Source: Tetramitus jugosus
Lineage: Eukaryota > Heterolobosea > Eutetramitea > Acrasida > Vahlkampfiidae
Assembly (NCBI GenBank): GCA_937625935.1
Contig: OW569348.1
Span: forward strand, 186,001 to 250,000
Length of the DNA: 64,000 nt
Direction of reading: 5' to 3'
This document shows positions 1-64,000 of the stretch, piece by piece. Below the pieces are notes generated by a model. That model was not told the DNA's origin. It did not search any database and worked only from the letters and a program-made list of their open reading frames with translations. A program made the position numbers and the translations under genes. Positions within the stretch are counted from its first letter, which is position 1, and each line of letters opens with the position of its first letter.

Positions 1-1859
1 TGGTAGCCACCACTACAACTGCCACTTCATTGACCACTGCTCAAATGTTTATCAAGAGATATAGGCACACTCGCTTATACTTGAGAAACATGATTCAACG
101 ATTGATCCAAGCTCAAAATGAATACATGAGACAAAAATATGATTCACCACTTGTGTCACTCGGAAATTCTGACCAGAGCGATAATGACGATAGTGTGATG
201 GCAAGATTTGAGACAGTGGCGCATGATACGATGGAACGAGTGAATGAGTTGAATAGAAAGCTGAGTGAGTCATTGGACTCTGTGAAACAGAGTGAGACAT
301 TGCAATCTCAGTTCATGAGACAGTGTGCTACATTGATTCACAAGTACAAGTGCTGGAGCAATGATCAATTATCGATCAAGAATGATATTGAATTTTTGTC
401 AACCAAACAAAGGAGTACGATTCTCAGTGTATACAATCGCCATTTGAAGTATCAGCGCGCAGAAAAGATTGATGATATGTGGGCAATCAATAGCAATTGC
501 CAAGATATGATCCAATATCACTTGTCTCATTACTTGACAAGTACTTACAATTGTGTGATCAAGGTGAAAAAACAACACATTGACACTTGCAAATTTAAGT
601 CATCGTTCTGTATGGATTTGTTCACATATAATGGTAGATTTTTATCGTTACAATACGTGATTCGTTACAATGTCTTAGAAGACTCATATGTGGATTCATT
701 GGCGATCGAAATTCTTGCATCTGTTGATGCTCATGATGAGGATGAAAGTGTTGATGCTCATGATAAGAACAACTATACATCTCTTTTGTCATGTACGTTT
801 GATGGTGAACGGGACAAGTATAAGTCTATTGGATACAATGCCGATTTATTGTTTAGAATTGCTAATATGATCAGTCCCTCTACGGTCATTAAGAACAATT
901 CCGATGACGCTGTTCATACCATAAAAGAAACGAACGATGAGGAGAATGACAACGATAATCATGCACTCAATTATGATTCAGAGAGCAGTGAAGACGAGGA
1001 TGAGGATGAGGATGACAGCAATCCAATAGTTCGTATTCGTCGTCTTGTCCAAGCCAAGGACTACAAGAAAAACAACAACTTGTATCAGAGCCCACTGAAT
1101 ATGATCCTCCTTTTCTTGTTAGACGTAGTTCTAGGATCAGCTATTCCAGAGGTTCACGAAGAAGTAATTCATGAGCATATAATTGAGCGGTGCATTCCAA
1201 AACTTGCAGAGAAAATTCAAAAGAGAAGCAGTGGTGTTCACTTGCAGTTTTATGATGATGATGATGACAGAGATAGTGATGAAGATGAGAATGAAAACGA
1301 CGATGACGCAGCTGAGCTGATGGGAACTTTCATATCTACTCAAAACTCAGATTCAGAGGATGATGGAGAAGCAGATGTCGAAGAAGTGTATCAGGATTCT
1401 GATGAAGAAGAGGAAGGTAATGGTGATTCTGATGAAGAGGGCCAATCGAATCGTCACTATGTCGTCAGTGATAATGAGGATGACAGTGATAGCGAAGGTG
1501 AGAATGATAGTAATCATGACAGTGACAGTGAAAATGGCGAAATTGTTGTTGAGCTCATCAACCAGAGCGTAGAAAGTGTGGAGGATGTCTCTGATAAACT
1601 TGTTAATAAGAAGGGAGAAAAGAGAAAACGAGAAGAATCTGTTACTGTACTGGATGATGAAGATCACGATCAGCATAGCCAAGGCAGTGACAGTGATGAC
1701 GAGCACGAACATGAAAAAGAGAGTGACAGCGATAGTGAAGAGGAGATTCAAATGTTACAACATGACGATGATGAAAAAGGAGATTCATTTGACACAAAGA
1801 AGAAACGAAGGAAGGTGATACTAGAAGACGAAGAGGAAGACAAGAACGACGAAGAATAA
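1..1859 (+). CDS. Acidic low-complexity protein, 5' partial
   Basis: The reading frame is already open at the left edge of the window, so the true start probably lies outside; the first in-frame ATG is at 45. The first ~300 residues look folded and helical, with a basic amphipathic stretch and a region of predicted alpha/beta character. The rest is dominated by Asp/Glu/Ser runs interrupted by a short hydrophobic segment near 1090-1200 and ending in a basic KKKRRK patch (about 1797-1815) that could be a nuclear localisation signal. Such Asp/Ser-rich tails with a basic end are common in nucleolar or chromatin proteins, but I recognise no family. The coding assignment is secure from length and composition; the function is unknown. 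Confidence 0.75.
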   Translation, partial: VATTTTATSLTTAQMFIKRYRHTRLYLRNMIQRLIQAQNEYMRQKYDSPLVSLGNSDQSDNDDSVMARFETVAHDTMERVNELNRKLSESLDSVKQSETLQSQFMRQCATLIHKYKCWSNDQLSIKNDIEFLSTKQRSTILSVYNRHLKYQRAEKIDDMWAINSNCQDMIQYHLSHYLTSTYNCVIKVKKQHIDTCKFKSSFCMDLFTYNGRFLSLQYVIRYNVLEDSYVDSLAIEILASVDAHDEDESVDAHDKNNYTSLLSCTFDGERDKYKSIGYNADLLFRIANMISPSTVIKNNSDDAVHTIKETNDEENDNDNHALNYDSESSEDEDEDEDDSNPIVRIRRLVQAKDYKKNNNLYQSPLNMILLFLLDVVLGSAIPEVHEEVIHEHIIERCIPKLAEKIQKRSSGVHLQFYDDDDDRDSDEDENENDDDAAELMGTFISTQNSDSEDDGEADVEEVYQDSDEEEEGNGDSDEEGQSNRHYVVSDNEDDSDSEGENDSNHDSDSENGEIVVELINQSVESVEDVSDKLVNKKGEKRKREESVTVLDDEDHDQHSQGSDSDDEHEHEKESDSDSEEEIQMLQHDDDEKGDSFDTKKKRRKVILEDEEEDKNDEE

Positions 1860-1939
1860 AGATATCGTTATCTCCGCACGAACATGGTTTGGCGCCAAGA
1901 TGAGGATGTTCTGGGTTTACGGTAGTCCTGACAGAAAAA

Positions 1940-2206
1940 ATGTCAGAACAGCAGCCATCGCCCGGGGGTCATGATGAGACAAAGATTTCAAGCACTCTTA
2001 GGCCGTGGAGTGAAGAATTAAAAGGAACTAGCGTTCAAGAAGAGGAAGCAAACCTCCTGGAGTATCTCAAGAGAATCACTCCTCTCGTGGACCAAGAACT
2101 GACAAAACAAGAACGGTTTGTGCAGTTCGAGAAACAAATAGCTCAGCAAGAGCTCGCAAGCAAGGAGCCATCGCAAGAGAACCCTCCCAAACAAACAACG
2201 CAATAA
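1940..2206 (+). CDS. Small hydrophilic protein (88 aa), unknown
   Basis: An 88-codon ORF starting at an ATG in an A-rich leader (five A's directly before it), the usual start context here. It lies 80 bp after the preceding stop and 57 bp before the EngB start. The product is charged, with a helical centre rich in Glu, Leu and Gln and a Pro/Gln-rich tail; there is no signal peptide or membrane segment. A palindromic TTGGCGCCAA lies about 45 bp upstream. I recognise no family. It could be a genuine small protein or an upstream ORF of the next gene. Confidence 0.5.
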   Translation: MSEQQPSPGGHDETKISSTLRPWSEELKGTSVQEEEANLLEYLKRITPLVDQELTKQERFVQFEKQIAQQELASKEPSQENPPKQTTQ

Positions 2207-2262
2207 AGATTGATCATGCAAGTCAAACCAAAAATTTTGACAAAACAAAAACGAACACAAAC

Positions 2263-3669
2263 ATGACCTATCAATTGCTTCGACGGACTCTCACCAAGAA
2301 ACCTCTCTCGATTCTCTGTCGTCGACACAGAACACCACAAAGAGGAATGATTTGCTCTGATATGATCAATCAACAACTTTCTTGGATGAGCCATCACCAT
2401 CACTTCTCAACTCTTGCATTCTCTCAACGACAACTGCGACAAGAACCGAGTGAAGAAGGAGAGATTGAGAATGATAATGACGATAATGACCATGATAATT
2501 TATTGATTGTTCCAGGATCAAAGAACGACCCATTCGAAGACATTATACTCGATGACTCGGAAGAGAAGAGCATGTACCCGGCAGAAACGGCAGAATTCAT
2601 TGTTGATGCACTCAAAGACATTGATAAGCACTTGCCTTATTCGTACAATGGTAAACCGATACCAGAGGCACCTCATGGCATTCAACCGCCAAGTGTCTAC
2701 GATTACAAGATTACTCATTTGTTGTTTAAGAAGATTCGCGAGGAACCGAGCATGGATTTTTCGATTGGAAGTGTTGATGAAATTAAAAAGTTGGACAATA
2801 GACAGGGCGCAGATGGATTTCCTCTGTTGGAGGTTGCATTTTGTGGCAGGAGCAATGTGGGGAAGAGTAGCTTGGTGAATGCTGTGCTGGGATATCCCGT
2901 GAGCAAAGTGAGTAAGACGCCAGGTCATACGAAGCGACTCAATTTTTTCAATGTGGGAGATATGGTTTATATGGTAGATTTACCGGGTTATGGTTACGCA
3001 GAGGGAAACATGGACGAGATTGAGAAGTGGACAGAAGTGATGGGTCATTATTTGGCCAGTCGAGGAGAGCGATTGAAGCGTGTGTTTGTTCTCATTGATA
3101 GTCGAAGAGGACTGACCAGACTTGATCAACTGGTGCTCGAGTTTTTGACAATGAATGCCGTATCGCATCAGATTATTTTCACAAAGTGTGACAAGATACC
3201 TCATGAAGCACTGTGTGACTTGTTGGAAGATACGTACAAGTTGATTGATAAAGACAAGAAGTATACATTGTGCTATCCATATATTACACCATGTAGCTCA
3301 TTGGACAACATGGGTATTGAAGAAGTCAAGTGTGCTATTGTCAGTGGAAGTGGACTTCGCATGTCGATCCGACTCATGAACGAAAAGCAAAAGCTACAAG
3401 TCATGAAAAAGGAACGAGATCGGATGATGAAGGATTTAGGTGTGATTAATCCAGAACATCCGGTCTTCAAGAACCAGAAAGAGATGTTGGAAGATATGAA
3501 GAGCTCGAAAATGCAACAGGACCTCAAGAACAAGTCAATCTCAGCCTCTGCACCCCAGAGCGCTCCACCCAAGAAAGGAAAACTAGGAAACCAAACCGAC
3601 AAACCCCAAAAACAACTGCCTCCCAACAAAAAGTCAATCATTCTCGGTCTCTATGGCGAAGACGAATAA
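2263..3669 (+). CDS. GTPBP8: EngB/YihA-type GTPase, mitochondrial (GTPBP8-like)
   Basis: TRAFAC-class GTP-binding protein of the EngB family, which acts in assembly of the bacterial or organellar large ribosomal subunit. The G1 loop GRSNVGKSS begins near residue 195. G2 is in KTPGHTKRLNFF, G3 is DLPGYGYA and G4 is FTKCDK, all in the family order and spacing. The first ~60 residues are rich in Arg/His/Ser with almost no acidic residues, consistent with a mitochondrial presequence; an acidic linker (about residues 65-85) follows. The C-terminal ~100 residues are a Lys/Pro-rich extension absent from bacterial EngB. Length 468 aa against ~200 in bacteria is explained by these two extensions. Confidence 0.92.
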   Translation: MTYQLLRRTLTKKPLSILCRRHRTPQRGMICSDMINQQLSWMSHHHHFSTLAFSQRQLRQEPSEEGEIENDNDDNDHDNLLIVPGSKNDPFEDIILDDSEEKSMYPAETAEFIVDALKDIDKHLPYSYNGKPIPEAPHGIQPPSVYDYKITHLLFKKIREEPSMDFSIGSVDEIKKLDNRQGADGFPLLEVAFCGRSNVGKSSLVNAVLGYPVSKVSKTPGHTKRLNFFNVGDMVYMVDLPGYGYAEGNMDEIEKWTEVMGHYLASRGERLKRVFVLIDSRRGLTRLDQLVLEFLTMNAVSHQIIFTKCDKIPHEALCDLLEDTYKLIDKDKKYTLCYPYITPCSSLDNMGIEEVKCAIVSGSGLRMSIRLMNEKQKLQVMKKERDRMMKDLGVINPEHPVFKNQKEMLEDMKSSKMQQDLKNKSISASAPQSAPPKKGKLGNQTDKPQKQLPPNKKSIILGLYGEDE

Positions 3670-3780
3670 ACCATTTGTCTCTATCCCAGCATCGTAGAAA
3701 TTCGGAACATCATGTCGGGATGTCTCTATTTCCCCTACTATCTGCCAAACAAAACAACAAGTGCTAAAAATCGAGTAAAC

Positions 3781-6700
3781 ATGTCACAAGAATCGTTTGA
3801 ACGATCGAGACACCATCACCAGGAGTGGATTAAACTCAGCTCCTCTTCTGTTGAGAAATATTACTTCAACAAGATTGTGACTTACCATTCCTTGCAATGG
3901 AACAATAACAATGACAATAGTGACAATACCAATGACAACCACGAACAAACTCACACATTATTCCAAGAACATACGATTGATGATTACGTGATTACTGTTG
4001 CACCCTATGGAGGTCCCATTGCTATGATGCTACGACCATCTGAGAATGAATCTACAGGTGCAAAAGAAGGCATTGCATTTCATCGAAGAATGAAACAGAG
4101 GAGAGCAAAAAAGAGTGGCGATGGTGAGTATGATGAGATGAGCAGCGATGATGAGTTGGATGAGAAGGAATATCGCAGGAGGCGTGGTAAGGACGAGAGT
4201 GATGACGACAGCAGTGATGATGATGACGAAGAAAATGGTTCAAAGTTCATGGTGTCAGGCAAAGCACAAGTAATTTACATTTATAGTGCCAATGGAGCAT
4301 TATTGTCGCGCGTACAAATGGACAAGAGAGAGAGCTTTGTGGTGAATATGGGATGGACGAGCGATTTGAAGCTCATGTGCCTGACAGATGAGGGAAAATT
4401 GTTTTTGTTCAATGTGCAGGGTCAAGTATGCAGTGATTATTGGAATGAGAATAAGGATGACTTTGTGGTGGATCAAAATTTGAATATTGTGAGGAACGAG
4501 AAGAAGAAGATGGATTTCTTTGTCTTGGTTCCGATGGAGAGAGGAGAAACAGTGCAAGTGAGTTGCATGTGGGATCAAGGCTGTGCTGTCTATACGACGA
4601 ATCGACGATTGTTTGTGGCGGATGACTTTAGTGTAAAACTGCCATTTCAGCTCTATCCACTCACGATTGAGATGACAGAGAAGAGCTCAGCATATGTGGG
4701 TAGGCCGGTGAGGATCAACAAGGACAATACGTATGCTTACACTGACATGTGTTGTATGACAGCCATACCTGCTCATATGTCCCAGAGTGGAACAGCTGAG
4801 ATTGTTCTGTCTCCTGAAAACTTCACAACTCTCATCGTCTGCTCAAAACATGATATTGTCGATAGACAATTGTATAATATTTTAGAAGGAGCACAGATGA
4901 GTGAAGATAGTGAAGATGTTGGTATCAAGTCGTTGGTTACATCACCAGATGGGTCCACTGTCGCTGCCACCTTTGTGAATAATCAGGGCTCTGTTCAATG
5001 TCTCGTGTTTAACAACCAAATCAATGCCTTGTATATGAAATTTGATTTAAGAACAAAGTTGGAGCCCACAACTGTTCGCTTCTGTAGTCATGATTGCATT
5101 GCAGTGTATTGGAAATCCGAGTGTTTCACTAATTTTTCAGATTCATTTGATGACGATCTGAGTGATCATGCTTTGATGCTATTAATTGACTGTAATGGAG
5201 TGTTTACGAATTTTATTCTCGAGAATGATATATTTATTTCCTCTGAGTGCGACGGCTTGAGAATGTACAGTAGAGATCGATTGGAAACATTAGAGCGAGT
5301 ACATTCGAGTACGATATCGCTGTTTGAAATTGGTAGCTTTGAACCAGGTTGTTTGTTATATGACGCATATGAAGATTTTTGTTCTCGAGTACCTGGGGTC
5401 ATACATCTTGTGAAGGACATGAAACAGCAAACGAATCACGTAAGGACCAACACCAGTGAGACGAATAGTGATATTGACGTCTTACTACAAGCACTCGAGA
5501 ATAGTCCAGACTCACTACAAAATGCTGTGGAATGTTGTATTGAAGCTGCCTGCCACGAAAGCAACAAAACTTTGCAGCAAAAATTGCTGAAGGCAGCCAT
5601 ATTTGGGCGCACATTCCTCACACAAACTGAGAGTATCGTTGTTGGACTAACAGAATCAGAACGATATTCAGTTATTGAACAAGAATATAAGCGTCTATTT
5701 CAAACAAACGAAGATTTTGAGATAAACTCAGAAAATAAGAGAGACCTCGTTCGAAAAATGATGTCACAAAATGAAAGTGCAGTGAACGCCTTCTATCGAC
5801 GATGTTCCGAAATGAGAATACTTTTTGATATTCGCAACTCAGTTGGAATTCCTCTATCATACTCACAGTTTGTAAAGCTATCACTGACATCGTTGGTAGC
5901 TCGATTATGTGAAATGAATCATCATTTCTTAGCTCACAAGATTTGTGAAATCATGAATGTGGAATCAGATGACGTGTTAAAACATTGGGCATGTGTGAAA
6001 GTGGGGTCGCAAGAAGATGACGAAGTCGTGTACAATAGTATCATTTCACTTTTGAAAGATAAGAAACGTGTCAGCTTTGCTAGAATTGCGATGAATGCGT
6101 TCCAACTCGGTAAGCGTAATTTGTCACAAAAACTTCTTGCGTTTGACGGCAACCCAATGGATCAAATTCCCATTTACCTCAAAATGCATGAAGTAAATCG
6201 AGCATTGGATACAGCTATTCGCTCCAACGACTCTGATCTAGTTCTTGTTGTGATCATGTACATGGTCAAGTACTTCGATAAGAAACACATGTTCGAAATT
6301 TTGTCAGGAGCAGGAAGAAAAGAAGCATGTGATCTATATCTGCACTACTGTCGAAATATGCGAGAATATAAGGATATTGGCCTCTTCCACAAGTTCATGC
6401 AAGATCATCGAGGGATGGGCATGAACTATATATACGAGGGATATTACCACTTGACCGAGGCAGAAACTGAATCAACCAAAAAGTTTGTTGATTGCTTGGG
6501 AAAATCTGAGGTTTGCTTCGACCAATCAAAGCCCGACTCTATCAACAGTTTACTCTCCAGAGCGCAAGTTCTCTTACTTCATTTGCACTCTCAAGTTGAG
6601 AAAGAGATCAATCAACCAGGGGTGCTGAGAGGTAAAACTGCCCAAGAAACTCTCCTTTTCTTACTATCTGATCAAGCAATACCAGAAAGCAGGAGAAAGG

Positions 6701-7086
6701 AGTGGATATCCTTCTTGAAGTCCGAATTCAACATTAATGATAAGAGGTATTGGTACACGAGAGTACAGGCATATTCCAACACAAATAACTGGAAAGCACT
6801 CGAGGATTTGTGTTTCAAGAGCAGTACCTTTAGAAGAGCTCCACCAATTGGATATGAACCATTTGTAGAAGCGTGTATCAAAAAGGGAAATGAGAGTGAA
6901 GCTCTAAAGTACATTCCATATGTCAAGGAGTTGGAGGTGAAGGTTGACTATTATCTTTCACTCATGAGATTCAAGGAAGCGATCGAATGCAGCATCAAAG
7001 ATGTTGAAATGTTGGAGTACATCAAAAAGAAAGCGACGAATCCTAAAACAATAGATTCTATCAACAAGCTCATTAGTGAACTCTAA
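3781..7086 (+). CDS. VPS16: Vacuolar protein sorting 16 (HOPS/CORVET core)
   Basis: VPS16 homologue, a core subunit of the HOPS and CORVET tethering complexes that drive fusion at endosomes and the vacuole/lysosome. The N-terminal Vps16_N propeller carries the family motif APYGGPIAMM (near residue 80) and the LGW-like VNMGWTSDLKL. The Vps16_C alpha-solenoid occupies roughly residues 690-1101, ending with the conserved PPIGYEPFVEACIKKG. I prefer the ATG at 3781 over the in-frame ATG at 3712, because homology begins right after it and the segment between looks like an A/C-rich leader. An Asp/Ser/Arg-rich insert (about residues 100-155) interrupts the first blades and helps explain 1101 aa against ~840 in animals. 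Confidence 0.93.
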   Translation: MSQESFERSRHHHQEWIKLSSSSVEKYYFNKIVTYHSLQWNNNNDNSDNTNDNHEQTHTLFQEHTIDDYVITVAPYGGPIAMMLRPSENESTGAKEGIAFHRRMKQRRAKKSGDGEYDEMSSDDELDEKEYRRRRGKDESDDDSSDDDDEENGSKFMVSGKAQVIYIYSANGALLSRVQMDKRESFVVNMGWTSDLKLMCLTDEGKLFLFNVQGQVCSDYWNENKDDFVVDQNLNIVRNEKKKMDFFVLVPMERGETVQVSCMWDQGCAVYTTNRRLFVADDFSVKLPFQLYPLTIEMTEKSSAYVGRPVRINKDNTYAYTDMCCMTAIPAHMSQSGTAEIVLSPENFTTLIVCSKHDIVDRQLYNILEGAQMSEDSEDVGIKSLVTSPDGSTVAATFVNNQGSVQCLVFNNQINALYMKFDLRTKLEPTTVRFCSHDCIAVYWKSECFTNFSDSFDDDLSDHALMLLIDCNGVFTNFILENDIFISSECDGLRMYSRDRLETLERVHSSTISLFEIGSFEPGCLLYDAYEDFCSRVPGVIHLVKDMKQQTNHVRTNTSETNSDIDVLLQALENSPDSLQNAVECCIEAACHESNKTLQQKLLKAAIFGRTFLTQTESIVVGLTESERYSVIEQEYKRLFQTNEDFEINSENKRDLVRKMMSQNESAVNAFYRRCSEMRILFDIRNSVGIPLSYSQFVKLSLTSLVARLCEMNHHFLAHKICEIMNVESDDVLKHWACVKVGSQEDDEVVYNSIISLLKDKKRVSFARIAMNAFQLGKRNLSQKLLAFDGNPMDQIPIYLKMHEVNRALDTAIRSNDSDLVLVVIMYMVKYFDKKHMFEILSGAGRKEACDLYLHYCRNMREYKDIGLFHKFMQDHRGMGMNYIYEGYYHLTEAETESTKKFVDCLGKSEVCFDQSKPDSINSLLSRAQVLLLHLHSQVEKEINQPGVLRGKTAQETLLFLLSDQAIPESRRKEWISFLKSEFNINDKRYWYTRVQAYSNTNNWKALEDLCFKSSTFRRAPPIGYEPFVEACIKKGNESEALKYIPYVKELEVKVDYYLSLMRFKEAIECSIKDVEMLEYIKKKATNPKTIDSINKLISEL

Positions 7087-7230
7087 GAGATAAAGCTTTT
7101 GGATATCAATCGTTTAGAATTACAAAGTTTTTTATTGTTGTGCTTTTGGATAACAAAGATTACTCTCAGCAATCTCTCACCACAAGCATGCACAAACGTG
7201 TGCAACAAAAATTTTAGTTCTCCAACTTTC

Positions 7231-7569
7231 TTAAAACTTGCTCTTTCCCTGTTGTCCATACGTTTCCTGAGCAACCTTTGCCGTCTCAAAAGTAATAACA
7301 GCACTCAACAATAAGCAGAGAGTAACACTAGCTGGATGAATCGCCAGCATGACACCCAAAACGACCAACAAGCTCAATACTACTTCGAAAACACCAACAG
7401 GTGATCCCCGTCCTCTCATATTTCCAACGACATTCAAAACGAAAATGTAGAGAATACCTCCAAGGACACCAGCAACTAATCTGCCCTCCTTTGATGGCTC
7501 TAGAAAACCTCTAGCAAGTAATAAAGCGAGTGATCCCACAATGGACACAATGAGAGATAACTGAGACAT
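7231..7569 (-). CDS. KRTCAP2: Keratinocyte-associated protein 2 / OST accessory subunit
   Basis: A 112-aa multi-pass membrane protein of the KCP2 family, an accessory subunit of the oligosaccharyltransferase at the ER translocon. Family features are visible: a first hydrophobic helix, then GGILYIFVLNVVGN matching the family's GLFVFSLTAFNN block, a third helix, and a final helix followed by a basic KSKF tail (ER-retention-like Lys near the C-terminus). The start is the internal ATG at 7569: the longer open frame reaching 7770 would run into the divergent neighbour, and its extra sequence has no family similarity. It shares a promoter region with SLC35B3 (starts 167 bp apart). Confidence 0.82.
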   Translation of the reverse strand: MSQLSLIVSIVGSLALLLARGFLEPSKEGRLVAGVLGGILYIFVLNVVGNMRGRGSPVGVFEVVLSLLVVLGVMLAIHPASVTLCLLLSAVITFETAKVAQETYGQQGKSKF

Positions 7570-7612
7570 GGCTGAAGGATTTTTTGTTGTTTTTGATCTT
7601 CTCAAACACATT

Positions 7613-7625
7613 CCCCGCCAAAAAA
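7613..7625 (-). promoter_or_regulatory. E2F-like motif in divergent promoter
   Basis: On the minus strand this reads TTTTTTGGCGGGG, matching the E2F core TTTSSCGC/G. It lies between the divergent starts of KRTCAP2 (7569) and the PAPS transporter (7736). Matching the motif is direct; any function is inference. Confidence 0.35.
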
Positions 7626-7735
7626 CTGCGCCTATGGAATTTTCACCGCCCGCTTCGGACCAATGTTCAACTGGAAAAGTCGAAGCGTGATGCAACGTTA
7701 ACACAAACACAGCAACATTACTCGTCTCAAGACAG

Positions 7736-9253
7736 ATGACAACATCACAAAACCAGAGTAGAGCAACCACTACTACCCTGACGTATCGAAATTTTAATCA
7801 CCTCAACAACAACAATAGCCATAACACCAACAGCAAAAATAGCTACGAAGAACCAACGACCATATTATCTTCATCACCTCCAACATTTCTGTCAATGAAC
7901 CACAATAGCTCTCATCACATGGCGACCACGACTACCATGATGAACACGACGTTGTCTGTTGAGGATAACAACAACAAATCTCAATCACAACAACAACAAC
8001 AACAACAACACTATCACAATAACCACGTGGCACTGTCAATGACGGACCCACTCACTCAGAGTGACTTTGATCATCACTTTCATCAAAATATTCGCAGCAG
8101 TAACAACAACAACAACAACAATAATATGAATGAGCTGCCCACGAACGAAACAAATGAGAACAATCACAAATCAGAGACTGGTAGTGGTGGTGGTGAATCA
8201 CTCACCATATTTTCAATCAACATTTTGGCGTTTCCACCCTATATGCAACTCTTGATTTGCATTCTATTCATGTTTGTGTTTTACACATTGAGTGGTATCG
8301 TGCAAGAGTATCTATTTGTGCAGTATGATGACTTTGATTATGGATTCTTTCTGACATTGATACAGTTCCTGTTCTACTCTGGTGCGTCCTTCTTTATGCT
8401 TCGGAATCAACAAAAGAACAATTCGCCGAAACCATTTGTCACCGAAGCACCCAAGGTCAATATTCCACTCACCTATCTCATGTTGGGCACGTTGATGATG
8501 GCAGGAGTGGGACTTGGAAATGAGTCCATGAACTATCTGAACTATCCAACAAAGATTCTGTTCAAGAGCTCAAAGCTATTGCTAGCCATGGTCATTGGTT
8601 TTTTCATTACTGGAAAAAAGTACAATAGACTGGATTATATGGCATCGCTTAGTTTGGCATTTGGCCTTGTCACGCTGTACACTGCCAACACATCGACATC
8701 TGTTCGCTTCGAGCTGAAGGGTGTGTTTCTGATCTTGTGTGCGCTGGCATCAGACTCTGTAGCAGGAAATCTACAAGAAAAGATTTTACAGGAGGGAGAT
8801 CAATCGCCATTGGAATTGGTATTTTACTCGCATGCTGTCGGATCAGTCTACTTGTTAATTGTGTGTATGATTACTGGACAATTGACAGGGGCAGTTACAT
8901 TTTGCATGAGAAATCCATTTGCAATTTTGTTGATATTGACGTACTGTGTGCTCTGTTTTGTAGGAGTTCAGTTCGTGCACACAATGACAAAGCTCTATGG
9001 CATTCTTGCCACGTTGACTGCTGCATCAACAAGAAAGGTTTTGAGCATTCTTTTGAGCTACATCATTTTCCCAAAGCCATTCCTGTTTGCTCATTTGCTA
9101 GCTGTTGTGCTTGTCTTTACTGGGGTGTTTCTAAGAATCTACAATAAGAACAAACAGGATTTTGATGACCTATTTGCTCACTATCTGTTGGGCAGGAAGA
9201 GAACAAGACCAATCAAGAATGATAGCAAAGCAAACGACTCTCTCATCATATAA
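7736..9253 (+). CDS. SLC35B3: Nucleotide-sugar/PAPS transporter, SLC35B3-like
   Basis: Drug/metabolite-superfamily UAA transporter most like SLC35B2/B3, which carries the sulfate donor PAPS into the Golgi. The family block is clear: LNYPTKILFKSSKL, then GKKYNRLDY, ALASDSVAGNLQEK and the late FGALIAV-like and TRKVLSILLSY...FPKPF segments. About ten hydrophobic helices follow a ~150-residue N-terminal tail of Asn/Gln/Ser/Thr/His repeats (CAA and AAC tracts), typical of this genome. The Lys/Arg-rich C-terminus (RKRTRPIKND) would be cytosolic. Substrate is inferred from the family, not proven by sequence. Confidence 0.87.
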   Translation: MTTSQNQSRATTTTLTYRNFNHLNNNNSHNTNSKNSYEEPTTILSSSPPTFLSMNHNSSHHMATTTTMMNTTLSVEDNNNKSQSQQQQQQQHYHNNHVALSMTDPLTQSDFDHHFHQNIRSSNNNNNNNNMNELPTNETNENNHKSETGSGGGESLTIFSINILAFPPYMQLLICILFMFVFYTLSGIVQEYLFVQYDDFDYGFFLTLIQFLFYSGASFFMLRNQQKNNSPKPFVTEAPKVNIPLTYLMLGTLMMAGVGLGNESMNYLNYPTKILFKSSKLLLAMVIGFFITGKKYNRLDYMASLSLAFGLVTLYTANTSTSVRFELKGVFLILCALASDSVAGNLQEKILQEGDQSPLELVFYSHAVGSVYLLIVCMITGQLTGAVTFCMRNPFAILLILTYCVLCFVGVQFVHTMTKLYGILATLTAASTRKVLSILLSYIIFPKPFLFAHLLAVVLVFTGVFLRIYNKNKQDFDDLFAHYLLGRKRTRPIKNDSKANDSLII

Positions 9254-9718
9254 ACAAAACAAAAAACGAGCCCAGTCCTATTATATCTTATCCTGATAAT
9301 AAATCCAAGTCGCCATCTCAATCCTGTGTTGCTGGAAACCTGTAAACGCGCCTTGCCAAGATTTAAGGCAGAGGAATCTGAAAGGTGTTGCGCACTTTCT
9401 CTCCGCATTACAAAGCCGAATTTTCGGAAAATTGGCGGGCTACCGCCTTAAATTTAGCGGCTTGACCATTCTCATGACCAGGATCGCATTGCACAAAAAC
9501 GAACACACAACCGTAGTTTTGTGGTACCAAACAGTCACAAAGAGTGGAAAGACACACATAGCATCAAAGCACTCTTTTTTTCATCACATCCTTTACGCGG
9601 CAACATAATAGTTATCCCAACACCTTGAAAAAAATTCAACTGTTTTTGTCGACACAAAAAGTTTAGCCCAAAAAAAAGTGATCTATCACACCGAACCACA
9701 AATCATTCATACAATATC
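9254..9718. other. Intergenic region with promoter of Zn2Cys6 gene
   Basis: No coding region seen. It holds an E2F-like TTGGCGGG (about 9425-9432) and an inverted repeat TTTTTGT-CGAC-ACAAAAA (9643-9660) about 60 bp before the next start codon. No RNA gene was recognised. Confidence 0.5.
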
Positions 9719-12698
9719 ATGACAGAAGACCAACAACCAATAGACGAAACAAAGTACAGCAAAATTGCTTGTATACAGTGTCGAAGAGGTGAGTCTCTTT
9801 TTTTGATGGACAGCAACTCTCTCTAGAAAATTGTTGTCTCTCGCGATTTTTTGTATCGTGCGCTTTTTGTGTGAAATGAGCGAATACTAACCATTTTGTC
9901 TCCTTGTTGATATCATGTCACGCACAGGTCACAGAAAATGCGATAAGCTTCTCACTGGATGTACCTACTGTAAAAAGACTGGTAAAGTGTGCAGTTATAG
10001 AGAAGCAAGAAAGAGAGGACCAGTCGCCAAGGACCAAACCATGTTTGATGACATGGATGATCCAATCAATGGAGACACCAACATGGAGATGGAGATGAGT
10101 TCTTCCCCCACGCATCACCACCAACATTATCATCAACATCAACAACAGCAACAAAAATCACCCTCTCCGCTCTCACAATCACCATCCTTTTCACCTTTTG
10201 GAGAACCTGATTTATTTGGTGATGCAATAGACCTTGTAAATAATAATATTAATAACAATTATCATCATTTATCATCACCATCATCACTCTCTCCCACTGT
10301 GTCCTCCTCCTCTTCATCTCCTCTTTCAATCTCTCCAAAGACATCAACAACAATGGATGCTGTTCACAACCTACAACAGCAGTTGCACCACCACCAACAA
10401 CAACAACAGCAAGCAAACAACAATGACAATGCAGCCAGCACCTTCCAACAAATTCAACAATTGCAACAACAATTGTTACAACAGCATCAATTGTCGCAAA
10501 CTCAACAACAACAGCAACAGCAACAACAGTATGCCAATTTGAGTAATTTGATCTATAATGGAAGTATGAGCATTAACAATGATTTTAAGAGTCAAAACAA
10601 TAACAATAACAACAATAGTCACATGACCAATTATTTCAATGGCAGTATAGGCATCAACAATAGCAGCATCACTGGCAACAGTAACAAGAAGAGAAAGATT
10701 GATGATGTTTTGTCTTCGTTTAACTTTGATGGAAATGATAGTACGTTTTATGACACTAATTTGGCACAGCTGAACACTGGTAACAATGTTGATCAGAATA
10801 TTCAAATTCTCAATCAATTCTATCAACAGTTGAATCAACAAAACAGTAGTAGTAGTAGTGGTAGTACTAGTACGAGTAACATTAATAGTATGATGCATGG
10901 TGGTATGAGTAACACGAGTAACAACACATATGGTCCTTCATCATCATCCACCTATCCATTCCCATCAAACAACAATGCTACGAATGGCAATTCAAGTGTC
11001 ATGAACCAATATTCGTCACTGTCTGGTGTGAATTCAATGGCCCTTGCAGCAGTGCAGAATAATCCTCAGCTCCAACAACAACTTCAGCAACAATTGCAGC
11101 AACTTCAACAACAACAACAATTGCAGCAGCATCAACAACAACAATCACAACAATTACAACAATACAACAGACAAACACCATCTCCCACACTGAGTTCTAG
11201 CCTTAGTTCACTGAGTAGTGGCAGTTTAGACAGTCACAATCCAATGGATTTTGTGTCTTCACCCTCTCGTCACTCCTCGGACTTTTTCACTAATCCTCTG
11301 GCCAATCAACCTTACGGTTCTGCATTCAGTCCCACGAACATTCAATTCAACTCTCGAATCAATAACTTAACAGAGTTGATGGCCAATCGGACGAATATGG
11401 GCAATATTATGAAAACGTACTTTGAAGTGTTCAGTATGGGTCATCCATTGATTGACTGTAAACAGAGTTTGGAACTAGTGAATCAAATGACTGCATTCAA
11501 CCACTTTGGACAAGTGATTGAAAATCTAGGAAAGAAGAGCATTACTCTACTCTTTTTGAGTATCCAAACGTTTTGTTTGCAGCGGTTGGGTCACAAGGAC
11601 ATTGCCTACCAATTGTACAATCAATGTTTACAATTGTTGGCACAACAAATGTTGGTACCACCGGGTACAACTGATTTGGATCGTGAAGGCAATTTGGCAT
11701 GTGCTCTGCTCACTCTTGCCTTTTATTTGGTTGGAGAGGGAGGTGACAACAGAACACAAGCCAAACTATTCTTGCACAATTGTAAATTCTACGTGTCAAA
11801 TATTACGAAGAAGAGCAATGGAGAGTCAGAGCTTCCGATTTCGTATTGCGGTGGTAAGGTTTCACGAATGTGTGCCATTCACAAGTATATGAGTCTGATT
11901 GAATTGGTTTTGAATGAGGATGACTTGAACAGTTCGATCGAAGTGGTCAAACAGTTTGTGTCCTACTTTGATCGGGTGTGTGGCCAAGACAATGTAAATA
12001 ATAGTAGTCCATTTTCCACTCTACCGAATGCACCAGCAGATCCTCTGGTCAATGAACGAGAAACTGTGGAGTACTTGACCAAGACCAGTTCTGTCCTGGA
12101 AGAGGTGATGACCAAGAAGAAGAGTTGCAGTCCAAAGATGCATGATATTGTCAAGTTAACGTTTAAATTGATGTTCGATGGATTAAGACTGCAGTTCTTG
12201 ATGACGGATCCAGTCAAAAATCAAGACGAGATGGAAAAATTGGCTGATCAAATCACGGAGCTAGTTGATGTTAACAGTGAAGCGTTTGCGTCCTGTCCGA
12301 CTCTGGTTGTTCATGCTGTGTCTCTAGCGGGAAGAGTTCACATGAGAATTGAAGATGCACAATCACCAAACATTAAGCACAAGGTACAAAGAGATTTGAA
12401 TGCTCTGCGGCTGCTTGAGAAACAGTTCAATATTGTTGCTCTTGAACATGGTGACCAAATGAAGGAAATGGAACAGTGGCTCAGTCAACAACAAGATCGA
12501 CTCCCAACAACATCCACCCTGAACCATGCCTCGTTGTTTGAAGATTTCTTGGCTAGTGTTGATTCCGGTGATATATTTGATGCTGGATTCATGAGCCCTC
12601 ATATTATAGATGCTGAAACGGCACGGCCGCCTTCACCAGAGGATTCTGATCGCTTGTTTGAAATGCTCCTGGCAAATGATGTAGCCACGATGGATTGA
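9719..12698 (+). CDS. Zn2Cys6 (Gal4-type) transcription factor, spliced
   Basis: Two exons: 9719-9788 and 9928-12698, with a GT-AG intron at 9789-9927. Splicing gives a 946-aa protein with a complete Zn2Cys6 binuclear cluster at residues 18-45: Cys18, Cys21, Cys28, Cys35, Cys38, Cys45, spacing CX2CX6CX6CX2CX6C. The first two cysteines come from exon 1 and the other four from exon 2, so the long downstream ORF alone lacks a functional cluster. A ~400-residue region of poly-Q/N/S (CAA, AAC, AGT tracts) with a KKRK nuclear-localisation-like patch follows. The C-terminal ~450 residues are folded and helical, resembling the middle domain of fungal Zn2Cys6 regulators without a confident family match. 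Expected role: sequence-specific DNA binding in the nucleus; targets unknown. Confidence 0.88.
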
Positions 12699-12762
12699 TA
12701 ATTATTTATAAAGGACAATATGTTTATATGTTTCTGACACGAATTGTCATCAACTCTCATGT

Positions 12763-13104
12763 TTAGCTGCTGTACCAGTCAGCCACACCAGAGTAGTGCA
12801 AAATATTGTCATAGCCCAATCCTTGCAAGGTTTCTCCTGCGTTTTGTGCTCTCATACCCATCTTACAGTACACCAAAATTGTCTTGCTCTTATCTGGCTT
12901 CTCAAAGTGATACGTGTCCTTGAATTGAGCGTCTGGAAGACTGAATGCGTTGGCAACTTCGGCCACAGGAACGTTAACAGCATTTGGAAGAGGTTTCAAC
13001 TCCTTCAACTCATCTCTTCCTCTCACATCTAAAACAACGAGATCTTGCTTGTTCTCATCGATCAAATCTTGAACTTGGTTCTTGCTTAACTTGGTAATGG
13101 TCAT
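12763..13104 (-). CDS. Single-domain rhodanese-like sulfurtransferase
   Basis: A 113-aa single rhodanese domain. VVLDVRGRDELKE is the CH2A-like region with the conserved Asp-Val-Arg. The active-site loop CKMGMR supplies the catalytic cysteine and has the CxxGxR shape of thiosulfate sulfurtransferases. The C-terminal GLGYDNILHYSG-DW block is also typical. It could act as a persulfide carrier or thiosulfate sulfurtransferase; the loop length argues against a Cdc25-type phosphatase. No targeting signal is seen, so cytosolic. It is divergent from the CCR4-type nuclease gene, with 132 bp between starts. Confidence 0.9.
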   Translation of the reverse strand: MTITKLSKNQVQDLIDENKQDLVVLDVRGRDELKELKPLPNAVNVPVAEVANAFSLPDAQFKDTYHFEKPDKSKTILVYCKMGMRAQNAGETLQGLGYDNILHYSGVADWYSS

Positions 13105-13236
13105 TCTTAGTGATTGGCTTGCTTTCTCTTTGTTTCAGTGGTGTTGTTTTCTGTGCGAGAGATCTATCTCAAAATAGAGCGAACAGAACTTTGATCTTCA
13201 ATCAAAGCAAATGTAAAACAAAAAGTTCTTCAAGTG

Positions 13237-14280
13237 ATGCAATTTGTAAGCCGAGGTGGTTGGTCAAAGTCAGCCGCATCTCATCCCTTTGCTCTTTGTA
13301 CATACAACATTCTGGCACGAGACTTGTGTTCCCGATTATGGTTCCCTCGCTCAGAGGAAAGGTACTTGAACTGGGAGTATCGAAGACAGCGATTCGAGCA
13401 AGAATTTTCATCACAGTTGAATGCCGACATCATTTGTATCCAGGAGATGCAAGAATGCTTGTTTCGTGATTGGCTCTCACCCTTCCTGAGCAACCAGGGC
13501 TACGACAGTATCATGCTGCGCAAGGAGAGAGAGAATATTGGCAAGACACCGAATGAGAATACTCAGGTGTTGGACGATGGATGTGCCATGTTCTTTCGAA
13601 AAAACAGGTTTGAAATGATTGATCAGGAGCATGTGGACTACACGGTTCATGCACGACAAAACTTGAATCGATTTCATCCTGATGCGAGGAGACTGATTGA
13701 TCGACCTGTGCACAATATTGGCCTGTGTGCCCGAATGAAAGACTTGGAGAATCAAAGGACTTTTTGGGTTTCGACGACACACATTTACTGGAATAATGAA
13801 CAGATGGATATTCAACTGTTTCAGGTGCAGACACTGATGCAACATTTGAAGAGATATGCTGGCAATGAACCGGTTATCTTGTGTGGTGATTTTAATAGCG
13901 GTATCACAACTGCTGTATACGAGTTCATGAGACGCGGAATGGTTGAAATGTACTTGGATCATGTCAAGGACTCTCTCTTGTTTTCCAATTTGCTCGATGA
14001 AGATGACGAGGTATTTATGAATCCTTTCGCATCTGAGCTCGATATGGCCTATGACGTAGAAACCTTTAAACTACCTTATTCTTGCCACCATGGTGACTGG
14101 GGAGACGTCATTGATCACATTGCCTATTCGCGCACTGCATTTCGAGTGACCAAATTGTTGAATCCTGTGACTCAAGCAGACATGGAAAGAGAGAACAAGG
14201 CTCTTCCGAATGATATTCATCCCTCGGATCACTTGCCTCTCATGGCCGAATTCGAATGGCTACCACCACCCGAACAATAA
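13237..14280 (+). CDS. CCR4/nocturnin/Angel-type exonuclease-phosphatase
   Basis: Endonuclease/exonuclease/phosphatase-fold protein of 347 aa. TYNILA and the metal-binding Glu in CIQEM are the N-terminal motifs. The central CGDFNS supplies the catalytic Asp and Asn. The C-terminal DHIAYS and HPSDHLPL end with the catalytic His. This order is that of the CCR4 deadenylase / nocturnin / Angel group. The ATG at 13237 is preferred over an in-frame GTG at 13234. There is no leucine-rich repeat as in CCR4 proper, so it is nearer the nocturnin/Angel type. Likely substrate is poly(A) or a nucleotide phosphate; unresolved from sequence. Confidence 0.87.
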   Translation: MQFVSRGGWSKSAASHPFALCTYNILARDLCSRLWFPRSEERYLNWEYRRQRFEQEFSSQLNADIICIQEMQECLFRDWLSPFLSNQGYDSIMLRKERENIGKTPNENTQVLDDGCAMFFRKNRFEMIDQEHVDYTVHARQNLNRFHPDARRLIDRPVHNIGLCARMKDLENQRTFWVSTTHIYWNNEQMDIQLFQVQTLMQHLKRYAGNEPVILCGDFNSGITTAVYEFMRRGMVEMYLDHVKDSLLFSNLLDEDDEVFMNPFASELDMAYDVETFKLPYSCHHGDWGDVIDHIAYSRTAFRVTKLLNPVTQADMERENKALPNDIHPSDHLPLMAEFEWLPPPEQ

Positions 14281-14420
14281 ATGACCACTCGAACAGCCAG
14301 CATTCCAACAACAAAGCTTCCAATCAAAAAATAAACCTGGCATTTTGAACAAAAGCAACAAACAACAACAACACCAAAATCGCTCATTGACAAAACGTTT
14401 TGATCCACACACAACACAAC

Positions 14421-15566
14421 ATGTCGACACAACCATCGCCCAGAAACTTTAGAACATTTTACTATGCTCAACTGGGTTTTCAAGGTGTCAACATGAAGGC
14501 GATAGAGGCATTGTTGGAGGAGCCTGTGATTGATCTGACTCGCCTCAAGGAATTCTGTCTCAAATGTCACTTGACCAATCAATTACGATGCACCATTTAC
14601 AAGGTACTGATCGGAGTATTGCCAACATCGAGAAAATCGTGGAAGTTTGTAATGATGCAGCTGCGAGAGCAATTTGAGGATATTTATGGTACGATGCTTG
14701 TGATACAACCGGATTTGTTTCATAGAACGTTGTCTACGGCGTCAATGAACGATTCAGATTGTTTGTCGAGTGATACGTTGAGCAATACGAGCACTACTTC
14801 GACGACGAGTGCTGCTACGATCACTGGAAGCTCGAGTGTAGCTTCAGGTTCGTCAAATTCGTTGAATAGAAGTATATTGTCGACTCCGGCAGCGATTGAA
14901 GAACATTCAGAGCGGATATTTGCACTGTACAAGGTGTATCGCTTGTTGTTGACTGATATTCGAGAGCGACCAAAGATTGAGAAGGAACATTTGGCGATTT
15001 TGAGTGGCGACGAGGAGAGACATCACATCTTACAGATTATCAAGCTGATTAGTCAAACGTGTGATGTACAGAAGCCACCTGATAGACAGCATTCTTCGTC
15101 CGATTCCATTCGATTAATGTCCGATACGTATTGGTGCTTTTCTCAGCTCATGGAAAAGTATTTTGGTGCCAACTATACGCACTGGGGAGACATTGTATAT
15201 TATTTGACTCGTGATTTATTGAAATTTATAGAGGGTTGTGATCCGCAATTGTATGCAATAGTAACAAATGAGGAAACGGGGCACAAAATGCAAAAAGTGT
15301 TTGCAGGTTGGTTCGCAAGTCTCTTTAGCAGTTATTTGACACCTCATAAGCTTATGCGGCTCTGGGATTGTATTCTCCTGTTTCCCATCGAATTTCTGTC
15401 TCATATTGCCCAGGCATACATTAAGCGCATTTCTGCCAAACTTCAAGCCGACAATAGTGCAAAGCGAAGCTTGTCCCAACAACTTTTCTACCTGCAGATT
15501 GAAGAATACGAGATCGAATTCATCATACAATGGGCCTTGTCCGAGATGAACAACAAGAAAACCTAA
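14421..15566 (+). CDS. TBC1D7: TBC1D7-like TBC-domain protein
   Basis: Similar along its length to TBC1D7, the third subunit of the TSC1-TSC2 complex that restrains Rheb/mTORC1. The N-terminus RNFRTFYYAQLGFQGVN corresponds to the family's RNFRSVYYEKVGFRGV block. Then come the LRCTIYKVLIGVLP segment, the CYW-like DTYWCFSQLMEKYF block, and the FAGWFASLF...LMRLWDCILLFP region. A Ser/Thr-rich insert (about residues 110-155) is extra. The start is the ATG at 14421; seven codons of open frame upstream start at TTG. I see no clear canonical IxxDxxR finger, so it may be scaffold-like rather than an active GAP. Confidence 0.83.
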   Translation: MSTQPSPRNFRTFYYAQLGFQGVNMKAIEALLEEPVIDLTRLKEFCLKCHLTNQLRCTIYKVLIGVLPTSRKSWKFVMMQLREQFEDIYGTMLVIQPDLFHRTLSTASMNDSDCLSSDTLSNTSTTSTTSAATITGSSSVASGSSNSLNRSILSTPAAIEEHSERIFALYKVYRLLLTDIRERPKIEKEHLAILSGDEERHHILQIIKLISQTCDVQKPPDRQHSSSDSIRLMSDTYWCFSQLMEKYFGANYTHWGDIVYYLTRDLLKFIEGCDPQLYAIVTNEETGHKMQKVFAGWFASLFSSYLTPHKLMRLWDCILLFPIEFLSHIAQAYIKRISAKLQADNSAKRSLSQQLFYLQIEEYEIEFIIQWALSEMNNKKT

Positions 15567-15730
15567 GTAGAGGGGTCGCGGTAATTTATCTGGGCAGTAA
15601 CAATTCGGAGAATATTTGACACATGTCAGAAAACCGTTCACCTGTCCGAACGGCAATAACCCACACAAGCGTCACACGAACAACAAACAAAACCCCACAA
15701 ACAAACACAGAACACACATTAACCACTACC

Positions 15731-18700
15731 ATGCAACAGGAATTGTACGATATCATTGATCAGATTGGTCTACTCGCAAACAACATCTCACAAAACAAGG
15801 TACCTCACTAATTACACAAACAACAACAAAATGACAATGTTGTTCCCTCCAGTGACTAAACAACTCAACAAAAATCAACAACTCTATTTATTTTTGACAT
15901 GTGTATATATTATAGGTGTTTTCCAATCTGTTCGTCGAGCATGTTCTGCACGCCTTTCAACAACTTCACACGGCTCACTTGAAGTTGCATCCGGATGCAA
16001 AGTATGAAGAAGTCATTTTACAATCCGCTCGGTTACTGCTCGATATTCTAAAAGGCGATCCAAACAATGAAAGATCAAAAGACAAGCAAAACGAGTACTT
16101 GTTTGAGAGAGAAACAGCACATACTGTGGATTTAATTGTGAATCAGATTAAGATTTTGAATGATGCGACGCCAAAGCAAGTGGTACGACATCCGAGACTC
16201 AAGTTTGACAGTCGATCCGGTATTATGAGTGCAGCGGAGACGTGTGGTCCAAAGGCATCACCAGTGTTTCACTTGTTGAACGATCCTGATTTGATCTTGT
16301 TGGAGGAGGCTGCTGATAAGAAGGCGTCGGAGACCAAGGCAGAGAAACCAAAGTATATTACACTGCCCAATGAGAGAAGAAGACTGATGGCAATGGGTAT
16401 TCAACAAATGGATGAAGTGCCTGCCTCTGTCAATGCCCAAGTCAAGGTCATGATCGTCTCAGGTTCCGTCGGTGTAGGAAAGGTAACTAACTACTGCCAT
16501 ATATTTCATATTTTGTTTCTCATTATATAGATATATATATGAATGATAATCACACTATTTTTTTTTCATCATCAGAGTTACTTCTCGTTGCACCTGGCCA
16601 GAACCATTGAAGAAAAGTTCAGGGGCGATCAGAGTTTCCAAAAGTTTCATTTGCGATTGCGATGCAACTCCGAGTTTCCCATGACGTCACTCGAGGCCAA
16701 GCAAGATGTCATTAAGCTGTGGCACGTTGGTTCATTGCCTGTCAAGGACAAGAAGGAAGTAGACGAGTTGTACAACAAGACATTCTATGGTAAGACTAGT
16801 GTTATTTTGTTGGAAGATGCCAGTTCGCTCAGACAAATCATTGATTTGATTCCCAATGTGCGACAATCCGTGAGAAGTCAAGTGTATATCATTGTAGAGA
16901 CAAGATCGACATCTCTTTCGTCGTCTCAAACCAATCTGGACAAGATTCAAAAGTATACGACAGGTCAAGTCGATTTCTTGGACTCGACCGGTATTGTGAA
17001 CAAGAAGGCTGAATCGTTGGACGCAACCAAGAAGGATGACCTGTCTGATCATGACTCTGATTTTGAGGATTCTGATGAGGAGGACGACGAGTTGGATATC
17101 GAGTCTGACGACGGTCATCGCACTGAAGAACAAAAGGCAATTCAGGAGCAAATGATGAAAATGTTTGGTAAGAAGAAGAGAAGAGTGGTGCCTGTGACGC
17201 TGATCGAAGACAAGGAGGATCAAGAAATGGATGACGATGAGGCAATTCGATCCATGTTTGACAGAATGAAACACTTTTATGTTTTGTTTATGAACCTTGG
17301 AAAGTTAACACTGGAGGGAAGCACAGAGCTCGTCATGATGGGTAACGATCGTGCTAAGGCAGAATCAATCAGAACCTTGGGTGTCCTATTGGACAACGTG
17401 CCCATCTTCCTAAAGATTGTCGGTCGTACGCACTTCTTGTACTGCTCGGGCAACACTGGATCAGACAACATTTCCACACAGGACATGGTCAAATATATTT
17501 CTACACAAGTGGATGAGGTGGCAAAGAAGTCAAACTACTCCAGGATTAGACAATTGTGTCACGGTTCCTTTATTGGATGCTTCAGGAAGTGGCCTGAACA
17601 CATTCAACAATTTGTTTTCATGCTCACACTGTGGCCTAATGCATTTGATCCAATTAGTTGTGCTTTGGTAACAGAAATTCCTCTTTCAAAGGTATTGGTG
17701 TACTTGTTTGAATTGATGCAGATTGGTATCTTGTATGCTGTTGAACCATTGAGATATGCATTGCATGATTTGGCCAGAGAAACCTACTCTGCACACTTGT
17801 ATGAAGTCGAGAGCTTGTCTATGGCTCAATCTGTCGAAGATGGAAAGAGTCGCTATTTGCAACACTACTACAACATGATGTCAAGACTGAACATGGAACA
17901 TCAATACTCTGGTATTGAGTTCATGCCTGGCACAGAACGTTACGACATTGAACTGGAAAATATGAAGAGTGTTCTCAATTTTATGCAAGCTGAGGAAACA
18001 GATCACATTGAAGCAATTAACAAAGCTAGATATCTTCTACGTCATAGAGTGTTCGCTCTTCACAGAGGTATGCTGTATCAACACTTGAGTCAATATATTG
18101 ATGACTGTGAGAATCCTTTTGTGAAGGCCGAGTTCTTGGAGGGATTTGCATACGTGTACTTTGACTTGACTGATTATGCGAAAGCACTATCGATGGCTTC
18201 AAGAGCGCTCTCCATCAAAGAAGATGCTGTCATTATTAGTGAGGAGCCAATTCGAGAATTGGAGTTGTTAACAGTGTTGCAACTTTTGAGTGATATCTAC
18301 CTCGAAATTCAACAGTTCGCCAAGGCAAAGGAGTGTCTCGAACGTATGGTTCTCATTGCTGAACGACACGCATTCGAGTGGCAAAAGGTGAAAGTTGATG
18401 TTCAGACTGAAGGATTCGAAGATGAGACTGTTATTATTATTGATCCATTCCTTGGCTATGCACAAAAAGCATTGGCTATGATTGGTTTAACCAATGGTGA
18501 TATCAAGGGAGGAAGAAGATACTTCGAGAGAGGTATTGGTGTCATGAGATGTGTACTTTGCCCAACCCATCCTGAGCTCTCTCAATCTTATGCCAACTAT
18601 GCATCTACACTTGTGAAATTCAAGGCAAAGCAATTCTTTGATGAAATTTGTAGATTGATGGACCAGGCTGTTGCAATTGATTCTGCCTTGTTCGGCGAGA

Positions 18701-19947
18701 AGAGTGTGATTGTTGGTGATCGTTTGAATGAGTATGGTGTTGCTCTACTTCACATGTCAAAGTATGCTCAGGCTGAGGATTGCTTCCGAAAATCTCTCAT
18801 TATTCGTCAGAAGAATTTCGGAACCAAGGACATGATCGTTGCTGCTACGACAAACAACTTGGCTGTGGCTTGCAAGAACGTGGGTAAGTTGGACGAGTCT
18901 GAGAAGCTGTACAGGAGAGCGTTGGATACGACTTTTGAAATTCTTGGTGAGAAAGATCCACTCGTTTCGATTGCAAGAGCCAATTTGGCTCAAACGCTGA
19001 GTTCCCTTGGACGTCCCGATGAAGCAAGAGAATTATTCCAACAATCAATCAATGACCTCTCCAAAGACTCAGTCAGTGCTGAAGATGCCGGCAAGATGGC
19101 GGTCATGCTTCAACAAATGGGTGACAATTCCCGTAAGCAGGAGAAATACGAAGAAGCCCTTCAATATTTTGAACAAGCTCTCAACATTCGCAAGCAGCTC
19201 TGCAAGGATCCAACCAACGATCCAGACAGTGCCAAAATTTCAAGCTCTATTGCTCAAGTGTTCTACGATCAAGGTAAGTATGAGGAGTGTGAATCATTGA
19301 TTGATCAATGCTTGGCACCATTGGAGAAAGCATATGGTAAGAAGCATCCAACATACAATGCTGCTCTGACCTCTATGGGTAATTCAAAGTTCAAACGAGG
19401 CAAATTCGTGGATGCCGAAGAGATCTTTGTTGCTTGTTTACAACTGAAGAGAGAAGCCGGTGAAACTCCATTCCAATTGATCAACACACAACATGCCCTA
19501 GCTATCGTGTACGAAGCTACAAAGCAGTACGATAAAGCAATTGAAGCATATAGAGAGATGTTGAAGGCTGTTGAATCTGTGAAGCCAGTGGATGTCGAAA
19601 AGCAAAAGGCTTTCTTAAGGTCAATTGCTACCGATCTGACGAAGAAGGGTCAATTCAAGGAAGCTCTCAACTACTATGGAAAGATTGAAACCATTATTAT
19701 TGATGAATCTTCGGATGAAAGTTTAGATTATGGTGATCTCGTTTACAACATGGGTGCCTGTCAGCTGTCGTATGAGGCATTCGATGATGCTGAGAGATCC
19801 TTCGCCAAAGCTTATCAGATTTTCTGTGATAAGTTGGGCGACTCTCATGAAAGAACATTGGAAGCCGCTGATATGTTAGCAGAAATTAGAAGAATTATTT
19901 ACGAAAGAGATAATGCCAAGTGCTGCAAGTGTTGCAATGTCATGTAA
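15731..19947 (+). CDS. STAND/NB-ARC-like NTPase with TPR repeats and CaaX tail
   Basis: Three exons (15731-15799, 15916-16482, 16576-19947; introns 15800-15915 and 16483-16575) give ~1335 aa. The Walker A loop GSVGVGKS (residues 206-213) is assembled across the second intron, which falls exactly between Lys and Ser. Walker B-like VILLEDASS and a sensor-like IIVETRS follow at STAND/NB-ARC spacing, then an Asp/Glu-rich insert. The C-terminal ~700 residues are tandem TPRs of the kinesin-light-chain type, e.g. LYRRALDTTFEILGEKDP. The protein ends CCKCCNVM: a CaaX box predicted to be farnesylated (X = Met), preceded by cysteines that could be palmitoylated, as in Ras. The NLR-like layout suggests a membrane-anchored signal-sensing switch; ligand unknown. 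The stop is 5 bp from the Aladin stop. Confidence 0.88.
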
Positions 19948-19952
19948 TAAAA

Positions 19953-21410
19953 CTACCAATTTATGTCATCTGAAGTACTGTAATAGAATGGAATGAAAGA
20001 TATCTTTCCGTTGTCCCATGAGCAAGCCAGTAGGGAGCCCTTCTTGAAATTCGGCCAAAATTGAAGGTGATGTGCCTTCGAAGCTCCAGGAGGGGCATAA
20101 ACGAGAGATTTAAAGGAGACAGGCAACAGACTCGATTCAAACCGTGGAGACTTAAAATCACACATGAGCACTGCCAATTGGCTCACACCAGCGAATGAAA
20201 CCACGAGTCTTTGTCCTCCTGCATGATCCAAGGCAAATGATTCAATTGCTAATTTTTCCTCTTCAATGTTGAAAAAGTCTGGATGGTTCTTGAAATTGAT
20301 CTCATACAAGTACTCTCCTTCGATCTTTGGTCGTGGCTTATTGAAGCCAAGAATGTGCACTTTGTGATCACCATGCGTGCTTATCAATAGGAAACGACTG
20401 TCTGCAGACCAGCATGATGCTTGAACTGGCATCTCGAAGCTAGACCACTTTTCACTGGTCCATGTCTCAGTTTCCCACACCCGGAACACACCAGTGTAAG
20501 TGAACACTGCCAAGTATCGACCATTGGGTGAAAAAGACAGACTTCGAATGCCTCCATTGAACCTTGTCAAATACCAGTGAGACCACTCTTGTTCCTCTTC
20601 GTCAAATTCCCACACGGCAACTCTGTGATCGTTTGGTGAAGCGCTCACGAACCTTGCATTCTTATTCCTCTTGTTTTGTTGTTGTTGTTGTTGTTGTCGT
20701 GGGAACCATTCTAAACTAGTCACTGGTTCATTCGTTTGCAAAAACATGCAAACTCCTCGATTTTCCTCATTGACACCTTCGAAATCACTACTACCATTTA
20801 CAGCAGCAGCACTAGTAGTAGTCACATTCTCCTTCTTCTCCAACAATGATGAAACATTGATTTTTGGATTGATCAACGTCTGATCCAATTGCCACAACAA
20901 TATACCATTATGACAACCGACTAACAAGGTGGATGATCCTTCAGGATACGTCTTGTATCGTACGACTCTCACATTTGCTTGAAAATCATGTCTCAACACT
21001 TGTTTGCTCCAACTCTGTTCTCTCATGCGATAAAAATGAATGCTTGAATCTTGACGAGCGATCGCAAATGAAAATTGGGACGAGTGCCAATCAAATGCAC
21101 GAACACGAGCATTTTTCAAATCATTGTGCTCCATTTGTTGCATGCGATGAATGGCACGTGTCTTGCATGAGACAATGGATTGCAATGGAGGCAAAAAATA
21201 GGCCATTTGTTCAAGCAGTGTGGTGGTGGTGGTGGCTTCTTCTATAGTGATATCTTCTTCTATAGTGGTAGTCGTAGGCACTACAATGTTGGGATAGATG
21301 ACACCTTGTTTGCTCAGGTAGAGATCGATGGATGAGGTGTCGGTTGGAGAATAGGCGTGGATCATTTGACAACATACTTCACCAATGGTGCATGGTTTGA
21401 TCTGCGACAT
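19953..21410 (-). CDS. AAAS: Aladin, WD-repeat nucleoporin
   Basis: 485-aa WD40 protein matching Aladin, a nuclear pore complex component. Family signatures are VRAFDWHSSQFSFAIARQD, GCHNGILLWQLD, the GGIRSLSFSPNGRYLAV...VFRVWETETW block and the late FKKGSLLACSWDNGKISFIP. The start is taken at the ATG at 21410. An in-frame ATG at 21467 lies only 11 bp from the 3' end of the 5S gene, and the sequence between the two ATGs looks like an A-rich leader. A poly-Gln patch (CAA repeats, about 20680-20700) sits in a loop between blades. It is convergent with the NTPase-TPR gene. Confidence 0.88.
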   Translation of the reverse strand: MSQIKPCTIGEVCCQMIHAYSPTDTSSIDLYLSKQGVIYPNIVVPTTTTIEEDITIEEATTTTTLLEQMAYFLPPLQSIVSCKTRAIHRMQQMEHNDLKNARVRAFDWHSSQFSFAIARQDSSIHFYRMREQSWSKQVLRHDFQANVRVVRYKTYPEGSSTLLVGCHNGILLWQLDQTLINPKINVSSLLEKKENVTTTSAAAVNGSSDFEGVNEENRGVCMFLQTNEPVTSLEWFPRQQQQQQQNKRNKNARFVSASPNDHRVAVWEFDEEEQEWSHWYLTRFNGGIRSLSFSPNGRYLAVFTYTGVFRVWETETWTSEKWSSFEMPVQASCWSADSRFLLISTHGDHKVHILGFNKPRPKIEGEYLYEINFKNHPDFFNIEEEKLAIESFALDHAGGQRLVVSFAGVSQLAVLMCDFKSPRFESSLLPVSFKSLVYAPPGASKAHHLQFWPNFKKGSLLACSWDNGKISFIPFYYSTSDDINW

Positions 21411-21477
21411 TTTTTCGTCTCTAGTTCTCTCAGTTGTTGTTTGATCAAGTTTCTGTTTGGCGTTCAAAAAGTGAAAA

Positions 21478-21596
21478 GCCTACATTACTGAGGGTTCTCG
21501 AGTAGTCTCCTATCTCAATACTAACTCAGCCAGATGGTGCTTAACTTCTCTATTCGAAATGGGAAGAGGTGGTTCCACCATTGTATGAACGTAGAC
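21478..21596 (-). rRNA. 5S ribosomal RNA
   Basis: Read on the minus strand, this starts GTCTACGTTCATACAATGG and ends AATGTAGGC, followed by a TTTT terminator (21474-21477). Helix I is closed by GUCUACGUU with AAUGUAGGC (9 pairs including G-U). The conserved 5S interior is present: CCCATTTCGAATAGAGAAGTTAAG, split by loops B/C, then the box A-like AAGCACCATCTGG and box C-like GGAGACTAC promoter elements. Length is 119 nt, as expected. It sits alone between TMEM43 and Aladin, on the same strand as both, with no other rRNA nearby; dispersed 5S genes are common in protists. Confidence 0.93.
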
Positions 21597-21697
21597 ATTG
21601 ATGTTGTTTTCTCACAATTTTTGACGCCGGAGGCCAGCCCTCGCTACACTAATCGTGCCATTGCGGTACTTTATTCATTCGCAATTGTTGCATTTCG

Positions 21698-22933
21698 TCA
21701 ATCTTTTCTCTTGAGTTGCTTTACTGTCAAGAACTTGACAGCTACGGCAGTAGAGATGAGCAATAGTAGAACACTAGCCATATTTACACCCCATATCACA
21801 CTCCACATGGTTCCAATGACAAACGAAGCGATACACAGAGTAGCGTAACCATAGACGAGGTTTGTTCTCTCTGGCAAATCACCAAGCACAAAGTTGGCAA
21901 CAATTAAACTCCAGACAATGACTCCAATCCTCGATAACAAGAGATTGGTCCACTTATGCCAAAACAGTTCATCATTCATCATTTTGTTTGGTGAGACAAG
22001 TCCCTTATGACCAAAGCCAATCTTGTAACCATTCGATGCGACATAGGGCACTAAAACACCATCACTGTTCTGCTTTGCCATAATAGAATATTCTCTGGGA
22101 CTCACAACTCTGTAATTGAGTCGGATGTCTCCTGCTTCACATGCACCAAACAGTTTGCCCAATTGAACTTCGAGCATAGAACCCTCAGCCAACTGACCCA
22201 ACACATGGAACACACTCTCAAATGCACCACGCTGATATGACGAATAAAAGTATCCATTGCCAACATACTTGAAATTGTTATCTGAGAATGCAGGACCAAC
22301 ACTCAATGGAGGATCATTCAGTGGCCAATTCACCTTATTCCACATGTCCATCTTTTGGATCACACTCCGACTCAGTGTCAGAGCGCCCAACTTTGCAGAC
22401 TGCGCATTGAGCTCGAACGAAGGATATGGATCTCTCATCGGATTGAAATGAGAAGCTGGTTCATGGAAAAATAGACTATTGATAGGACGGGACACCCATT
22501 GCTTCGTATACGTATAGTACGTGTATGTTTCTTCCTCATCGCGAGAATTGCGCTTTGTTTCTGTCCGAGAGTGCTCCACCCATTGACAATACTCTGCACT
22601 GCGCTGCAAACGGATTGCACCAGGGAAATTCAATCCAAAATTGTGATCACTCAACTGTTCGTGTGGTTCAATAGGGATCTGACTTGCAATATGTATCAAG
22701 TGACCATCTAAATTGTGATCAATCACGGATCCATCACCTGCATGCACAACAATACGCTTCGCCTCTTGGAATGCACCAGTCATCTTCATGTGATCATGTT
22801 CCATCCGATAGGAGAACCACAGAAGACCAACCAAGACGATAGACAGAAAGATGGAGAGTAAGACTCGATGGATGGTGCCGGCGTGGCTATAAGTGTGACG
22901 AACCACTCTTGTTGGACCGAATTGAAAATACAT
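21698..22933 (-). CDS. TMEM43: TMEM43/LUMA family membrane protein
   Basis: 411-aa protein of the TMEM43 family, found in the ER and inner nuclear membrane of animals. It has one N-terminal transmembrane helix (about residues 25-42), a large lumenal domain, and three or four hydrophobic helices in the last ~80 residues. Family-type motifs are NFGLNFPGAIRLQR, EYCQWVE, TKQWVSRPINS and NPMRDPYPSF. The basic tail KFLTVKQLKRKD would face the cytosol. Bacterial homologues are known, so the family is ancient; no sign of recent transfer is visible here. Confidence 0.88.
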   Translation of the reverse strand: MYFQFGPTRVVRHTYSHAGTIHRVLLSIFLSIVLVGLLWFSYRMEHDHMKMTGAFQEAKRIVVHAGDGSVIDHNLDGHLIHIASQIPIEPHEQLSDHNFGLNFPGAIRLQRSAEYCQWVEHSRTETKRNSRDEEETYTYYTYTKQWVSRPINSLFFHEPASHFNPMRDPYPSFELNAQSAKLGALTLSRSVIQKMDMWNKVNWPLNDPPLSVGPAFSDNNFKYVGNGYFYSSYQRGAFESVFHVLGQLAEGSMLEVQLGKLFGACEAGDIRLNYRVVSPREYSIMAKQNSDGVLVPYVASNGYKIGFGHKGLVSPNKMMNDELFWHKWTNLLLSRIGVIVWSLIVANFVLGDLPERTNLVYGYATLCIASFVIGTMWSVIWGVNMASVLLLLISTAVAVKFLTVKQLKRKD

Positions 22934-23405
22934 TTGCTGTTGATTTTTGTGTGATTTTGTGAGAGATTATCCCAAAACGCCAAATCTCTTGCTTGAAGTA
23001 GGCTTGGACCTTGGAAGTTGACGAAGTTAATCCCGTTCCTCCAAATCAAAACTGGATCGAGTGATGGACACGTGTGATGCTTGAAGGTGCAGGAAACAAG
23101 TGAGAACTTGAATTGACCTCTCGCCCAGTGTTCTCTTCTCATTAGAACTCACACGAAGATTTCCTCCGCGTCCCCAATATTCCGTTCAAAGCACTTCCCT
23201 CAAAAATAGGTGCGCGTCACAGATGCGCTCATTTTTAGTCTTCCTCCAAAAAAACAACCAACGCACAACAAGGTCGGCATTCACACAACATCACTCTCTA
23301 CCCATCACCAAGAAAGCTTCCCCACTTGCCACGCATCCAACAACAACAAACCACAACAGCCAACTACAACAAATCAACAACAGTTAATCATCGTCATAAC
23401 AACCC
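22934..23405. other. Intergenic region, nothing recognised
   Basis: About 470 bp between divergently transcribed genes. Short ORFs on the minus strand look like shadows with no family similarity. The last ~150 bp is an A/C-rich leader of CAA-like repeats before the next start. No RNA fold or motif recognised. Confidence 0.4.
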
Positions 23406-24212
23406 ATGAGCTACAACAATCACAGACACAGCAACATGAACAATTCATACAATAATGGGCAATACTACCCGTATGGTTACTATCCTAACCATCACCATGA
23501 CTCTTCCTCTTCATCCAACACTGAACTCATTGACTTCTCAGAGTCCATTGATTTCGTGCGTCAACACACTGCCAATCCTCACCACATTCCCACTGAACAA
23601 CAAAGACTGATTCTTTCCTTGTCTCCAAGTAGCAGCACCAGCAGTGAGTCATCTTCAAACAATCAAATGGATGATTTGATGGAGATGATGGACAGTGAAC
23701 CACAACAACAACAACAAGACAAGTTGCATGATTTTTCCAGTCAATTCTTGAACCAGTTGCAACAATCGCAGGACCTGCAAGTGCCCATCCTTGAGCAACA
23801 AGCCAATAGCAACAACAATGCTCTGTCATTGGAACCAACAAACAAGAGATCAAGAACAGCAACAACAACAACAGGTGCATCCAGTGCTGGTTCTGATCAA
23901 TACAGCACAACAGTCATGAACGATCAACAACAGAGTGACTTCTTGAAAATGTTGTTGAATGCACAGGGAAAGCAAGCACAAGAGATTGAACAACTCAAGA
24001 GACAAGTCAATGAACTCATGTTGCAACTGATACAGAAACAAGCTGCTGATCAACAATTGCTCATGTATCAACAATATCAGCAACAACAATACCAATTGTA
24101 TCAGTATCAACAGCAACAACAAGCCATGTTGCAACAGCAACAACAACAACAACCACAACCATCCTCCACACAGAACAATAGCCACAAGAGAAGCAGAAAA
24201 TTATCAGAGTAG
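23406..24212 (+). CDS. Gln/Asn-rich protein with coiled coil, unknown
   Basis: 268 aa, dominated by Gln, Asn and Ser runs. A short stretch LDFSE-like region near residues 40-60 and a heptad-type helix near residues 180-215 (KMLLNAQGKQAQEIEQLKR then VNELMLQLIQK) are the only ordered-looking parts. A KRSRTA patch (about residue 148) and a C-terminal HKRSRK patch could be nuclear localisation signals. The coiled coil plus Q-rich flanks resembles transcriptional co-regulators, but no DNA-binding basic region of a bZIP is convincing. Function unknown. Confidence 0.65.
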   Translation: MSYNNHRHSNMNNSYNNGQYYPYGYYPNHHHDSSSSSNTELIDFSESIDFVRQHTANPHHIPTEQQRLILSLSPSSSTSSESSSNNQMDDLMEMMDSEPQQQQQDKLHDFSSQFLNQLQQSQDLQVPILEQQANSNNNALSLEPTNKRSRTATTTTGASSAGSDQYSTTVMNDQQQSDFLKMLLNAQGKQAQEIEQLKRQVNELMLQLIQKQAADQQLLMYQQYQQQQYQLYQYQQQQQAMLQQQQQQQPQPSSTQNNSHKRSRKLSE

Positions 24213-24570
24213 TAGAGCTGTTGATGATGGTTCGTGCAGTAGAGTACTCTACACGCACGCAACACACACGACGACTCACTCTCCTTTTTTTTCTGAATTT
24301 TTTTTAACTGGGCTTTTTGGTCAAGAAGGTTGACTGACTGAGATTGTATGGCTTGGAGCTTCACATCACTTCAAATTGGTCCGTTATTCGCGCAGTACAC
24401 ACTTTTACTCCCCCAAGACAGTATGGCGATCCACCATCACATTGCATTGAATGCATGATTGGTCTGGAGGAACACCATCACCTCTCTCTCCATCCTGATG
24501 ACATGATCATTCAACATGTTCATGTTCAACATTCAGGTTTCTCGAACAATACAAAAATTTTTATTAATAA
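24213..24570. other. Intergenic region, nothing recognised
   Basis: About 360 bp between convergent genes. It contains A/T runs that may carry both polyadenylation sites; no ORF, RNA or repeat is supported. Confidence 0.4.
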
Positions 24571-25782
24571 CTAAATACCTAACTGTGAATACAAATCGTC
24601 AAAAGAGTCTTTCGTGGTCGCCTTATTGTCACTCTGTTTGCCCTTTTTCTTCTTTTTCTTGTTATTTTTGTTTGGAGGCTTTGGTGTGCTTGCTTGTGAC
24701 TCATTGACCGTAGTTGACGCTTCGTTTTGTGGTTGTACAGCATTGGTTGTAGTGGCCTCTGTTGGCTCGTTCTTGCTTCTCTTCTGTTTCTTCGTTTTAC
24801 TGTTGCCGGTTTGGGCAGTGTTGTCCTCTACTTTTATACTGCTCAGTATCAGCTTTCCATCATGATCTGAATCTTCGGTGATTAATGATGGGGATTTACT
24901 GTCTTTCTTGCTCTCATCAGCGACAAGCTCTCTCTTTCTTTTCTTCTGGTTCGTTTTCGCTGTGTCTCTTTCGACATTATCAACAGTCTGTTGTTGCGTC
25001 AACTGCTCAATTCTCTTTGGTGCATCACTCGAAATAACATTATCATTAGTCACGGATTGAACTAGTGCAGTAGAGTTATTGTCTGAATCGTTTGTGGTGC
25101 TCGATTGTGGAAACACAGAGCAAACACCACAATATCTGCAACCAACAATCGTAACCAATTTCACACAGTTGCGCGCCACCTTTCCATTCACAAAATTCAA
25201 AAAGGGTGCATTGGCTCTCTGTACATAAACACCCTTCTCGTCTCTCTGACGCGATTGCCACCGTTTTTGTTGCAAATTATAGATGATATCACTGTTTTTG
25301 AACCGTTTCTGTTTCTTCTTGTTGTCCTGAGAACAAGTGCCATCATTGCCCTTCTTTGGAATTCGAGGTAGTTTCACTCGAGTGAGATCCACATTTTTAA
25401 CAATGACACAATCATCCAAACAACTTGTCATTGTTTCAGTATTTTGAGTGTCATCATTGCTAGTCGTAAACATGGTGAGGCATGATTGACAAAATTGCAT
25501 CCTTCGTTCATCAATCATGACTAATGGTGATGATGATACAAATGTGGATTTAAGAGAGGAGGGTACCATTGTGCTTTTGTCCATTCTTGCAACACATTCC
25601 TCAATCTGACCAATCATGAACAAAAATTGCAATAGCAAATATTTGGTAGTGTTGATGTTTTCATTGTCATTGTTGTTGCTTGATTGCAATTTTGCTGTTT
25701 TAAATAGGTGATCAGAGTTGTTCACAAGAAGTGCGATATCTGGTCGCTCAATCCCTTCTCCCTTTGAACCTTGCTTTTGCAT
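24571..25782 (-). CDS. Rpr2/Rpp21/C18orf21-like zinc-ribbon protein
   Basis: 403 aa from the ATG at 25782; the frame stays open further upstream, but that part is Cys/Phe-rich noise. A first CxxC knuckle FCQSCLTMF (about residue 97), then a basic segment TRVKLPRIPKK, then NCVKLVTIVGCRYCG (a second CxxC, about residue 210) follow the order of the Rpr2/Rpp21/C18orf21 family of RNase P and RNase MRP protein subunits. The C-terminal ~170 residues are a Lys/Ser/Thr-rich tail ending SFDDLYSQLGI. Likely a nuclear or nucleolar RNA-processing factor; assignment within the family is not resolved, and the long linker between the knuckles is unusual. Confidence 0.6.
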   Translation of the reverse strand: MQKQGSKGEGIERPDIALLVNNSDHLFKTAKLQSSNNNDNENINTTKYLLLQFLFMIGQIEECVARMDKSTMVPSSLKSTFVSSSPLVMIDERRMQFCQSCLTMFTTSNDDTQNTETMTSCLDDCVIVKNVDLTRVKLPRIPKKGNDGTCSQDNKKKQKRFKNSDIIYNLQQKRWQSRQRDEKGVYVQRANAPFLNFVNGKVARNCVKLVTIVGCRYCGVCSVFPQSSTTNDSDNNSTALVQSVTNDNVISSDAPKRIEQLTQQQTVDNVERDTAKTNQKKRKRELVADESKKDSKSPSLITEDSDHDGKLILSSIKVEDNTAQTGNSKTKKQKRSKNEPTEATTTNAVQPQNEASTTVNESQASTPKPPNKNNKKKKKKGKQSDNKATTKDSFDDLYSQLGI

Positions 25783-26177
25783 TTTGTTCTCTTGAAAACG
25801 GAGTAAATGGAGTAAATCTATCAAGAATGTAACGGAGATTTTTGACCCGCCGCGAAAGAGAAACCTCCCACGCGTGACAGAGACATTCTGAGGGAAAAAA
25901 TCTCTGCCAAGGCAATGTGTTTTACAAAAACAGCAACAACAACGAAACAGTGAACACACACGCAAAAAAAACTACCTTAGCATCGAGCGAAGAGGAATTT
26001 CGAGTTTTGTGTGTAAAAGCTTTTGTTTACTGACGTCACCACCAATCAATACCAAGGCAGCATCACTCTTCGCATTTTTCCCCCAAAAACTTTTTTTACA
26101 TCTCTTCCCATAAGAAGAAAACACAAACTTCCACAACAACAACAACAGCAACGTGCAAGCAGTGATACACCACACAT

Positions 26178-28301
26178 ATGAGTGAACAATCACCACCACA
26201 CATTCCACCCACACCCATCAAAGCCATCAAAGAAGGACTCTACATTTTTGGTAGCAATCTCAAGTACAGATGTGGTGTGATTGCGATTCGGAAACCAACC
26301 TTGAATGATTCACCACCCAATAGCAACAACAACAACAATGGTGACACTACAACAACTCCTGCTTCAGCAACAGGTCAACAACAACAATCACAGGACACGA
26401 CAACAACAACAACAAATGATGAAAATGCTGTTGTAGAGGAACCTACCATTGTGAATGCGCTAGAGTCATTTGATCGTATTTATCATTTGAATCCGAACCG
26501 ATTTTTTGGTGGAGAACGAATCAAATTTGCATCTGCTGCCTACACGTACACTCTTGTCATGACTCACAGTCATCGATTGTTGGTTGCTGGTGGTTCACAC
26601 ATGTTTTTCGAAGGTGATACTGACAGGACGCCTTTTCCTATTGCGAGCACAATGATGTTGAACGGTATCAATAGTCGTCGATCAAGGTACGATGATGATG
26701 AAGATGATGATGATGAGGAAGAGTACGGCGAAGATGATTATTTTGGACTGTATAGTGATGTCTATAATTCCACGTTTGGAGTCGAGCCAATGACAGTGGA
26801 GACTGATGATGCAGTGTCTGATGTAGACTATGAAGAAGATGGTGTAGATGAAGAAGATGAGGAGGAGGATGAGTTTGACGACGATGAATTTGACGATGAT
26901 GATGATGATGAGATTGAAGATGACGACGATGAAGAATATTCGTCCAGTTTAGAGCTGGAAGAATATGATGAAGAGGATGACGATGAACAGATGAATAGTG
27001 ATGGTGAAGATTCGCATCATGATCAGCACTGTTTGGTACAACAACAACAACCACAACAAACAACAACAGTAGCAACCACATCAACAACCAATGGTGTTGT
27101 TTCTCTATTATCTGCTGTGCGCCGATCCTTTTCTTCTCCAACGTCAGCAATTACGACAACAACGACAACGACAACATTTTCTAACAACAGCCAAGCAAGA
27201 GAACAGGCATTGAGCACTCGCAGGAAATCAGAGGTGACAAAGAAAAAGTACACTGTTTGCTCTGCATTTAGACCACTGAGCACACCTCCTAATATGCCCG
27301 TGTTCTCCATTCAACACATTCTGACTCTCCAGAAATGTGTCATCTGTATCGATGATCGTCTCACATTTTGGTCCATTGGTACCAATAATCATGGTGAAAT
27401 GGGAGTGGGAGATGGTGTGAAATCACTGTACACGTTCACCCCATTGAGACCTCTAGAGAATCGAGAGTTTTTGAGAACACAAGTCATCTCGAATGAGTAC
27501 ACGAGGCATCCACATGAGTTTACCTTTTCTAATCTGAGTCATGTTTCTCATGGCGCGTATCACATTGTCCTCGTATTCAACGGACGGTACATTTACTCTG
27601 TGGGCTTCAATGGTTGTGGTGAACTAGGAATAGGATCAACGATATCACAGCAAACTTATCAGCGAGTCAATGTTGATCTTCCATCCAATGTAAAACACTT
27701 GAGCATAGGTTTGAATCACAATATTTTCCTGTTGGAAGATGGAAGTGTTTATGTGAATGGGTACAATGCGTTTGGACAATTAGGATTGGGCAACTACTCT
27801 GCAGTAACTACTTTAACAAAGCTGGAGGATCCTCTCCTCGTCAACAACAAAATTTGTGATGTTTCTACGGGTTATCATCACACTGTGTATCTCACAGAAG
27901 ATTACAGAGTGTTTGCTTGTGGATGGAACAAGGATTTTACGATCTTGCTGCAGAAAGTTGGTCGTACTTATTGTAATTTGGTTGAGATAACATCAGCTAT
28001 TAATCAGGTGTGCCGCAGTCCCTTCGAAATCAGTTGTGGAGGTTATACCATCTTTGTGAACAAAGGGACTGATGTTTATGCTGCGGGCAGGCTGAATGAA
28101 AAGGGCTCCTTCGAGCCACAAGGCTCTTTTGTGCATATCATGAGCGGATATGGATACGAGTGCACTCCTGATTCGGGCTATTCTCATGGCTTGATCCTGT
28201 GCTCTGTTCAATCGAACGGTTTTCTACAAACAGTTTCCACTTTACACCAACGTTGTATTGATGGCAAACTTGGAGACATGACAATCTTCACCCTCCGATG
28301 A
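26178..28301 (+). CDS. RCC1-repeat protein with acidic insert
   Basis: 707-aa protein with an interrupted RCC1 propeller. Recognisable blades are FWSIGTNNHGEMGVGDG, YIYSVGFNGCGELGIGS and VYVNGYNAFGQLGLGN, plus the weaker VFACGWN repeat. A first blade-like segment near residues 95-145 is separated from these by a ~220-residue insert of almost continuous Asp/Glu (about 26690-27010) followed by Gln/Thr repeats. The C-terminus ends DGKLGDMTIFTLR, resembling the start of a BTB domain (GDVTF-like) that then stops, so the protein could be a truncated relative of RCC1-BTB proteins. Exchange-factor activity cannot be inferred from the repeats alone. Confidence 0.8.
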   Translation: MSEQSPPHIPPTPIKAIKEGLYIFGSNLKYRCGVIAIRKPTLNDSPPNSNNNNNGDTTTTPASATGQQQQSQDTTTTTTNDENAVVEEPTIVNALESFDRIYHLNPNRFFGGERIKFASAAYTYTLVMTHSHRLLVAGGSHMFFEGDTDRTPFPIASTMMLNGINSRRSRYDDDEDDDDEEEYGEDDYFGLYSDVYNSTFGVEPMTVETDDAVSDVDYEEDGVDEEDEEEDEFDDDEFDDDDDDEIEDDDDEEYSSSLELEEYDEEDDDEQMNSDGEDSHHDQHCLVQQQQPQQTTTVATTSTTNGVVSLLSAVRRSFSSPTSAITTTTTTTTFSNNSQAREQALSTRRKSEVTKKKYTVCSAFRPLSTPPNMPVFSIQHILTLQKCVICIDDRLTFWSIGTNNHGEMGVGDGVKSLYTFTPLRPLENREFLRTQVISNEYTRHPHEFTFSNLSHVSHGAYHIVLVFNGRYIYSVGFNGCGELGIGSTISQQTYQRVNVDLPSNVKHLSIGLNHNIFLLEDGSVYVNGYNAFGQLGLGNYSAVTTLTKLEDPLLVNNKICDVSTGYHHTVYLTEDYRVFACGWNKDFTILLQKVGRTYCNLVEITSAINQVCRSPFEISCGGYTIFVNKGTDVYAAGRLNEKGSFEPQGSFVHIMSGYGYECTPDSGYSHGLILCSVQSNGFLQTVSTLHQRCIDGKLGDMTIFTLR

Positions 28302-28558
28302 CACGAATAAACAAAAGACAATTTCGGTATTGATTTGATTTTTACTTCATTTGCATGAAAGCAGGTTTTGAAGACTCAGCCTCAAGTGTCACCACACCCA
28401 CACACATGCATTTCGGAAATGAATGAACATACTTGATGATGGGTGATGCGCCGTGTCGTCAATGGGTTGCATGTCTCTCTGCTCCACCTTGTCAAATAAC
28501 AGGAAAAATAATCAGAGGAGGGAGGTGTGACAGGGAACAAGAACAGACATGGGGCAAC

Positions 28559-29524
28559 TTATGAGAAGAAAGTCTTTGTCAGATCACGGTAAGCGATCAA
28601 TGCCGCACCGTGTTCAGCATTCTTCTTGTTTGAGTAAACCTTCTTTGGTGGATACTCTCTGCTCAAATGTGGCAAAACAATCTTGACGAAGTGACCTTGT
28701 TGATTACCTGGAAGTGGTACGCTCTCGTACTTTGGTAGTGCAACCTTCTTGGCAACCAAGTATTCTTGCAAGAGCACCTTTGGTAGCTTTGGTTCTTTCC
28801 ATGTGTCAGGATCAAACTCGTCTTCGCTCTTCTTTTCAGCAGATGCACTTCCTCCTTCCTCATCATCTTCATCGTCCTCCAAGAACAAATCTTCGTCCAC
28901 ATCATCATCTCTCGCATAAGCATCAGTGTCAGCAGCTTCTTCATCATCAACAAACAGATTCTTGTTAAATTCGAACAAATCACGACCAGTGAGACCGTGA
29001 CCAGTCTCCAGAGCAGCCTTCTTTCTACGATCTTCTTCCTTCTTCGCTTGTTCCATCTTGAATTCCTTCCATTTGGTGAATGACTCAAGTGTCACTGGTG
29101 TACCACCAACAATCTTTGCTCTCTCCTTCTCAATAATGTCTTCAATGGTCATTTCCTCTTCTTCCAAAAGTTCCTCTTCAATTTGTTCAAACAAATCTTC
29201 CTCTTGTTGTGCAGCTTCTTCTTCCTCTGTTTGAGCACTCGACTCACCCTTTGCATCCTTTGGTGCATCAGCTGATTTGAAGAGGGCCTTTAGCTCTTCT
29301 TCTCTCTTCTTCTCCAAAAGCTTTTCCATTCTCTTCTTTTCTCTCTCTTCCATTTCCTTCTTGGTCTTCTTGTCATGAACCTGATTCACAGTGTTCTTGA
29401 CATTCTTAATTTTAATTTGAACGTTCTTGGACTTGTTTTTATTTTTGAGACCAAAGGTTTTGTCTTCGACGAGCTTTGCCTTTGCTTTCTCAACAGTCTT
29501 CTTTGATGGACCTCCCTTTGCCAT
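28559..29524 (-). CDS. DFRP1/ZC3H15-like protein lacking zinc fingers, with C-terminal dsRBD
   Basis: 321 aa from the ATG at 29524. The N-terminus EDKTFGLKNKNKSK (about residues 20-33) and the central EDIIEKERAKI...TLESFTKWKEFKMEQ and GRDLFEFNKNLFVDD blocks are diagnostic of DFRP1/ZC3H15 (yeast Tma46), the partner of the DRG1 GTPase on ribosomes. The two CCCH zinc fingers that normally lie between the N-terminal and central blocks are absent; an acidic helix of ~45 residues takes their place. The last ~75 residues (LPKVLLQEYL ... KKNAEHGAALIAYRDL) look like a double-stranded RNA-binding domain of the DHX29/DHX57 type. The architecture keeps the DRG1-binding region but replaces the RNA-binding module. 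Confidence 0.82.
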   Translation of the reverse strand: MAKGGPSKKTVEKAKAKLVEDKTFGLKNKNKSKNVQIKIKNVKNTVNQVHDKKTKKEMEEREKKRMEKLLEKKREEELKALFKSADAPKDAKGESSAQTEEEEAAQQEEDLFEQIEEELLEEEEMTIEDIIEKERAKIVGGTPVTLESFTKWKEFKMEQAKKEEDRRKKAALETGHGLTGRDLFEFNKNLFVDDEEAADTDAYARDDDVDEDLFLEDDEDDEEGGSASAEKKSEDEFDPDTWKEPKLPKVLLQEYLVAKKVALPKYESVPLPGNQQGHFVKIVLPHLSREYPPKKVYSNKKNAEHGAALIAYRDLTKTFFS

Positions 29525-29814
29525 TTTTGTTGTTTTGCGCAAATGTGTTGTTGTTCTGTGTGCGAGCTTTTTTTCAAGAGCGTGTGATTTTTCTTCTCGT
29601 CGCGATAAAAAATATTCCCGATTGAATTTTGTAAATTCAGAGATTGAGCGATCGTGAAATCGATTGAATGATTGAAGTGTGCATGTCGGAGAATGATCCC
29701 TACAGACAAAAAGCAAACAAAGAGACCAACCCAAGAGCAAGAGAACGAACACAAAACGTTGTATTTTTTTGTTTGAAGAATTGAAGAAAGACTGAGACTT
29801 ATTCGTTCATCACC

Positions 29815-32800
29815 ATGACAAATCCTACTCAATCACCATCATCATCATCCACTACGATATCATCAAAGAAGAGAAGTCGATGGGATGAGAGAGAACCGAC
29901 ATCTCCCACACAAGATGAATCACCTATACTCCGAATGGTGCACGCGTCATCATCCAACAATTTTCAACCACCTCAAAAAATGATCAAAAAGTCTGCTTGG
30001 GAACAACAGGCCGATGAAGACGATGTCGAAAGCATTTCCTATCATCACACTCCGTCATCATCAATATCACAACAACAACAACATCATCAACTGTCAACAA
30101 CACCAAAGACTCAATCGCAGAGCAAGTGGGACATGACTCCAGATCAATCAACAATCAAGACAGAGTTCAGCAAGACACCATCTACTGGTGTGAGTCGATG
30201 GGATCAAACTCCACAATTTGCTTCTGCAAGTCTAAAGACGAGCAGATGGGACGAGACTCCTCAACACACTACACCAAAGACATTGAGTCGATGGGATCAA
30301 ACTCCACAATTCAATGCTGCTTCTGCTGGAATGATGACACCACTTGGTAACTCTGCATCTGCTTTTGCACAAACACCAACAATTAATCAAATGACACAAA
30401 TGACACCAGAGGTCTACGCACAATTCAAGCTTGATCAGGAGATTGATGAAAGAAATAGGCCGTTGACTGATGAAGAATTGGATCAAATGCTACCCAGTGA
30501 GGGTTACATGGTATTGGATGTGCCAAAGGATTATCGACCCATTCGAAGCAATCGCTCAACAGTGGCCATTACTCCACTCGGTGGCACGACACCCTACTAC
30601 AATATTCCAGAGGAGCTCAAACATGAGAATTATGGTGTAAATACGACAATGGTCGGTCCTGATATGCCCGAGTTGAAGCCAGAGGACATGAAACACTTTG
30701 CAAAGCTATTGGAGGAAAAAGATGAGGATCAGATGACAGACTATGAAAGAAAGGAGAGAAAGATTATGACCCTGTTGCTCAAGGTTAAAAATGGAACACC
30801 TCACATGAGAAAGCAGGCATTGAGGTATATTACGGACAAGGCAAGAGAGTTGGGTGCTGAGGCACTCTTTAACCAGATATTGCCACTATTGATGTCTCCT
30901 ACGTTGGAGGATCAAGAACGTCATTTACTGGTCAAGGTCATTGATCGAATCTTGTTCAAGTTGGATGATTTGGTACGACCATATGTACACAAAATTTTAG
31001 TGGTGATTGAGCCGTTGTTGATCGATGAGGATTACTATGCAAGAATCGAGGGCAGAGAGATTATCTCTAATTTGGCAAAGGCTGCTGGTCTGGCCACCAT
31101 GATCTCCAATATGAGACCTGATATCGATAATGCAGATGAATATGTTAGAAACACGACAGCCAGAGCATTTGCTGTTGTGGCATCGGCATTAGGCATTCCT
31201 TCTCTCATTCCTTTCTTGAAGGCTGTTTGCTTGAGTAAGAAATCATGGCAAGCGAGACATACTGGCATCAAGGTGGTTCAACAAATTGCAATTTTGATGG
31301 GTTGTGCCATCTTGCCTCATTTGAAACAACTCGTTTCAGTTGTGGAGCATGGGCTAGAGGATAACGAGCCTAAGGTGAAAACCATCACCGCTCTTGCAAT
31401 TGCTGCATTAGCTGAAGCCGCAGCACCATATGGTATCGAGTCATTTGACAATGTGTTGAGACCATTGTGGATTGGATTGAAGAAGCACAAGACAAAAACT
31501 CTTGCTGCTTTCTTGAAAGCTGTTGGATACATTATTCCTTTGATGGATGCAGAAAATGCAAATCGTTACACTAAAAACATTATGGACACTGTTATTCTCC
31601 AGTTCAGCACACATGATGACGAAATGAAAAAGATTGTGCTCAAGGTTGTCAAGCAATGTGTATCAACTGAGGGTGTCGAGCCAGAATATGTTCGAACAAA
31701 AATTCTACCAAAGTACTTCGAAAGCTTTTGGGTTCGAAATATGGCTCTCGACAGAAGAAATTACAAGCAGTTAGTGGAGACCACTGTGGAGCTCGCAAAC
31801 AGTGTTGGAGCAAGTGAAATTATTGGACGATTAGTTTTGTTTATGAAAGACGAGCTGGAGCAATTTAGAAGAATGGTGATGGAGACTATTAATAATATTA
31901 TTGCTGCGTTGGGAACTTCTGATATTGATGAGAGATTGGAGGCTCAGTTAATTGATGGTGCTCTGTATGCATTCTGCGAACAATCCCCTGATGATAATCC
32001 TGTTGTACTTAATGGATTTGCCGTGATTGCAAAGTCTTTCGGACGTCGAATGAAGCCATATTTGCCAACGATTGCCGCTCAGATGAAGTTGCGATTGACA
32101 AACAAATCTGCTAAAGTTAGGCAGCAATCTGCCGATTTGATCAATCGAATTGCAGAGGTTATGAAGCTGTGTGATGAGGAAAAGATGCTTGGAGTACTTG
32201 GGATGGTGCTGAATGAATATTTAGGAGAAGAGTATCCTGAGGTACTTGGCTCCATCCTAGGTGGGCTCAAGGCTATAGTCAGTGTGATAGGAATGGAGGA
32301 GATGACTCCTCCAATCGGAGACCTACTTCCTCGCTTGTTCCCCATTTTAAAGAACAGACATGAAAAGGTGCAGGAGAATTGTATTGAATTAGTTGGTCGT
32401 ATTGCTGATCGAGGTGCTAACTTTGTCTCTCCAAAGGAATGGATGAGAGTTTGCTTTGAACTACTCGAGCTGCTGAAAGCTCACAAGAAGGCAATTAGAC
32501 GTGCTGCTGTGAGTACATTTGGATACATTGCGAAGGCAGTTAGTCCTGCAGATGTTTTGGCAACTCTATTGCAAAATCTGAGAGTTCAGGAGCGTCAGAA
32601 TCGTGTTTGCACCACAGTTGCTATTGCAATCGTGGCTGAGACCTGTGCTCCCTTTGCAGTTCTTCCCGCTCTCATGAATGAATATCGTGTACCTGAACTG
32701 AATGTACAGAATGGTGTCCTCAAGTCCCTCTCTTTCCTATTTGAGTATATCGGAGACATGGGAAAGGATTATATTTATGCTGTAACATCTCTTCTGGAAG

Positions 32801-33192
32801 ATGCCCTCATGGATAGAGACTTGGTGCACAGACAAACTGCATGTTCCGTAGTGAAACATATGGCCTTAGGTGTCTGGGGATTGAACTGTGAAGACGCTCT
32901 TTTGCATTTACTCAACTTTATCTGGCCAAATATTTTCGAAACCTCCCCTCATGTGATCAATGCTGTCATGGAGGCTATTGAAGCGCTGCGTGTCGCTCTA
33001 GGTCCAACCGTTATTTTGCAGTACACATTGCAGGGTCTGTTCCATCCTGCCAGAAAAGTGAGAAATTCTTACTGGAAAGTGTACAATAACTTGTATATTG
33101 GTGCTCAGGATGCATTGGTAGCAGCATATCCTATTCTGCCTGATGACGAGCATAACACATACTCACGACCTGAGCTCGAAATGTTCTTGTAA
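29815..33192 (+). CDS. SF3B1: Splicing factor 3B subunit 1 (SF3b155)
   Basis: 1125-aa homologue of SF3B1, the HEAT-repeat core of the SF3b complex in U2 snRNP that clamps the branch-point helix. The C-terminal ~800 residues are highly conserved, e.g. [48 protein letters not shown] and [14 protein letters not shown]. The N-terminal region is shorter than in humans (1304 aa) but keeps several SRWD(E/Q)TPQ repeats, the RWD/TP motifs phosphorylated and bound by partners in animals. The lysine matching human Lys700 (in the [11 protein letters not shown] segment) is retained. Its presence fits a genome with real spliceosomal introns. Confidence 0.97.
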
Positions 33193-33319
33193 ATTACACA
33201 CAACGGTTTCCATCCATGTTCGCCCTTGCAAGTTCCATCCAAGTCTTATTTATTCCTTGTGGAACTCGGTTCCTGCACAACAAAAACAAAACAAAACACT
33301 TCAAGAAGTAAAATTACCT

Positions 33320-33688
33320 ATGCCTCTTATGGGATCACTAGCCAGAGCAGGCAAGAATAAGAGCCAAACCCCTTTTGTGCCTAAGACTAGCGAAAAGGAG
33401 AACCAACACAAAAAAGCAAAGCTCAGAAAAAAGTATAACGTCGAGGTGAAGAGCCATTGCACTGGAGATGATATGAGTAAGTTGCAATCGAGATCTGGTC
33501 TCACGCACAAGGATGTGGAGAGGCAGTTGTTTATCAGAGAGAAGCGGATATGGTACGAAGCAAAACAGAGATCAAGGTGGGACTATCCTTCTGAAGATTC
33601 GAATACCAAGAAACCACACAAGAAAGACAGGCAGACAATTGATGAATTTTATTATCAGGAAATGTTCGGCGGAGATGTGGAATTATAA
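33320..33688 (+). CDS. eS30-like protein with unrelated C-terminal tail
   Basis: 122 aa from the ATG at 33320 (or 33329). GSLARAGKNKSQTPFVPK followed by a basic KKAKLRKKYN segment matches the order of ribosomal protein eS30 (GSLARAGK-x-x-x-QTPKV, then the RAKRRMQYNRR block). No ubiquitin-like FUBI domain precedes it. Instead of ending soon after, the protein continues for ~75 residues with a charged helical tail (RSGLTHKDVERQLFIREKR ... IDEFYYQEMF) that I do not recognise. It could be the genuine eS30 with an extension or a divergent paralogue with another role. It lies 127 bp after SF3B1. Confidence 0.6.
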   Translation: MPLMGSLARAGKNKSQTPFVPKTSEKENQHKKAKLRKKYNVEVKSHCTGDDMSKLQSRSGLTHKDVERQLFIREKRIWYEAKQRSRWDYPSEDSNTKKPHKKDRQTIDEFYYQEMFGGDVEL

Positions 33689-34059
33689 GCTCCACCATCA
33701 TTATCAAGGCAACTTCAATTGGGTGCGACCACCACCTTCATGCTCAATGTTATGACACCTTTAGATATTTCCAACCTGAAAACATTTTAATCGTAAATTA
33801 AAATTAGAACAACCTCTGAGCACAAACAAAAAATTTGACCAAAATATCAATCCATCAACATCCACTACGATTTGAAACCACAAACACAAAAAACGACCCA
33901 ATCGCCAAGGGTCAGAGCAAACAAATGAAGGCTGTCACCACATGTTCAAAAGACGATGGAAGAAAACCGGTGGTGATCTGAAAAGAAGAGTGCGATGACA
34001 CCGATAAACGTGCAGTATGGCAAGCGAAGAAAAACACACCGCTGCCAAACGAGGTTAAA
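33689..34059. other. Intergenic region, nothing recognised
   Basis: About 370 bp of AT-rich sequence up to the left target-site duplication. No supported ORF or RNA; some snoRNA-like short boxes were looked at and did not hold up. Confidence 0.4.
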
Positions 34060-34075
34060 ACAATTAGTCCGAATC
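34060..34075. repeat. Left target-site duplication (16 bp)
   Basis: ACAATTAGTCCGAATC, an exact copy of 35410-35425. It directly abuts the poly(T) run and marks the 3' (poly-A) junction of the inserted element. Confidence 0.93.
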
Positions 34076-34105
34076 TTTTTTTTTTTTTTTTTTAATACAA
34101 CAAAT

Positions 34106-34172
34106 GGTGCTCACGCACCACGTTGCGGAACTTTTATTTTTCTTTTGCGTGAGAGCAGGCTTGCCTGCTCTC
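34106..34172 (-). other. 3' hairpins of the inserted element
   Basis: On the minus strand, GAGAGCAGG-CAAG-CCTGCTCTC (9-bp stem, 34151-34172) is followed by GGTGC-GTGA-GCACC (5-bp stem with a GNRA-type loop, 34106-34119), about 12 nt before the poly(A). Such 3'-end structures are recognised by reverse transcriptases of some LINE/SINE pairs; that role here is inferred. Confidence 0.65.
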
Positions 34173-34216
34173 AATTGTCTAACATGATGTGGTGCTTGCC
34201 CAGTGGAGTGGCAGGC

Positions 34217-34819
34217 CTACGCAACAGGATTCATTCTCTTCTTGGAATGTTGTTTTGATCCCTTCTTCAGGGACTCGTTGCGAGGGCCTCCACTACCATC
34301 TGGAGCACCACTGGTGAGGTCAGATGGCTCCGTAGTCCTAGCCAGTTGGTAGGACCTACGGAGAGCACCTGACTTGATACTGGCCAACCTGGCCGGGATC
34401 TTGTTAGCAGCAGTGTCACCAACGGTGACGCGTGCTGATCGTTTCTTGTGTTCGTTGAGTTGGGGACTCTGTAACTCACAGTCGGGGTTACTGAGATCCA
34501 ACTCAACTGGATCTTCTTCGGTGGTTGTGCTTCTTGCACGGTCCACCATGATTGCTCGGGCAGCAATCTCTTTCTTGACTTTCTTGAACACCTCGGAGGT
34601 GTTCAGTACTAGTTCGAGGATTGCTCTGTTACGAGCATCCTCATCAATGGTGTTGTTGGTTGGCTCTTGGGTGACCGTAGTTGGAGTGGCGGGATGGGAC
34701 TCCGGCATGATCGACTCCCAATCATCGGTCGTAGACGGAGTCGAAGGTTCGAATTCGGAGATTCGCTCCGGCGTCCTTGGAGACGGGGATGCGAGGGGAA
34801 TCCGGTTGACGGAAGCCAT
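34217..34819 (-). CDS. Second ORF of the inserted element, unknown
   Basis: From the ATG at 34819 this ORF gives 200 aa. It begins with a Pro/Ser/Thr-rich segment (IPLASPSPRTPERISEF), then has a helical centre (about residues 65-95) and a basic C-terminus rich in Ser/Lys. It overlaps the 3' end of the first ORF by ~98 nt in the +1 frame. It could be a separate protein or the continuation of the first ORF through a frameshift. I recognise no domain; there is no reverse transcriptase or endonuclease motif. Confidence 0.5.
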   Translation of the reverse strand: MASVNRIPLASPSPRTPERISEFEPSTPSTTDDWESIMPESHPATPTTVTQEPTNNTIDEDARNRAILELVLNTSEVFKKVKKEIAARAIMVDRARSTTTEEDPVELDLSNPDCELQSPQLNEHKKRSARVTVGDTAANKIPARLASIKSGALRRSYQLARTTEPSDLTSGAPDGSGGPRNESLKKGSKQHSKKRMNPVA

Positions 34820-35400
34820 ATCTTTTAACACACCTCTTGCTGACAGCCTTGACAGGATCACGTGGGCGTGGAAGGAAGCGCTTTGCTTCCACCTCCACTG
34901 GCATGGATTGAACGTTTCGAAGCAAAGCTTCGGCATACGTTTCGGACTCCATCACAACAAAGGCGGTGTCGTGCTTCTTGAGCACGTTCTTGACCTTTGT
35001 TGCGCCAAGCATGGCCTTGATGTCGTCCTCCGTCTTACCTTTTACACCGTGGAGGACGACCTTCTTGGCACAATCTACATTGTGCTTGAGTGCTGCCTTG
35101 CAGCCACTCATCTTCTTGTTGCGGTTGAAGGATTCAACAAATGGGTAGATGTTGTCATCAACAACAGTTACCCACGCAACAAACCTCTTGGGGCCCTTCT
35201 TGATGACTTGAACCCTGGTGAGCAAATCACCAAAATCCAAGCCAATCTTCTTGGCCAAGGCAGCCTTGGGAGAGTCATCACACTTTCCTGTGATGATGAC
35301 CTCCTTGCTGCTTGGTGCAGTTCCTCTTGGTGCTGTGGTCCACACAGCATAGCGTGGATTCTCATACTCACGAACAACAGGGGTGTGTTCGTTTTTTCAT
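34722..35400 (-). pseudogene. ORF1-like protein with RRM-type segment, frameshifted near start
   Basis: The frame is open from about 35388 to 34722 without an in-frame ATG at its head. An ATG at 35400, nine bases into the element, is offset by one base because of a run of six A's directly after it, so this copy looks frameshifted at its third codon (or the run is mis-sequenced). The product has a segment reading KKVVLHGVKG ... DTAFVVMES (about the middle third) that resembles the two core strands of an RRM, as found in ORF1 proteins of many LINEs. The flanking parts are basic, fitting RNA binding. Inference, not a confirmed family match. Confidence 0.5.
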
Positions 35401-35409
35401 CGGCGTTTT

Positions 35410-35425
35410 ACAATTAGTCCGAATC
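35410..35425. repeat. Right target-site duplication (16 bp)
   Basis: Exact copy of 34060-34075. It marks the 5' junction of the element, 30 bp (inner edge) to 46 bp (outer edge) upstream of the tRNA-Lys gene. Confidence 0.93.
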
Positions 35426-35455
35426 GATTTGTGCTATTTTGAGAATGGATATGTA

Positions 35456-35528
35456 GCCCGTCTAGCTCAGTCGGTAGAGCGCAAGGCTCTTAACCTTGTG
35501 GTCGAGGGTTCGAGCCCCTCGGTGGGCG
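35456..35528 (+). tRNA. tRNA-Lys (CUU)
   Basis: 73-nt intron-less tRNA. The acceptor GCCCGTC pairs with GGTGGGC (G-U allowed), discriminator G. The D-arm is AGCTCAGTCGGTAGAGC. The anticodon arm is CAAGG-CTCTTAA-CCTTG with anticodon CTT, and the T-arm is GAGGG-TTCGAGC-CCCTC. No CCA is encoded. A TTTT terminator for RNA polymerase III follows at 35534-35537. The inserted retroelement lies immediately upstream. Confidence 0.97.
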
Positions 35529-35648
35529 ATCACTTTTAGCTCTTTCCCGACCGGACCAAGAGAACCTTTTTTCCTTCTTTCCGATTTCGAACAGGACGAA
35601 TAGCAAGAACAAAAATTTCAAATCAAATAAACAACAACAAGGGAAGTC

Positions 35649-38600
35649 ATGAGTGACAACTTATTTGCCAATAGCAGCAGCAACAACGACGGAGATGATC
35701 TGTTTGGTGACAACAACAGTGACTTTTCCTCCATCATTAGCTCTCCTTTCGATGAAGATCCGAACAACAACAATCATCAAGAACAAGAATCATCAACAAC
35801 CAATGATGAATCAGCAGCAGTCAATGATGAATCAATCATGTTGAATCAATGGAACAACACTTCTTCTGATCATGGTCATTCCTCACCATCATCATCATCA
35901 TCATCACATTCTTCCTCTCCTGCTTCTTCCTTGTCACCATCACACAATCAACAACAGGAGAAGCAATCAGCAGCAGCAACAGTAGTTGTCAAAGAAGAAG
36001 AAGAGGAAGACTTGTTTGGTAACTCTGGTTCCTCCAATTTTGCTGATGAGTTTGGCAGTGTCGATGACAATCCATTCTTGAAAGAGTTGGGTCAACAGCA
36101 GCAACAGCTACCACAACCACCACCACCACAAGATTTTTCATCTTCTGTTGGTCATGGTGCAGTGAGTGAACAAAACTGGTTTCATCAAGTGCCACATGCA
36201 TCACAACCACCACCACCATCATCATCATCCATCATGGATCAACACTACAATAATGATCCGTATCAGCAACAACAACATCAGCAACAGGCACAGCAAAATG
36301 TTGATTACATGCAATCACCTCCATCATCATCATCAACAGTGGATCCAATGATGGCAATGATGATGCACAATAAGCCACCACAGCAGATCCAAGTTGAGAA
36401 TCAACCATTGTTAATGAACCCAAAGATTCATCAACACACGGCTTCAGTCATGACTTCCTCTCCACTTGTTGTTTCACCACCAGTTGATCAATCATTCCCA
36501 CTTCAACAACAACAACAGCAACAACAGCAGAATCATACTACTAATCAATGGAATAATGGACCATCATCTACTACCACCACCACTGCAGCAGCAGCAGCAA
36601 CATTTCCACCACAACAAACAACACCATTGTATGGAGGACAACCACAGCAGCAGCAACAACAACACTCAATGATGATGATGATGAATCCACGACAACATTC
36701 ACAATATCATCAAACACCAAGCATGATGTACACTGGAGGTTCTCAATCTGCTGCTACCATGGTCAATCAATCACCATTCCATCCGATTCCATCTCATTCG
36801 CCTGTAATGATGATGAATCCACAACAACAGCATCAGCAGCATCAACAGCATCAACAGCATCAACAGCATCAGCAGACACCATCATCGTCTCAGCCATCCT
36901 CTGCATCGTCTTCACCTGCTCCATGGCAACAACAACAAGCACAGCAACAAGGTGGACCACCACCAATGAATCAACAACATTGGTCTGCTTCTTCACCACA
37001 ACCAAACAATGCTTATCAACAGCAGCAACAACCACCGTATGATCATTCCTATCAACAACATCAGAATAATCAATTCAATCAACAACCACCACCACAGCAT
37101 CGAGGTTCACCATGGCAACAACAACAGCAACAACAACAACCACCACACAGACAACCAACACCTACTCAAGGTTGGGCTCAAGAACAGCAACAACAACCAC
37201 CTCAGTCACAGTGGAATCAACAACACCCATCTCAGTGGCCCCAACAACAGAGGCAATCACCATCACCTGCTCATTACCAGCAGCAGCAGCAACAATCGCA
37301 GTGGAATCAACAACCACCACGAATGTATGGTGGTCAACATTGGAATCAACAGCAACAACAACAACCACCAATGAACGGTGGTGGTTTTGGACAACATCAG
37401 CAACAAGTTCATCAAGGAATGCAATACTTTAAGCCACCTCCTGCTTTGCCCATCTTCTCATTTGGCTTTGGAAAAACAGCATTCATCAGTGCCAATTCAA
37501 CTCAAGTCACAGTGTTCAATGGTCTCAATGGAATCGTGTCAAACAACAGACCAGAAATTGTTGCTGCGTTGGATATCGAAGATCAGAACTCGAAGCAGAA
37601 TTATCTTGATTTCACGCTCAATACTTTGCTGAGCCATGCTTCAAGAGAGCAGTGGGAGTTGTGGCAAGTCGTTCAAATGATGGCCAAGTACGGCAATGAT
37701 AAGAATTTGCTTAGAGAACAAGTTTGTCAATTCTTGTTGTCATTTAGTTCTCAGGAACCGTTGCAATCGCCTCAGGTGCAAGTAGCGTACAATGAAGCGC
37801 TCATTCTACCATTTTTGCAATCAGGAAATGTGAGAGGAGCGATCGATGAGGCAATGAATCGAGGAATGTATGCAATCGCATTGTTGCTTGCCCAAGGATG
37901 GCCAGAACTCAACATGCAACAGCAAGTTATGCAAGCAGTGGCTAACAGCACAGCTCCTGTTCTGGGTTCACTATTAGGCCTTTCCAGCAATAATACTGGA
38001 AAGGATTGGAGAAGAACTGTAGCTTTAATTTTGAAGAATCAATGTCAATCCAATGGGATTGGTGTTATTCAGAGCATTGGAGATAACTTTTGGAAAGATC
38101 AAAGAAATGTGTACAGCGCTCATTTGTGCTACATCGCCTGTGGACTTCTCTCTGCTGACAACGAAGTGTTATTGAATCGAGTTGTTCTGTTGGGAGGTGA
38201 TCACAAGCGTAATTTGAAGGGATTCTTTAACAAGGAGACAATTGAACGCAGTTTGTTTATTCCAGAGATTACAGCATCACAGAAATTCCAACCTTTCAAG
38301 TTAGTCTATGCTCTTCACTTAGTATCACAGTGTGGTAACTACGCTTTGGCTCAAAAGTACTTGAACTCCATACCGAAGGCCAACTACAATGCTCAATTCC
38401 AATATCAATTGGATGTGCTTTCCCAGAGATTAAGAGATGTTTTGGGCAAGAGTTCTGGAGGATTCTTTAATAAGGCTGGTGGAGGTGGTGTCACAAACTG
38501 GTTGTTTAAGAGTTTTGAAAACTTGATCCATGGTGACGAGAGTCCTCAAAGCGCGCCACAGGCTGTTCAAAGACAATCCCAAGCACTATCTCAAACTCCT

Positions 38601-39260
38601 GTTGTTGCTCAAACTCCTGACCGCACACTCTCCACTCCACCCGTGACTCAAGCACCAAAGGAGCAACCTCAACCATCGACCAAAAACACATCCCACAAAA
38701 AAACAGGTAGTGGTTGGTTCACATCTCTCTTGGGAGGGGCAGCAAAGAAGAAGAATGAGGTTAACTTTGGTTCTGATAATGAGCTTGAATATTGTCCAAT
38801 TAGAAAGAAGTGGGTCTCCAAGGGTATGGCTGGCAATGTATCTGCTGAAGAATTAGAAAAGGAGAGAAAGGCAATGGCACCACCTGAAATTCCACAGATG
38901 GACTTTTTGAACACCTCAGGGCCTAGCATATCTAGACGAGGCGGTCACTTGGACTTGTTTAACACAAATGCACCACCAACCTCATCTGCCTCTCCAATCA
39001 CAAGTATGTTTCCTCAGAGTACCAGTGGTGGTCCACCTCCACTTTCACGCCCTCCAACAAGCTTCTTTGTACCATCATCTTCTGGTGCCCCTCCTCTCAC
39101 TCCAATGCAACCAACATTTGTTCCGAACCAAGATAGTGGTGCCCCAAGCTATTCACCACCAATGGCCACTTCACTGGGTCATCGTTCTCAATCTGTTCCA
39201 GTGGGTCCTCCATCCACTGACTCTGGGCCGCCACATAGAATCAGTACACCTCTCAACTAA
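35649..39260 (+). CDS. SEC16: Sec16, COPII scaffold at ER exit sites
   Basis: 1203-aa Sec16 homologue. The first ~595 residues are intrinsically disordered: Gln/Pro/Ser/His repeats encoded by CAA/CAG/CCA tracts with short acidic DLFG-type motifs. The Sec16 central conserved domain starts near residue 598 (PPALPIFSFGFGKTAFI), followed by the ACE1 alpha-solenoid (e.g. LPFLQSGNVRGAIDEAMNRGMYAIALLLAQGW) to about residue 940. The C-terminus carries the conserved SGWFTSLLGG...YCPIRKKWV motif (about residues 1025-1062). It organises COPII assembly by binding Sec13 and Sec23/24; SEC24 itself lies 7 kb downstream. Confidence 0.93.
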   Translation: MSDNLFANSSSNNDGDDLFGDNNSDFSSIISSPFDEDPNNNNHQEQESSTTNDESAAVNDESIMLNQWNNTSSDHGHSSPSSSSSSHSSSPASSLSPSHNQQQEKQSAAATVVVKEEEEEDLFGNSGSSNFADEFGSVDDNPFLKELGQQQQQLPQPPPPQDFSSSVGHGAVSEQNWFHQVPHASQPPPPSSSSIMDQHYNNDPYQQQQHQQQAQQNVDYMQSPPSSSSTVDPMMAMMMHNKPPQQIQVENQPLLMNPKIHQHTASVMTSSPLVVSPPVDQSFPLQQQQQQQQQNHTTNQWNNGPSSTTTTTAAAAATFPPQQTTPLYGGQPQQQQQQHSMMMMMNPRQHSQYHQTPSMMYTGGSQSAATMVNQSPFHPIPSHSPVMMMNPQQQHQQHQQHQQHQQHQQTPSSSQPSSASSSPAPWQQQQAQQQGGPPPMNQQHWSASSPQPNNAYQQQQQPPYDHSYQQHQNNQFNQQPPPQHRGSPWQQQQQQQQPPHRQPTPTQGWAQEQQQQPPQSQWNQQHPSQWPQQQRQSPSPAHYQQQQQQSQWNQQPPRMYGGQHWNQQQQQQPPMNGGGFGQHQQQVHQGMQYFKPPPALPIFSFGFGKTAFISANSTQVTVFNGLNGIVSNNRPEIVAALDIEDQNSKQNYLDFTLNTLLSHASREQWELWQVVQMMAKYGNDKNLLREQVCQFLLSFSSQEPLQSPQVQVAYNEALILPFLQSGNVRGAIDEAMNRGMYAIALLLAQGWPELNMQQQVMQAVANSTAPVLGSLLGLSSNNTGKDWRRTVALILKNQCQSNGIGVIQSIGDNFWKDQRNVYSAHLCYIACGLLSADNEVLLNRVVLLGGDHKRNLKGFFNKETIERSLFIPEITASQKFQPFKLVYALHLVSQCGNYALAQKYLNSIPKANYNAQFQYQLDVLSQRLRDVLGKSSGGFFNKAGGGGVTNWLFKSFENLIHGDESPQSAPQAVQRQSQALSQTPVVAQTPDRTLSTPPVTQAPKEQPQPSTKNTSHKKTGSGWFTSLLGGAAKKKNEVNFGSDNELEYCPIRKKWVSKGMAGNVSAEELEKERKAMAPPEIPQMDFLNTSGPSISRRGGHLDLFNTNAPPTSSASPITSMFPQSTSGGPPPLSRPPTSFFVPSSSGAPPLTPMQPTFVPNQDSGAPSYSPPMATSLGHRSQSVPVGPPSTDSGPPHRISTPLN

Positions 39261-39433
39261 CTTGTGTACAACATATAATACAATACAATAAGAAGAAGAA
39301 GTTAAATTACACGAAATAAAGCAAATTAGTGTATTCAGAGGGGGTCTATTATGCAAAAGATCGCTTTCGATTGCCGCCAAACTTTTGGGTCTACTGAAGA
39401 AACGCACAAGGAATTGAGAGAATCGAACTGAGC

Positions 39434-40870
39434 ATGAGTAGAATCAGCAGTAGAAACCCAATATCTGCCTATACTTTGGACGATGATGTCGCAAGTTTAT
39501 CCTCTTCCACTCACTCCTCCACTCCTGTTCGGTCAATGACCTCGAGCAATAACAAGTCTCCAAGAACCCAAGTGTCATCCCATTCAATGATTGAATCATA
39601 TGAATATGATCTGAATCATGATTCTAGCGAAGAGGATGAAATTTATTCCATTTCATCCGAAGATGAACACACTGGTTCCTTTGGGTCAAAGTCGAAGTCC
39701 ACTCCCTCCACTGCTTCACATGGCGATCGATTCGAAGAGTCAGAAGAGGCAACATTGATGGATATGATGGTAAGTTACAGTAGCAGTCGGAGGGTAACTC
39801 AGAATACTACTGACAAGAAGAGTAACAAAAATGAAGGAAAGAGACACTTTAACACAAGACCGAACAGCAGGCCATCATCCGCTAAGCAGTTCTCTCCAGT
39901 TAACGATTCAATTGTGAGTAGTAATGAAACGAGTAGTTACTCTTCGCTGGATAGTATGATGAATATGGACGCTCTCGCTCAGAAGGAGCTTCACTTGAGA
40001 AAGTTGAACGAGGCCATCAACGCTGAATCCAAGCATGTATTACAACAAGCTGCTCATATCGTTAAATTGCAAGAGAAGAAATTAGAAGAAGTTGGTGTGA
40101 GACAAAAGACAACTCCCAGTCGACCAAGCTCAGCCAAAGTCTTCAAGACAAGGCCGTCTTCTGCGACTGCTGTTCAAGCTGTGCGATCTGTCATTGACGA
40201 AGGTAATAATACTCCTGACTCTAATCTTGATCAAGTAGCAGAACAAATGGGATTAGAAGCAGCAATGAAGTTTTACAAGGCGAGAGTGAAAGTTTTAGAG
40301 AAAGAGCTCGAGGATGTTTCAATCAAATTCAAACAAGCAGATGAATTATCTCGTCAAAGCGAGAGCAAAGTGAAGGATCTGATACTAGAGAATAAGAAGC
40401 TCGAGAAACAGGTTCTTCAACATCAACAAAAATTTGATAAACAAAAGAAAGAACTGGACACTATGCAAGAGAAGTACAAGAATAGTATGTCCCAAATTAA
40501 TGAAATGAGAAAAGAGATAGAACCATTGAAAAGAGGACAGAGCAAAGAATCAGCAAGAGTCAACTCATCGGAAACAAAAGGAAAAGATGTTCGGTTGACT
40601 AGAGCTCTTGAAGAAATAGAGAAGTACAAGATGCAATTAACTAAACTCCAAAAAGAAAGAGGTGATGCGAGTGATAGTGTTCGGCGAGAGTGTGAGAAGT
40701 TTCGTCAGGACAATAAGAAGTTGGAACGACAGAAACAGGACTTAGTCATGGCATTCAAGAAACAGATGAAGTTAATCGATATATTGAAGAGACAAAAGAT
40801 CCATATTGAAGCTGCCCGTTTACTGAGTTTCACTGAAAAAGAATTTGCTGAAACGCTCAATTGGAAGTAA
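39434..40870 (+). CDS. TEX9: TEX9-like coiled-coil protein
   Basis: 478 aa: a Ser/Thr-rich, acidic N-terminal third with several SRPSSA(K) motifs, then heptad coiled coil from about residue 175. The diagnostic end is LIDILKRQKIHIEAARLLSFTEKEFAETLNW, matching the C-terminal block of testis-expressed protein 9, a conserved coiled-coil protein linked to cilia and centriolar satellites. This would fit an amoeboflagellate that assembles basal bodies de novo. Its stop is 20 bp from the stop of the convergent WD40 gene. Confidence 0.75.
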   Translation: MSRISSRNPISAYTLDDDVASLSSSTHSSTPVRSMTSSNNKSPRTQVSSHSMIESYEYDLNHDSSEEDEIYSISSEDEHTGSFGSKSKSTPSTASHGDRFEESEEATLMDMMVSYSSSRRVTQNTTDKKSNKNEGKRHFNTRPNSRPSSAKQFSPVNDSIVSSNETSSYSSLDSMMNMDALAQKELHLRKLNEAINAESKHVLQQAAHIVKLQEKKLEEVGVRQKTTPSRPSSAKVFKTRPSSATAVQAVRSVIDEGNNTPDSNLDQVAEQMGLEAAMKFYKARVKVLEKELEDVSIKFKQADELSRQSESKVKDLILENKKLEKQVLQHQQKFDKQKKELDTMQEKYKNSMSQINEMRKEIEPLKRGQSKESARVNSSETKGKDVRLTRALEEIEKYKMQLTKLQKERGDASDSVRRECEKFRQDNKKLERQKQDLVMAFKKQMKLIDILKRQKIHIEAARLLSFTEKEFAETLNWK

Positions 40871-40890
40871 GTCGAAAAACAGGCTGTCAT

Positions 40891-43542
40891 TCAGGCCTCA
40901 TCTTTTGACTTCCCTAACATCTGCGAGTCCATTAAACCTTTCATACTTATTTCTCTCTCAATGCTTCTTTTAGCATGAAACATGTTGAATGAAGTCGAGT
41001 TCTCGAACTTAAGCCCACTTAAGTCAATTTCGGATTGAATCTTCTTGGCGAAAATCTGAATCTTTTCATCTAGATTATAAGGATCATACACATATTCATC
41101 ATCCTTTAATGTTGTTTCTTCTCGAGTTCTTTTTAATTTGAATTCTAGTTCTTCTAATTCCAACCGATCGGCTTCGTTTAAAGATACTCTCATGATAGTA
41201 CCTGTTGTGGTACCCAGAAATATATCTTTCCTCTCTCTGTCGAACGTTACGCTCGTAAACTCTCTATTTTCCTTTGAGTATTGAAATTGGATATCATTAC
41301 TAGAATAATCCCACATCAGTAGAGTACCATCTCGTGCAGTGGAGATGAGAACTCCAGTGTCAGCTGAGGAGACTAGACTTGTTATCGCCGCCTTATGCAT
41401 CCTAAAACTTCTCAACCTCTGTCTCAGTAAGGTATTCCACATTATTATCATATTGTCTTCGCTACCTGAGAACAGAAAGTATCCATCCAATGCAAAACAG
41501 GTAACAGCCCTTTGATGCCCTATCATCGCACCTTTTAATTTTAAGTCAGTTGACCATACTTTAATTTTTCCATCGTTAGAACCAGATATTATTGAGTCAT
41601 CCATTTTATTGTAAATCAAGGAGATGATTTCGGTAGAATGTGCGTTTTCGATCATAATATAAGTTGGTTTTCGATACACTCGTTGAAAGGTAGTTAGTGC
41701 CATGGATCCATCATAACTGCAGGATGCAACAAAATACTTTTTGTTTGGAAGATGTAACTCGCTCTGAGGTGCATGAGACCGTGAGGATGTTGGAGTGGCA
41801 ACATCCCCTACTCTTTCAAGGAAAATAATAGCTGAAACTGTATTAGTGTGAATCGGTAGGGAACATAATTTCCCTTGTTCAAAGTTCCAAAAGCAAACCG
41901 ATCCTCTATCATTTCCGGTTATGAAATGAACCTTATTATGATTGCATAACCGAAGGCTAGAAGATATTTCCGGTCCATGATTCACTAGAACTTGCTTACA
42001 TACTGTGTCAAACTTATCTACGTGCCATAAACATATCTTATTATCAGCACCTGCTGATACTAATCGGCTATTAGTTAGCAATGTTTCATCTAAGTGCAAT
42101 CCAACTATTGATTCAGTGTGTTCAATAATGTCATGATGCGGTATGAATCGTTTCACTCTATACACTTGAATGACGTTTCTGGTTGAGCATAAAACAAACT
42201 CAGAATTAGGATGAAGAGATATATGTGTACAATCCAAACCTGCGTCACAAGAAAATATGATAGCTCCCTTCCGATATTGATATACATCGAGCTTTCCCTG
42301 CACATCAACGATCACCACCTCTTCTTGATGAGCGATCCAAGATATTCCCACCACTCTACACGGTCTTTTTATAATCGAGTAAGTTTTTGTCCCGAGCGAG
42401 TTTGAAAATCGGATCGAATTGTCATACGATACAGTAATCATTAAATTGTTTCCATATAGCACTATAATATGAGTTATTCCGAGCTTCCGTATTCTCATGT
42501 TTGAAATCCGTCGAAAATCAATGACATCATGTCTGTCTCCTCTAGACCCTATGCTCTTGTATAGAGTGATCGTTCCACTCATATCTCCAACTACTAACTC
42601 CCCTTGATCTCCAGATAAACCTTGATTGCTCGACCATAGAGTACTAACCCATCTACAATCAATAATAAGTTATTTTCTGTTCGCTATCAACTTGTGCTGA
42701 AAACATGATAGGAGTTGGATTCTACTTACCCGCCGAAATCTGATAATACTTTCAGTTGTTGGAACCACGGATGTAGTTTATACGCTTTCCTCCCAGGATC
42801 TGGTTTCCACACTCGGACAGTTTCATCGGCTCCTCCAGAAATCATTAAATCATAATGATAGGATAGAGTTAAGATAGGCTTATCGTGACCATGCATCGTC
42901 TGTAAACAAGAATTCTCTGGTAGATAAATACCAAAAGGATCCCACACTAATTCGAACAACAGAACATAATGAGACAAGTGTTACTCCATGAAATATCTCT
43001 TCAGATGTCATACCTTTGATAGAATGATCTGTTGATCCCGTGAATAGTAAGTTATGAACAGGATGAAACAGAATGCACAGAACTGAACCGAAATGACGAC
43101 CTATTCTTGTGCAATTCATATTCCTGCCTTTCTTGTCTAGTTCCCAATTCCAATACACGACGTCACCACTCTCTAATGAACCAATTGTAAAAACATCTCT
43201 CTCCATTCCCAAAACAGAGTGCTCAACATACCTGTTCCAGCGAAAATAAACATGTCTCTCCCATATTGATGCATCACATGGCACTGAAAGAGAACTGAAG
43301 AGCTGCCATTCACTTTCCGAGTGATGTGAGTACTGGAAGGAGAAGGAGGAATTGATAGCTCTTGGTGCAGTACAAGTTCCATTCTTTGGAATGTTTCTTC
43401 CCGAGAACCGTCCTGTAGGAAGAGAATGGCGCCAACCTTTTCTCCGGTTTCTACTGGATTGTAGGCTAATGAACTGAATGAATTTATTAGCCGAAAGGAT
43501 AGTCTTATACGTTGGCAAATCGAAGAGACAATAACCAATCAT
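40891..43542 (-). CDS. WD40-repeat protein, multi-exon
   Basis: Spliced gene; exons (minus strand) 43232-43473, 43014-43172, 42730-42946 and 40891-42652, joined by GT-AG introns 43173-43231, 42947-43013 and 42653-42729. Joined reading gives FAGTESGDVVYWNW, STDHSIKVWDPFG, GGADETVRVWKP and then at least five further WD repeats, ending in a charged helical tail. The 5' end is less certain: an exon 43511-43542 starting MIGYCLFDLPT joins in frame through a 37-nt intron (43474-43510) for a total of exactly 804 codons. That exon overlaps the end of the upstream gene by 38 nt. No specific family was recognised; propellers of this length are common in flagellar and scaffold proteins. Confidence 0.75.
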
Positions 43543-44311
43543 TGAGCCAATAGAATGGATTCGAGGATTTGTCAGTCTCATTGCTTGTGTCTGGTTTAAT
43601 CTTGTCAAACAGAAGATTTTGACTATAATCCATCTTTTCAAGCTTGTTCAATCGATCCTGTAGCTCCCTCAGCATTTCATTTCTTGCTTGAATACCAAAG
43701 GTCTTTGTTCGAATGTCCATGAGATGTGTGTGCTCTTCGGACCCTGTTTCGAACCAAATTACTGGTGTCAATCCAGATGCAATCCTCTCTCCCTCATAAA
43801 CCAATCGATACGCATGATACATGAACTTGTTGTAGTCATACTTGGCCTTTCCCATCATTTGCTTAATTTCTGAACGAGCATACCCAATGTAAGCTCTCAC
43901 AGTTTGACCAGTGAGCAATGTGTGTGCGTGCTGCTTGAGTTTCTTCCACTCTTCTGTCTGATAGGTCAATTCATCACGGCAGAACAAGCTCTGCATAATG
44001 ACTGGACTGCCAGACTGCACCGACTCAATGAACTTGCCAACTTCATAACATGTGATATCAGGGTGATCTGCGTCCACCTTCTCATCACGAGATACAATCT
44101 GTGGCGGCCTCAATTCTTGCATGGACAGCAATAGCTTGGAATCTGCTTGGTACACACAAAAGTAGTCATTGTCGCTGTTTTCAAGGGCACAGTTGTAGCA
44201 TTGACTGCCTGCGATCATGGCAAAGATCAACTTGTAGGAACCGATAGCCAATCCCTTTTTCTGCAAGAAGGAATCGCACACTTCTTGACAATCGTTATGG
44301 ATGAATGACAT
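43505..44311 (-). CDS. RlaP-type nucleotidyltransferase
   Basis: 268-aa member of the DNA-polymerase-beta-like nucleotidyltransferases of the RlaP/YcgL type (PF10127), associated in bacteria with RNA ligase and RNA repair. The signature GSQCYNCALENSDNDYF holds the Gly-Ser and the metal-binding Asp-x-Asp. The downstream ITCYEVGKFIESVQSGSP...SLFCRDE and RAYIGYARSEIKQMM...KAKYDYNKFMYHAYRLV blocks follow the family order. The reading frame is continuous with no intron. Substrate unknown. The 3' end may overlap the first exon of the WD40 gene. Confidence 0.78.
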   Translation of the reverse strand: MSFIHNDCQEVCDSFLQKKGLAIGSYKLIFAMIAGSQCYNCALENSDNDYFCVYQADSKLLLSMQELRPPQIVSRDEKVDADHPDITCYEVGKFIESVQSGSPVIMQSLFCRDELTYQTEEWKKLKQHAHTLLTGQTVRAYIGYARSEIKQMMGKAKYDYNKFMYHAYRLVYEGERIASGLTPVIWFETGSEEHTHLMDIRTKTFGIQARNEMLRELQDRLNKLEKMDYSQNLLFDKIKPDTSNETDKSSNPFYWLNDWLLSLRFANV

Positions 44312-44484
44312 TGTTTGCTTTGATTTTTTTGAATGGTTTTATGAAAGTGAATGTTCCGTTCCTTGTGTTCTATTGAAGACAATAGGTGCGTTTGTCGAAT
44401 GTGTAGTTTGATTCTTGTGGTATTTATTACAGTTTTGTGGGAACGTCGTATGCACATCCGTTGTCTAGTATCACCAGTGAAGAG

Positions 44485-45303
44485 TTATCCTCCATACTTG
44501 TAGAACATGCTTTCCGTGTAACCAAGCTGTAACAACAATTGACTCGTAGCACGAACCATACCAGGTGGACCGCACATCACAATCATACAATCTGGACCAG
44601 GCTTTGGCATATTCTCAATAATCATCTTTGCGTCAATATATCCGACTCCACCTGTCCAATTGGCCCTATCCTTCTCATCAATCCAATCCAGTGTGTATAC
44701 TATGTGTGTCTTGTCATCTTCCAACGCATCCAACTCATCCTTTAGAACCAGTTCATTGATTGTGGGTGATCCGTAGAGCAATGTGACCTTTGTGTCATCT
44801 TCTGATCGATTCGATGTAATTTCACGAATGATTTGAATCATGGGTGATATGCCAGCACCTCCTGCAATCAATCCAATATGTGGCACCATATTCTTTTGAT
44901 ATTTGAAACCTGAAATCGGTCCCTTAATCTCCAATTCATCACCCAACTTCATATCTCTAAAGAAATAGGACATTCTGCCTCCCTTGTCATCAATCTTGAT
45001 CAACAAATCAACATAATTGTCATGTGGGGAGTTAATTGGTGAATAGTAGCGAATGCATTGTTCGAATTGATCAACACAGTCATTGTTGTTGTGATTGCTT
45101 CCATCACTTGCATCAGGTGTTGGAGGACACAGAGGCAAGTGAGCTCTCACTGATAGGTACTCTCCAGTGGCACAACCACTGTCATCTCCATCTTCAGGAT
45201 ACTTGAATCGGAGCAGGTACATGTGAGAGTTGTTGAGTCGTTCGTGTTTGATGAGCTTAAAGGGACGAAACTCTGTGGGAGAGAGGGCGTGATGTGGTTC
45301 CAT
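44485..45303 (-). CDS. NADH-cytochrome b5 reductase-type flavoprotein
   Basis: 272 aa from the ATG at 45303. FAD-binding motif IRYYSPIN (the family's RxYS/T) and GRMSYFF are followed by GPISGFKY, the NAD-binding GGAGISPMIQIIREI and the C-terminal CGPPGMVRA with a final aromatic-Gly tail (FYKYGG for the usual F-F). An Asn/His-rich loop (about residues 60-80) interrupts the FAD domain. There is no N-terminal membrane anchor, unlike animal CYB5R3, so it is probably soluble. It would pass electrons from NADH to cytochrome b5-like acceptors. Confidence 0.88.
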   Translation of the reverse strand: MEPHHALSPTEFRPFKLIKHERLNNSHMYLLRFKYPEDGDDSGCATGEYLSVRAHLPLCPPTPDASDGSNHNNNDCVDQFEQCIRYYSPINSPHDNYVDLLIKIDDKGGRMSYFFRDMKLGDELEIKGPISGFKYQKNMVPHIGLIAGGAGISPMIQIIREITSNRSEDDTKVTLLYGSPTINELVLKDELDALEDDKTHIVYTLDWIDEKDRANWTGGVGYIDAKMIIENMPKPGPDCMIVMCGPPGMVRATSQLLLQLGYTESMFYKYGG

Positions 45304-45567
45304 TTTGTTGTGTGTATGGCAGGTAGGTAGTTTGGAATCTAAAAAGTGTGGTGGAGGAATCAGACAGAGAATTGGTTGCTTTGTTTTTTCAAGACAAGTC
45401 ACAGCCGCTGTGATGCTGAGATTCATGGATCGCGTGTTGCGCGGGAAGTATGTTGCTCTCTACAAGAGCTCAAATATTCGTAAGGTGTTTTCTCCGTCAT
45501 GTTTTATTCCCCGAATTTTTCAGCTTGATAAAAACAACAAACAAACTGGATTGCAATTGTTGTGAAA

Positions 45568-46122
45568 ATGTCTCAGGAACAACACAAGGTATTTGTCTAT
45601 GGTTCACTCATGAACAAGCAAGTTCTACACACAGTTTTGTCTCTTCCATTGGACGACAATAGCATAGAGTCGATTCCTCAAGCATACATTAAGGGATTCA
45701 AGCGCTGTTGCATCAAAAATCAAGTGTACCCTGGTATTAAGAGAGATGAGAATTCGACTGTCGTTGGTGTTTTGTTGAAGAATTTGACCAGTGATCAATT
45801 GAGAATTTTGGATGCTTTTGAAGATGTTGGCAGAGAGTACAACCGAGTGGAGACTAGGGCTTTCTATATGCAAGACGCTGCTGACACTGAGTTGGTGCAT
45901 GTGCAATTCGAGGACAATGTGGGTGTTTATGCCATGAGCGATGACTTTTATCACTTGCTGAATGAGGAAGCAGAGTGGGATGTGAACTGGAATGTGAATA
46001 ATCCAGCTGGGTTCGAACGATTCTTGAATATGTGTCAATTGTTTGCTCAGGACAAGGGTTCTCGCATTGACATCCTGCCTGTATCAGGCGAAGTGCTGGG
46101 CACCGAAACCAACGAGCAATAA
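45568..46122 (+). CDS. Gamma-glutamylcyclotransferase-like (AIG2/GGACT) protein
   Basis: 184 aa from the ATG at 45568 (an in-frame GTG lies just upstream). VFVYGSLMNKQVL is the family's substrate-binding YGSL motif. Then YPGIKRDENSTVVGVLLKNLT and LDAFEDVGREYNRVET, with the catalytic-type Glu in DAFED, match AIG2-like/GGACT cyclotransferases. Likely forms 5-oxoproline from gamma-glutamyl amines or peptides. AATAAA overlaps the stop codon and a tRNA-Leu remnant follows within 20 bp on the other strand. Confidence 0.85.
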   Translation: MSQEQHKVFVYGSLMNKQVLHTVLSLPLDDNSIESIPQAYIKGFKRCCIKNQVYPGIKRDENSTVVGVLLKNLTSDQLRILDAFEDVGREYNRVETRAFYMQDAADTELVHVQFEDNVGVYAMSDDFYHLLNEEAEWDVNWNVNNPAGFERFLNMCQLFAQDKGSRIDILPVSGEVLGTETNEQ

Positions 46123-46131
46123 AGGTAAAAC

Positions 46132-46205
46132 TGTGCATTTGAACTCACGCATCCGGAGATATCCGAACTTGAGTCGGACGCCTTAGACCACTCGGCCACG
46201 CATGC
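46132..46205 (-). pseudogene. Truncated tRNA-Leu (CAA)
   Basis: On the minus strand the 5' two-thirds is a normal tRNA-Leu: acceptor GCATGCG, the Leu-type D-arm GCCGAGTGGTCTAAGGC, and an anticodon arm TCCGA-CTCAAGT-TCGGA with anticodon CAA. The variable arm is shortened and the T-arm cannot close: TTCAAAT is followed by GCACAG instead of a complement of GTGAG, and only four acceptor pairs (GCAT/ATGC) could form. A deletion of about ten bases in the 3' strand of the T and acceptor stems would explain this. Most likely a tRNA pseudogene, though an assembly error is possible. Confidence 0.65.
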
Positions 46206-46475
46206 TGCATATCTGTTGTTCTCCCTTGCATTTTGTGCAAATTTATTTCGCGCGTTGTAAAAATTCTAATTTTATCAATTTTTTTACAACGTAGAATGGC
46301 GGGACAAGTGTTCTTGTTCATGCTGTCATCGTGTTGGACACTCGACCAAAATAAAGTGTTTTTTCTATCGATCACTCCGCCAAAAGCACACAACATAACG
46401 AAATCAGTCTTCAACAACACAACACACAATTATTCAAGTGTCTTTGATCTCTCTTTCGTTTGTCTTTGATCATCA

Positions 46476-49400
46476 ATGAACACCTTCAATCCTGTTGCTG
46501 CTGCGACTAGCAGTCCGCCACTCCAACAACAACAACAAGCTCAAGCACCAACTCAACAAGAAAATGTTCTTTCTCAACAAATGGGTAACATGAATTTGAA
46601 TCAACCATCTACTCAACAACAGTATGGATTCAACACCATGCAACCACAACCACACCAACAGCCACAACAGCAACATCAAGGTACACCATCAGCAATGAAC
46701 TACTTTAATGTTCCACAACAACAACAACAACAACCACAACAACCAGCATCCCAATGGCAAGCACATCAACAAGCACCCATTCAACAACAATCTCAACCTC
46801 AACCACAACAAACATATGGCAGTAATGCTTCCTATTTTAATCAGCCAGCACCTGTACACCAACCAGCTCAAGCACCACAACAACAACAACAATACATGAT
46901 GCAACAACAACCGCCACAACACCCACAACCAACCTATGGCTACCAACAACAACAGCAATATCCACAGCAACAACATGTTCAACCACAACAACAAACATAT
47001 GGCTATCCACAACAACAACAACAAGTACCACCACAGCCATATTCTCCCATGATGATGCCATCTTCATCATCAACTGCAATTACCCCCACTCCTCTCGCAT
47101 CACCATCCATGCATCAACAATCAAGTGATCTGTTGAGAAGAGCACCCAAAATTGATCCAAACCAAATGCCTAGTCCCGCCAAGAAACCCTTCCCACAAAT
47201 CTATGCAAAGCAAATGTTTGCCACGTGCTCAGATGAGAATCCACCACCATCAACGAGTCGATTCTCTGTGGTTGATCAAGGCAGCGCAGGACCAAGGTTC
47301 ATTCGTCCTTCATTGAACCACTTTCCTGCCAATAAATCACTATTGGATGAGACTGGCTTGATGATGGGTGCATTGATTCAACCATTGGCACAACCAGAGC
47401 CAGAAGATCAACCCAATTTTGTTCCAATTGTTGATTTTGAGGGCAATGAAGTAGTGAGATGCAGTCGTTGCCATGCCTACATTAATCCATTTGTCAAATT
47501 TGTCAACAATGGAAAACAATTTGTTTGCAATTTCTGTGGTCACGAGAATGAAGTAGAGCGTTGGTACATGTGCAATCTGGACGGATTCGGCAGAAGAAGA
47601 GATTTGGATATGAGGCACGAGTTGCGTTGTGGCAGTGTGGATCTCATTGTCAAGAACCCTATCTACTACTCGGACAACAAGGCTAAACCAGAGGAAGGCG
47701 TAGAGTTTCAACCCAAGAACATTCCTGCTCCATTGACCTATGTCTTTGTGATTGACATTTCCAATTTTGCACAATCTAATGGTATTGTGGCCTCTGTCAT
47801 CTCAAACATCAAATCTGTTGTGAAGCAGTTGGCAGAGACACACAGTACTTGTCGTGTCAGCTTTATTACATTTGGCTCTTCTGTCCACTTTTATAATATC
47901 AAGAGTGGTGTTCATCCACAGATTATGGTTGTTGGTGATGTGAAGGACGTGTTTTTGCCTTTCCCTGGTGTGAATATGATGACGTTTGGTGAGTTGGCAC
48001 AGAATGAAGACTTTTTGGACAAGTTGATCTATTTGGCCGGAGGAATGAAGGAGGATGAGAATGCAATGGGATCTGCAATCATTGCTGCATCGGAATTGTT
48101 GGCCGAAGTCGGTGGTGGTCGTATTCTCATGTTCTCTTGTAAATTGCCTACTGTCGGTCAGGGTTTGCTCAAGGCAAGAGAGGATTTCAAGGTTTATGGA
48201 ACACCAAAGGAGAAGGCACTATTCGCACCACTTCTAGGATTCTACAAGAATTTTGCAACCACGATGGCAAAGCATCAGATTTGCTTGGATCTCTTCCTGT
48301 TCCCAACCATGTTCATGGAGACTGCAACTCTTGGTCACTTGACATCAAATACTGGTGGTCACATGTATCTGTACAACAATTTCAATCAAGCCAGAGATGG
48401 AGAGCGATTGTATCATGACTTGCACAGAAATTTGGTACGTGAGACTGGTTTTGATGCCGTTTTGAGAGTTCGTTCCTCCACTGGTATCTCTCTGAAGAGA
48501 AATCTTGGTAACTTCTACACTCAAGTGGAAGGAGATATGGACTTGGCTGGTGTTGATGCTGATTCGACATTTGCTGTTGAGTTCAAGCACGACTCCAAGT
48601 TGGACGAAAAGGTACCAAATTATATTCAAGCAGCCATGTTGTACACTGCCAGAGATGGCACCAGAAGAATTCGTTTGCACACACTGAGAATTGGAACCAG
48701 TTCCGATGTCAGCAAGGTGTTCAAGAAGGCTGATTTGGATGCTACTCTCGGTATTCTATCGCGTCTCATGGCACAACAAGTGGTCAAGAACAGAGACGCT
48801 CTCGATGTTGTGAGACAAATGGGCAATGACAAATTGATTGCCATCCTCACCTCCTATCGCAAGAATTGCTCCAGTGGATCCAATTCTGGTCAACTCATTC
48901 TACCTGATGCGTTGAAGCTATTGCCTGTTCATTTGCTAGGTTTGATGAAGACACCAGCATTCAGACAGGGAACTGACATTTTGATTGACGAAAGAATCGT
49001 TGCCTTCTCTCAAATTCAAGAGATGAGTGCACGCAGCATTTGCCTCTACTCGTATCCTCAACTGTTCAACCTAACACACATGGAAGATGAGATTGAAGAG
49101 GAAAATCAGACAAGGTATCCTTTGCCTGCCATGAATTCACTGTCAGCAAGCAGAATCGACAGCTCTGGCATGTATTTGCTCAATGACGGTGTGAATATTT
49201 ACATTTGGATCGGCCGAGAAGTTCCATCTGACGCTCTACAAGCAATGTTCGGTGTTGATTCCATCGAGAAGATCACATTAGATACTCAGCCTCATCCAGA
49301 TGTCAATACCCCACTCGGTTTGAGATATAGCAACATCTTCCATGAGATTAGAAAACACAGAAATAGAAATGGCCAAATCAGAGTCATGCGTGACCGTGAT

Positions 49401-49514
49401 CCAAGTGAACACTTGTTCTTTGCCAGACTCATTGAAGACAAATCAACTACTGCTGTCAGCTACGTCGACTACTTGTGTGCTCTCCACAGAGACATTCAAG
49501 CGAAACTAAACTAA
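46476..49514 (+). CDS. SEC24: Sec24, COPII cargo adaptor
   Basis: 1012-aa Sec24 homologue, the cargo-binding half of the COPII inner coat. The first ~215 residues are Gln/Pro-rich and disordered. The zinc ribbon RCSRCHAYINP...FVCNFCGHEN lies near residues 328-355. The trunk vWA-like domain starts at PLTYVFVIDIS (about 418). Beta-sandwich and helical domains follow, and the gelsolin-like domain SGMYLLNDGVNIYIWIG is near residue 897. Length and domain order are those of the family. Confidence 0.96.
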   Translation: MNTFNPVAAATSSPPLQQQQQAQAPTQQENVLSQQMGNMNLNQPSTQQQYGFNTMQPQPHQQPQQQHQGTPSAMNYFNVPQQQQQQPQQPASQWQAHQQAPIQQQSQPQPQQTYGSNASYFNQPAPVHQPAQAPQQQQQYMMQQQPPQHPQPTYGYQQQQQYPQQQHVQPQQQTYGYPQQQQQVPPQPYSPMMMPSSSSTAITPTPLASPSMHQQSSDLLRRAPKIDPNQMPSPAKKPFPQIYAKQMFATCSDENPPPSTSRFSVVDQGSAGPRFIRPSLNHFPANKSLLDETGLMMGALIQPLAQPEPEDQPNFVPIVDFEGNEVVRCSRCHAYINPFVKFVNNGKQFVCNFCGHENEVERWYMCNLDGFGRRRDLDMRHELRCGSVDLIVKNPIYYSDNKAKPEEGVEFQPKNIPAPLTYVFVIDISNFAQSNGIVASVISNIKSVVKQLAETHSTCRVSFITFGSSVHFYNIKSGVHPQIMVVGDVKDVFLPFPGVNMMTFGELAQNEDFLDKLIYLAGGMKEDENAMGSAIIAASELLAEVGGGRILMFSCKLPTVGQGLLKAREDFKVYGTPKEKALFAPLLGFYKNFATTMAKHQICLDLFLFPTMFMETATLGHLTSNTGGHMYLYNNFNQARDGERLYHDLHRNLVRETGFDAVLRVRSSTGISLKRNLGNFYTQVEGDMDLAGVDADSTFAVEFKHDSKLDEKVPNYIQAAMLYTARDGTRRIRLHTLRIGTSSDVSKVFKKADLDATLGILSRLMAQQVVKNRDALDVVRQMGNDKLIAILTSYRKNCSSGSNSGQLILPDALKLLPVHLLGLMKTPAFRQGTDILIDERIVAFSQIQEMSARSICLYSYPQLFNLTHMEDEIEEENQTRYPLPAMNSLSASRIDSSGMYLLNDGVNIYIWIGREVPSDALQAMFGVDSIEKITLDTQPHPDVNTPLGLRYSNIFHEIRKHRNRNGQIRVMRDRDPSEHLFFARLIEDKSTTAVSYVDYLCALHRDIQAKLN

Positions 49515-49542
49515 ACAAAAGTATATAAAAAAGAAATAAAAT

Positions 49543-51018
49543 TCATTGTATTCTCACTTTCTCGCTCTTGTTCATGTTTTCCTGAAGAGTATCCCAGACT
49601 CGATGAGAGGATGTAGGAGCTGGAATGGTCATATTCTTCTTGTAGAAAGTCTTTCTTGCTGCCACAGCACCCAGCAAATCCCAATGCTTTGTCTCACTGA
49701 GCTTTCTGATTCGTTTTGTTTTAGAGAACCAACCCTCTTGATATCTCGAGCCATCATCTAGAACTACAACGGTATACTTTGTTAATTTCTCTGACAATCT
49801 CTCAAAGAGGATACCAGTTACAGATGTTTCCCTTAGAGAGCTAGGAACTTGAGGAACAATGGTATCATTGTCCACACTTCTACTCAGCAACATGTAACCT
49901 GTCTCAAGTGGTAGCAGAGTCACTGATTGTACCATTTCTCTCTTTTTGAATCGGAATGAGGACGTTCGTTTGTAATGAATGATTGAACATGCGTAAGATT
50001 GTTTGGTCTGTACAGGATGATAGGCGACATGCTCAGAGAAGAGTAACGAACGATCGATAACTGAGAGATAGTCACAATCTATATATGCATACAAGCATTC
50101 ATTGACGGAATGAGGCAATATTCCTTGTTTTCTAATACACTTGAACTTTTTGGGAGAGGATCGTTCGTGCATAGTGAGGACAAACGAGGACTTATGTTGC
50201 TGAATTAATAATTGTTTGCCTTGATCAGAATGAGAAAGAGTGTTCCAATGATTTGTATCTGAATCATATGCTTTCGACATTATCCAAGAACTGAGAGCCT
50301 TGGGAATGGTTGGATTTCCTAGGGAACCAAAAACAATGTTAGTATTGAAGAGAATCAAATACAATGCAGCCAACACACAACTAGTTCAATTGTACGTACC
50401 CATTTGGAAATCGAGTGATACCACGTCAGTGGAGACAGAGGAGAGCGACGAGGACGAGGTCGCAGAGGAAGGGAACAATTGTCCTGATGTAGGAGTTTGT
50501 GGACTCTCTGGACCGAATTCCGAATTGGAATCCAATTGGACCCTCATTATCTCTACATTATTTACAATACCAATCTCCTTTAGACGCTTTCCATTCATTG
50601 CCACTGCCTCAAAAAATGTTTCACTCTTTGTAAAGTTCAAAAAACAATCTTCCTTCAGCTCGAGAATGATTGTGCCGACCAATGGATCGAACAAATTACG
50701 AGGACAGTGTGACAAGGAACACTCAGAGAATTGATTCATTGTCAACTCTCTCTGCGACTTACTGAGATTGATCTCATAGGTAGCACAAGCGTTAATATAG
50801 GCATCAATGATTTGTTTTGCAATAAGGTAACGATTCTCAGGTGATCTGGTCACTTGGAACTCTTCCACTTGCTCCAAGAACAGAAATGGATCCAAGTTAT
50901 GAATTGTCTTAAGGTAGGACTTGAACATTTTCCTGTGTTCCTGAGAGTCGAGCAACGCTTCAAAAGAGAAGCCATAACCAGTAGTAATGGTTTTATTCGA
51001 AGAACTTGTTGTTGTCAT
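49543..51018 (-). CDS. RGS-START fusion protein, spliced
   Basis: Two exons (50400-51018 and 49543-50318, minus strand) joined by an 81-nt GT-AG intron (50319-50399) give 464 aa; the junction reads FQMG-NPTIPKA. The N-terminal half is an RGS domain (about residues 12-135): FEALLDSQEHRKMFKSYL, DPFLFLEQVEEF, ANICATYEINLS-like and a final FEAVAMNGKRL helix. RGS domains accelerate GTP hydrolysis on G-alpha subunits. After a Ser-rich linker, residues ~205-440 resemble a START lipid-binding domain (e.g. LPHSVNECLYAYIDCDYLSVIDRSL, then a basic strand block). The pairing suggests lipid-controlled damping of heterotrimeric G-protein signalling. Its stop is 28 bp from that of SEC24. Confidence 0.72.
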
Positions 51019-51279
51019 TAGTATTGACTTATTTACAAAGGAGAAAGCAGATTAAGTGCTTGGCAAGAACGAAGATCTCTGAAAGAACTCGTTCCTATGG
51101 GAAAGGTTGTAGGTGGGTTTTTGGTTGATTTGTGGTTGTTTCCAACCTCAAGAACAGAACAACTGCTAAAGAATTTGAAGAGTTGCCACGGGGTTGCTCA
51201 CTGTGAGCAATTGGATACATGTATTGGGGAGATTATCCCCATTGGTGCATTTCCACAAAAGGAATAAACTGATAATCCG

Positions 51280-52968
51280 TCATTTGTCAACTCCGACCTG
51301 GACTCCATTTGCTTTCTTTGTTTGAGTTTTGACGTGTGGAATGTGGTCTGCGAGCTTTCTTCCCATAGTTTCTATGGGCAAAAGTAGCGCAACGACAGCA
51401 GCTATCAAACATGATCCGGCGTAAATTCCAACCGGTAAAGATGGATATATCCTGATTAAGATCGAGGCTATGTACGGTGTAACGATGCCCCCTAAGCGTC
51501 CAACACTTGAGCAAATTCCCATGGCTAGTGTCCTACAACTTGTGGGGTAAACCTCTGGAGTGTAAGTCCATGTTGCGCAAGTTGCTCCCATGATTGATGC
51601 TCTGGCGCCGAATGCAAATATGGTCATCAGCCATGTATTGTTCGGATCTGATGGTAATGCAAGCAATATTAAACACAACCCAGTTGACATGAACAAAATC
51701 GATTGTGTTTTCTTCCGTCCAAGCAAATTAATGATGGCCGTTGCCCAAAGAAGTCCTGGCAGTTCTGCACAAGATATCACGAAGGTTTCGAGATACAATT
51801 CATTCCCACCTGAGTTACCGATAAGCTTCTCAAAGTACACAGGAGTCATAATGATGACACCGTAGTAGCCAAAGGCTCCGATGAACCACAGTAGCATAGT
51901 CAAAATTGTTGTCACAAACAGATGCCTGGAAAAGAGCTCCATGAACTTAAAGGAAGTTTTGGACGTCGTTGGTACTGTCTTCTCTGGCTCTTGGTCAGTT
52001 GTTTCAAGCGAGGATACTCCTTGAATCGCATTTGAATTGACAGATTGATCTGTGATTTCCGCAGTAAACTCGCCTCTTCCGTTGAGCCAGGCCATCTTTT
52101 TGAATATTTTCTTACATTCCTCAGTTCGTCCATGCATAACAAGATATCTTGGACTTTCTGGTAATAGAGGTACACAAAGCAATGCGAACAACATTGGCAA
52201 GGTGCTGAAACCAATGAGGAATCTCCAACCCATACCATGAAACAATTTTAGTCGAACAGGATCTTCAGGTAGAATGATCCAAGCTAAAGATGCTTCCAAC
52301 ATGACACCAAACGTCCAAAACACTTCAATAATGATCAAAAAGTGACCCCTCTTGCTCGAAGGCAAGAACTCGGTAAACAAGCTGAATGGAACTGTGCTGC
52401 CTGCCACGCCAAAACCAACGAGCACCTGACAAATGCCCAACATCCATATATTATAGCTCACGGCAGACAACAATCCAAACACTGTCGTAACAATCAAGCA
52501 GGATGCAACACCCACCTTGCGGCCATAGCGATCAGCCAACCAACCAAAAAAGGATGCACCAAACAACATGCCCACAAAAATGACTGCATTCAACGTTGCC
52601 TTCTCCGTATCCGACAAATTCCATTTCTTCTTTAGCTCTGGAGCCACGAACGTCAACAACATGACCTCCATGGCATCGCATCCCCAACACACACCCAACA
52701 CGATTAACAACAGCAACTGGAAAGGTCCAAAACCCAATTCATCAATCGCCTGATCGCACGTTTTCACCTGTTTTCCATTTTCGCTCACGCTTGCGGTTGG
52801 AACAACATGCGTGCTGTTTTCTTCTTCTTCGGCCGCAGAGGAATTGATGGATGAATGATCCAGATGATGTTGAGGAATATTCGCCAACAAGGACATGGAC
52901 TCTTCCCGTCGATGTTGTTCTTCATCATCATTCACCAATGTTGTTTCATGATAATGATGTGAATCCAT
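51280..52968 (-). CDS. MFS transporter, SV2/SVOP-like
   Basis: 562-aa major-facilitator transporter with about twelve hydrophobic helices. Motif GFGPFQLLLLIVLGVCWGCDAMEVMLL starts helix 1, GWLADRYGRKVG is the MFS loop 2-3 signature, and PESPRYLVMHGR and YTPEVYPTSCRTLAMG are the sugar-porter/SVOP signatures after helices 6 and 10. A ~75-residue acidic/His-rich N-terminus and a Lys-rich C-terminus are cytosolic. It is probably an organic ion or sugar-like solute carrier; the substrate is not decided by sequence. Starts are divergent from the coiled-coil gene. Confidence 0.88.
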   Translation of the reverse strand: MDSHHYHETTLVNDDEEQHRREESMSLLANIPQHHLDHSSINSSAAEEEENSTHVVPTASVSENGKQVKTCDQAIDELGFGPFQLLLLIVLGVCWGCDAMEVMLLTFVAPELKKKWNLSDTEKATLNAVIFVGMLFGASFFGWLADRYGRKVGVASCLIVTTVFGLLSAVSYNIWMLGICQVLVGFGVAGSTVPFSLFTEFLPSSKRGHFLIIIEVFWTFGVMLEASLAWIILPEDPVRLKLFHGMGWRFLIGFSTLPMLFALLCVPLLPESPRYLVMHGRTEECKKIFKKMAWLNGRGEFTAEITDQSVNSNAIQGVSSLETTDQEPEKTVPTTSKTSFKFMELFSRHLFVTTILTMLLWFIGAFGYYGVIIMTPVYFEKLIGNSGGNELYLETFVISCAELPGLLWATAIINLLGRKKTQSILFMSTGLCLILLALPSDPNNTWLMTIFAFGARASIMGATCATWTYTPEVYPTSCRTLAMGICSSVGRLGGIVTPYIASILIRIYPSLPVGIYAGSCLIAAVVALLLPIETMGRKLADHIPHVKTQTKKANGVQVGVDK

Positions 52969-53162
52969 TTTGGTTGTTGTGGTTTTGTTTCTGTGGGAAT
53001 TTCCAGAGTATTTGTGTGAGGATTCAGATTTTTGAGATATTGGACAACAGTCGTGTCACCTGCGGATATCCGCTCTCTCGAAGCACAAACTCCCTCGGTA
53101 TTCGACCGACATCGGTCAAAAACTACGATTTACGGTTTTTTTTCGGAGGTTTCTCTCAGAAC

Positions 53163-54038
53163 ATGACAAGGAACAGGAAAGACAATTCATCAAAGAAGAG
53201 AGACGAGGTCAATACCTGTGGAAAAACATGTGAAATGATTCCTTCGATAACTACAGAGAAACTAATCGAGTTAGAGAGAAGAGAAGGGATTGGCAGTGAA
53301 TCTCCTCCACCAATGTCCGAAGCATGGATGCCAGTGGAAGAGGAGAGTTATGAAGAGCTTACAAGAAGCTCAAGCACTCGTCGCACTCTACACTTGTTAA
53401 AATTACTAATTGGAAGGTCGTTCGAGATTGATAATGCACAGAAACAGAAGAATCAAGAACATGAAAATAACCAAGAACCTCTGTATGACCTTTCAAGTGA
53501 AAAAGGTGTCTACTATTGCAAGAGATTAGTGAATACTGTTGTGGATGAGGAAGAATTTGATCCGTTTCATCCAAAGAAGAAACAAAACTCACAAGCGACG
53601 GCACTCGACGATGGGTCGCAATTGGACTCCCTTAATGACACGAGACCTAGAACTAAACATGATATCATGAGAATTTATTATCAAAACGTGAGGCAGAGAG
53701 AGGAGGATACATACAAGATGAAACAGATACAACAAGAAAGGATGGAACGGCGGAGAGAGATGATCATGAAGGAACAGAACGAGAGGGAATACAATGACCT
53801 CAAAGATTTCCTTAAGCTGCCAACTATAGAGAGAATGAAAAGAAAGAAAGCCAAAGAAGAAGAGATGTTACGGTTAGAGGACAGAAGAAACCAAGAATTA
53901 TCGTCCAGGAAACAGAAGCTCCGGGATCGAATGACTCTTTCGAGTCGAATGTACAAGAATGCAGTCCAGAGAAAAGCAAGTGCTCAACAGAAACTGGAAA
54001 CTCTCATGAACTCCTCTACGATGGATAAGTGTACATAG
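53163..54038 (+). CDS. Charged coiled-coil protein, unknown
   Basis: 291 aa from the ATG at 53163; the frame is open further upstream, but that part runs through the promoter and the start of the divergent transporter. The C-terminal half is a long, highly charged Glu/Arg/Lys/Gln helix (about residues 165-280) typical of coiled-coil or single-alpha-helix proteins. The N-terminal half is polar with an acidic patch. No family recognised. Confidence 0.6.
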   Translation: MTRNRKDNSSKKRDEVNTCGKTCEMIPSITTEKLIELERREGIGSESPPPMSEAWMPVEEESYEELTRSSSTRRTLHLLKLLIGRSFEIDNAQKQKNQEHENNQEPLYDLSSEKGVYYCKRLVNTVVDEEEFDPFHPKKKQNSQATALDDGSQLDSLNDTRPRTKHDIMRIYYQNVRQREEDTYKMKQIQQERMERRREMIMKEQNEREYNDLKDFLKLPTIERMKRKKAKEEEMLRLEDRRNQELSSRKQKLRDRMTLSSRMYKNAVQRKASAQQKLETLMNSSTMDKCT

Positions 54039-54280
54039 CGAATCCACACATCAGAATAAAGCTCAACATTTGCTCGAATGGGAAATTGTTCGCTAGATAT
54101 CCTTTGTGTAACGGTTTTTGTCGGGATTCATGAAAAATTCGATCGAGAAAATGTTGGAGTCGAACTTGCTCGTCAGAGAATATTTTTGCTTCGAACAACA
54201 AGCTTTTCCAGTGTCTCCAACAACAACTCGCGTCAACAACAAAACACCATCACGAGCACCATTCGAACAAATCACCGACG

Positions 54281-57019
54281 ATGACAGCAAAGGTATGTCT
54301 CATTTCCCATCTAAAGCAACAATCCAACGATTGATCGTATGGTTCATAAGAATCTCCATTTGAGAAACCACAAAGCTCACTCTTCTTTTTTTTTGTTTTT
54401 CGATCTCTCTTTTAGCGCAAGAGAATTATCGATGATGATAGCGATAGTGACAGTGGCACAGAGAATGCTACCCCTCAGGCATCCACTCCTCCTCCTGCCA
54501 ACAAGAAGCTCAAGAGCATCACAGCTGAGGTGAAGAAGGAAGACGGAATCGCATCATCACCACCATCATCCTCTTCTTCTTCTTCTGCTGCATCTGCCTC
54601 TTCCACACCGATCAAAGCAGATGGTGTCAAGAAGGAGGAAGAAGATGATGAACCAATGATCGCACAAACTCCTGTTAGAAGCAGGAAGGACACGAAGCGA
54701 AGCAATAGAAGAGCGACCCGAACATTGAAGGAAGATGATGATGATGAGTCTGATGATGAAGTGGTTGTGAAGAGAATGAAGGCTAAGGCTGCCGTTGCGC
54801 CACCTGCAAAGAAAATTGTGGAAGATGATGATTCTGATGAGTCTGATGAGGAGAATGGATCTGATGACGAGTCTGATGACGGAGGATCAGATGATAATGA
54901 CAGTGACTTCGAATTTGATGACAAGAAGAAGAATGGCAAGAGCAGTAACAGCAAAAAGCCAACAAAGAAGGCACCCGCAAAGAAAAAGGTGTTGAAGGAG
55001 GAGAGTGAAGATGAAGATGAAGACGAAGAAAAGGAAGAAAAGATTAGCACTCCAAAGAAGAAGGCTACAAAGACAACAAAAGCAACAAAGGCAACAAAGA
55101 AGGAAGAAGGGGATGATGCAGCAACAACAAAGAAGGGCAAAAAGGTGAAGAAGGAAGAAGAAGAAGTTTTTAAGTGGTGGCTCGAAGACAATGTAGAAGA
55201 ATTATTAACTAGTGATATTAAGTGGCGCACACTCAAACACAATGGTGTCGTATTTCCTCCACCTTACCAACCTCATGGTATTCCAGTGACGTATGAAGGA
55301 AAGGATGTTGTATTGACTCCCGAACAAGAAGAGTTGGCCACCATGTATGCACTAATGAGAGAGACTGAATATTATAACAAACCTCTCTTCCAAAAGAACT
55401 TTTGGTCCGTTTGGAAAGAAATTCTCGGCAAAAAGCATGCTATCAAAGACCTAAAGAAGTGCAACTTTACAAAGATTTGGGAGTATCATCTTCAAGAAAA
55501 GGAGAAGAAACTTGCAAAATCCAAGGAAGAAAAAGCTCAAGAAAAAGAAGAGAAAGAGAAGATTGATGAGCCTTATCGTTGGTGTTTCATCGATGGAAGA
55601 AAAGAGAAGGTTGGTAACTTTAAGATTGAACCACCTGGTCTCTTCAGAGGTAGAGGCGAACATCCAAAGCAAGGTTTTTTGAAGAAGAGAGTTGTACCTG
55701 AAGATGTCACCATTAATATTGGTAAGGTCAAGGATGCACCTCGACCTCCCAAGGGACACAAGTGGAAGGAAGTTGTATCCAACAATAAGGCTACCTGGCT
55801 TGCTAGTTGGAAGGAACCACTCACAGGAAATGTCAAGTATGTTGGTTTGGCATCTTCTTCTTCCTTTAAGGGTATCAGTGACTTTTTGAAATATCAAACT
55901 GCAAGAGATCTCAAGAAGCAAATCTCAAAGATTAGAAAGGTCTACAAGAAGAATTGGACAAGCGAGGATACAAAGACACAACAACTCGGTGTTGCGATGT
56001 ACTTTATTGATAAGTTAGCTCTGAGAGTTGGTAATGAGAAGGATGACGAAGAAGAGGCAGATACTGTCGGTTGCTGCTCTCTCCGTTGCGAGCATATTAA
56101 CCTGAAGGAGGACAAAAACGTGGAGTTCGATTTCTTGGGTAAGGATTCAATTCGCTATCAGAATACTGTGGAGGTTGACGCAGCTGTGTACAAGTGCTTA
56201 AAACAGTTCAAAAAGGGTAAGAAGAACGATGCTAATCTATTTGACTTGATCAACTCGAGTATTCTGAACAAGGAGCTCAAACAATTTATGCCAAAATTGA
56301 CTGCAAAGGTGTTCCGTACATTCAACGCATCATTGACACTCGACAAGTGTCTGCGTGAAATGGATGATGAGATAGCAGAGTTGGATGTAACTGATAAGCT
56401 TGCAGCTTACAACAAGGCAAACAGAGAAGTTGCTATTCTGTGTAACCATCAAAGGACAGTTTCTAAGACTCACGGAAATAGCATGCTTACCATGGACAAG
56501 AAGATTGAAGAGCATCAGGACTACATCGCACGACTGAAGGAGGCATTAAAGTTATTGAAGAAAAAGGACTTTGAAGAAGTGAAGGTCAAGTGGGATCTGG
56601 TCAATGAACAGATCCAGGAGCAGTATGAAAAGGATTTAAAGGAATTCGAGAAGAAGCAAACTGCTCTAGAGAAAGAAGCCAAAAAGAAGGGTATCTCAGT
56701 GGCAGTGCTCACTGGAACAACCAAGAGGGATAAACCTCCAAAGAAACCAGCTAAGAAGGTGCTTCCAAAGAATGAGGATGCCATCAAGAAGATGATTGAG
56801 AAAGTGAAAGAGAAGATCAAGGTTTGCAATTCCCAGAAGCAGCAAAAGGAAGATAACAAGACCGTAGCTCTCGGTACCTCCAGAATTAACTACTGTGATC
56901 CAAGAATCACGGTAGCCTGGTGCAAGCGTAACGACGTACCTGTCAGCAAGCTCTTTGCCAAGACTCTCATGAACAAGTTCCCTTGGGCCATGGATGCTGA
57001 ACCGGATTATCAATTTTAG
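54281..57019 (+). CDS. TOP1: DNA topoisomerase I (type IB), spliced
   Basis: Exon 1 is only 12 nt (54281-54292, MTAK); intron 54293-54415; exon 2 is 54416-57019; 871 aa in all. The acidic/basic disordered N-terminus (about 250 residues) is nuclear-targeting. The core begins FKWWLEDN and includes PPPYQPHGIPVTYEG, the ADTVGCCSLR block, and a coiled linker. The catalytic tyrosine is Tyr830 in SRINYCDPRITVAW, 41 residues from the end as in human TOP1; the preceding Asn, important for camptothecin action in humans, is kept. It relaxes supercoils during replication and transcription. Confidence 0.95.
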
Positions 57020-57073
57020 GCGCGAAACCTCACTTTTGGCGCCACTTTTCGCGAAAATCTGCCCGTTTTGCGC
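57019..57073. promoter_or_regulatory. Cluster of E2F-like sites in the BUB1 promoter
   Basis: Within 55 bp lie GGCGCGAAA (57019-57027), TTTTGGCGCC (57034-57043), the palindrome TTTTCGCGAAAA (57046-57057) and TTTTGCGC (57066-57073). All match the E2F/DP core TTTSSCGC. The BUB1 start is 71 bp further on. E2F control of a mitotic checkpoint gene is plausible; binding is inferred. Confidence 0.55.
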
Positions 57074-57143
57074 TAACCAAATTCAAGTGAATAAAAACAA
57101 AATCGTGAAAAGCAACCACTCTATAATTTATGGAAACAGCAAC

Positions 57144-59924
57144 ATGTTTGAAATTTTTGAGGACAACAACCTAGAGAATGTGCCTCCTGCAGCACCACAA
57201 ATACAACAGCGAAATAGTTATGAATCTGATCGAAAACAACTGGAAGAACAGATAGCAAAGTTTACACAGGATGACATTTTTCCACTATGTCAAAAGTATC
57301 TGAATCTGATCAAAGATAACGAGGGAGAAATATCGAAAACATACAAGAATGCTCTGTTTAGAGTGGTCAAGATGATTGCAGAGTCACCAAAGCATCTGCC
57401 ACCAGTCAGAAGCAACATTGACTATCTTAAATATTGGCTGTTTCACATTAACTTTTATGAAACTGAGGATCAGAACGAATTCTTCCAGTATATGAACTCA
57501 AAGAGCATTGGACTTACACAGCCATTGTTTTATATTGGTTGGGCAACTTGTTTGGAACATTTGGACAATGTTGAGAATGCTGAAAAGCTGTATCAAGTAG
57601 GATTAAAGAGAGCCAAGGATACTCGGTTGATCGAAAAGCACTATGCTGATTTTCAGAAGAGAGTTCAAGAGGAGGAACAGAGAAGAGAAAGAGAGAGACA
57701 GAGGATAAAGCAATCAAAAAAGAGAGAGAAGCATAGAATGAAACTTCACCAAGTGAAAAGTGAGCCTGTAGAGACAAGTTATCGGTCAGCGAACGAGCCT
57801 GCGGTTGTCTATGACCGATCTGTCATTTATACAACTCACGGTGAATATCAGTTTGAAGAATTGAGAGCTATGCTGCCAAAGTATCAAATTATTTTCAAAC
57901 CTATTGGCATATTTGGCAACACTATACCTGCTCAATCTTCACTATTTGTTCATGAGGATGACGATGAGAGTATGGAGATTGAGGCTGACGACAACGAACA
58001 ACAAGAAACAATGATGGATGAACACATTATTCACTCAAAGATAGAAGATGAAAATATAATTAATCATTCGAGAACAACAGCAATGCCATCTACTACTCAG
58101 CCAATAATGCCTCCAGTAAGCCAAACTGAAACAACCTCATCCCTCAATCGAGCAAGGCAATCAAGATCTCGTGTATCTGAAGTAACCTTGTTCACAAAGA
58201 ATGCATTCAATGAAATTAACTCGATGTTCTGTGGCTCTCTAGATACGACAGAAGAAATATTCTTCGAGCAAAAGAAGCAAAGACAACAACAGAAAGAATT
58301 CCCGGCACCACAACCACAACTACAGCAGACGGTCAGTCAATCTCTATTCCAGATTCATGAAGACAATACTCAGGATATACAACAAGCGATTGCTTCTTCG
58401 CGACCAGCTCCAGAGAGAACTACGATTCCTGACAAAGAAAATGCCCCTAAAACTTTAAGACAAATTACCTCACGAAGATCCAGCGTTCTTCCATCATTCA
58501 AAGAGGCAGAAAATAGGGCACCTCCCGCCGCCGGCTTTCGCCGCCAGAGTCAAATTCCGGCTCCATCTAGGATGAGCAATGTTCGAAGGCTCTCTGTCGT
58601 TCAACAGCAACAACTTGCTTTAAACAGACGTAGCTCTAGAGTATCACTCGCTCCAGGAGATGTATACTTGGATGATGATCCAAATGAATCTCTGTATCTA
58701 GATACAGATACAACAAAGTTTAATCATGATCTCTCTGAAACGATTAACTTTAATGATGTTATGAGCGGCAAAGATGCTGTTCTTGGTATAGTACCACTTC
58801 TACAGCAAGTGTTGCAGAGGCAAACGCAACAATCAAGTAACAAAACTGTGAATCCATATGACATAGCTGTTATGGATCAACTCCAACAATATCTGATTGC
58901 TCCATATGCTGAAAATGATCGAAGATTTAGTGACGAACGGTCTAAGGAGGAACCATTCATCCCTAGTGAGGCAAACGATGATGAACGAGTTGCAGTTCAG
59001 TTAGGTACCAGAGAGTATATTATTAACGGAATGCTAGGAGAAGGTGCTTACGCGTTGGTGTATGCAGCTACACAACAACAAGTAGATGGAAGACTCTCCG
59101 AAGTATTTGCTATCAAGATACAGAGTCCTGCATGTCCATGGGAGTTCTACATATGCGACCAATTGCAACGAAGAGCTGATGTGATATTTTCGGAGAAGTT
59201 CATTAAGGCATGGCGAATGTTCTTGTATGACAAGAAGAGCTTCTTAGTATTGCCATACAGTGGATATGGAACACTATTGGATGTGATCAATGCCCGAAAG
59301 ACGGCCAACAAAGCAATGGAAGAAGTTATGGTGATGTACTATACAATTGAACTTTTAAAGATTGTGAACGAACTTCATTCATGTCAAATAATACATGGCG
59401 ACATCAAACCAGACAACTTTTTGATCATGAATGAAGACTCTGGAACATCGGAGGAATGGAAGCGAGAAGGAAGTCCTTCTTGGACGAATAGAGGATTGAT
59501 CTTGATTGACTTTGGACGAAGCATCGATATGAGTCTCTATCCAAGCGGAACCAAGTTCTTTGGTGATCATGGCGCGAGCTCCTTCAAATGTATTGAAATG
59601 CAAACTGGTCGTCCTTGGACATATCAAGCTGATCTTTATGGTATTTGTGGTGTGGTTCATACAATGCTGTTCAACAAGTACATGGAAGTGGAACAGAGAA
59701 CAGATTCATCAACAGGGAAGAACATATGGACAATCAAGGAAAAGTTTAAGCGTTATCACAGCAAACTATGGCAGGAATTCTTTGAAGTCTTTCTTAATAT
59801 TCCAGACTGTGACACAATGCCAAACTTGAAGAAATTCCAGGAGAAGTTTGAAGACTACATCGTCGAGAAGAAGTGGGAGCGTCTGATTCGAGGTCTCTGG
59901 GCGAAACAATTCATTTCCCAGTGA
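57144..59924 (+). CDS. BUB1: BUB1/BUBR1-type spindle checkpoint kinase
   Basis: 926 aa from the ATG at 57144. The N-terminal Mad3/BUB1 homology domain (about residues 30-170) includes a TPR-like helix set with YLKYWLFHINFYE and the QPLFYIGWATCLEHL block. A GEYQFEELRA motif (about 233) matches the GLEBS-adjacent segment that binds BUB3. A KEN box lies near residue 430 (PDKENAPKT). The kinase domain (about 625-926) keeps the Gly loop GEGAYALVYA, the Lys in AIKIQS, the catalytic HGDIKPDN and DFG, so it is probably active. It monitors kinetochore attachment. Having both a kinase and a KEN box suggests an undivided MADBUB ancestor-like protein. Confidence 0.92.
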   Translation: MFEIFEDNNLENVPPAAPQIQQRNSYESDRKQLEEQIAKFTQDDIFPLCQKYLNLIKDNEGEISKTYKNALFRVVKMIAESPKHLPPVRSNIDYLKYWLFHINFYETEDQNEFFQYMNSKSIGLTQPLFYIGWATCLEHLDNVENAEKLYQVGLKRAKDTRLIEKHYADFQKRVQEEEQRRERERQRIKQSKKREKHRMKLHQVKSEPVETSYRSANEPAVVYDRSVIYTTHGEYQFEELRAMLPKYQIIFKPIGIFGNTIPAQSSLFVHEDDDESMEIEADDNEQQETMMDEHIIHSKIEDENIINHSRTTAMPSTTQPIMPPVSQTETTSSLNRARQSRSRVSEVTLFTKNAFNEINSMFCGSLDTTEEIFFEQKKQRQQQKEFPAPQPQLQQTVSQSLFQIHEDNTQDIQQAIASSRPAPERTTIPDKENAPKTLRQITSRRSSVLPSFKEAENRAPPAAGFRRQSQIPAPSRMSNVRRLSVVQQQQLALNRRSSRVSLAPGDVYLDDDPNESLYLDTDTTKFNHDLSETINFNDVMSGKDAVLGIVPLLQQVLQRQTQQSSNKTVNPYDIAVMDQLQQYLIAPYAENDRRFSDERSKEEPFIPSEANDDERVAVQLGTREYIINGMLGEGAYALVYAATQQQVDGRLSEVFAIKIQSPACPWEFYICDQLQRRADVIFSEKFIKAWRMFLYDKKSFLVLPYSGYGTLLDVINARKTANKAMEEVMVMYYTIELLKIVNELHSCQIIHGDIKPDNFLIMNEDSGTSEEWKREGSPSWTNRGLILIDFGRSIDMSLYPSGTKFFGDHGASSFKCIEMQTGRPWTYQADLYGICGVVHTMLFNKYMEVEQRTDSSTGKNIWTIKEKFKRYHSKLWQEFFEVFLNIPDCDTMPNLKKFQEKFEDYIVEKKWERLIRGLWAKQFISQ

Positions 59925-60149
59925 AATCATCCACCAAAGAGAGAATAGACACTGCATTCACTGATTCCATTCTGAGCGATTGAGAGTCCTAACAGGCCTG
60001 AACAAGCACAACAGCACAAGAAAGGATCTTGTGTTCTTGAACCAAATCTCAACCACTATTTATGCATCCTTGAATCCCACATGGTGCACATGATCCACGT
60101 ACTATGATAAAACTATGTACATTGACCCTTTTTATTCTTCCCATCGTCA

Positions 60150-60782
60150 TTATACTACTGCATCGTCCTTCTTCTTCAATCGAATCGGTATAATCTTATC
60201 ATTCTCCATCAAATCCTTTACCAATTGACCCACACCATCACGCACCTGAGAATCAAAAATGTCCTTGGTATCGGGCATATCCTCCTCAAAATTCGTCGAA
60301 ATTATAATCTGCTTCAACGGATTCTGATGCAACAATCGAATGCTCACAACAGCCTCATCAAAATCCATTTCCGATTTCCTAGTGACCCGTATCCGCACAT
60401 GTCCATCGACAACTAAGCCATGTGCATGAACTTTGACTGGCATCACCATGGGTGACTGAATTGAAACATCACTCAAAAAACTGGAGGACACTGTCGCTTG
60501 CGATGCAATTTTGTTGATTTGAGCCATGGTTTCAATCTTTGCATAACCGTCTCCTTCGTACCGAAATTTAATCTCCACTTCCTGAACAGTCAAACTCAGT
60601 TCATTGACACTGAATAGTTCAATCTGAGGGGCTGAAGTACCAAATGAGAAATCAGTCATGCGAACAGTGCCAACGAGTTGATCATTGGGTGGCAAGTCAG
60701 ACAAGAGAGAGTTGAGTGTAGTGAGCAGTTGTTGTGTGAGTTCTGTTTGATCCCATTTGGACCAATTGAAGTGCAGTGACAT
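60150..60782 (-). CDS. MDM12: Mdm12, ERMES subunit (SMP domain)
   Basis: 210 aa from the ATG at 60782. MSLHFNWSKWDQTELTQQLL and the MTDFSFGTSAPQIELFSV block match the start of Mdm12, the soluble SMP-domain subunit of the ER-mitochondria encounter structure that transfers phospholipids. The rest is a beta-rich domain ending in a basic KLKKKDD-type tail. An in-frame ATG further upstream (60923) adds a Gln-rich stretch that looks like leader. ERMES is known from fungi, amoebozoans and Naegleria-type protists but not animals. Confidence 0.82.
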   Translation of the reverse strand: MSLHFNWSKWDQTELTQQLLTTLNSLLSDLPPNDQLVGTVRMTDFSFGTSAPQIELFSVNELSLTVQEVEIKFRYEGDGYAKIETMAQINKIASQATVSSSFLSDVSIQSPMVMPVKVHAHGLVVDGHVRIRVTRKSEMDFDEAVVSIRLLHQNPLKQIIISTNFEEDMPDTKDIFDSQVRDGVGQLVKDLMENDKIIPIRLKKKDDAVV

Positions 60783-60975
60783 GGTCAGAAAATGAGTATG
60801 ATGACGCTCGTTTGTTGTTGTTTGTTTTTGGAGATCGGGCGCTTTTTGTTGTTGTGCCGGTGCAATGAATTGTTCTGCCTGGCATTTTGGTTTATTGTTG
60901 TGGATTGAATTTGAATTGTACATGTTATGAGGAGCTTATGAATCGTAGTATGTCTTACACCACAATATGTCTCAT

Positions 60976-61439
60976 TTACTTTTTGGGAGCAGGCAACCGA
61001 GAGACAGGTGCATCATCTGCACATTCACAGTCCAAGGAATAAAATAAATGAAAATGGTTAAATATCAAGAGAGAGCTTTATAGCTCTAACAAGCTAATAC
61101 AAATATTAACACACAACATGACATGACCAAGTCTACATACCCTTAATCAACACCCAAACGTGCTGATTTTCAGCAATGTGATCCTTAATGATCGCGTTTG
61201 GATCAAGCACATTTCCCTCATCGCTCTGAACACCCCTTGGCACACCCAACTCTAGTCCAAAGTTCGAATCGTAACGTGCGATACCCACGTGAGCTAACCA
61301 TTGAATTCTTTGTTTTCCTTCGCCGCAATGAACAATTACAGTCTTTTCTCTGACATGTACCTATGAGGAGTAGATGGTTAGTGTGATTAAAATCTCAGAA
61401 ATGAAGTGTGTGTGACTCATCACTTACGTTGACCTTCAT
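60976..61439 (-). CDS. Small spliced protein (90 aa), beta-grasp-like, unknown
   Basis: Three exons on the minus strand: 61428-61439 (MKVN), 61141-61360 and 60976-61016, with GT-AG introns of 67 nt (61361-61427) and 124 nt (61017-61140). The total is exactly 91 codons. The product starts with strand-like KVNVHVREKTVIVHCGEG, then IQWLAHVGIARYD, an acidic loop and a final strand HVWVLIKDDAPV. This is compatible with a ubiquitin-like/beta-grasp fold. I recognise no family. The clean splice phases and bias make it a real gene even though no ORF above 80 codons exists here. Confidence 0.7.
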
Positions 61440-61655
61440 GATTCGATTGAGATACTCAATAATTGAACTTCTCAGATTTTGCGTACTTGGTGTCTCTCGT
61501 TCGCCTTCTTTGTCGCAGTTTTACATTTTCTGCAATGTTCAAGCAACACTGTCAACTCCGGTTTTTTCTTGGCGGATAAAAAACTGCCCACGCAAAAAAA
61601 ATTCACGCATCACACAGCAGGAACACACTTTCACTAATTCTATAAACATCAAAAA

Positions 61656-62117
61656 ATGCAGAGCGCACGTGCTGGTATGAGAACATGGTGGTTAATTGAC
61701 GCCAAGAACCAAGTTGCTGGTCGTTTGGCCGCCAACATTACGCCACTTTTGATTGGAAAACATAAGCCAACATACAACCCATTAAAGTACGACACTGGTG
61801 ATCATGTCGTGATTATCAACGCAAAACACTTGACACTGACTGGTGACAAGTGGAAGAGAAAGGGTTACAGATGGCACACCGGATATGCTGGTGGTTTGAA
61901 GACATTTACTGCTGAGCAGAGACACGAAAAATTCCCGACATATATTATGCAACGAGCCATTGATAGAATGTTGCCAAAGAATAATTTGAGGAAGGTTAGA
62001 ATGGACAGATTGCATGTGTTCCCTGATGCTGAGCATCCATTTGAGACTCAACAACCAATATTATATGATCCATTAGGAAAGGACGCAATCTTTAGTGAAA
62101 TTATTGAGATTAAATAA
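61656..62117 (+). CDS. MRPL13: Mitochondrial ribosomal protein uL13m
   Basis: 153-aa bacterial-type L13. WWLIDAKNQVAGRLAANI, DHVVIINAKHLTLTGDKW, GYRWHTGYAGGLK and the MLPKNNLRK motif are the family signature. It is nuclear encoded and lacks an obvious presequence beyond the Arg-containing N-terminus MQSARAGMR, as is common for mL13, so import is inferred. Confidence 0.93.
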   Translation: MQSARAGMRTWWLIDAKNQVAGRLAANITPLLIGKHKPTYNPLKYDTGDHVVIINAKHLTLTGDKWKRKGYRWHTGYAGGLKTFTAEQRHEKFPTYIMQRAIDRMLPKNNLRKVRMDRLHVFPDAEHPFETQQPILYDPLGKDAIFSEIIEIK

Positions 62118-62510
62118 GAATTCGTGTGCTTTTTTTTCATCCGATACATATTCATGATGTGTTAATGTTCTCGGTATGAAAGGAACAATGAAAATGCAAG
62201 TTACTATTGCTGCACTGGATGCCAAATGAATCTTCTCCCAGGCACAACATTCTTGCGTGAACAATCGTGGTGAGCTCTTTGCAGGACAATTTTTTATAAG
62301 TTAATTTTTTTCTTTTGTACAATGTTCGTTTGCATCAACTTCTTTTGCATGTTCTTTCTTGTTGTCCAATGAACCATACCTTCTGTCTTAGTCTTTCACA
62401 TTCCAGGCAGAGATGTCAAGTTGCACGTAGCTCCTTGTCAAACTATAGGCAGTGGTAATGATCATGTCCAACCGCAGTAGTAGTAGTAGTAATGATTGTC
62501 TCCTGTTTAC
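62118..62510. other. Intergenic region with a short (AGT)n tract
   Basis: 393 bp between convergent genes; a TAG/AGT microsatellite of about five units lies near 62478-62493. No ORF or RNA recognised. Confidence 0.5.
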
Positions 62511-62999
62511 TCACTGCATATAAGTATCCACATATCTCGTCACACTATCCGCAAACAAATAACAATTAATCTTCTCGTGCAAATTGTACAGTGGATTGGA
62601 GATGACATATGGTACAAAGAACTTTGTGTAGATATCGGTCATTTGGTTGTCGAAATCTGGCGCATTCGTATCTGTTAGGAAAATGAACTTGAAACCAGTG
62701 GGCGACTCATAAAAATGAAGCTTATAGGTGCTCGTGTTGAATGATCGAAAGTTTTCATTCTCTTTGGGTGCAATACCTTGAACAAAGGCCTTGAGTGAGT
62801 AGACTAGACCGTACATGAGCTTCATATCACCCTCCAACCTGATCAATTCCTTCTTTGATCGTTGTTTTTCAAACATTTGAGCCGTTTGTGGTGAATTGGG
62901 AGTGTTGGTTCCACTTGAAGCGAGCCTACTGGCGTTAAAGTCCTTGTAGAAGATACATTCTCCTTGTTTGTTGTAAATGTAGCAATTGTACACAACCAT
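62511..62999 (-). CDS. TRAPPC1: TRAPP complex subunit 1 (Bet5)
   Basis: 162-aa longin-fold protein. VYNCYIYNKQGECIFYKDF, LMYGLVYSLKAFVQGIAPK, the TSTYKLHFYESPTGFKFIFLTD block and the late NPLYNLHEKINCYLF align with TRAPPC1/Bet5, a core subunit of the TRAPP tether and Rab1 exchange factor for ER-Golgi traffic. A Ser/Asn/Lys-rich loop of ~25 residues after the first strands is extra. Confidence 0.92.
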   Translation of the reverse strand: MVVYNCYIYNKQGECIFYKDFNASRLASSGTNTPNSPQTAQMFEKQRSKKELIRLEGDMKLMYGLVYSLKAFVQGIAPKENENFRSFNTSTYKLHFYESPTGFKFIFLTDTNAPDFDNQMTDIYTKFFVPYVISNPLYNLHEKINCYLFADSVTRYVDTYMQ

Positions 63000-63173
63000 G
63001 CTTCCTCAAATCAAAAAACTGTATGTGCTGTTCTTGTCTGCTTGTCTGTGATGTTGTTCTGCTTGGAGTTTACAATCGGCGAAAAGTGAACATCGGAAAA
63101 AATTGTTTGAAAAACGCAACAAAAAAAAGTCTAGAGACCAACATCTTTATTTTCGTAATCACCAACAAAGCAA

Positions 63174-63705
63174 ATGTCTGACATTGTTTCATCCGTGGCA
63201 CTCTCCAAGAGAAACCAACATTTCCAATCAGTGTTTGAGAACCCATCTATTTGGGACTGCACAGTTCACACAAGAAAGCAACACTGGTTTTATGTTGCAG
63301 GATGGACCGCTGCATCAGGATTCGGTGGATGGCTCTATGGTATGTAATTTCATCAAGATTGATCCTTTGCTTTATGCCTTCATGTCAGTACCAGCATTTG
63401 GCGCTCACTCTGCTTTTTTTTGCCGCAATCATTTTTCCTTTTTTACAAAAAACTGGCGAATTTTCTTCTTTGGAAACAACACAGGATGGCCAACAAGAAA
63501 GCTTAGCTCTAGATGCGCAGCTGGCATTAGTTTGCTATGTGGTATTGCTTTGTGCCAACAAGACACCTTCTTACGGTTGAAGGGATACAGAGAGAACAGC
63601 CTTGAATTGGCAAAGTTCGGTATTGAAAAGAAACAATTGGTGAAGATTACAAAGAAGAGACCACAAAATCTTGCTGCTCATAATGAAGAGCAAGAAGATG
63701 CCTAA
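63174..63705 (+). CDS. Small two-helix membrane protein, spliced, unknown
   Basis: Exons 63174-63339 and 63485-63705, GT-AG intron 63340-63484, give 128 aa. The splice joins FGGWLYG to WPTRKLSS in frame. Two hydrophobic helices are visible: HWFYVAGWTAASGFGGWLYG and CAAGISLLCGIALC, separated by a basic PTRK turn; a charged Lys/Glu tail follows. Size and layout resemble accessory subunits of mitochondrial complex I (e.g. NDUFC2/NUXM-like), but I cannot assign it firmly. Reading through the intron, as a single ORF would, gives an unlikely Phe-rich stretch. Confidence 0.65.
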
Positions 63706-63737
63706 ACAATTTTTTTTGGACATCCTGTTTTGTCGAA

Positions 63738-64000
63738 ATGGATCCTGTCAACAACAAACATACGTTTGTTATTGTTGATGCTGCTTTGTTCAATACCAAA
63801 AGACAAATATGGACTATGTTTCAGTCACATAATGAAGGAGGAGGTAACCTGTTGATTATTATTAAAGCTAAAGAAATTCTTGCTTTCTATTTTTGTGATC
63901 TTATGTGAAGAATCACCAATCAATCTCGCTCCTATCACAAAGCCCATCTCAAGAAGAATGCAGAGTATTGGTGAGTATCAGGAGAGATTGACTATGTAGA
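63738..64000 (+). CDS. Partial gene at window end, spliced, unknown
   Basis: Starts at the ATG 63738 (MDPVNNKHTFVIVDAALF). Exon 1 ends at 63843 before a GT-AG intron (63844-63910). Exon 2 is 63911-63970 (SPINLAPITKPISRRMQSI) and is followed by GTGAGT, a probable second donor. The frame is open across the junction, while the unspliced frame stops at TGA inside the intron. The 3' part lies outside the window. No family recognised. Confidence 0.55.

What the first reader, a model, noticed from the sequence alone, without database searches (positions are those of the whole stretch)
34060..35528. Retrotransposed insertion 46 bp upstream of a tRNA gene, with exact 16-bp target-site duplications
Seen directly: identical ACAATTAGTCCGAATC at 34060-34075 and 35410-35425, an 18-nt poly(T) at one junction, GC-richer foreign-looking contents, and a complete tRNA-Lys starting 46 bp (outer TSD edge) downstream. 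Known: Dictyostelium TRE5 non-LTR elements integrate about 45-54 bp upstream of tRNA genes, guided by Pol III factors. Inference: this amoeba has a LINE-like integration machinery that uses the same safe-haven strategy, and this 1.33-kb element, which lacks reverse transcriptase, is a passenger. One insertion cannot prove targeting.
Basis: partly seen in the sequence, partly recalled or inferred. Interest (0 to 1): 0.85.

Follow-up and report, generated by a model that had tools for sequence, protein, structure and literature searches.

The report
tRNA-targeting retrotransposon in a heterolobosean amoeba
This is one of dozens of copies of a jumping element that lands just upstream of tRNA (and at times 5S RNA) genes in an amoeba far from Dictyostelium, where the same trick is known; it carries only the first of the two proteins such elements normally encode and probably borrows the other.

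Summary
Observation and targeting idea both hold. The window carries a 1.33-kb retroposed insertion with exact 16-bp target-site duplications, an 18-nt A-tail (minus strand) and a tRNA-Lys 46 bp from the element edge. It is multicopy: of 40 tRNA-side ends that the genome search scored, 25 lie directly upstream of a tRNA gene in one orientation, 1 upstream of a 5S gene, 12 end against the tail of another stacked element, 2 are unexplained. Thirteen of 20 other copies keep a 414-aa ORF, broken in the window copy and homologous to ORF1 of LINEs in the same genome (ORF1, then overlapping ORF2 with reverse transcriptase), which also occur upstream of tRNA genes and have a similar 3'-terminal hairpin. 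So this is an ORF2-less LINE, like TRE5-A.2 of Dictyostelium in design, but in a heterolobosean. Its ORF1 is under purifying selection and groups with a second ORF1-only family, apart from the four autonomous ORF1s that I could put in a tree. Insertions stack, and some re-use the same site. TFIIIB recruitment is inferred by analogy. I saw no report of such elements outside dictyostelids in the searches made.

The parts
34060..34075 (+). target-site duplication, distal copy (ACAATTAGTCCGAATC)
   Evidence: exact match to 35410-35425
34076..35409 (-). retroposed ORF1-only LINE copy (family A here); 5' end at 35409 facing the tRNA, 3' end at 34076
   Evidence: most other full-length matches 1.35-1.40 kb
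34076..34093 (-). A-tail (18 T on + strand)
34094..34122 (-). 3'-terminal hairpin and UGUUGUAUU end, similar in form to tails of ORF2-bearing LINEs of this genome
34220..34834 (-). ORF1 remnant, C-terminal part (residues 210-414 of the 414-aa protein)
   Evidence: C5:220220-220834
34818..35396 (-). ORF1 remnant, N-terminal part (residues 3-195); frame broken by a 58-bp internal deletion near 34833 and a 2-bp difference near the start, relative to other copies
35410..35425 (+). target-site duplication, tRNA-proximal copy
35456..35528 (+). tRNA-Lys (CTT), the target gene
   Evidence: ARAGORN

Best explanation
A dead copy of a non-autonomous, ORF2-less non-LTR retrotransposon (family A). Intact members encode a 414-aa ORF1 protein after a leader of about 10 nt; the RNA ends in a hairpin plus A-tail that the endonuclease/reverse transcriptase (ORF2) of autonomous LINEs in the same genome recognises. 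The complex is brought to an assembled Pol III initiation complex (tRNA or 5S gene); ORF2 nicks the sense strand about 27-45 bp upstream of the mature tRNA start and primes reverse transcription there, and second-strand cleavage about 11-21 bp further out gives the duplications. The 5' end faces the gene. Shown: multicopy, duplications, A-tail, constant orientation and narrow distance in the direct cases, tRNA and 5S targets, stacks, LINEs with homologous ORF1 beside tRNA genes, similar 3' hairpins, purifying selection on ORF1. Inferred: trans use of ORF2, target-primed mechanism, TFIIIB as the docking factor, ORF1 as targeting protein.
For: Placement of the 40 tRNA-side ends: 25 tRNA, 1 5S, 12 behind another element, 2 unexplained; under random placement 25 of 40 in a 25-bp same-strand window has a probability below 1e-80 (L024, with a shortened 5' end, lies outside at 40 bp). 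From the last fixed base of the element to the tRNA 50-69 bases, median 61, terminal T-run included, in the 16 of 23 entered copies that could be measured; nick position 27-45 bp, eight direct A copies at 37-41. Tail pattern 293 hits against 0 for the reversed control; of the 84 listed on contigs C1-C11, 53 have a same-strand tRNA box or 5S gene within 5 kb downstream, against 4, 9 and 4 in the other three arrangements and a random mean of 4.6, maximum 13 in 2000 trials. Autonomous element at C10: tRNA-Ser, then ORF1, then overlapping ORF2 with RT, a sub-threshold zf-RVT and a weak endonuclease match. Of 30 RT loci with 1.5-kb flanks 5 held a tRNA, all 5 on the 5' side and divergent. ORF1 homology of A to the C10 ORF1: 30% over 201 aa, E 1e-27. 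dN/dS 0.14 among the 13 intact of 20 copies.
Against: 31 of 84 tails on C1-C11 have no listed same-strand Pol III gene within 5 kb, 26 none within 7 kb; the gene lists are incomplete and stacks can exceed 5 kb, but some may be off-target or orphaned. Two A copies (L062, L074) have no recognisable Pol III gene beside them, and L023 has none within 3 kb. No autonomous parent with an A-like ORF1 was found among the matches examined. The ORF1 fold model is too poor to assign a function. The hairpins were folded on hand-picked ends without a shuffle control. No expression or interaction data.
Confidence: 0.85

Rival explanations
1. Processed pseudogene of a cellular mRNA that happened to land near a tRNA gene.
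For: Intron-free body, A-tail and duplications fit any LINE-mediated retroposition.
Against: At least 40 similar copies, 26 of 40 directly upstream of a tRNA or 5S gene; the encoded protein is homologous to the LINE ORF1; the 58-bp deletion has no GT-AG ends.
Confidence: 0.01
2. The bias reflects selection, not targeting: insertions land anywhere, and in a gene-dense genome only those next to tRNA and 5S genes survive.
For: Two A copies and some tails lie elsewhere.
Against: Selection alone would not fix orientation, the 27-45 bp window, or re-use of the same duplicated site by two or three different elements.
Confidence: 0.04
3. The element recognises a DNA sequence shared by the flanks rather than Pol III factors.
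For: The same duplication was used repeatedly at L014, L015, L018, L019 and L026.
Against: Duplications at different genes look unrelated by eye (no motif search was made), while distance to the gene is narrow; both tRNA and 5S genes serve.
Confidence: 0.05
4. Direct placement is produced by the Pol III-gene side: the elements are transcribed only when inserted there, so only those copies have amplified and founded the family.
For: Leaders of about 10-30 nt before the ORF1 start leave little room for an upstream internal promoter.
Against: Explains which copies breed, not where the daughters land; daughters also land at a narrow distance. Can be true in addition to targeting.
Confidence: 0.05

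Closest known systems
TRE5-A.1 / TRE5-A.2 (Dictyostelium discoideum)
   Same: [quoted passage not shown] autonomous form with ORF1 and ORF2 (APE, RT, zinc finger); non-autonomous form lacking all of ORF2 but keeping ORF1; tandems at re-used genes (PMC5391098, passages). 5S targets also reported for TRE5 (PMC5911963, table passage).
   Different: Host is a heterolobosean; most A copies sit some 5-15 bp further out than the 47+/-3 bp of TRE5-A (window copy 46); the ORF1 of A is only about 25-32% identical to the sampled autonomous ORF1s of its own genome, whereas TRE5-A.2 is described as a derivative of TRE5-A.1; leaders are 10-30 nt, against modular untranslated regions in TRE5-A; sequence kinship with TRE5 could not be tested here.
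NLTR-B (Polysphondylium pallidum) and NLTR-A (D. purpureum)
   Same: Non-LTR elements placed upstream of tRNA genes, NLTR-B at 39-64 bp, which covers most of the distances seen here (PMC5006619, section 9; PMC5911963, table passage).
   Different: NLTR-A and -B carry an RNase H domain after the RT; Pfam showed none in the part of ORF2 held in L038, which has a sub-threshold zf-RVT match.
HAL1 (mammalian half-L1)
   Same: ORF1-only LINE relatives that use ORF2 in trans (recalled; only a search listing was seen).
   Different: HAL1 is not tRNA-targeted (recalled); here the ORF1-only lineage lands at Pol III genes like its presumed helper.
Ty1 / Ty3 (yeast)
   Same: Same safe-haven strategy upstream of Pol III genes (PMC5911963, passages).
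   Different: LTR elements using integrase; no A-tail and no LINE-type ORF2 (recalled).

Membership tests
Non-LTR (LINE-type) retroposition product | 3' A-tail and target-site duplications | tested here: met
   16 of 21 copies with exact duplications found automatically
Pol III gene-targeted retroelement | copies at a narrow distance and in one orientation from tRNA/5S genes | tested here: met
   25 tRNA + 1 5S direct of 40 ends; 12 stacked, 2 not
TRE5 (TRE5-A.2-like) | 5' end facing the tRNA gene's 5' end | tested here: met
   all 26 direct cases
TRE5 (TRE5-A.2-like) | distance 40-54 bp, mostly 47+/-3 | tested here: inconclusive
   window copy 46; on the scale (about 4-5 T included) 50-69, median 61, so most A copies lie further out; the B, C and D units measured nick at 27-31 bp
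TRE5 (TRE5-A.2-like) | ORF1 kept, ORF2 entirely absent | tested here: met
   one 414-aa ORF in 13 of 20 copies; of 97 of the 109 rows (12 second fragments left out) 2 have an RT domain 1.2-3.6 kb downstream, at 3.4-3.5 kb, outside the 2.1-2.9 kb of the ORF1-ORF2 pairs
TRE5 (TRE5-A.2-like) | sequence descent from TRE5 ORF2/ORF1 | not testable with these tools
   no TRE5 sequence at hand; the ORF2 search gave 2 unnamed proteins at E<=1e-30
TRE5 (TRE5-A.2-like) | ORF1 binding to TBP/TFIIIB and B-box dependence | not testable with these tools
   needs experiment; reported for TRE5-A (passages)
NLTR-A/B | RNase H domain after RT | tested here: not met
   Pfam scan of L038 ORF2: RVT_1, sub-threshold zf-RVT, weak Exo_endo_phos_2 only; one element tested, and L038 ends before the ORF does
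SINE | short, non-coding, Pol III internal promoter (tRNA/5S/7SL head) | tested here: not met
   414-aa ORF in 13 of 20 copies; Rfam on 7 loci holding A copies names 8 genes, all tRNA or 5S outside A
Processed pseudogene | copy of a spliced cellular mRNA | tested here: not met

The most novel reading that the evidence does not exclude
The ORF1-only families form a long-lived lineage of their own: protein-coding parasites of LINEs that have kept and diversified their own ORF1 under selection without carrying a reverse transcriptase, because each RNA needs its own ORF1 in cis to be loaded and steered to Pol III genes. Because leaders are almost absent, only the innermost element of each stack sits next to the tRNA flank and may be the only one expressed, so each new arrival silences its predecessor and the stack records history.
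Probability: 0.35. Interest if true: 0.85.

Novelty: new variant of a known kind. Interest (0 to 1): 0.72.

Why it matters
In the 2018 review passage that I saw (PMC5911963) the listed non-LTR elements that target tRNA flanks are all from dictyostelids. Finding a similar distance, the same orientation, stacking and an ORF2-less companion in a heterolobosean (Discoba) means either convergence on one docking point of the Pol III machinery or an old or transferred lineage; both are testable. The stacks hold a record of insertion order, and the ORF1-only families separate the role of ORF1 from that of ORF2 by nature's own experiment.

Tried and rejected
Splicing as the cause of the 58-bp gap in the window copy: rejected, no GT-AG ends. 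ORF1 structure prediction from 4 sequences: mean pLDDT 48.4, so no fold search was made; its secondary-structure string resembles an RRM-like order followed by a long helix, which I do not count as evidence. Pfam on ORF1: no family at its cut-off. Genome-wide tRNA list by Rfam: only 63 of 1593 candidates scored, so B-box patterns were used instead: GGTTCGANYCC 375 against 32 reversed control, GGTTCAANYCC 159 against 54; both list only the first 100 places. A first tail test with GGTTCGANYCC alone gave 36 of 84 within 5 kb; adding GGTTCAANYCC and two tRNA-Tyr genes gave 44, adding 5S 53. For 5S alone: 9 downstream same strand, against 1, 3 and 2 in the other arrangements, random mean 0.7. Coordinate-only test of ORF1 starts against partial gene lists (53 tRNA, 47 5S): B 4 of 36 and autonomous 1 of 20 within 200 bp; four further B starts have a B-box, out of five positions entered by hand, 124-141 bp away. 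Inner against stacked copies by ORF intactness: 10 of 14 against 3 of 7, not significant, p 0.35. Literature: 11 papers listed; 20 of 25 listed; titles and abstract starts only, none announces a tRNA-targeting LINE in Heterolobosea; no papers; two papers; 10 of 18 listed each. PMC11702301 was looked at in passages for host clues only.

Full report
The 46 bp is measured from the element edge; from the tRNA-side edge of the duplication it is 30 bp. The body reads on the minus strand, so its 5' end faces the tRNA and its A-tail lies away from it.

The window lies in a 26.35-Mb assembly of 56 contigs. A host Sec24 protein has as best named relatives Acrasis kona (47% identity) and Naegleria fowleri and N. 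lovaniensis (39%); sequences of no named organism lie above or between them at 40-99%; fungi and others follow at about 35-37%, dictyostelids at about 32%. The host is therefore most likely a heterolobosean; this rests on one protein, and the species was not identified.

The element (family A) is repeated. A whole-element search gave 75 matching pieces from 40 of 173 candidates scored; its 3' end gave 41 (40 of 69 scored); its 5' end gave 40 (40 of 68 scored). All are lower bounds. Most full-length matches span 1.35-1.40 kb; the window copy lacks 58 bp inside the ORF and 2 bp near the ORF start, so its own protein is broken.

Placement of all 40 ends was read from loci or coordinates. 25 lie directly upstream of a tRNA gene on the same strand: 14 by ARAGORN, 2 by coordinates (C17:462118 and C8:45581), 7 by Rfam, and 2 by eye (L075, the same start as the tRNA-Ser of L012; L076, Leu-like). 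One (L072) is directly upstream of a 5S gene (RF00001, 44 bits). Twelve end within about 50 bp of the T-run and tail of another element (L009, L013, L015, L023, L025, L026, L027, L061, L064, L066, L071, L073; L064 by eye, its tail differs by a base from the pattern); in 6 of the 7 of these with long flanks a tRNA follows behind the inner element, in L023 none was seen within 3 kb; for the other 5 the flank held is too short to tell. Two (L062, L074) are unexplained; L062 has a B-box-like GTTCGATCCC further on, but no Rfam match. Many kinds of tRNA are hit: Lys, Gln, Gly, Ser, Phe, Asn, Thr, Ala, Val, Glu, Asp, and by eye Trp and Leu.

The geometry is narrow. Of 23 direct copies entered, 16 could be measured: 50-69 bases (median 61) separate the last fixed base of the element from the tRNA, the element's terminal T-run of some 4-5 bases included; the window copy is 50 on this scale. 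L024, shortened at its 5' end, lies at 40. The sense-strand nick, taken as the end of the duplication, is 27-45 bp from the tRNA; eight direct A copies lie at 37-41, the window copy at 30. Orientation is the same in the 26 direct cases.

Stacks. Several tRNA genes carry two or more elements in a row, nearly all the same way round; L019 has one tail on the other strand further out and L027 an inverted fragment. At L014, L018, L019 and L026 two elements, and at L015 three, share the same duplicated sequence, so the same site was used again (at L019 the third copy of the sequence differs by a base). At L012 the duplication of A includes the 5' end of an element of family B, which shows that A came second and nearer to the tRNA; in the other stacks the order is inferred from position. 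The neighbours examined are another ORF1-only family (B) and 5'-truncated pieces of ORF2 from several LINE families.

A broader test used the tail pattern shared by these families. It occurs 293 times in the genome and 0 times reversed. Of the 84 places listed on C1-C11, 53 have a tRNA box or 5S gene on the same strand within 5 kb downstream; 4 have one downstream on the other strand, 9 upstream on the same strand, 4 upstream on the other; random positions give a mean of 4.6 and a maximum of 13 in 2000 trials, with approximate contig lengths. Nine of the 84 are upstream of dispersed 5S genes (other arrangements 1, 3, 2; random mean 0.7). 31 of 84 have none listed within 5 kb, 26 none within 7 kb. 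The gene lists are partial.

The helper. RVT_1 gives 73 matches in the genome. At C10 a tRNA-Ser is followed, divergently and after about 43-51 bp, by a leader of some 13-21 nt (boundary judged by eye), a 345-aa ORF1 and an ORF2 whose likely ATG overlaps the ORF1 stop. ORF2 has RVT_1 (2.5e-27), a sub-threshold zf-RVT (1.2e-4) and a weak endonuclease match (0.011); its best matches among solved structures are R2 proteins. Of the 30 RT loci held with 1.5-kb flanks, 5 (L037, L039, L042, L050, L054) contain a tRNA, all on the 5' side and divergent. The 414-aa protein of A matches the C10 ORF1 at 30% over 201 aa (E 1e-27), and B at 32-33%. Of 89 ORF1 matches entered (of 118; most left-out rows are A copies), 27 rows are followed by an RT domain on the same strand 1.2-3.6 kb on; after merging fragments and leaving out two B rows these are about 22 places, at 2.1-2.9 kb. 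Of 97 rows of the A-protein search, nearly all A or B copies (of 109), only 2 are, at 3.4-3.5 kb, which fits a neighbouring stacked element. The 3' ends of A, B and seven LINE tails, picked by hand and without a shuffle control, all fold into a short hairpin near the A-tail, a plausible common signal for the reverse transcriptase.

Selection. 13 of 20 long-locus A copies keep the full ORF. Among these 13, chosen for being intact, mean dN is 0.0078 and dS 0.056 (ratio 0.14); private changes give pN/pS 0.26 (54 synonymous, 46 not); A against B dN is 0.50 with dS about 2.4 or saturated. A tree of 10 ORF1 rows puts A, B, two B-like rows (L021, L022), P0002 and P0006 in one clade (99/98) apart from four autonomous ORF1s. 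P0002 and P0006 come from short contigs elsewhere and whether they have an ORF2 is not known. Only four of about 22 autonomous ORF1s could be included, one of them short and two on long branches, and the P0001 search scored 101 of 358 candidates, so an autonomous parent may have been missed.

Mechanism. Shown: retroposition marks, targeting, orientation, stacks, LINEs with homologous ORF1 beside tRNA genes, conserved ORF1. Inferred: ORF2 acts in trans, nicking about 27-45 bp upstream of the tRNA at the outer edge of the initiation complex; ORF1 binds the element RNA and probably docks on TFIIIB, as reported for TRE5-A ORF1 and TBP (PMC5391098, passages). Use of both tRNA and 5S genes favours a factor common to both.

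Comparison. TRE5-A matches in orientation, an ORF2-less companion and tandems, and in distance roughly: TRE5-A peaks at 47+/-3 bp, most A copies lie some 5-15 bp further out. The review passage seen lists TRE5, TRE3, NLTR-A and NLTR-B, all dictyostelid. Sequence kinship to TRE5 could not be tested, so this works like TRE5-A.2 but is not filed as TRE5. My searches for a heterolobosean case showed none in the open library.

Noticed in passing
G000 C3:2089, C9:603492 (contig 612711), C10:606104 (contig 612120), C17:2337, C48:379851: A small group of weak RVT_1 matches (same profile positions 106-164), four of them 2-9 kb from a contig end (the length of C48 was not seen); perhaps a telomere-associated retroelement.
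   Followed up: no
G000 C16:366236, C30:32495, C40:276712, C15:386571 and others: A second class of RT matches covering only RVT_1 positions about 60-205, apparently separate from the LINEs described here.
   Followed up: no
G000, for example C1:57053, C1:58194, C10:501145, C11:508029: 5S rRNA genes are dispersed over many contigs; 47 scored of 772 candidates.
   Followed up: partly
G000 C54 and C56: Identical tRNA coordinates on both contigs, perhaps two copies of the mitochondrial genome.
   Followed up: no
L062 (C43:245483-245633): An A copy with no tRNA or 5S gene beside it but a B-box-like GTTCGATCCC beyond the element edge; possibly an unknown Pol III gene or a solo B box.
   Followed up: partly
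L009 and L064 (C12:203700-213430): A pile of at least four elements upstream of one tRNA-Pro gene, about 10 kb, including an autonomous LINE between two A copies.
   Followed up: partly
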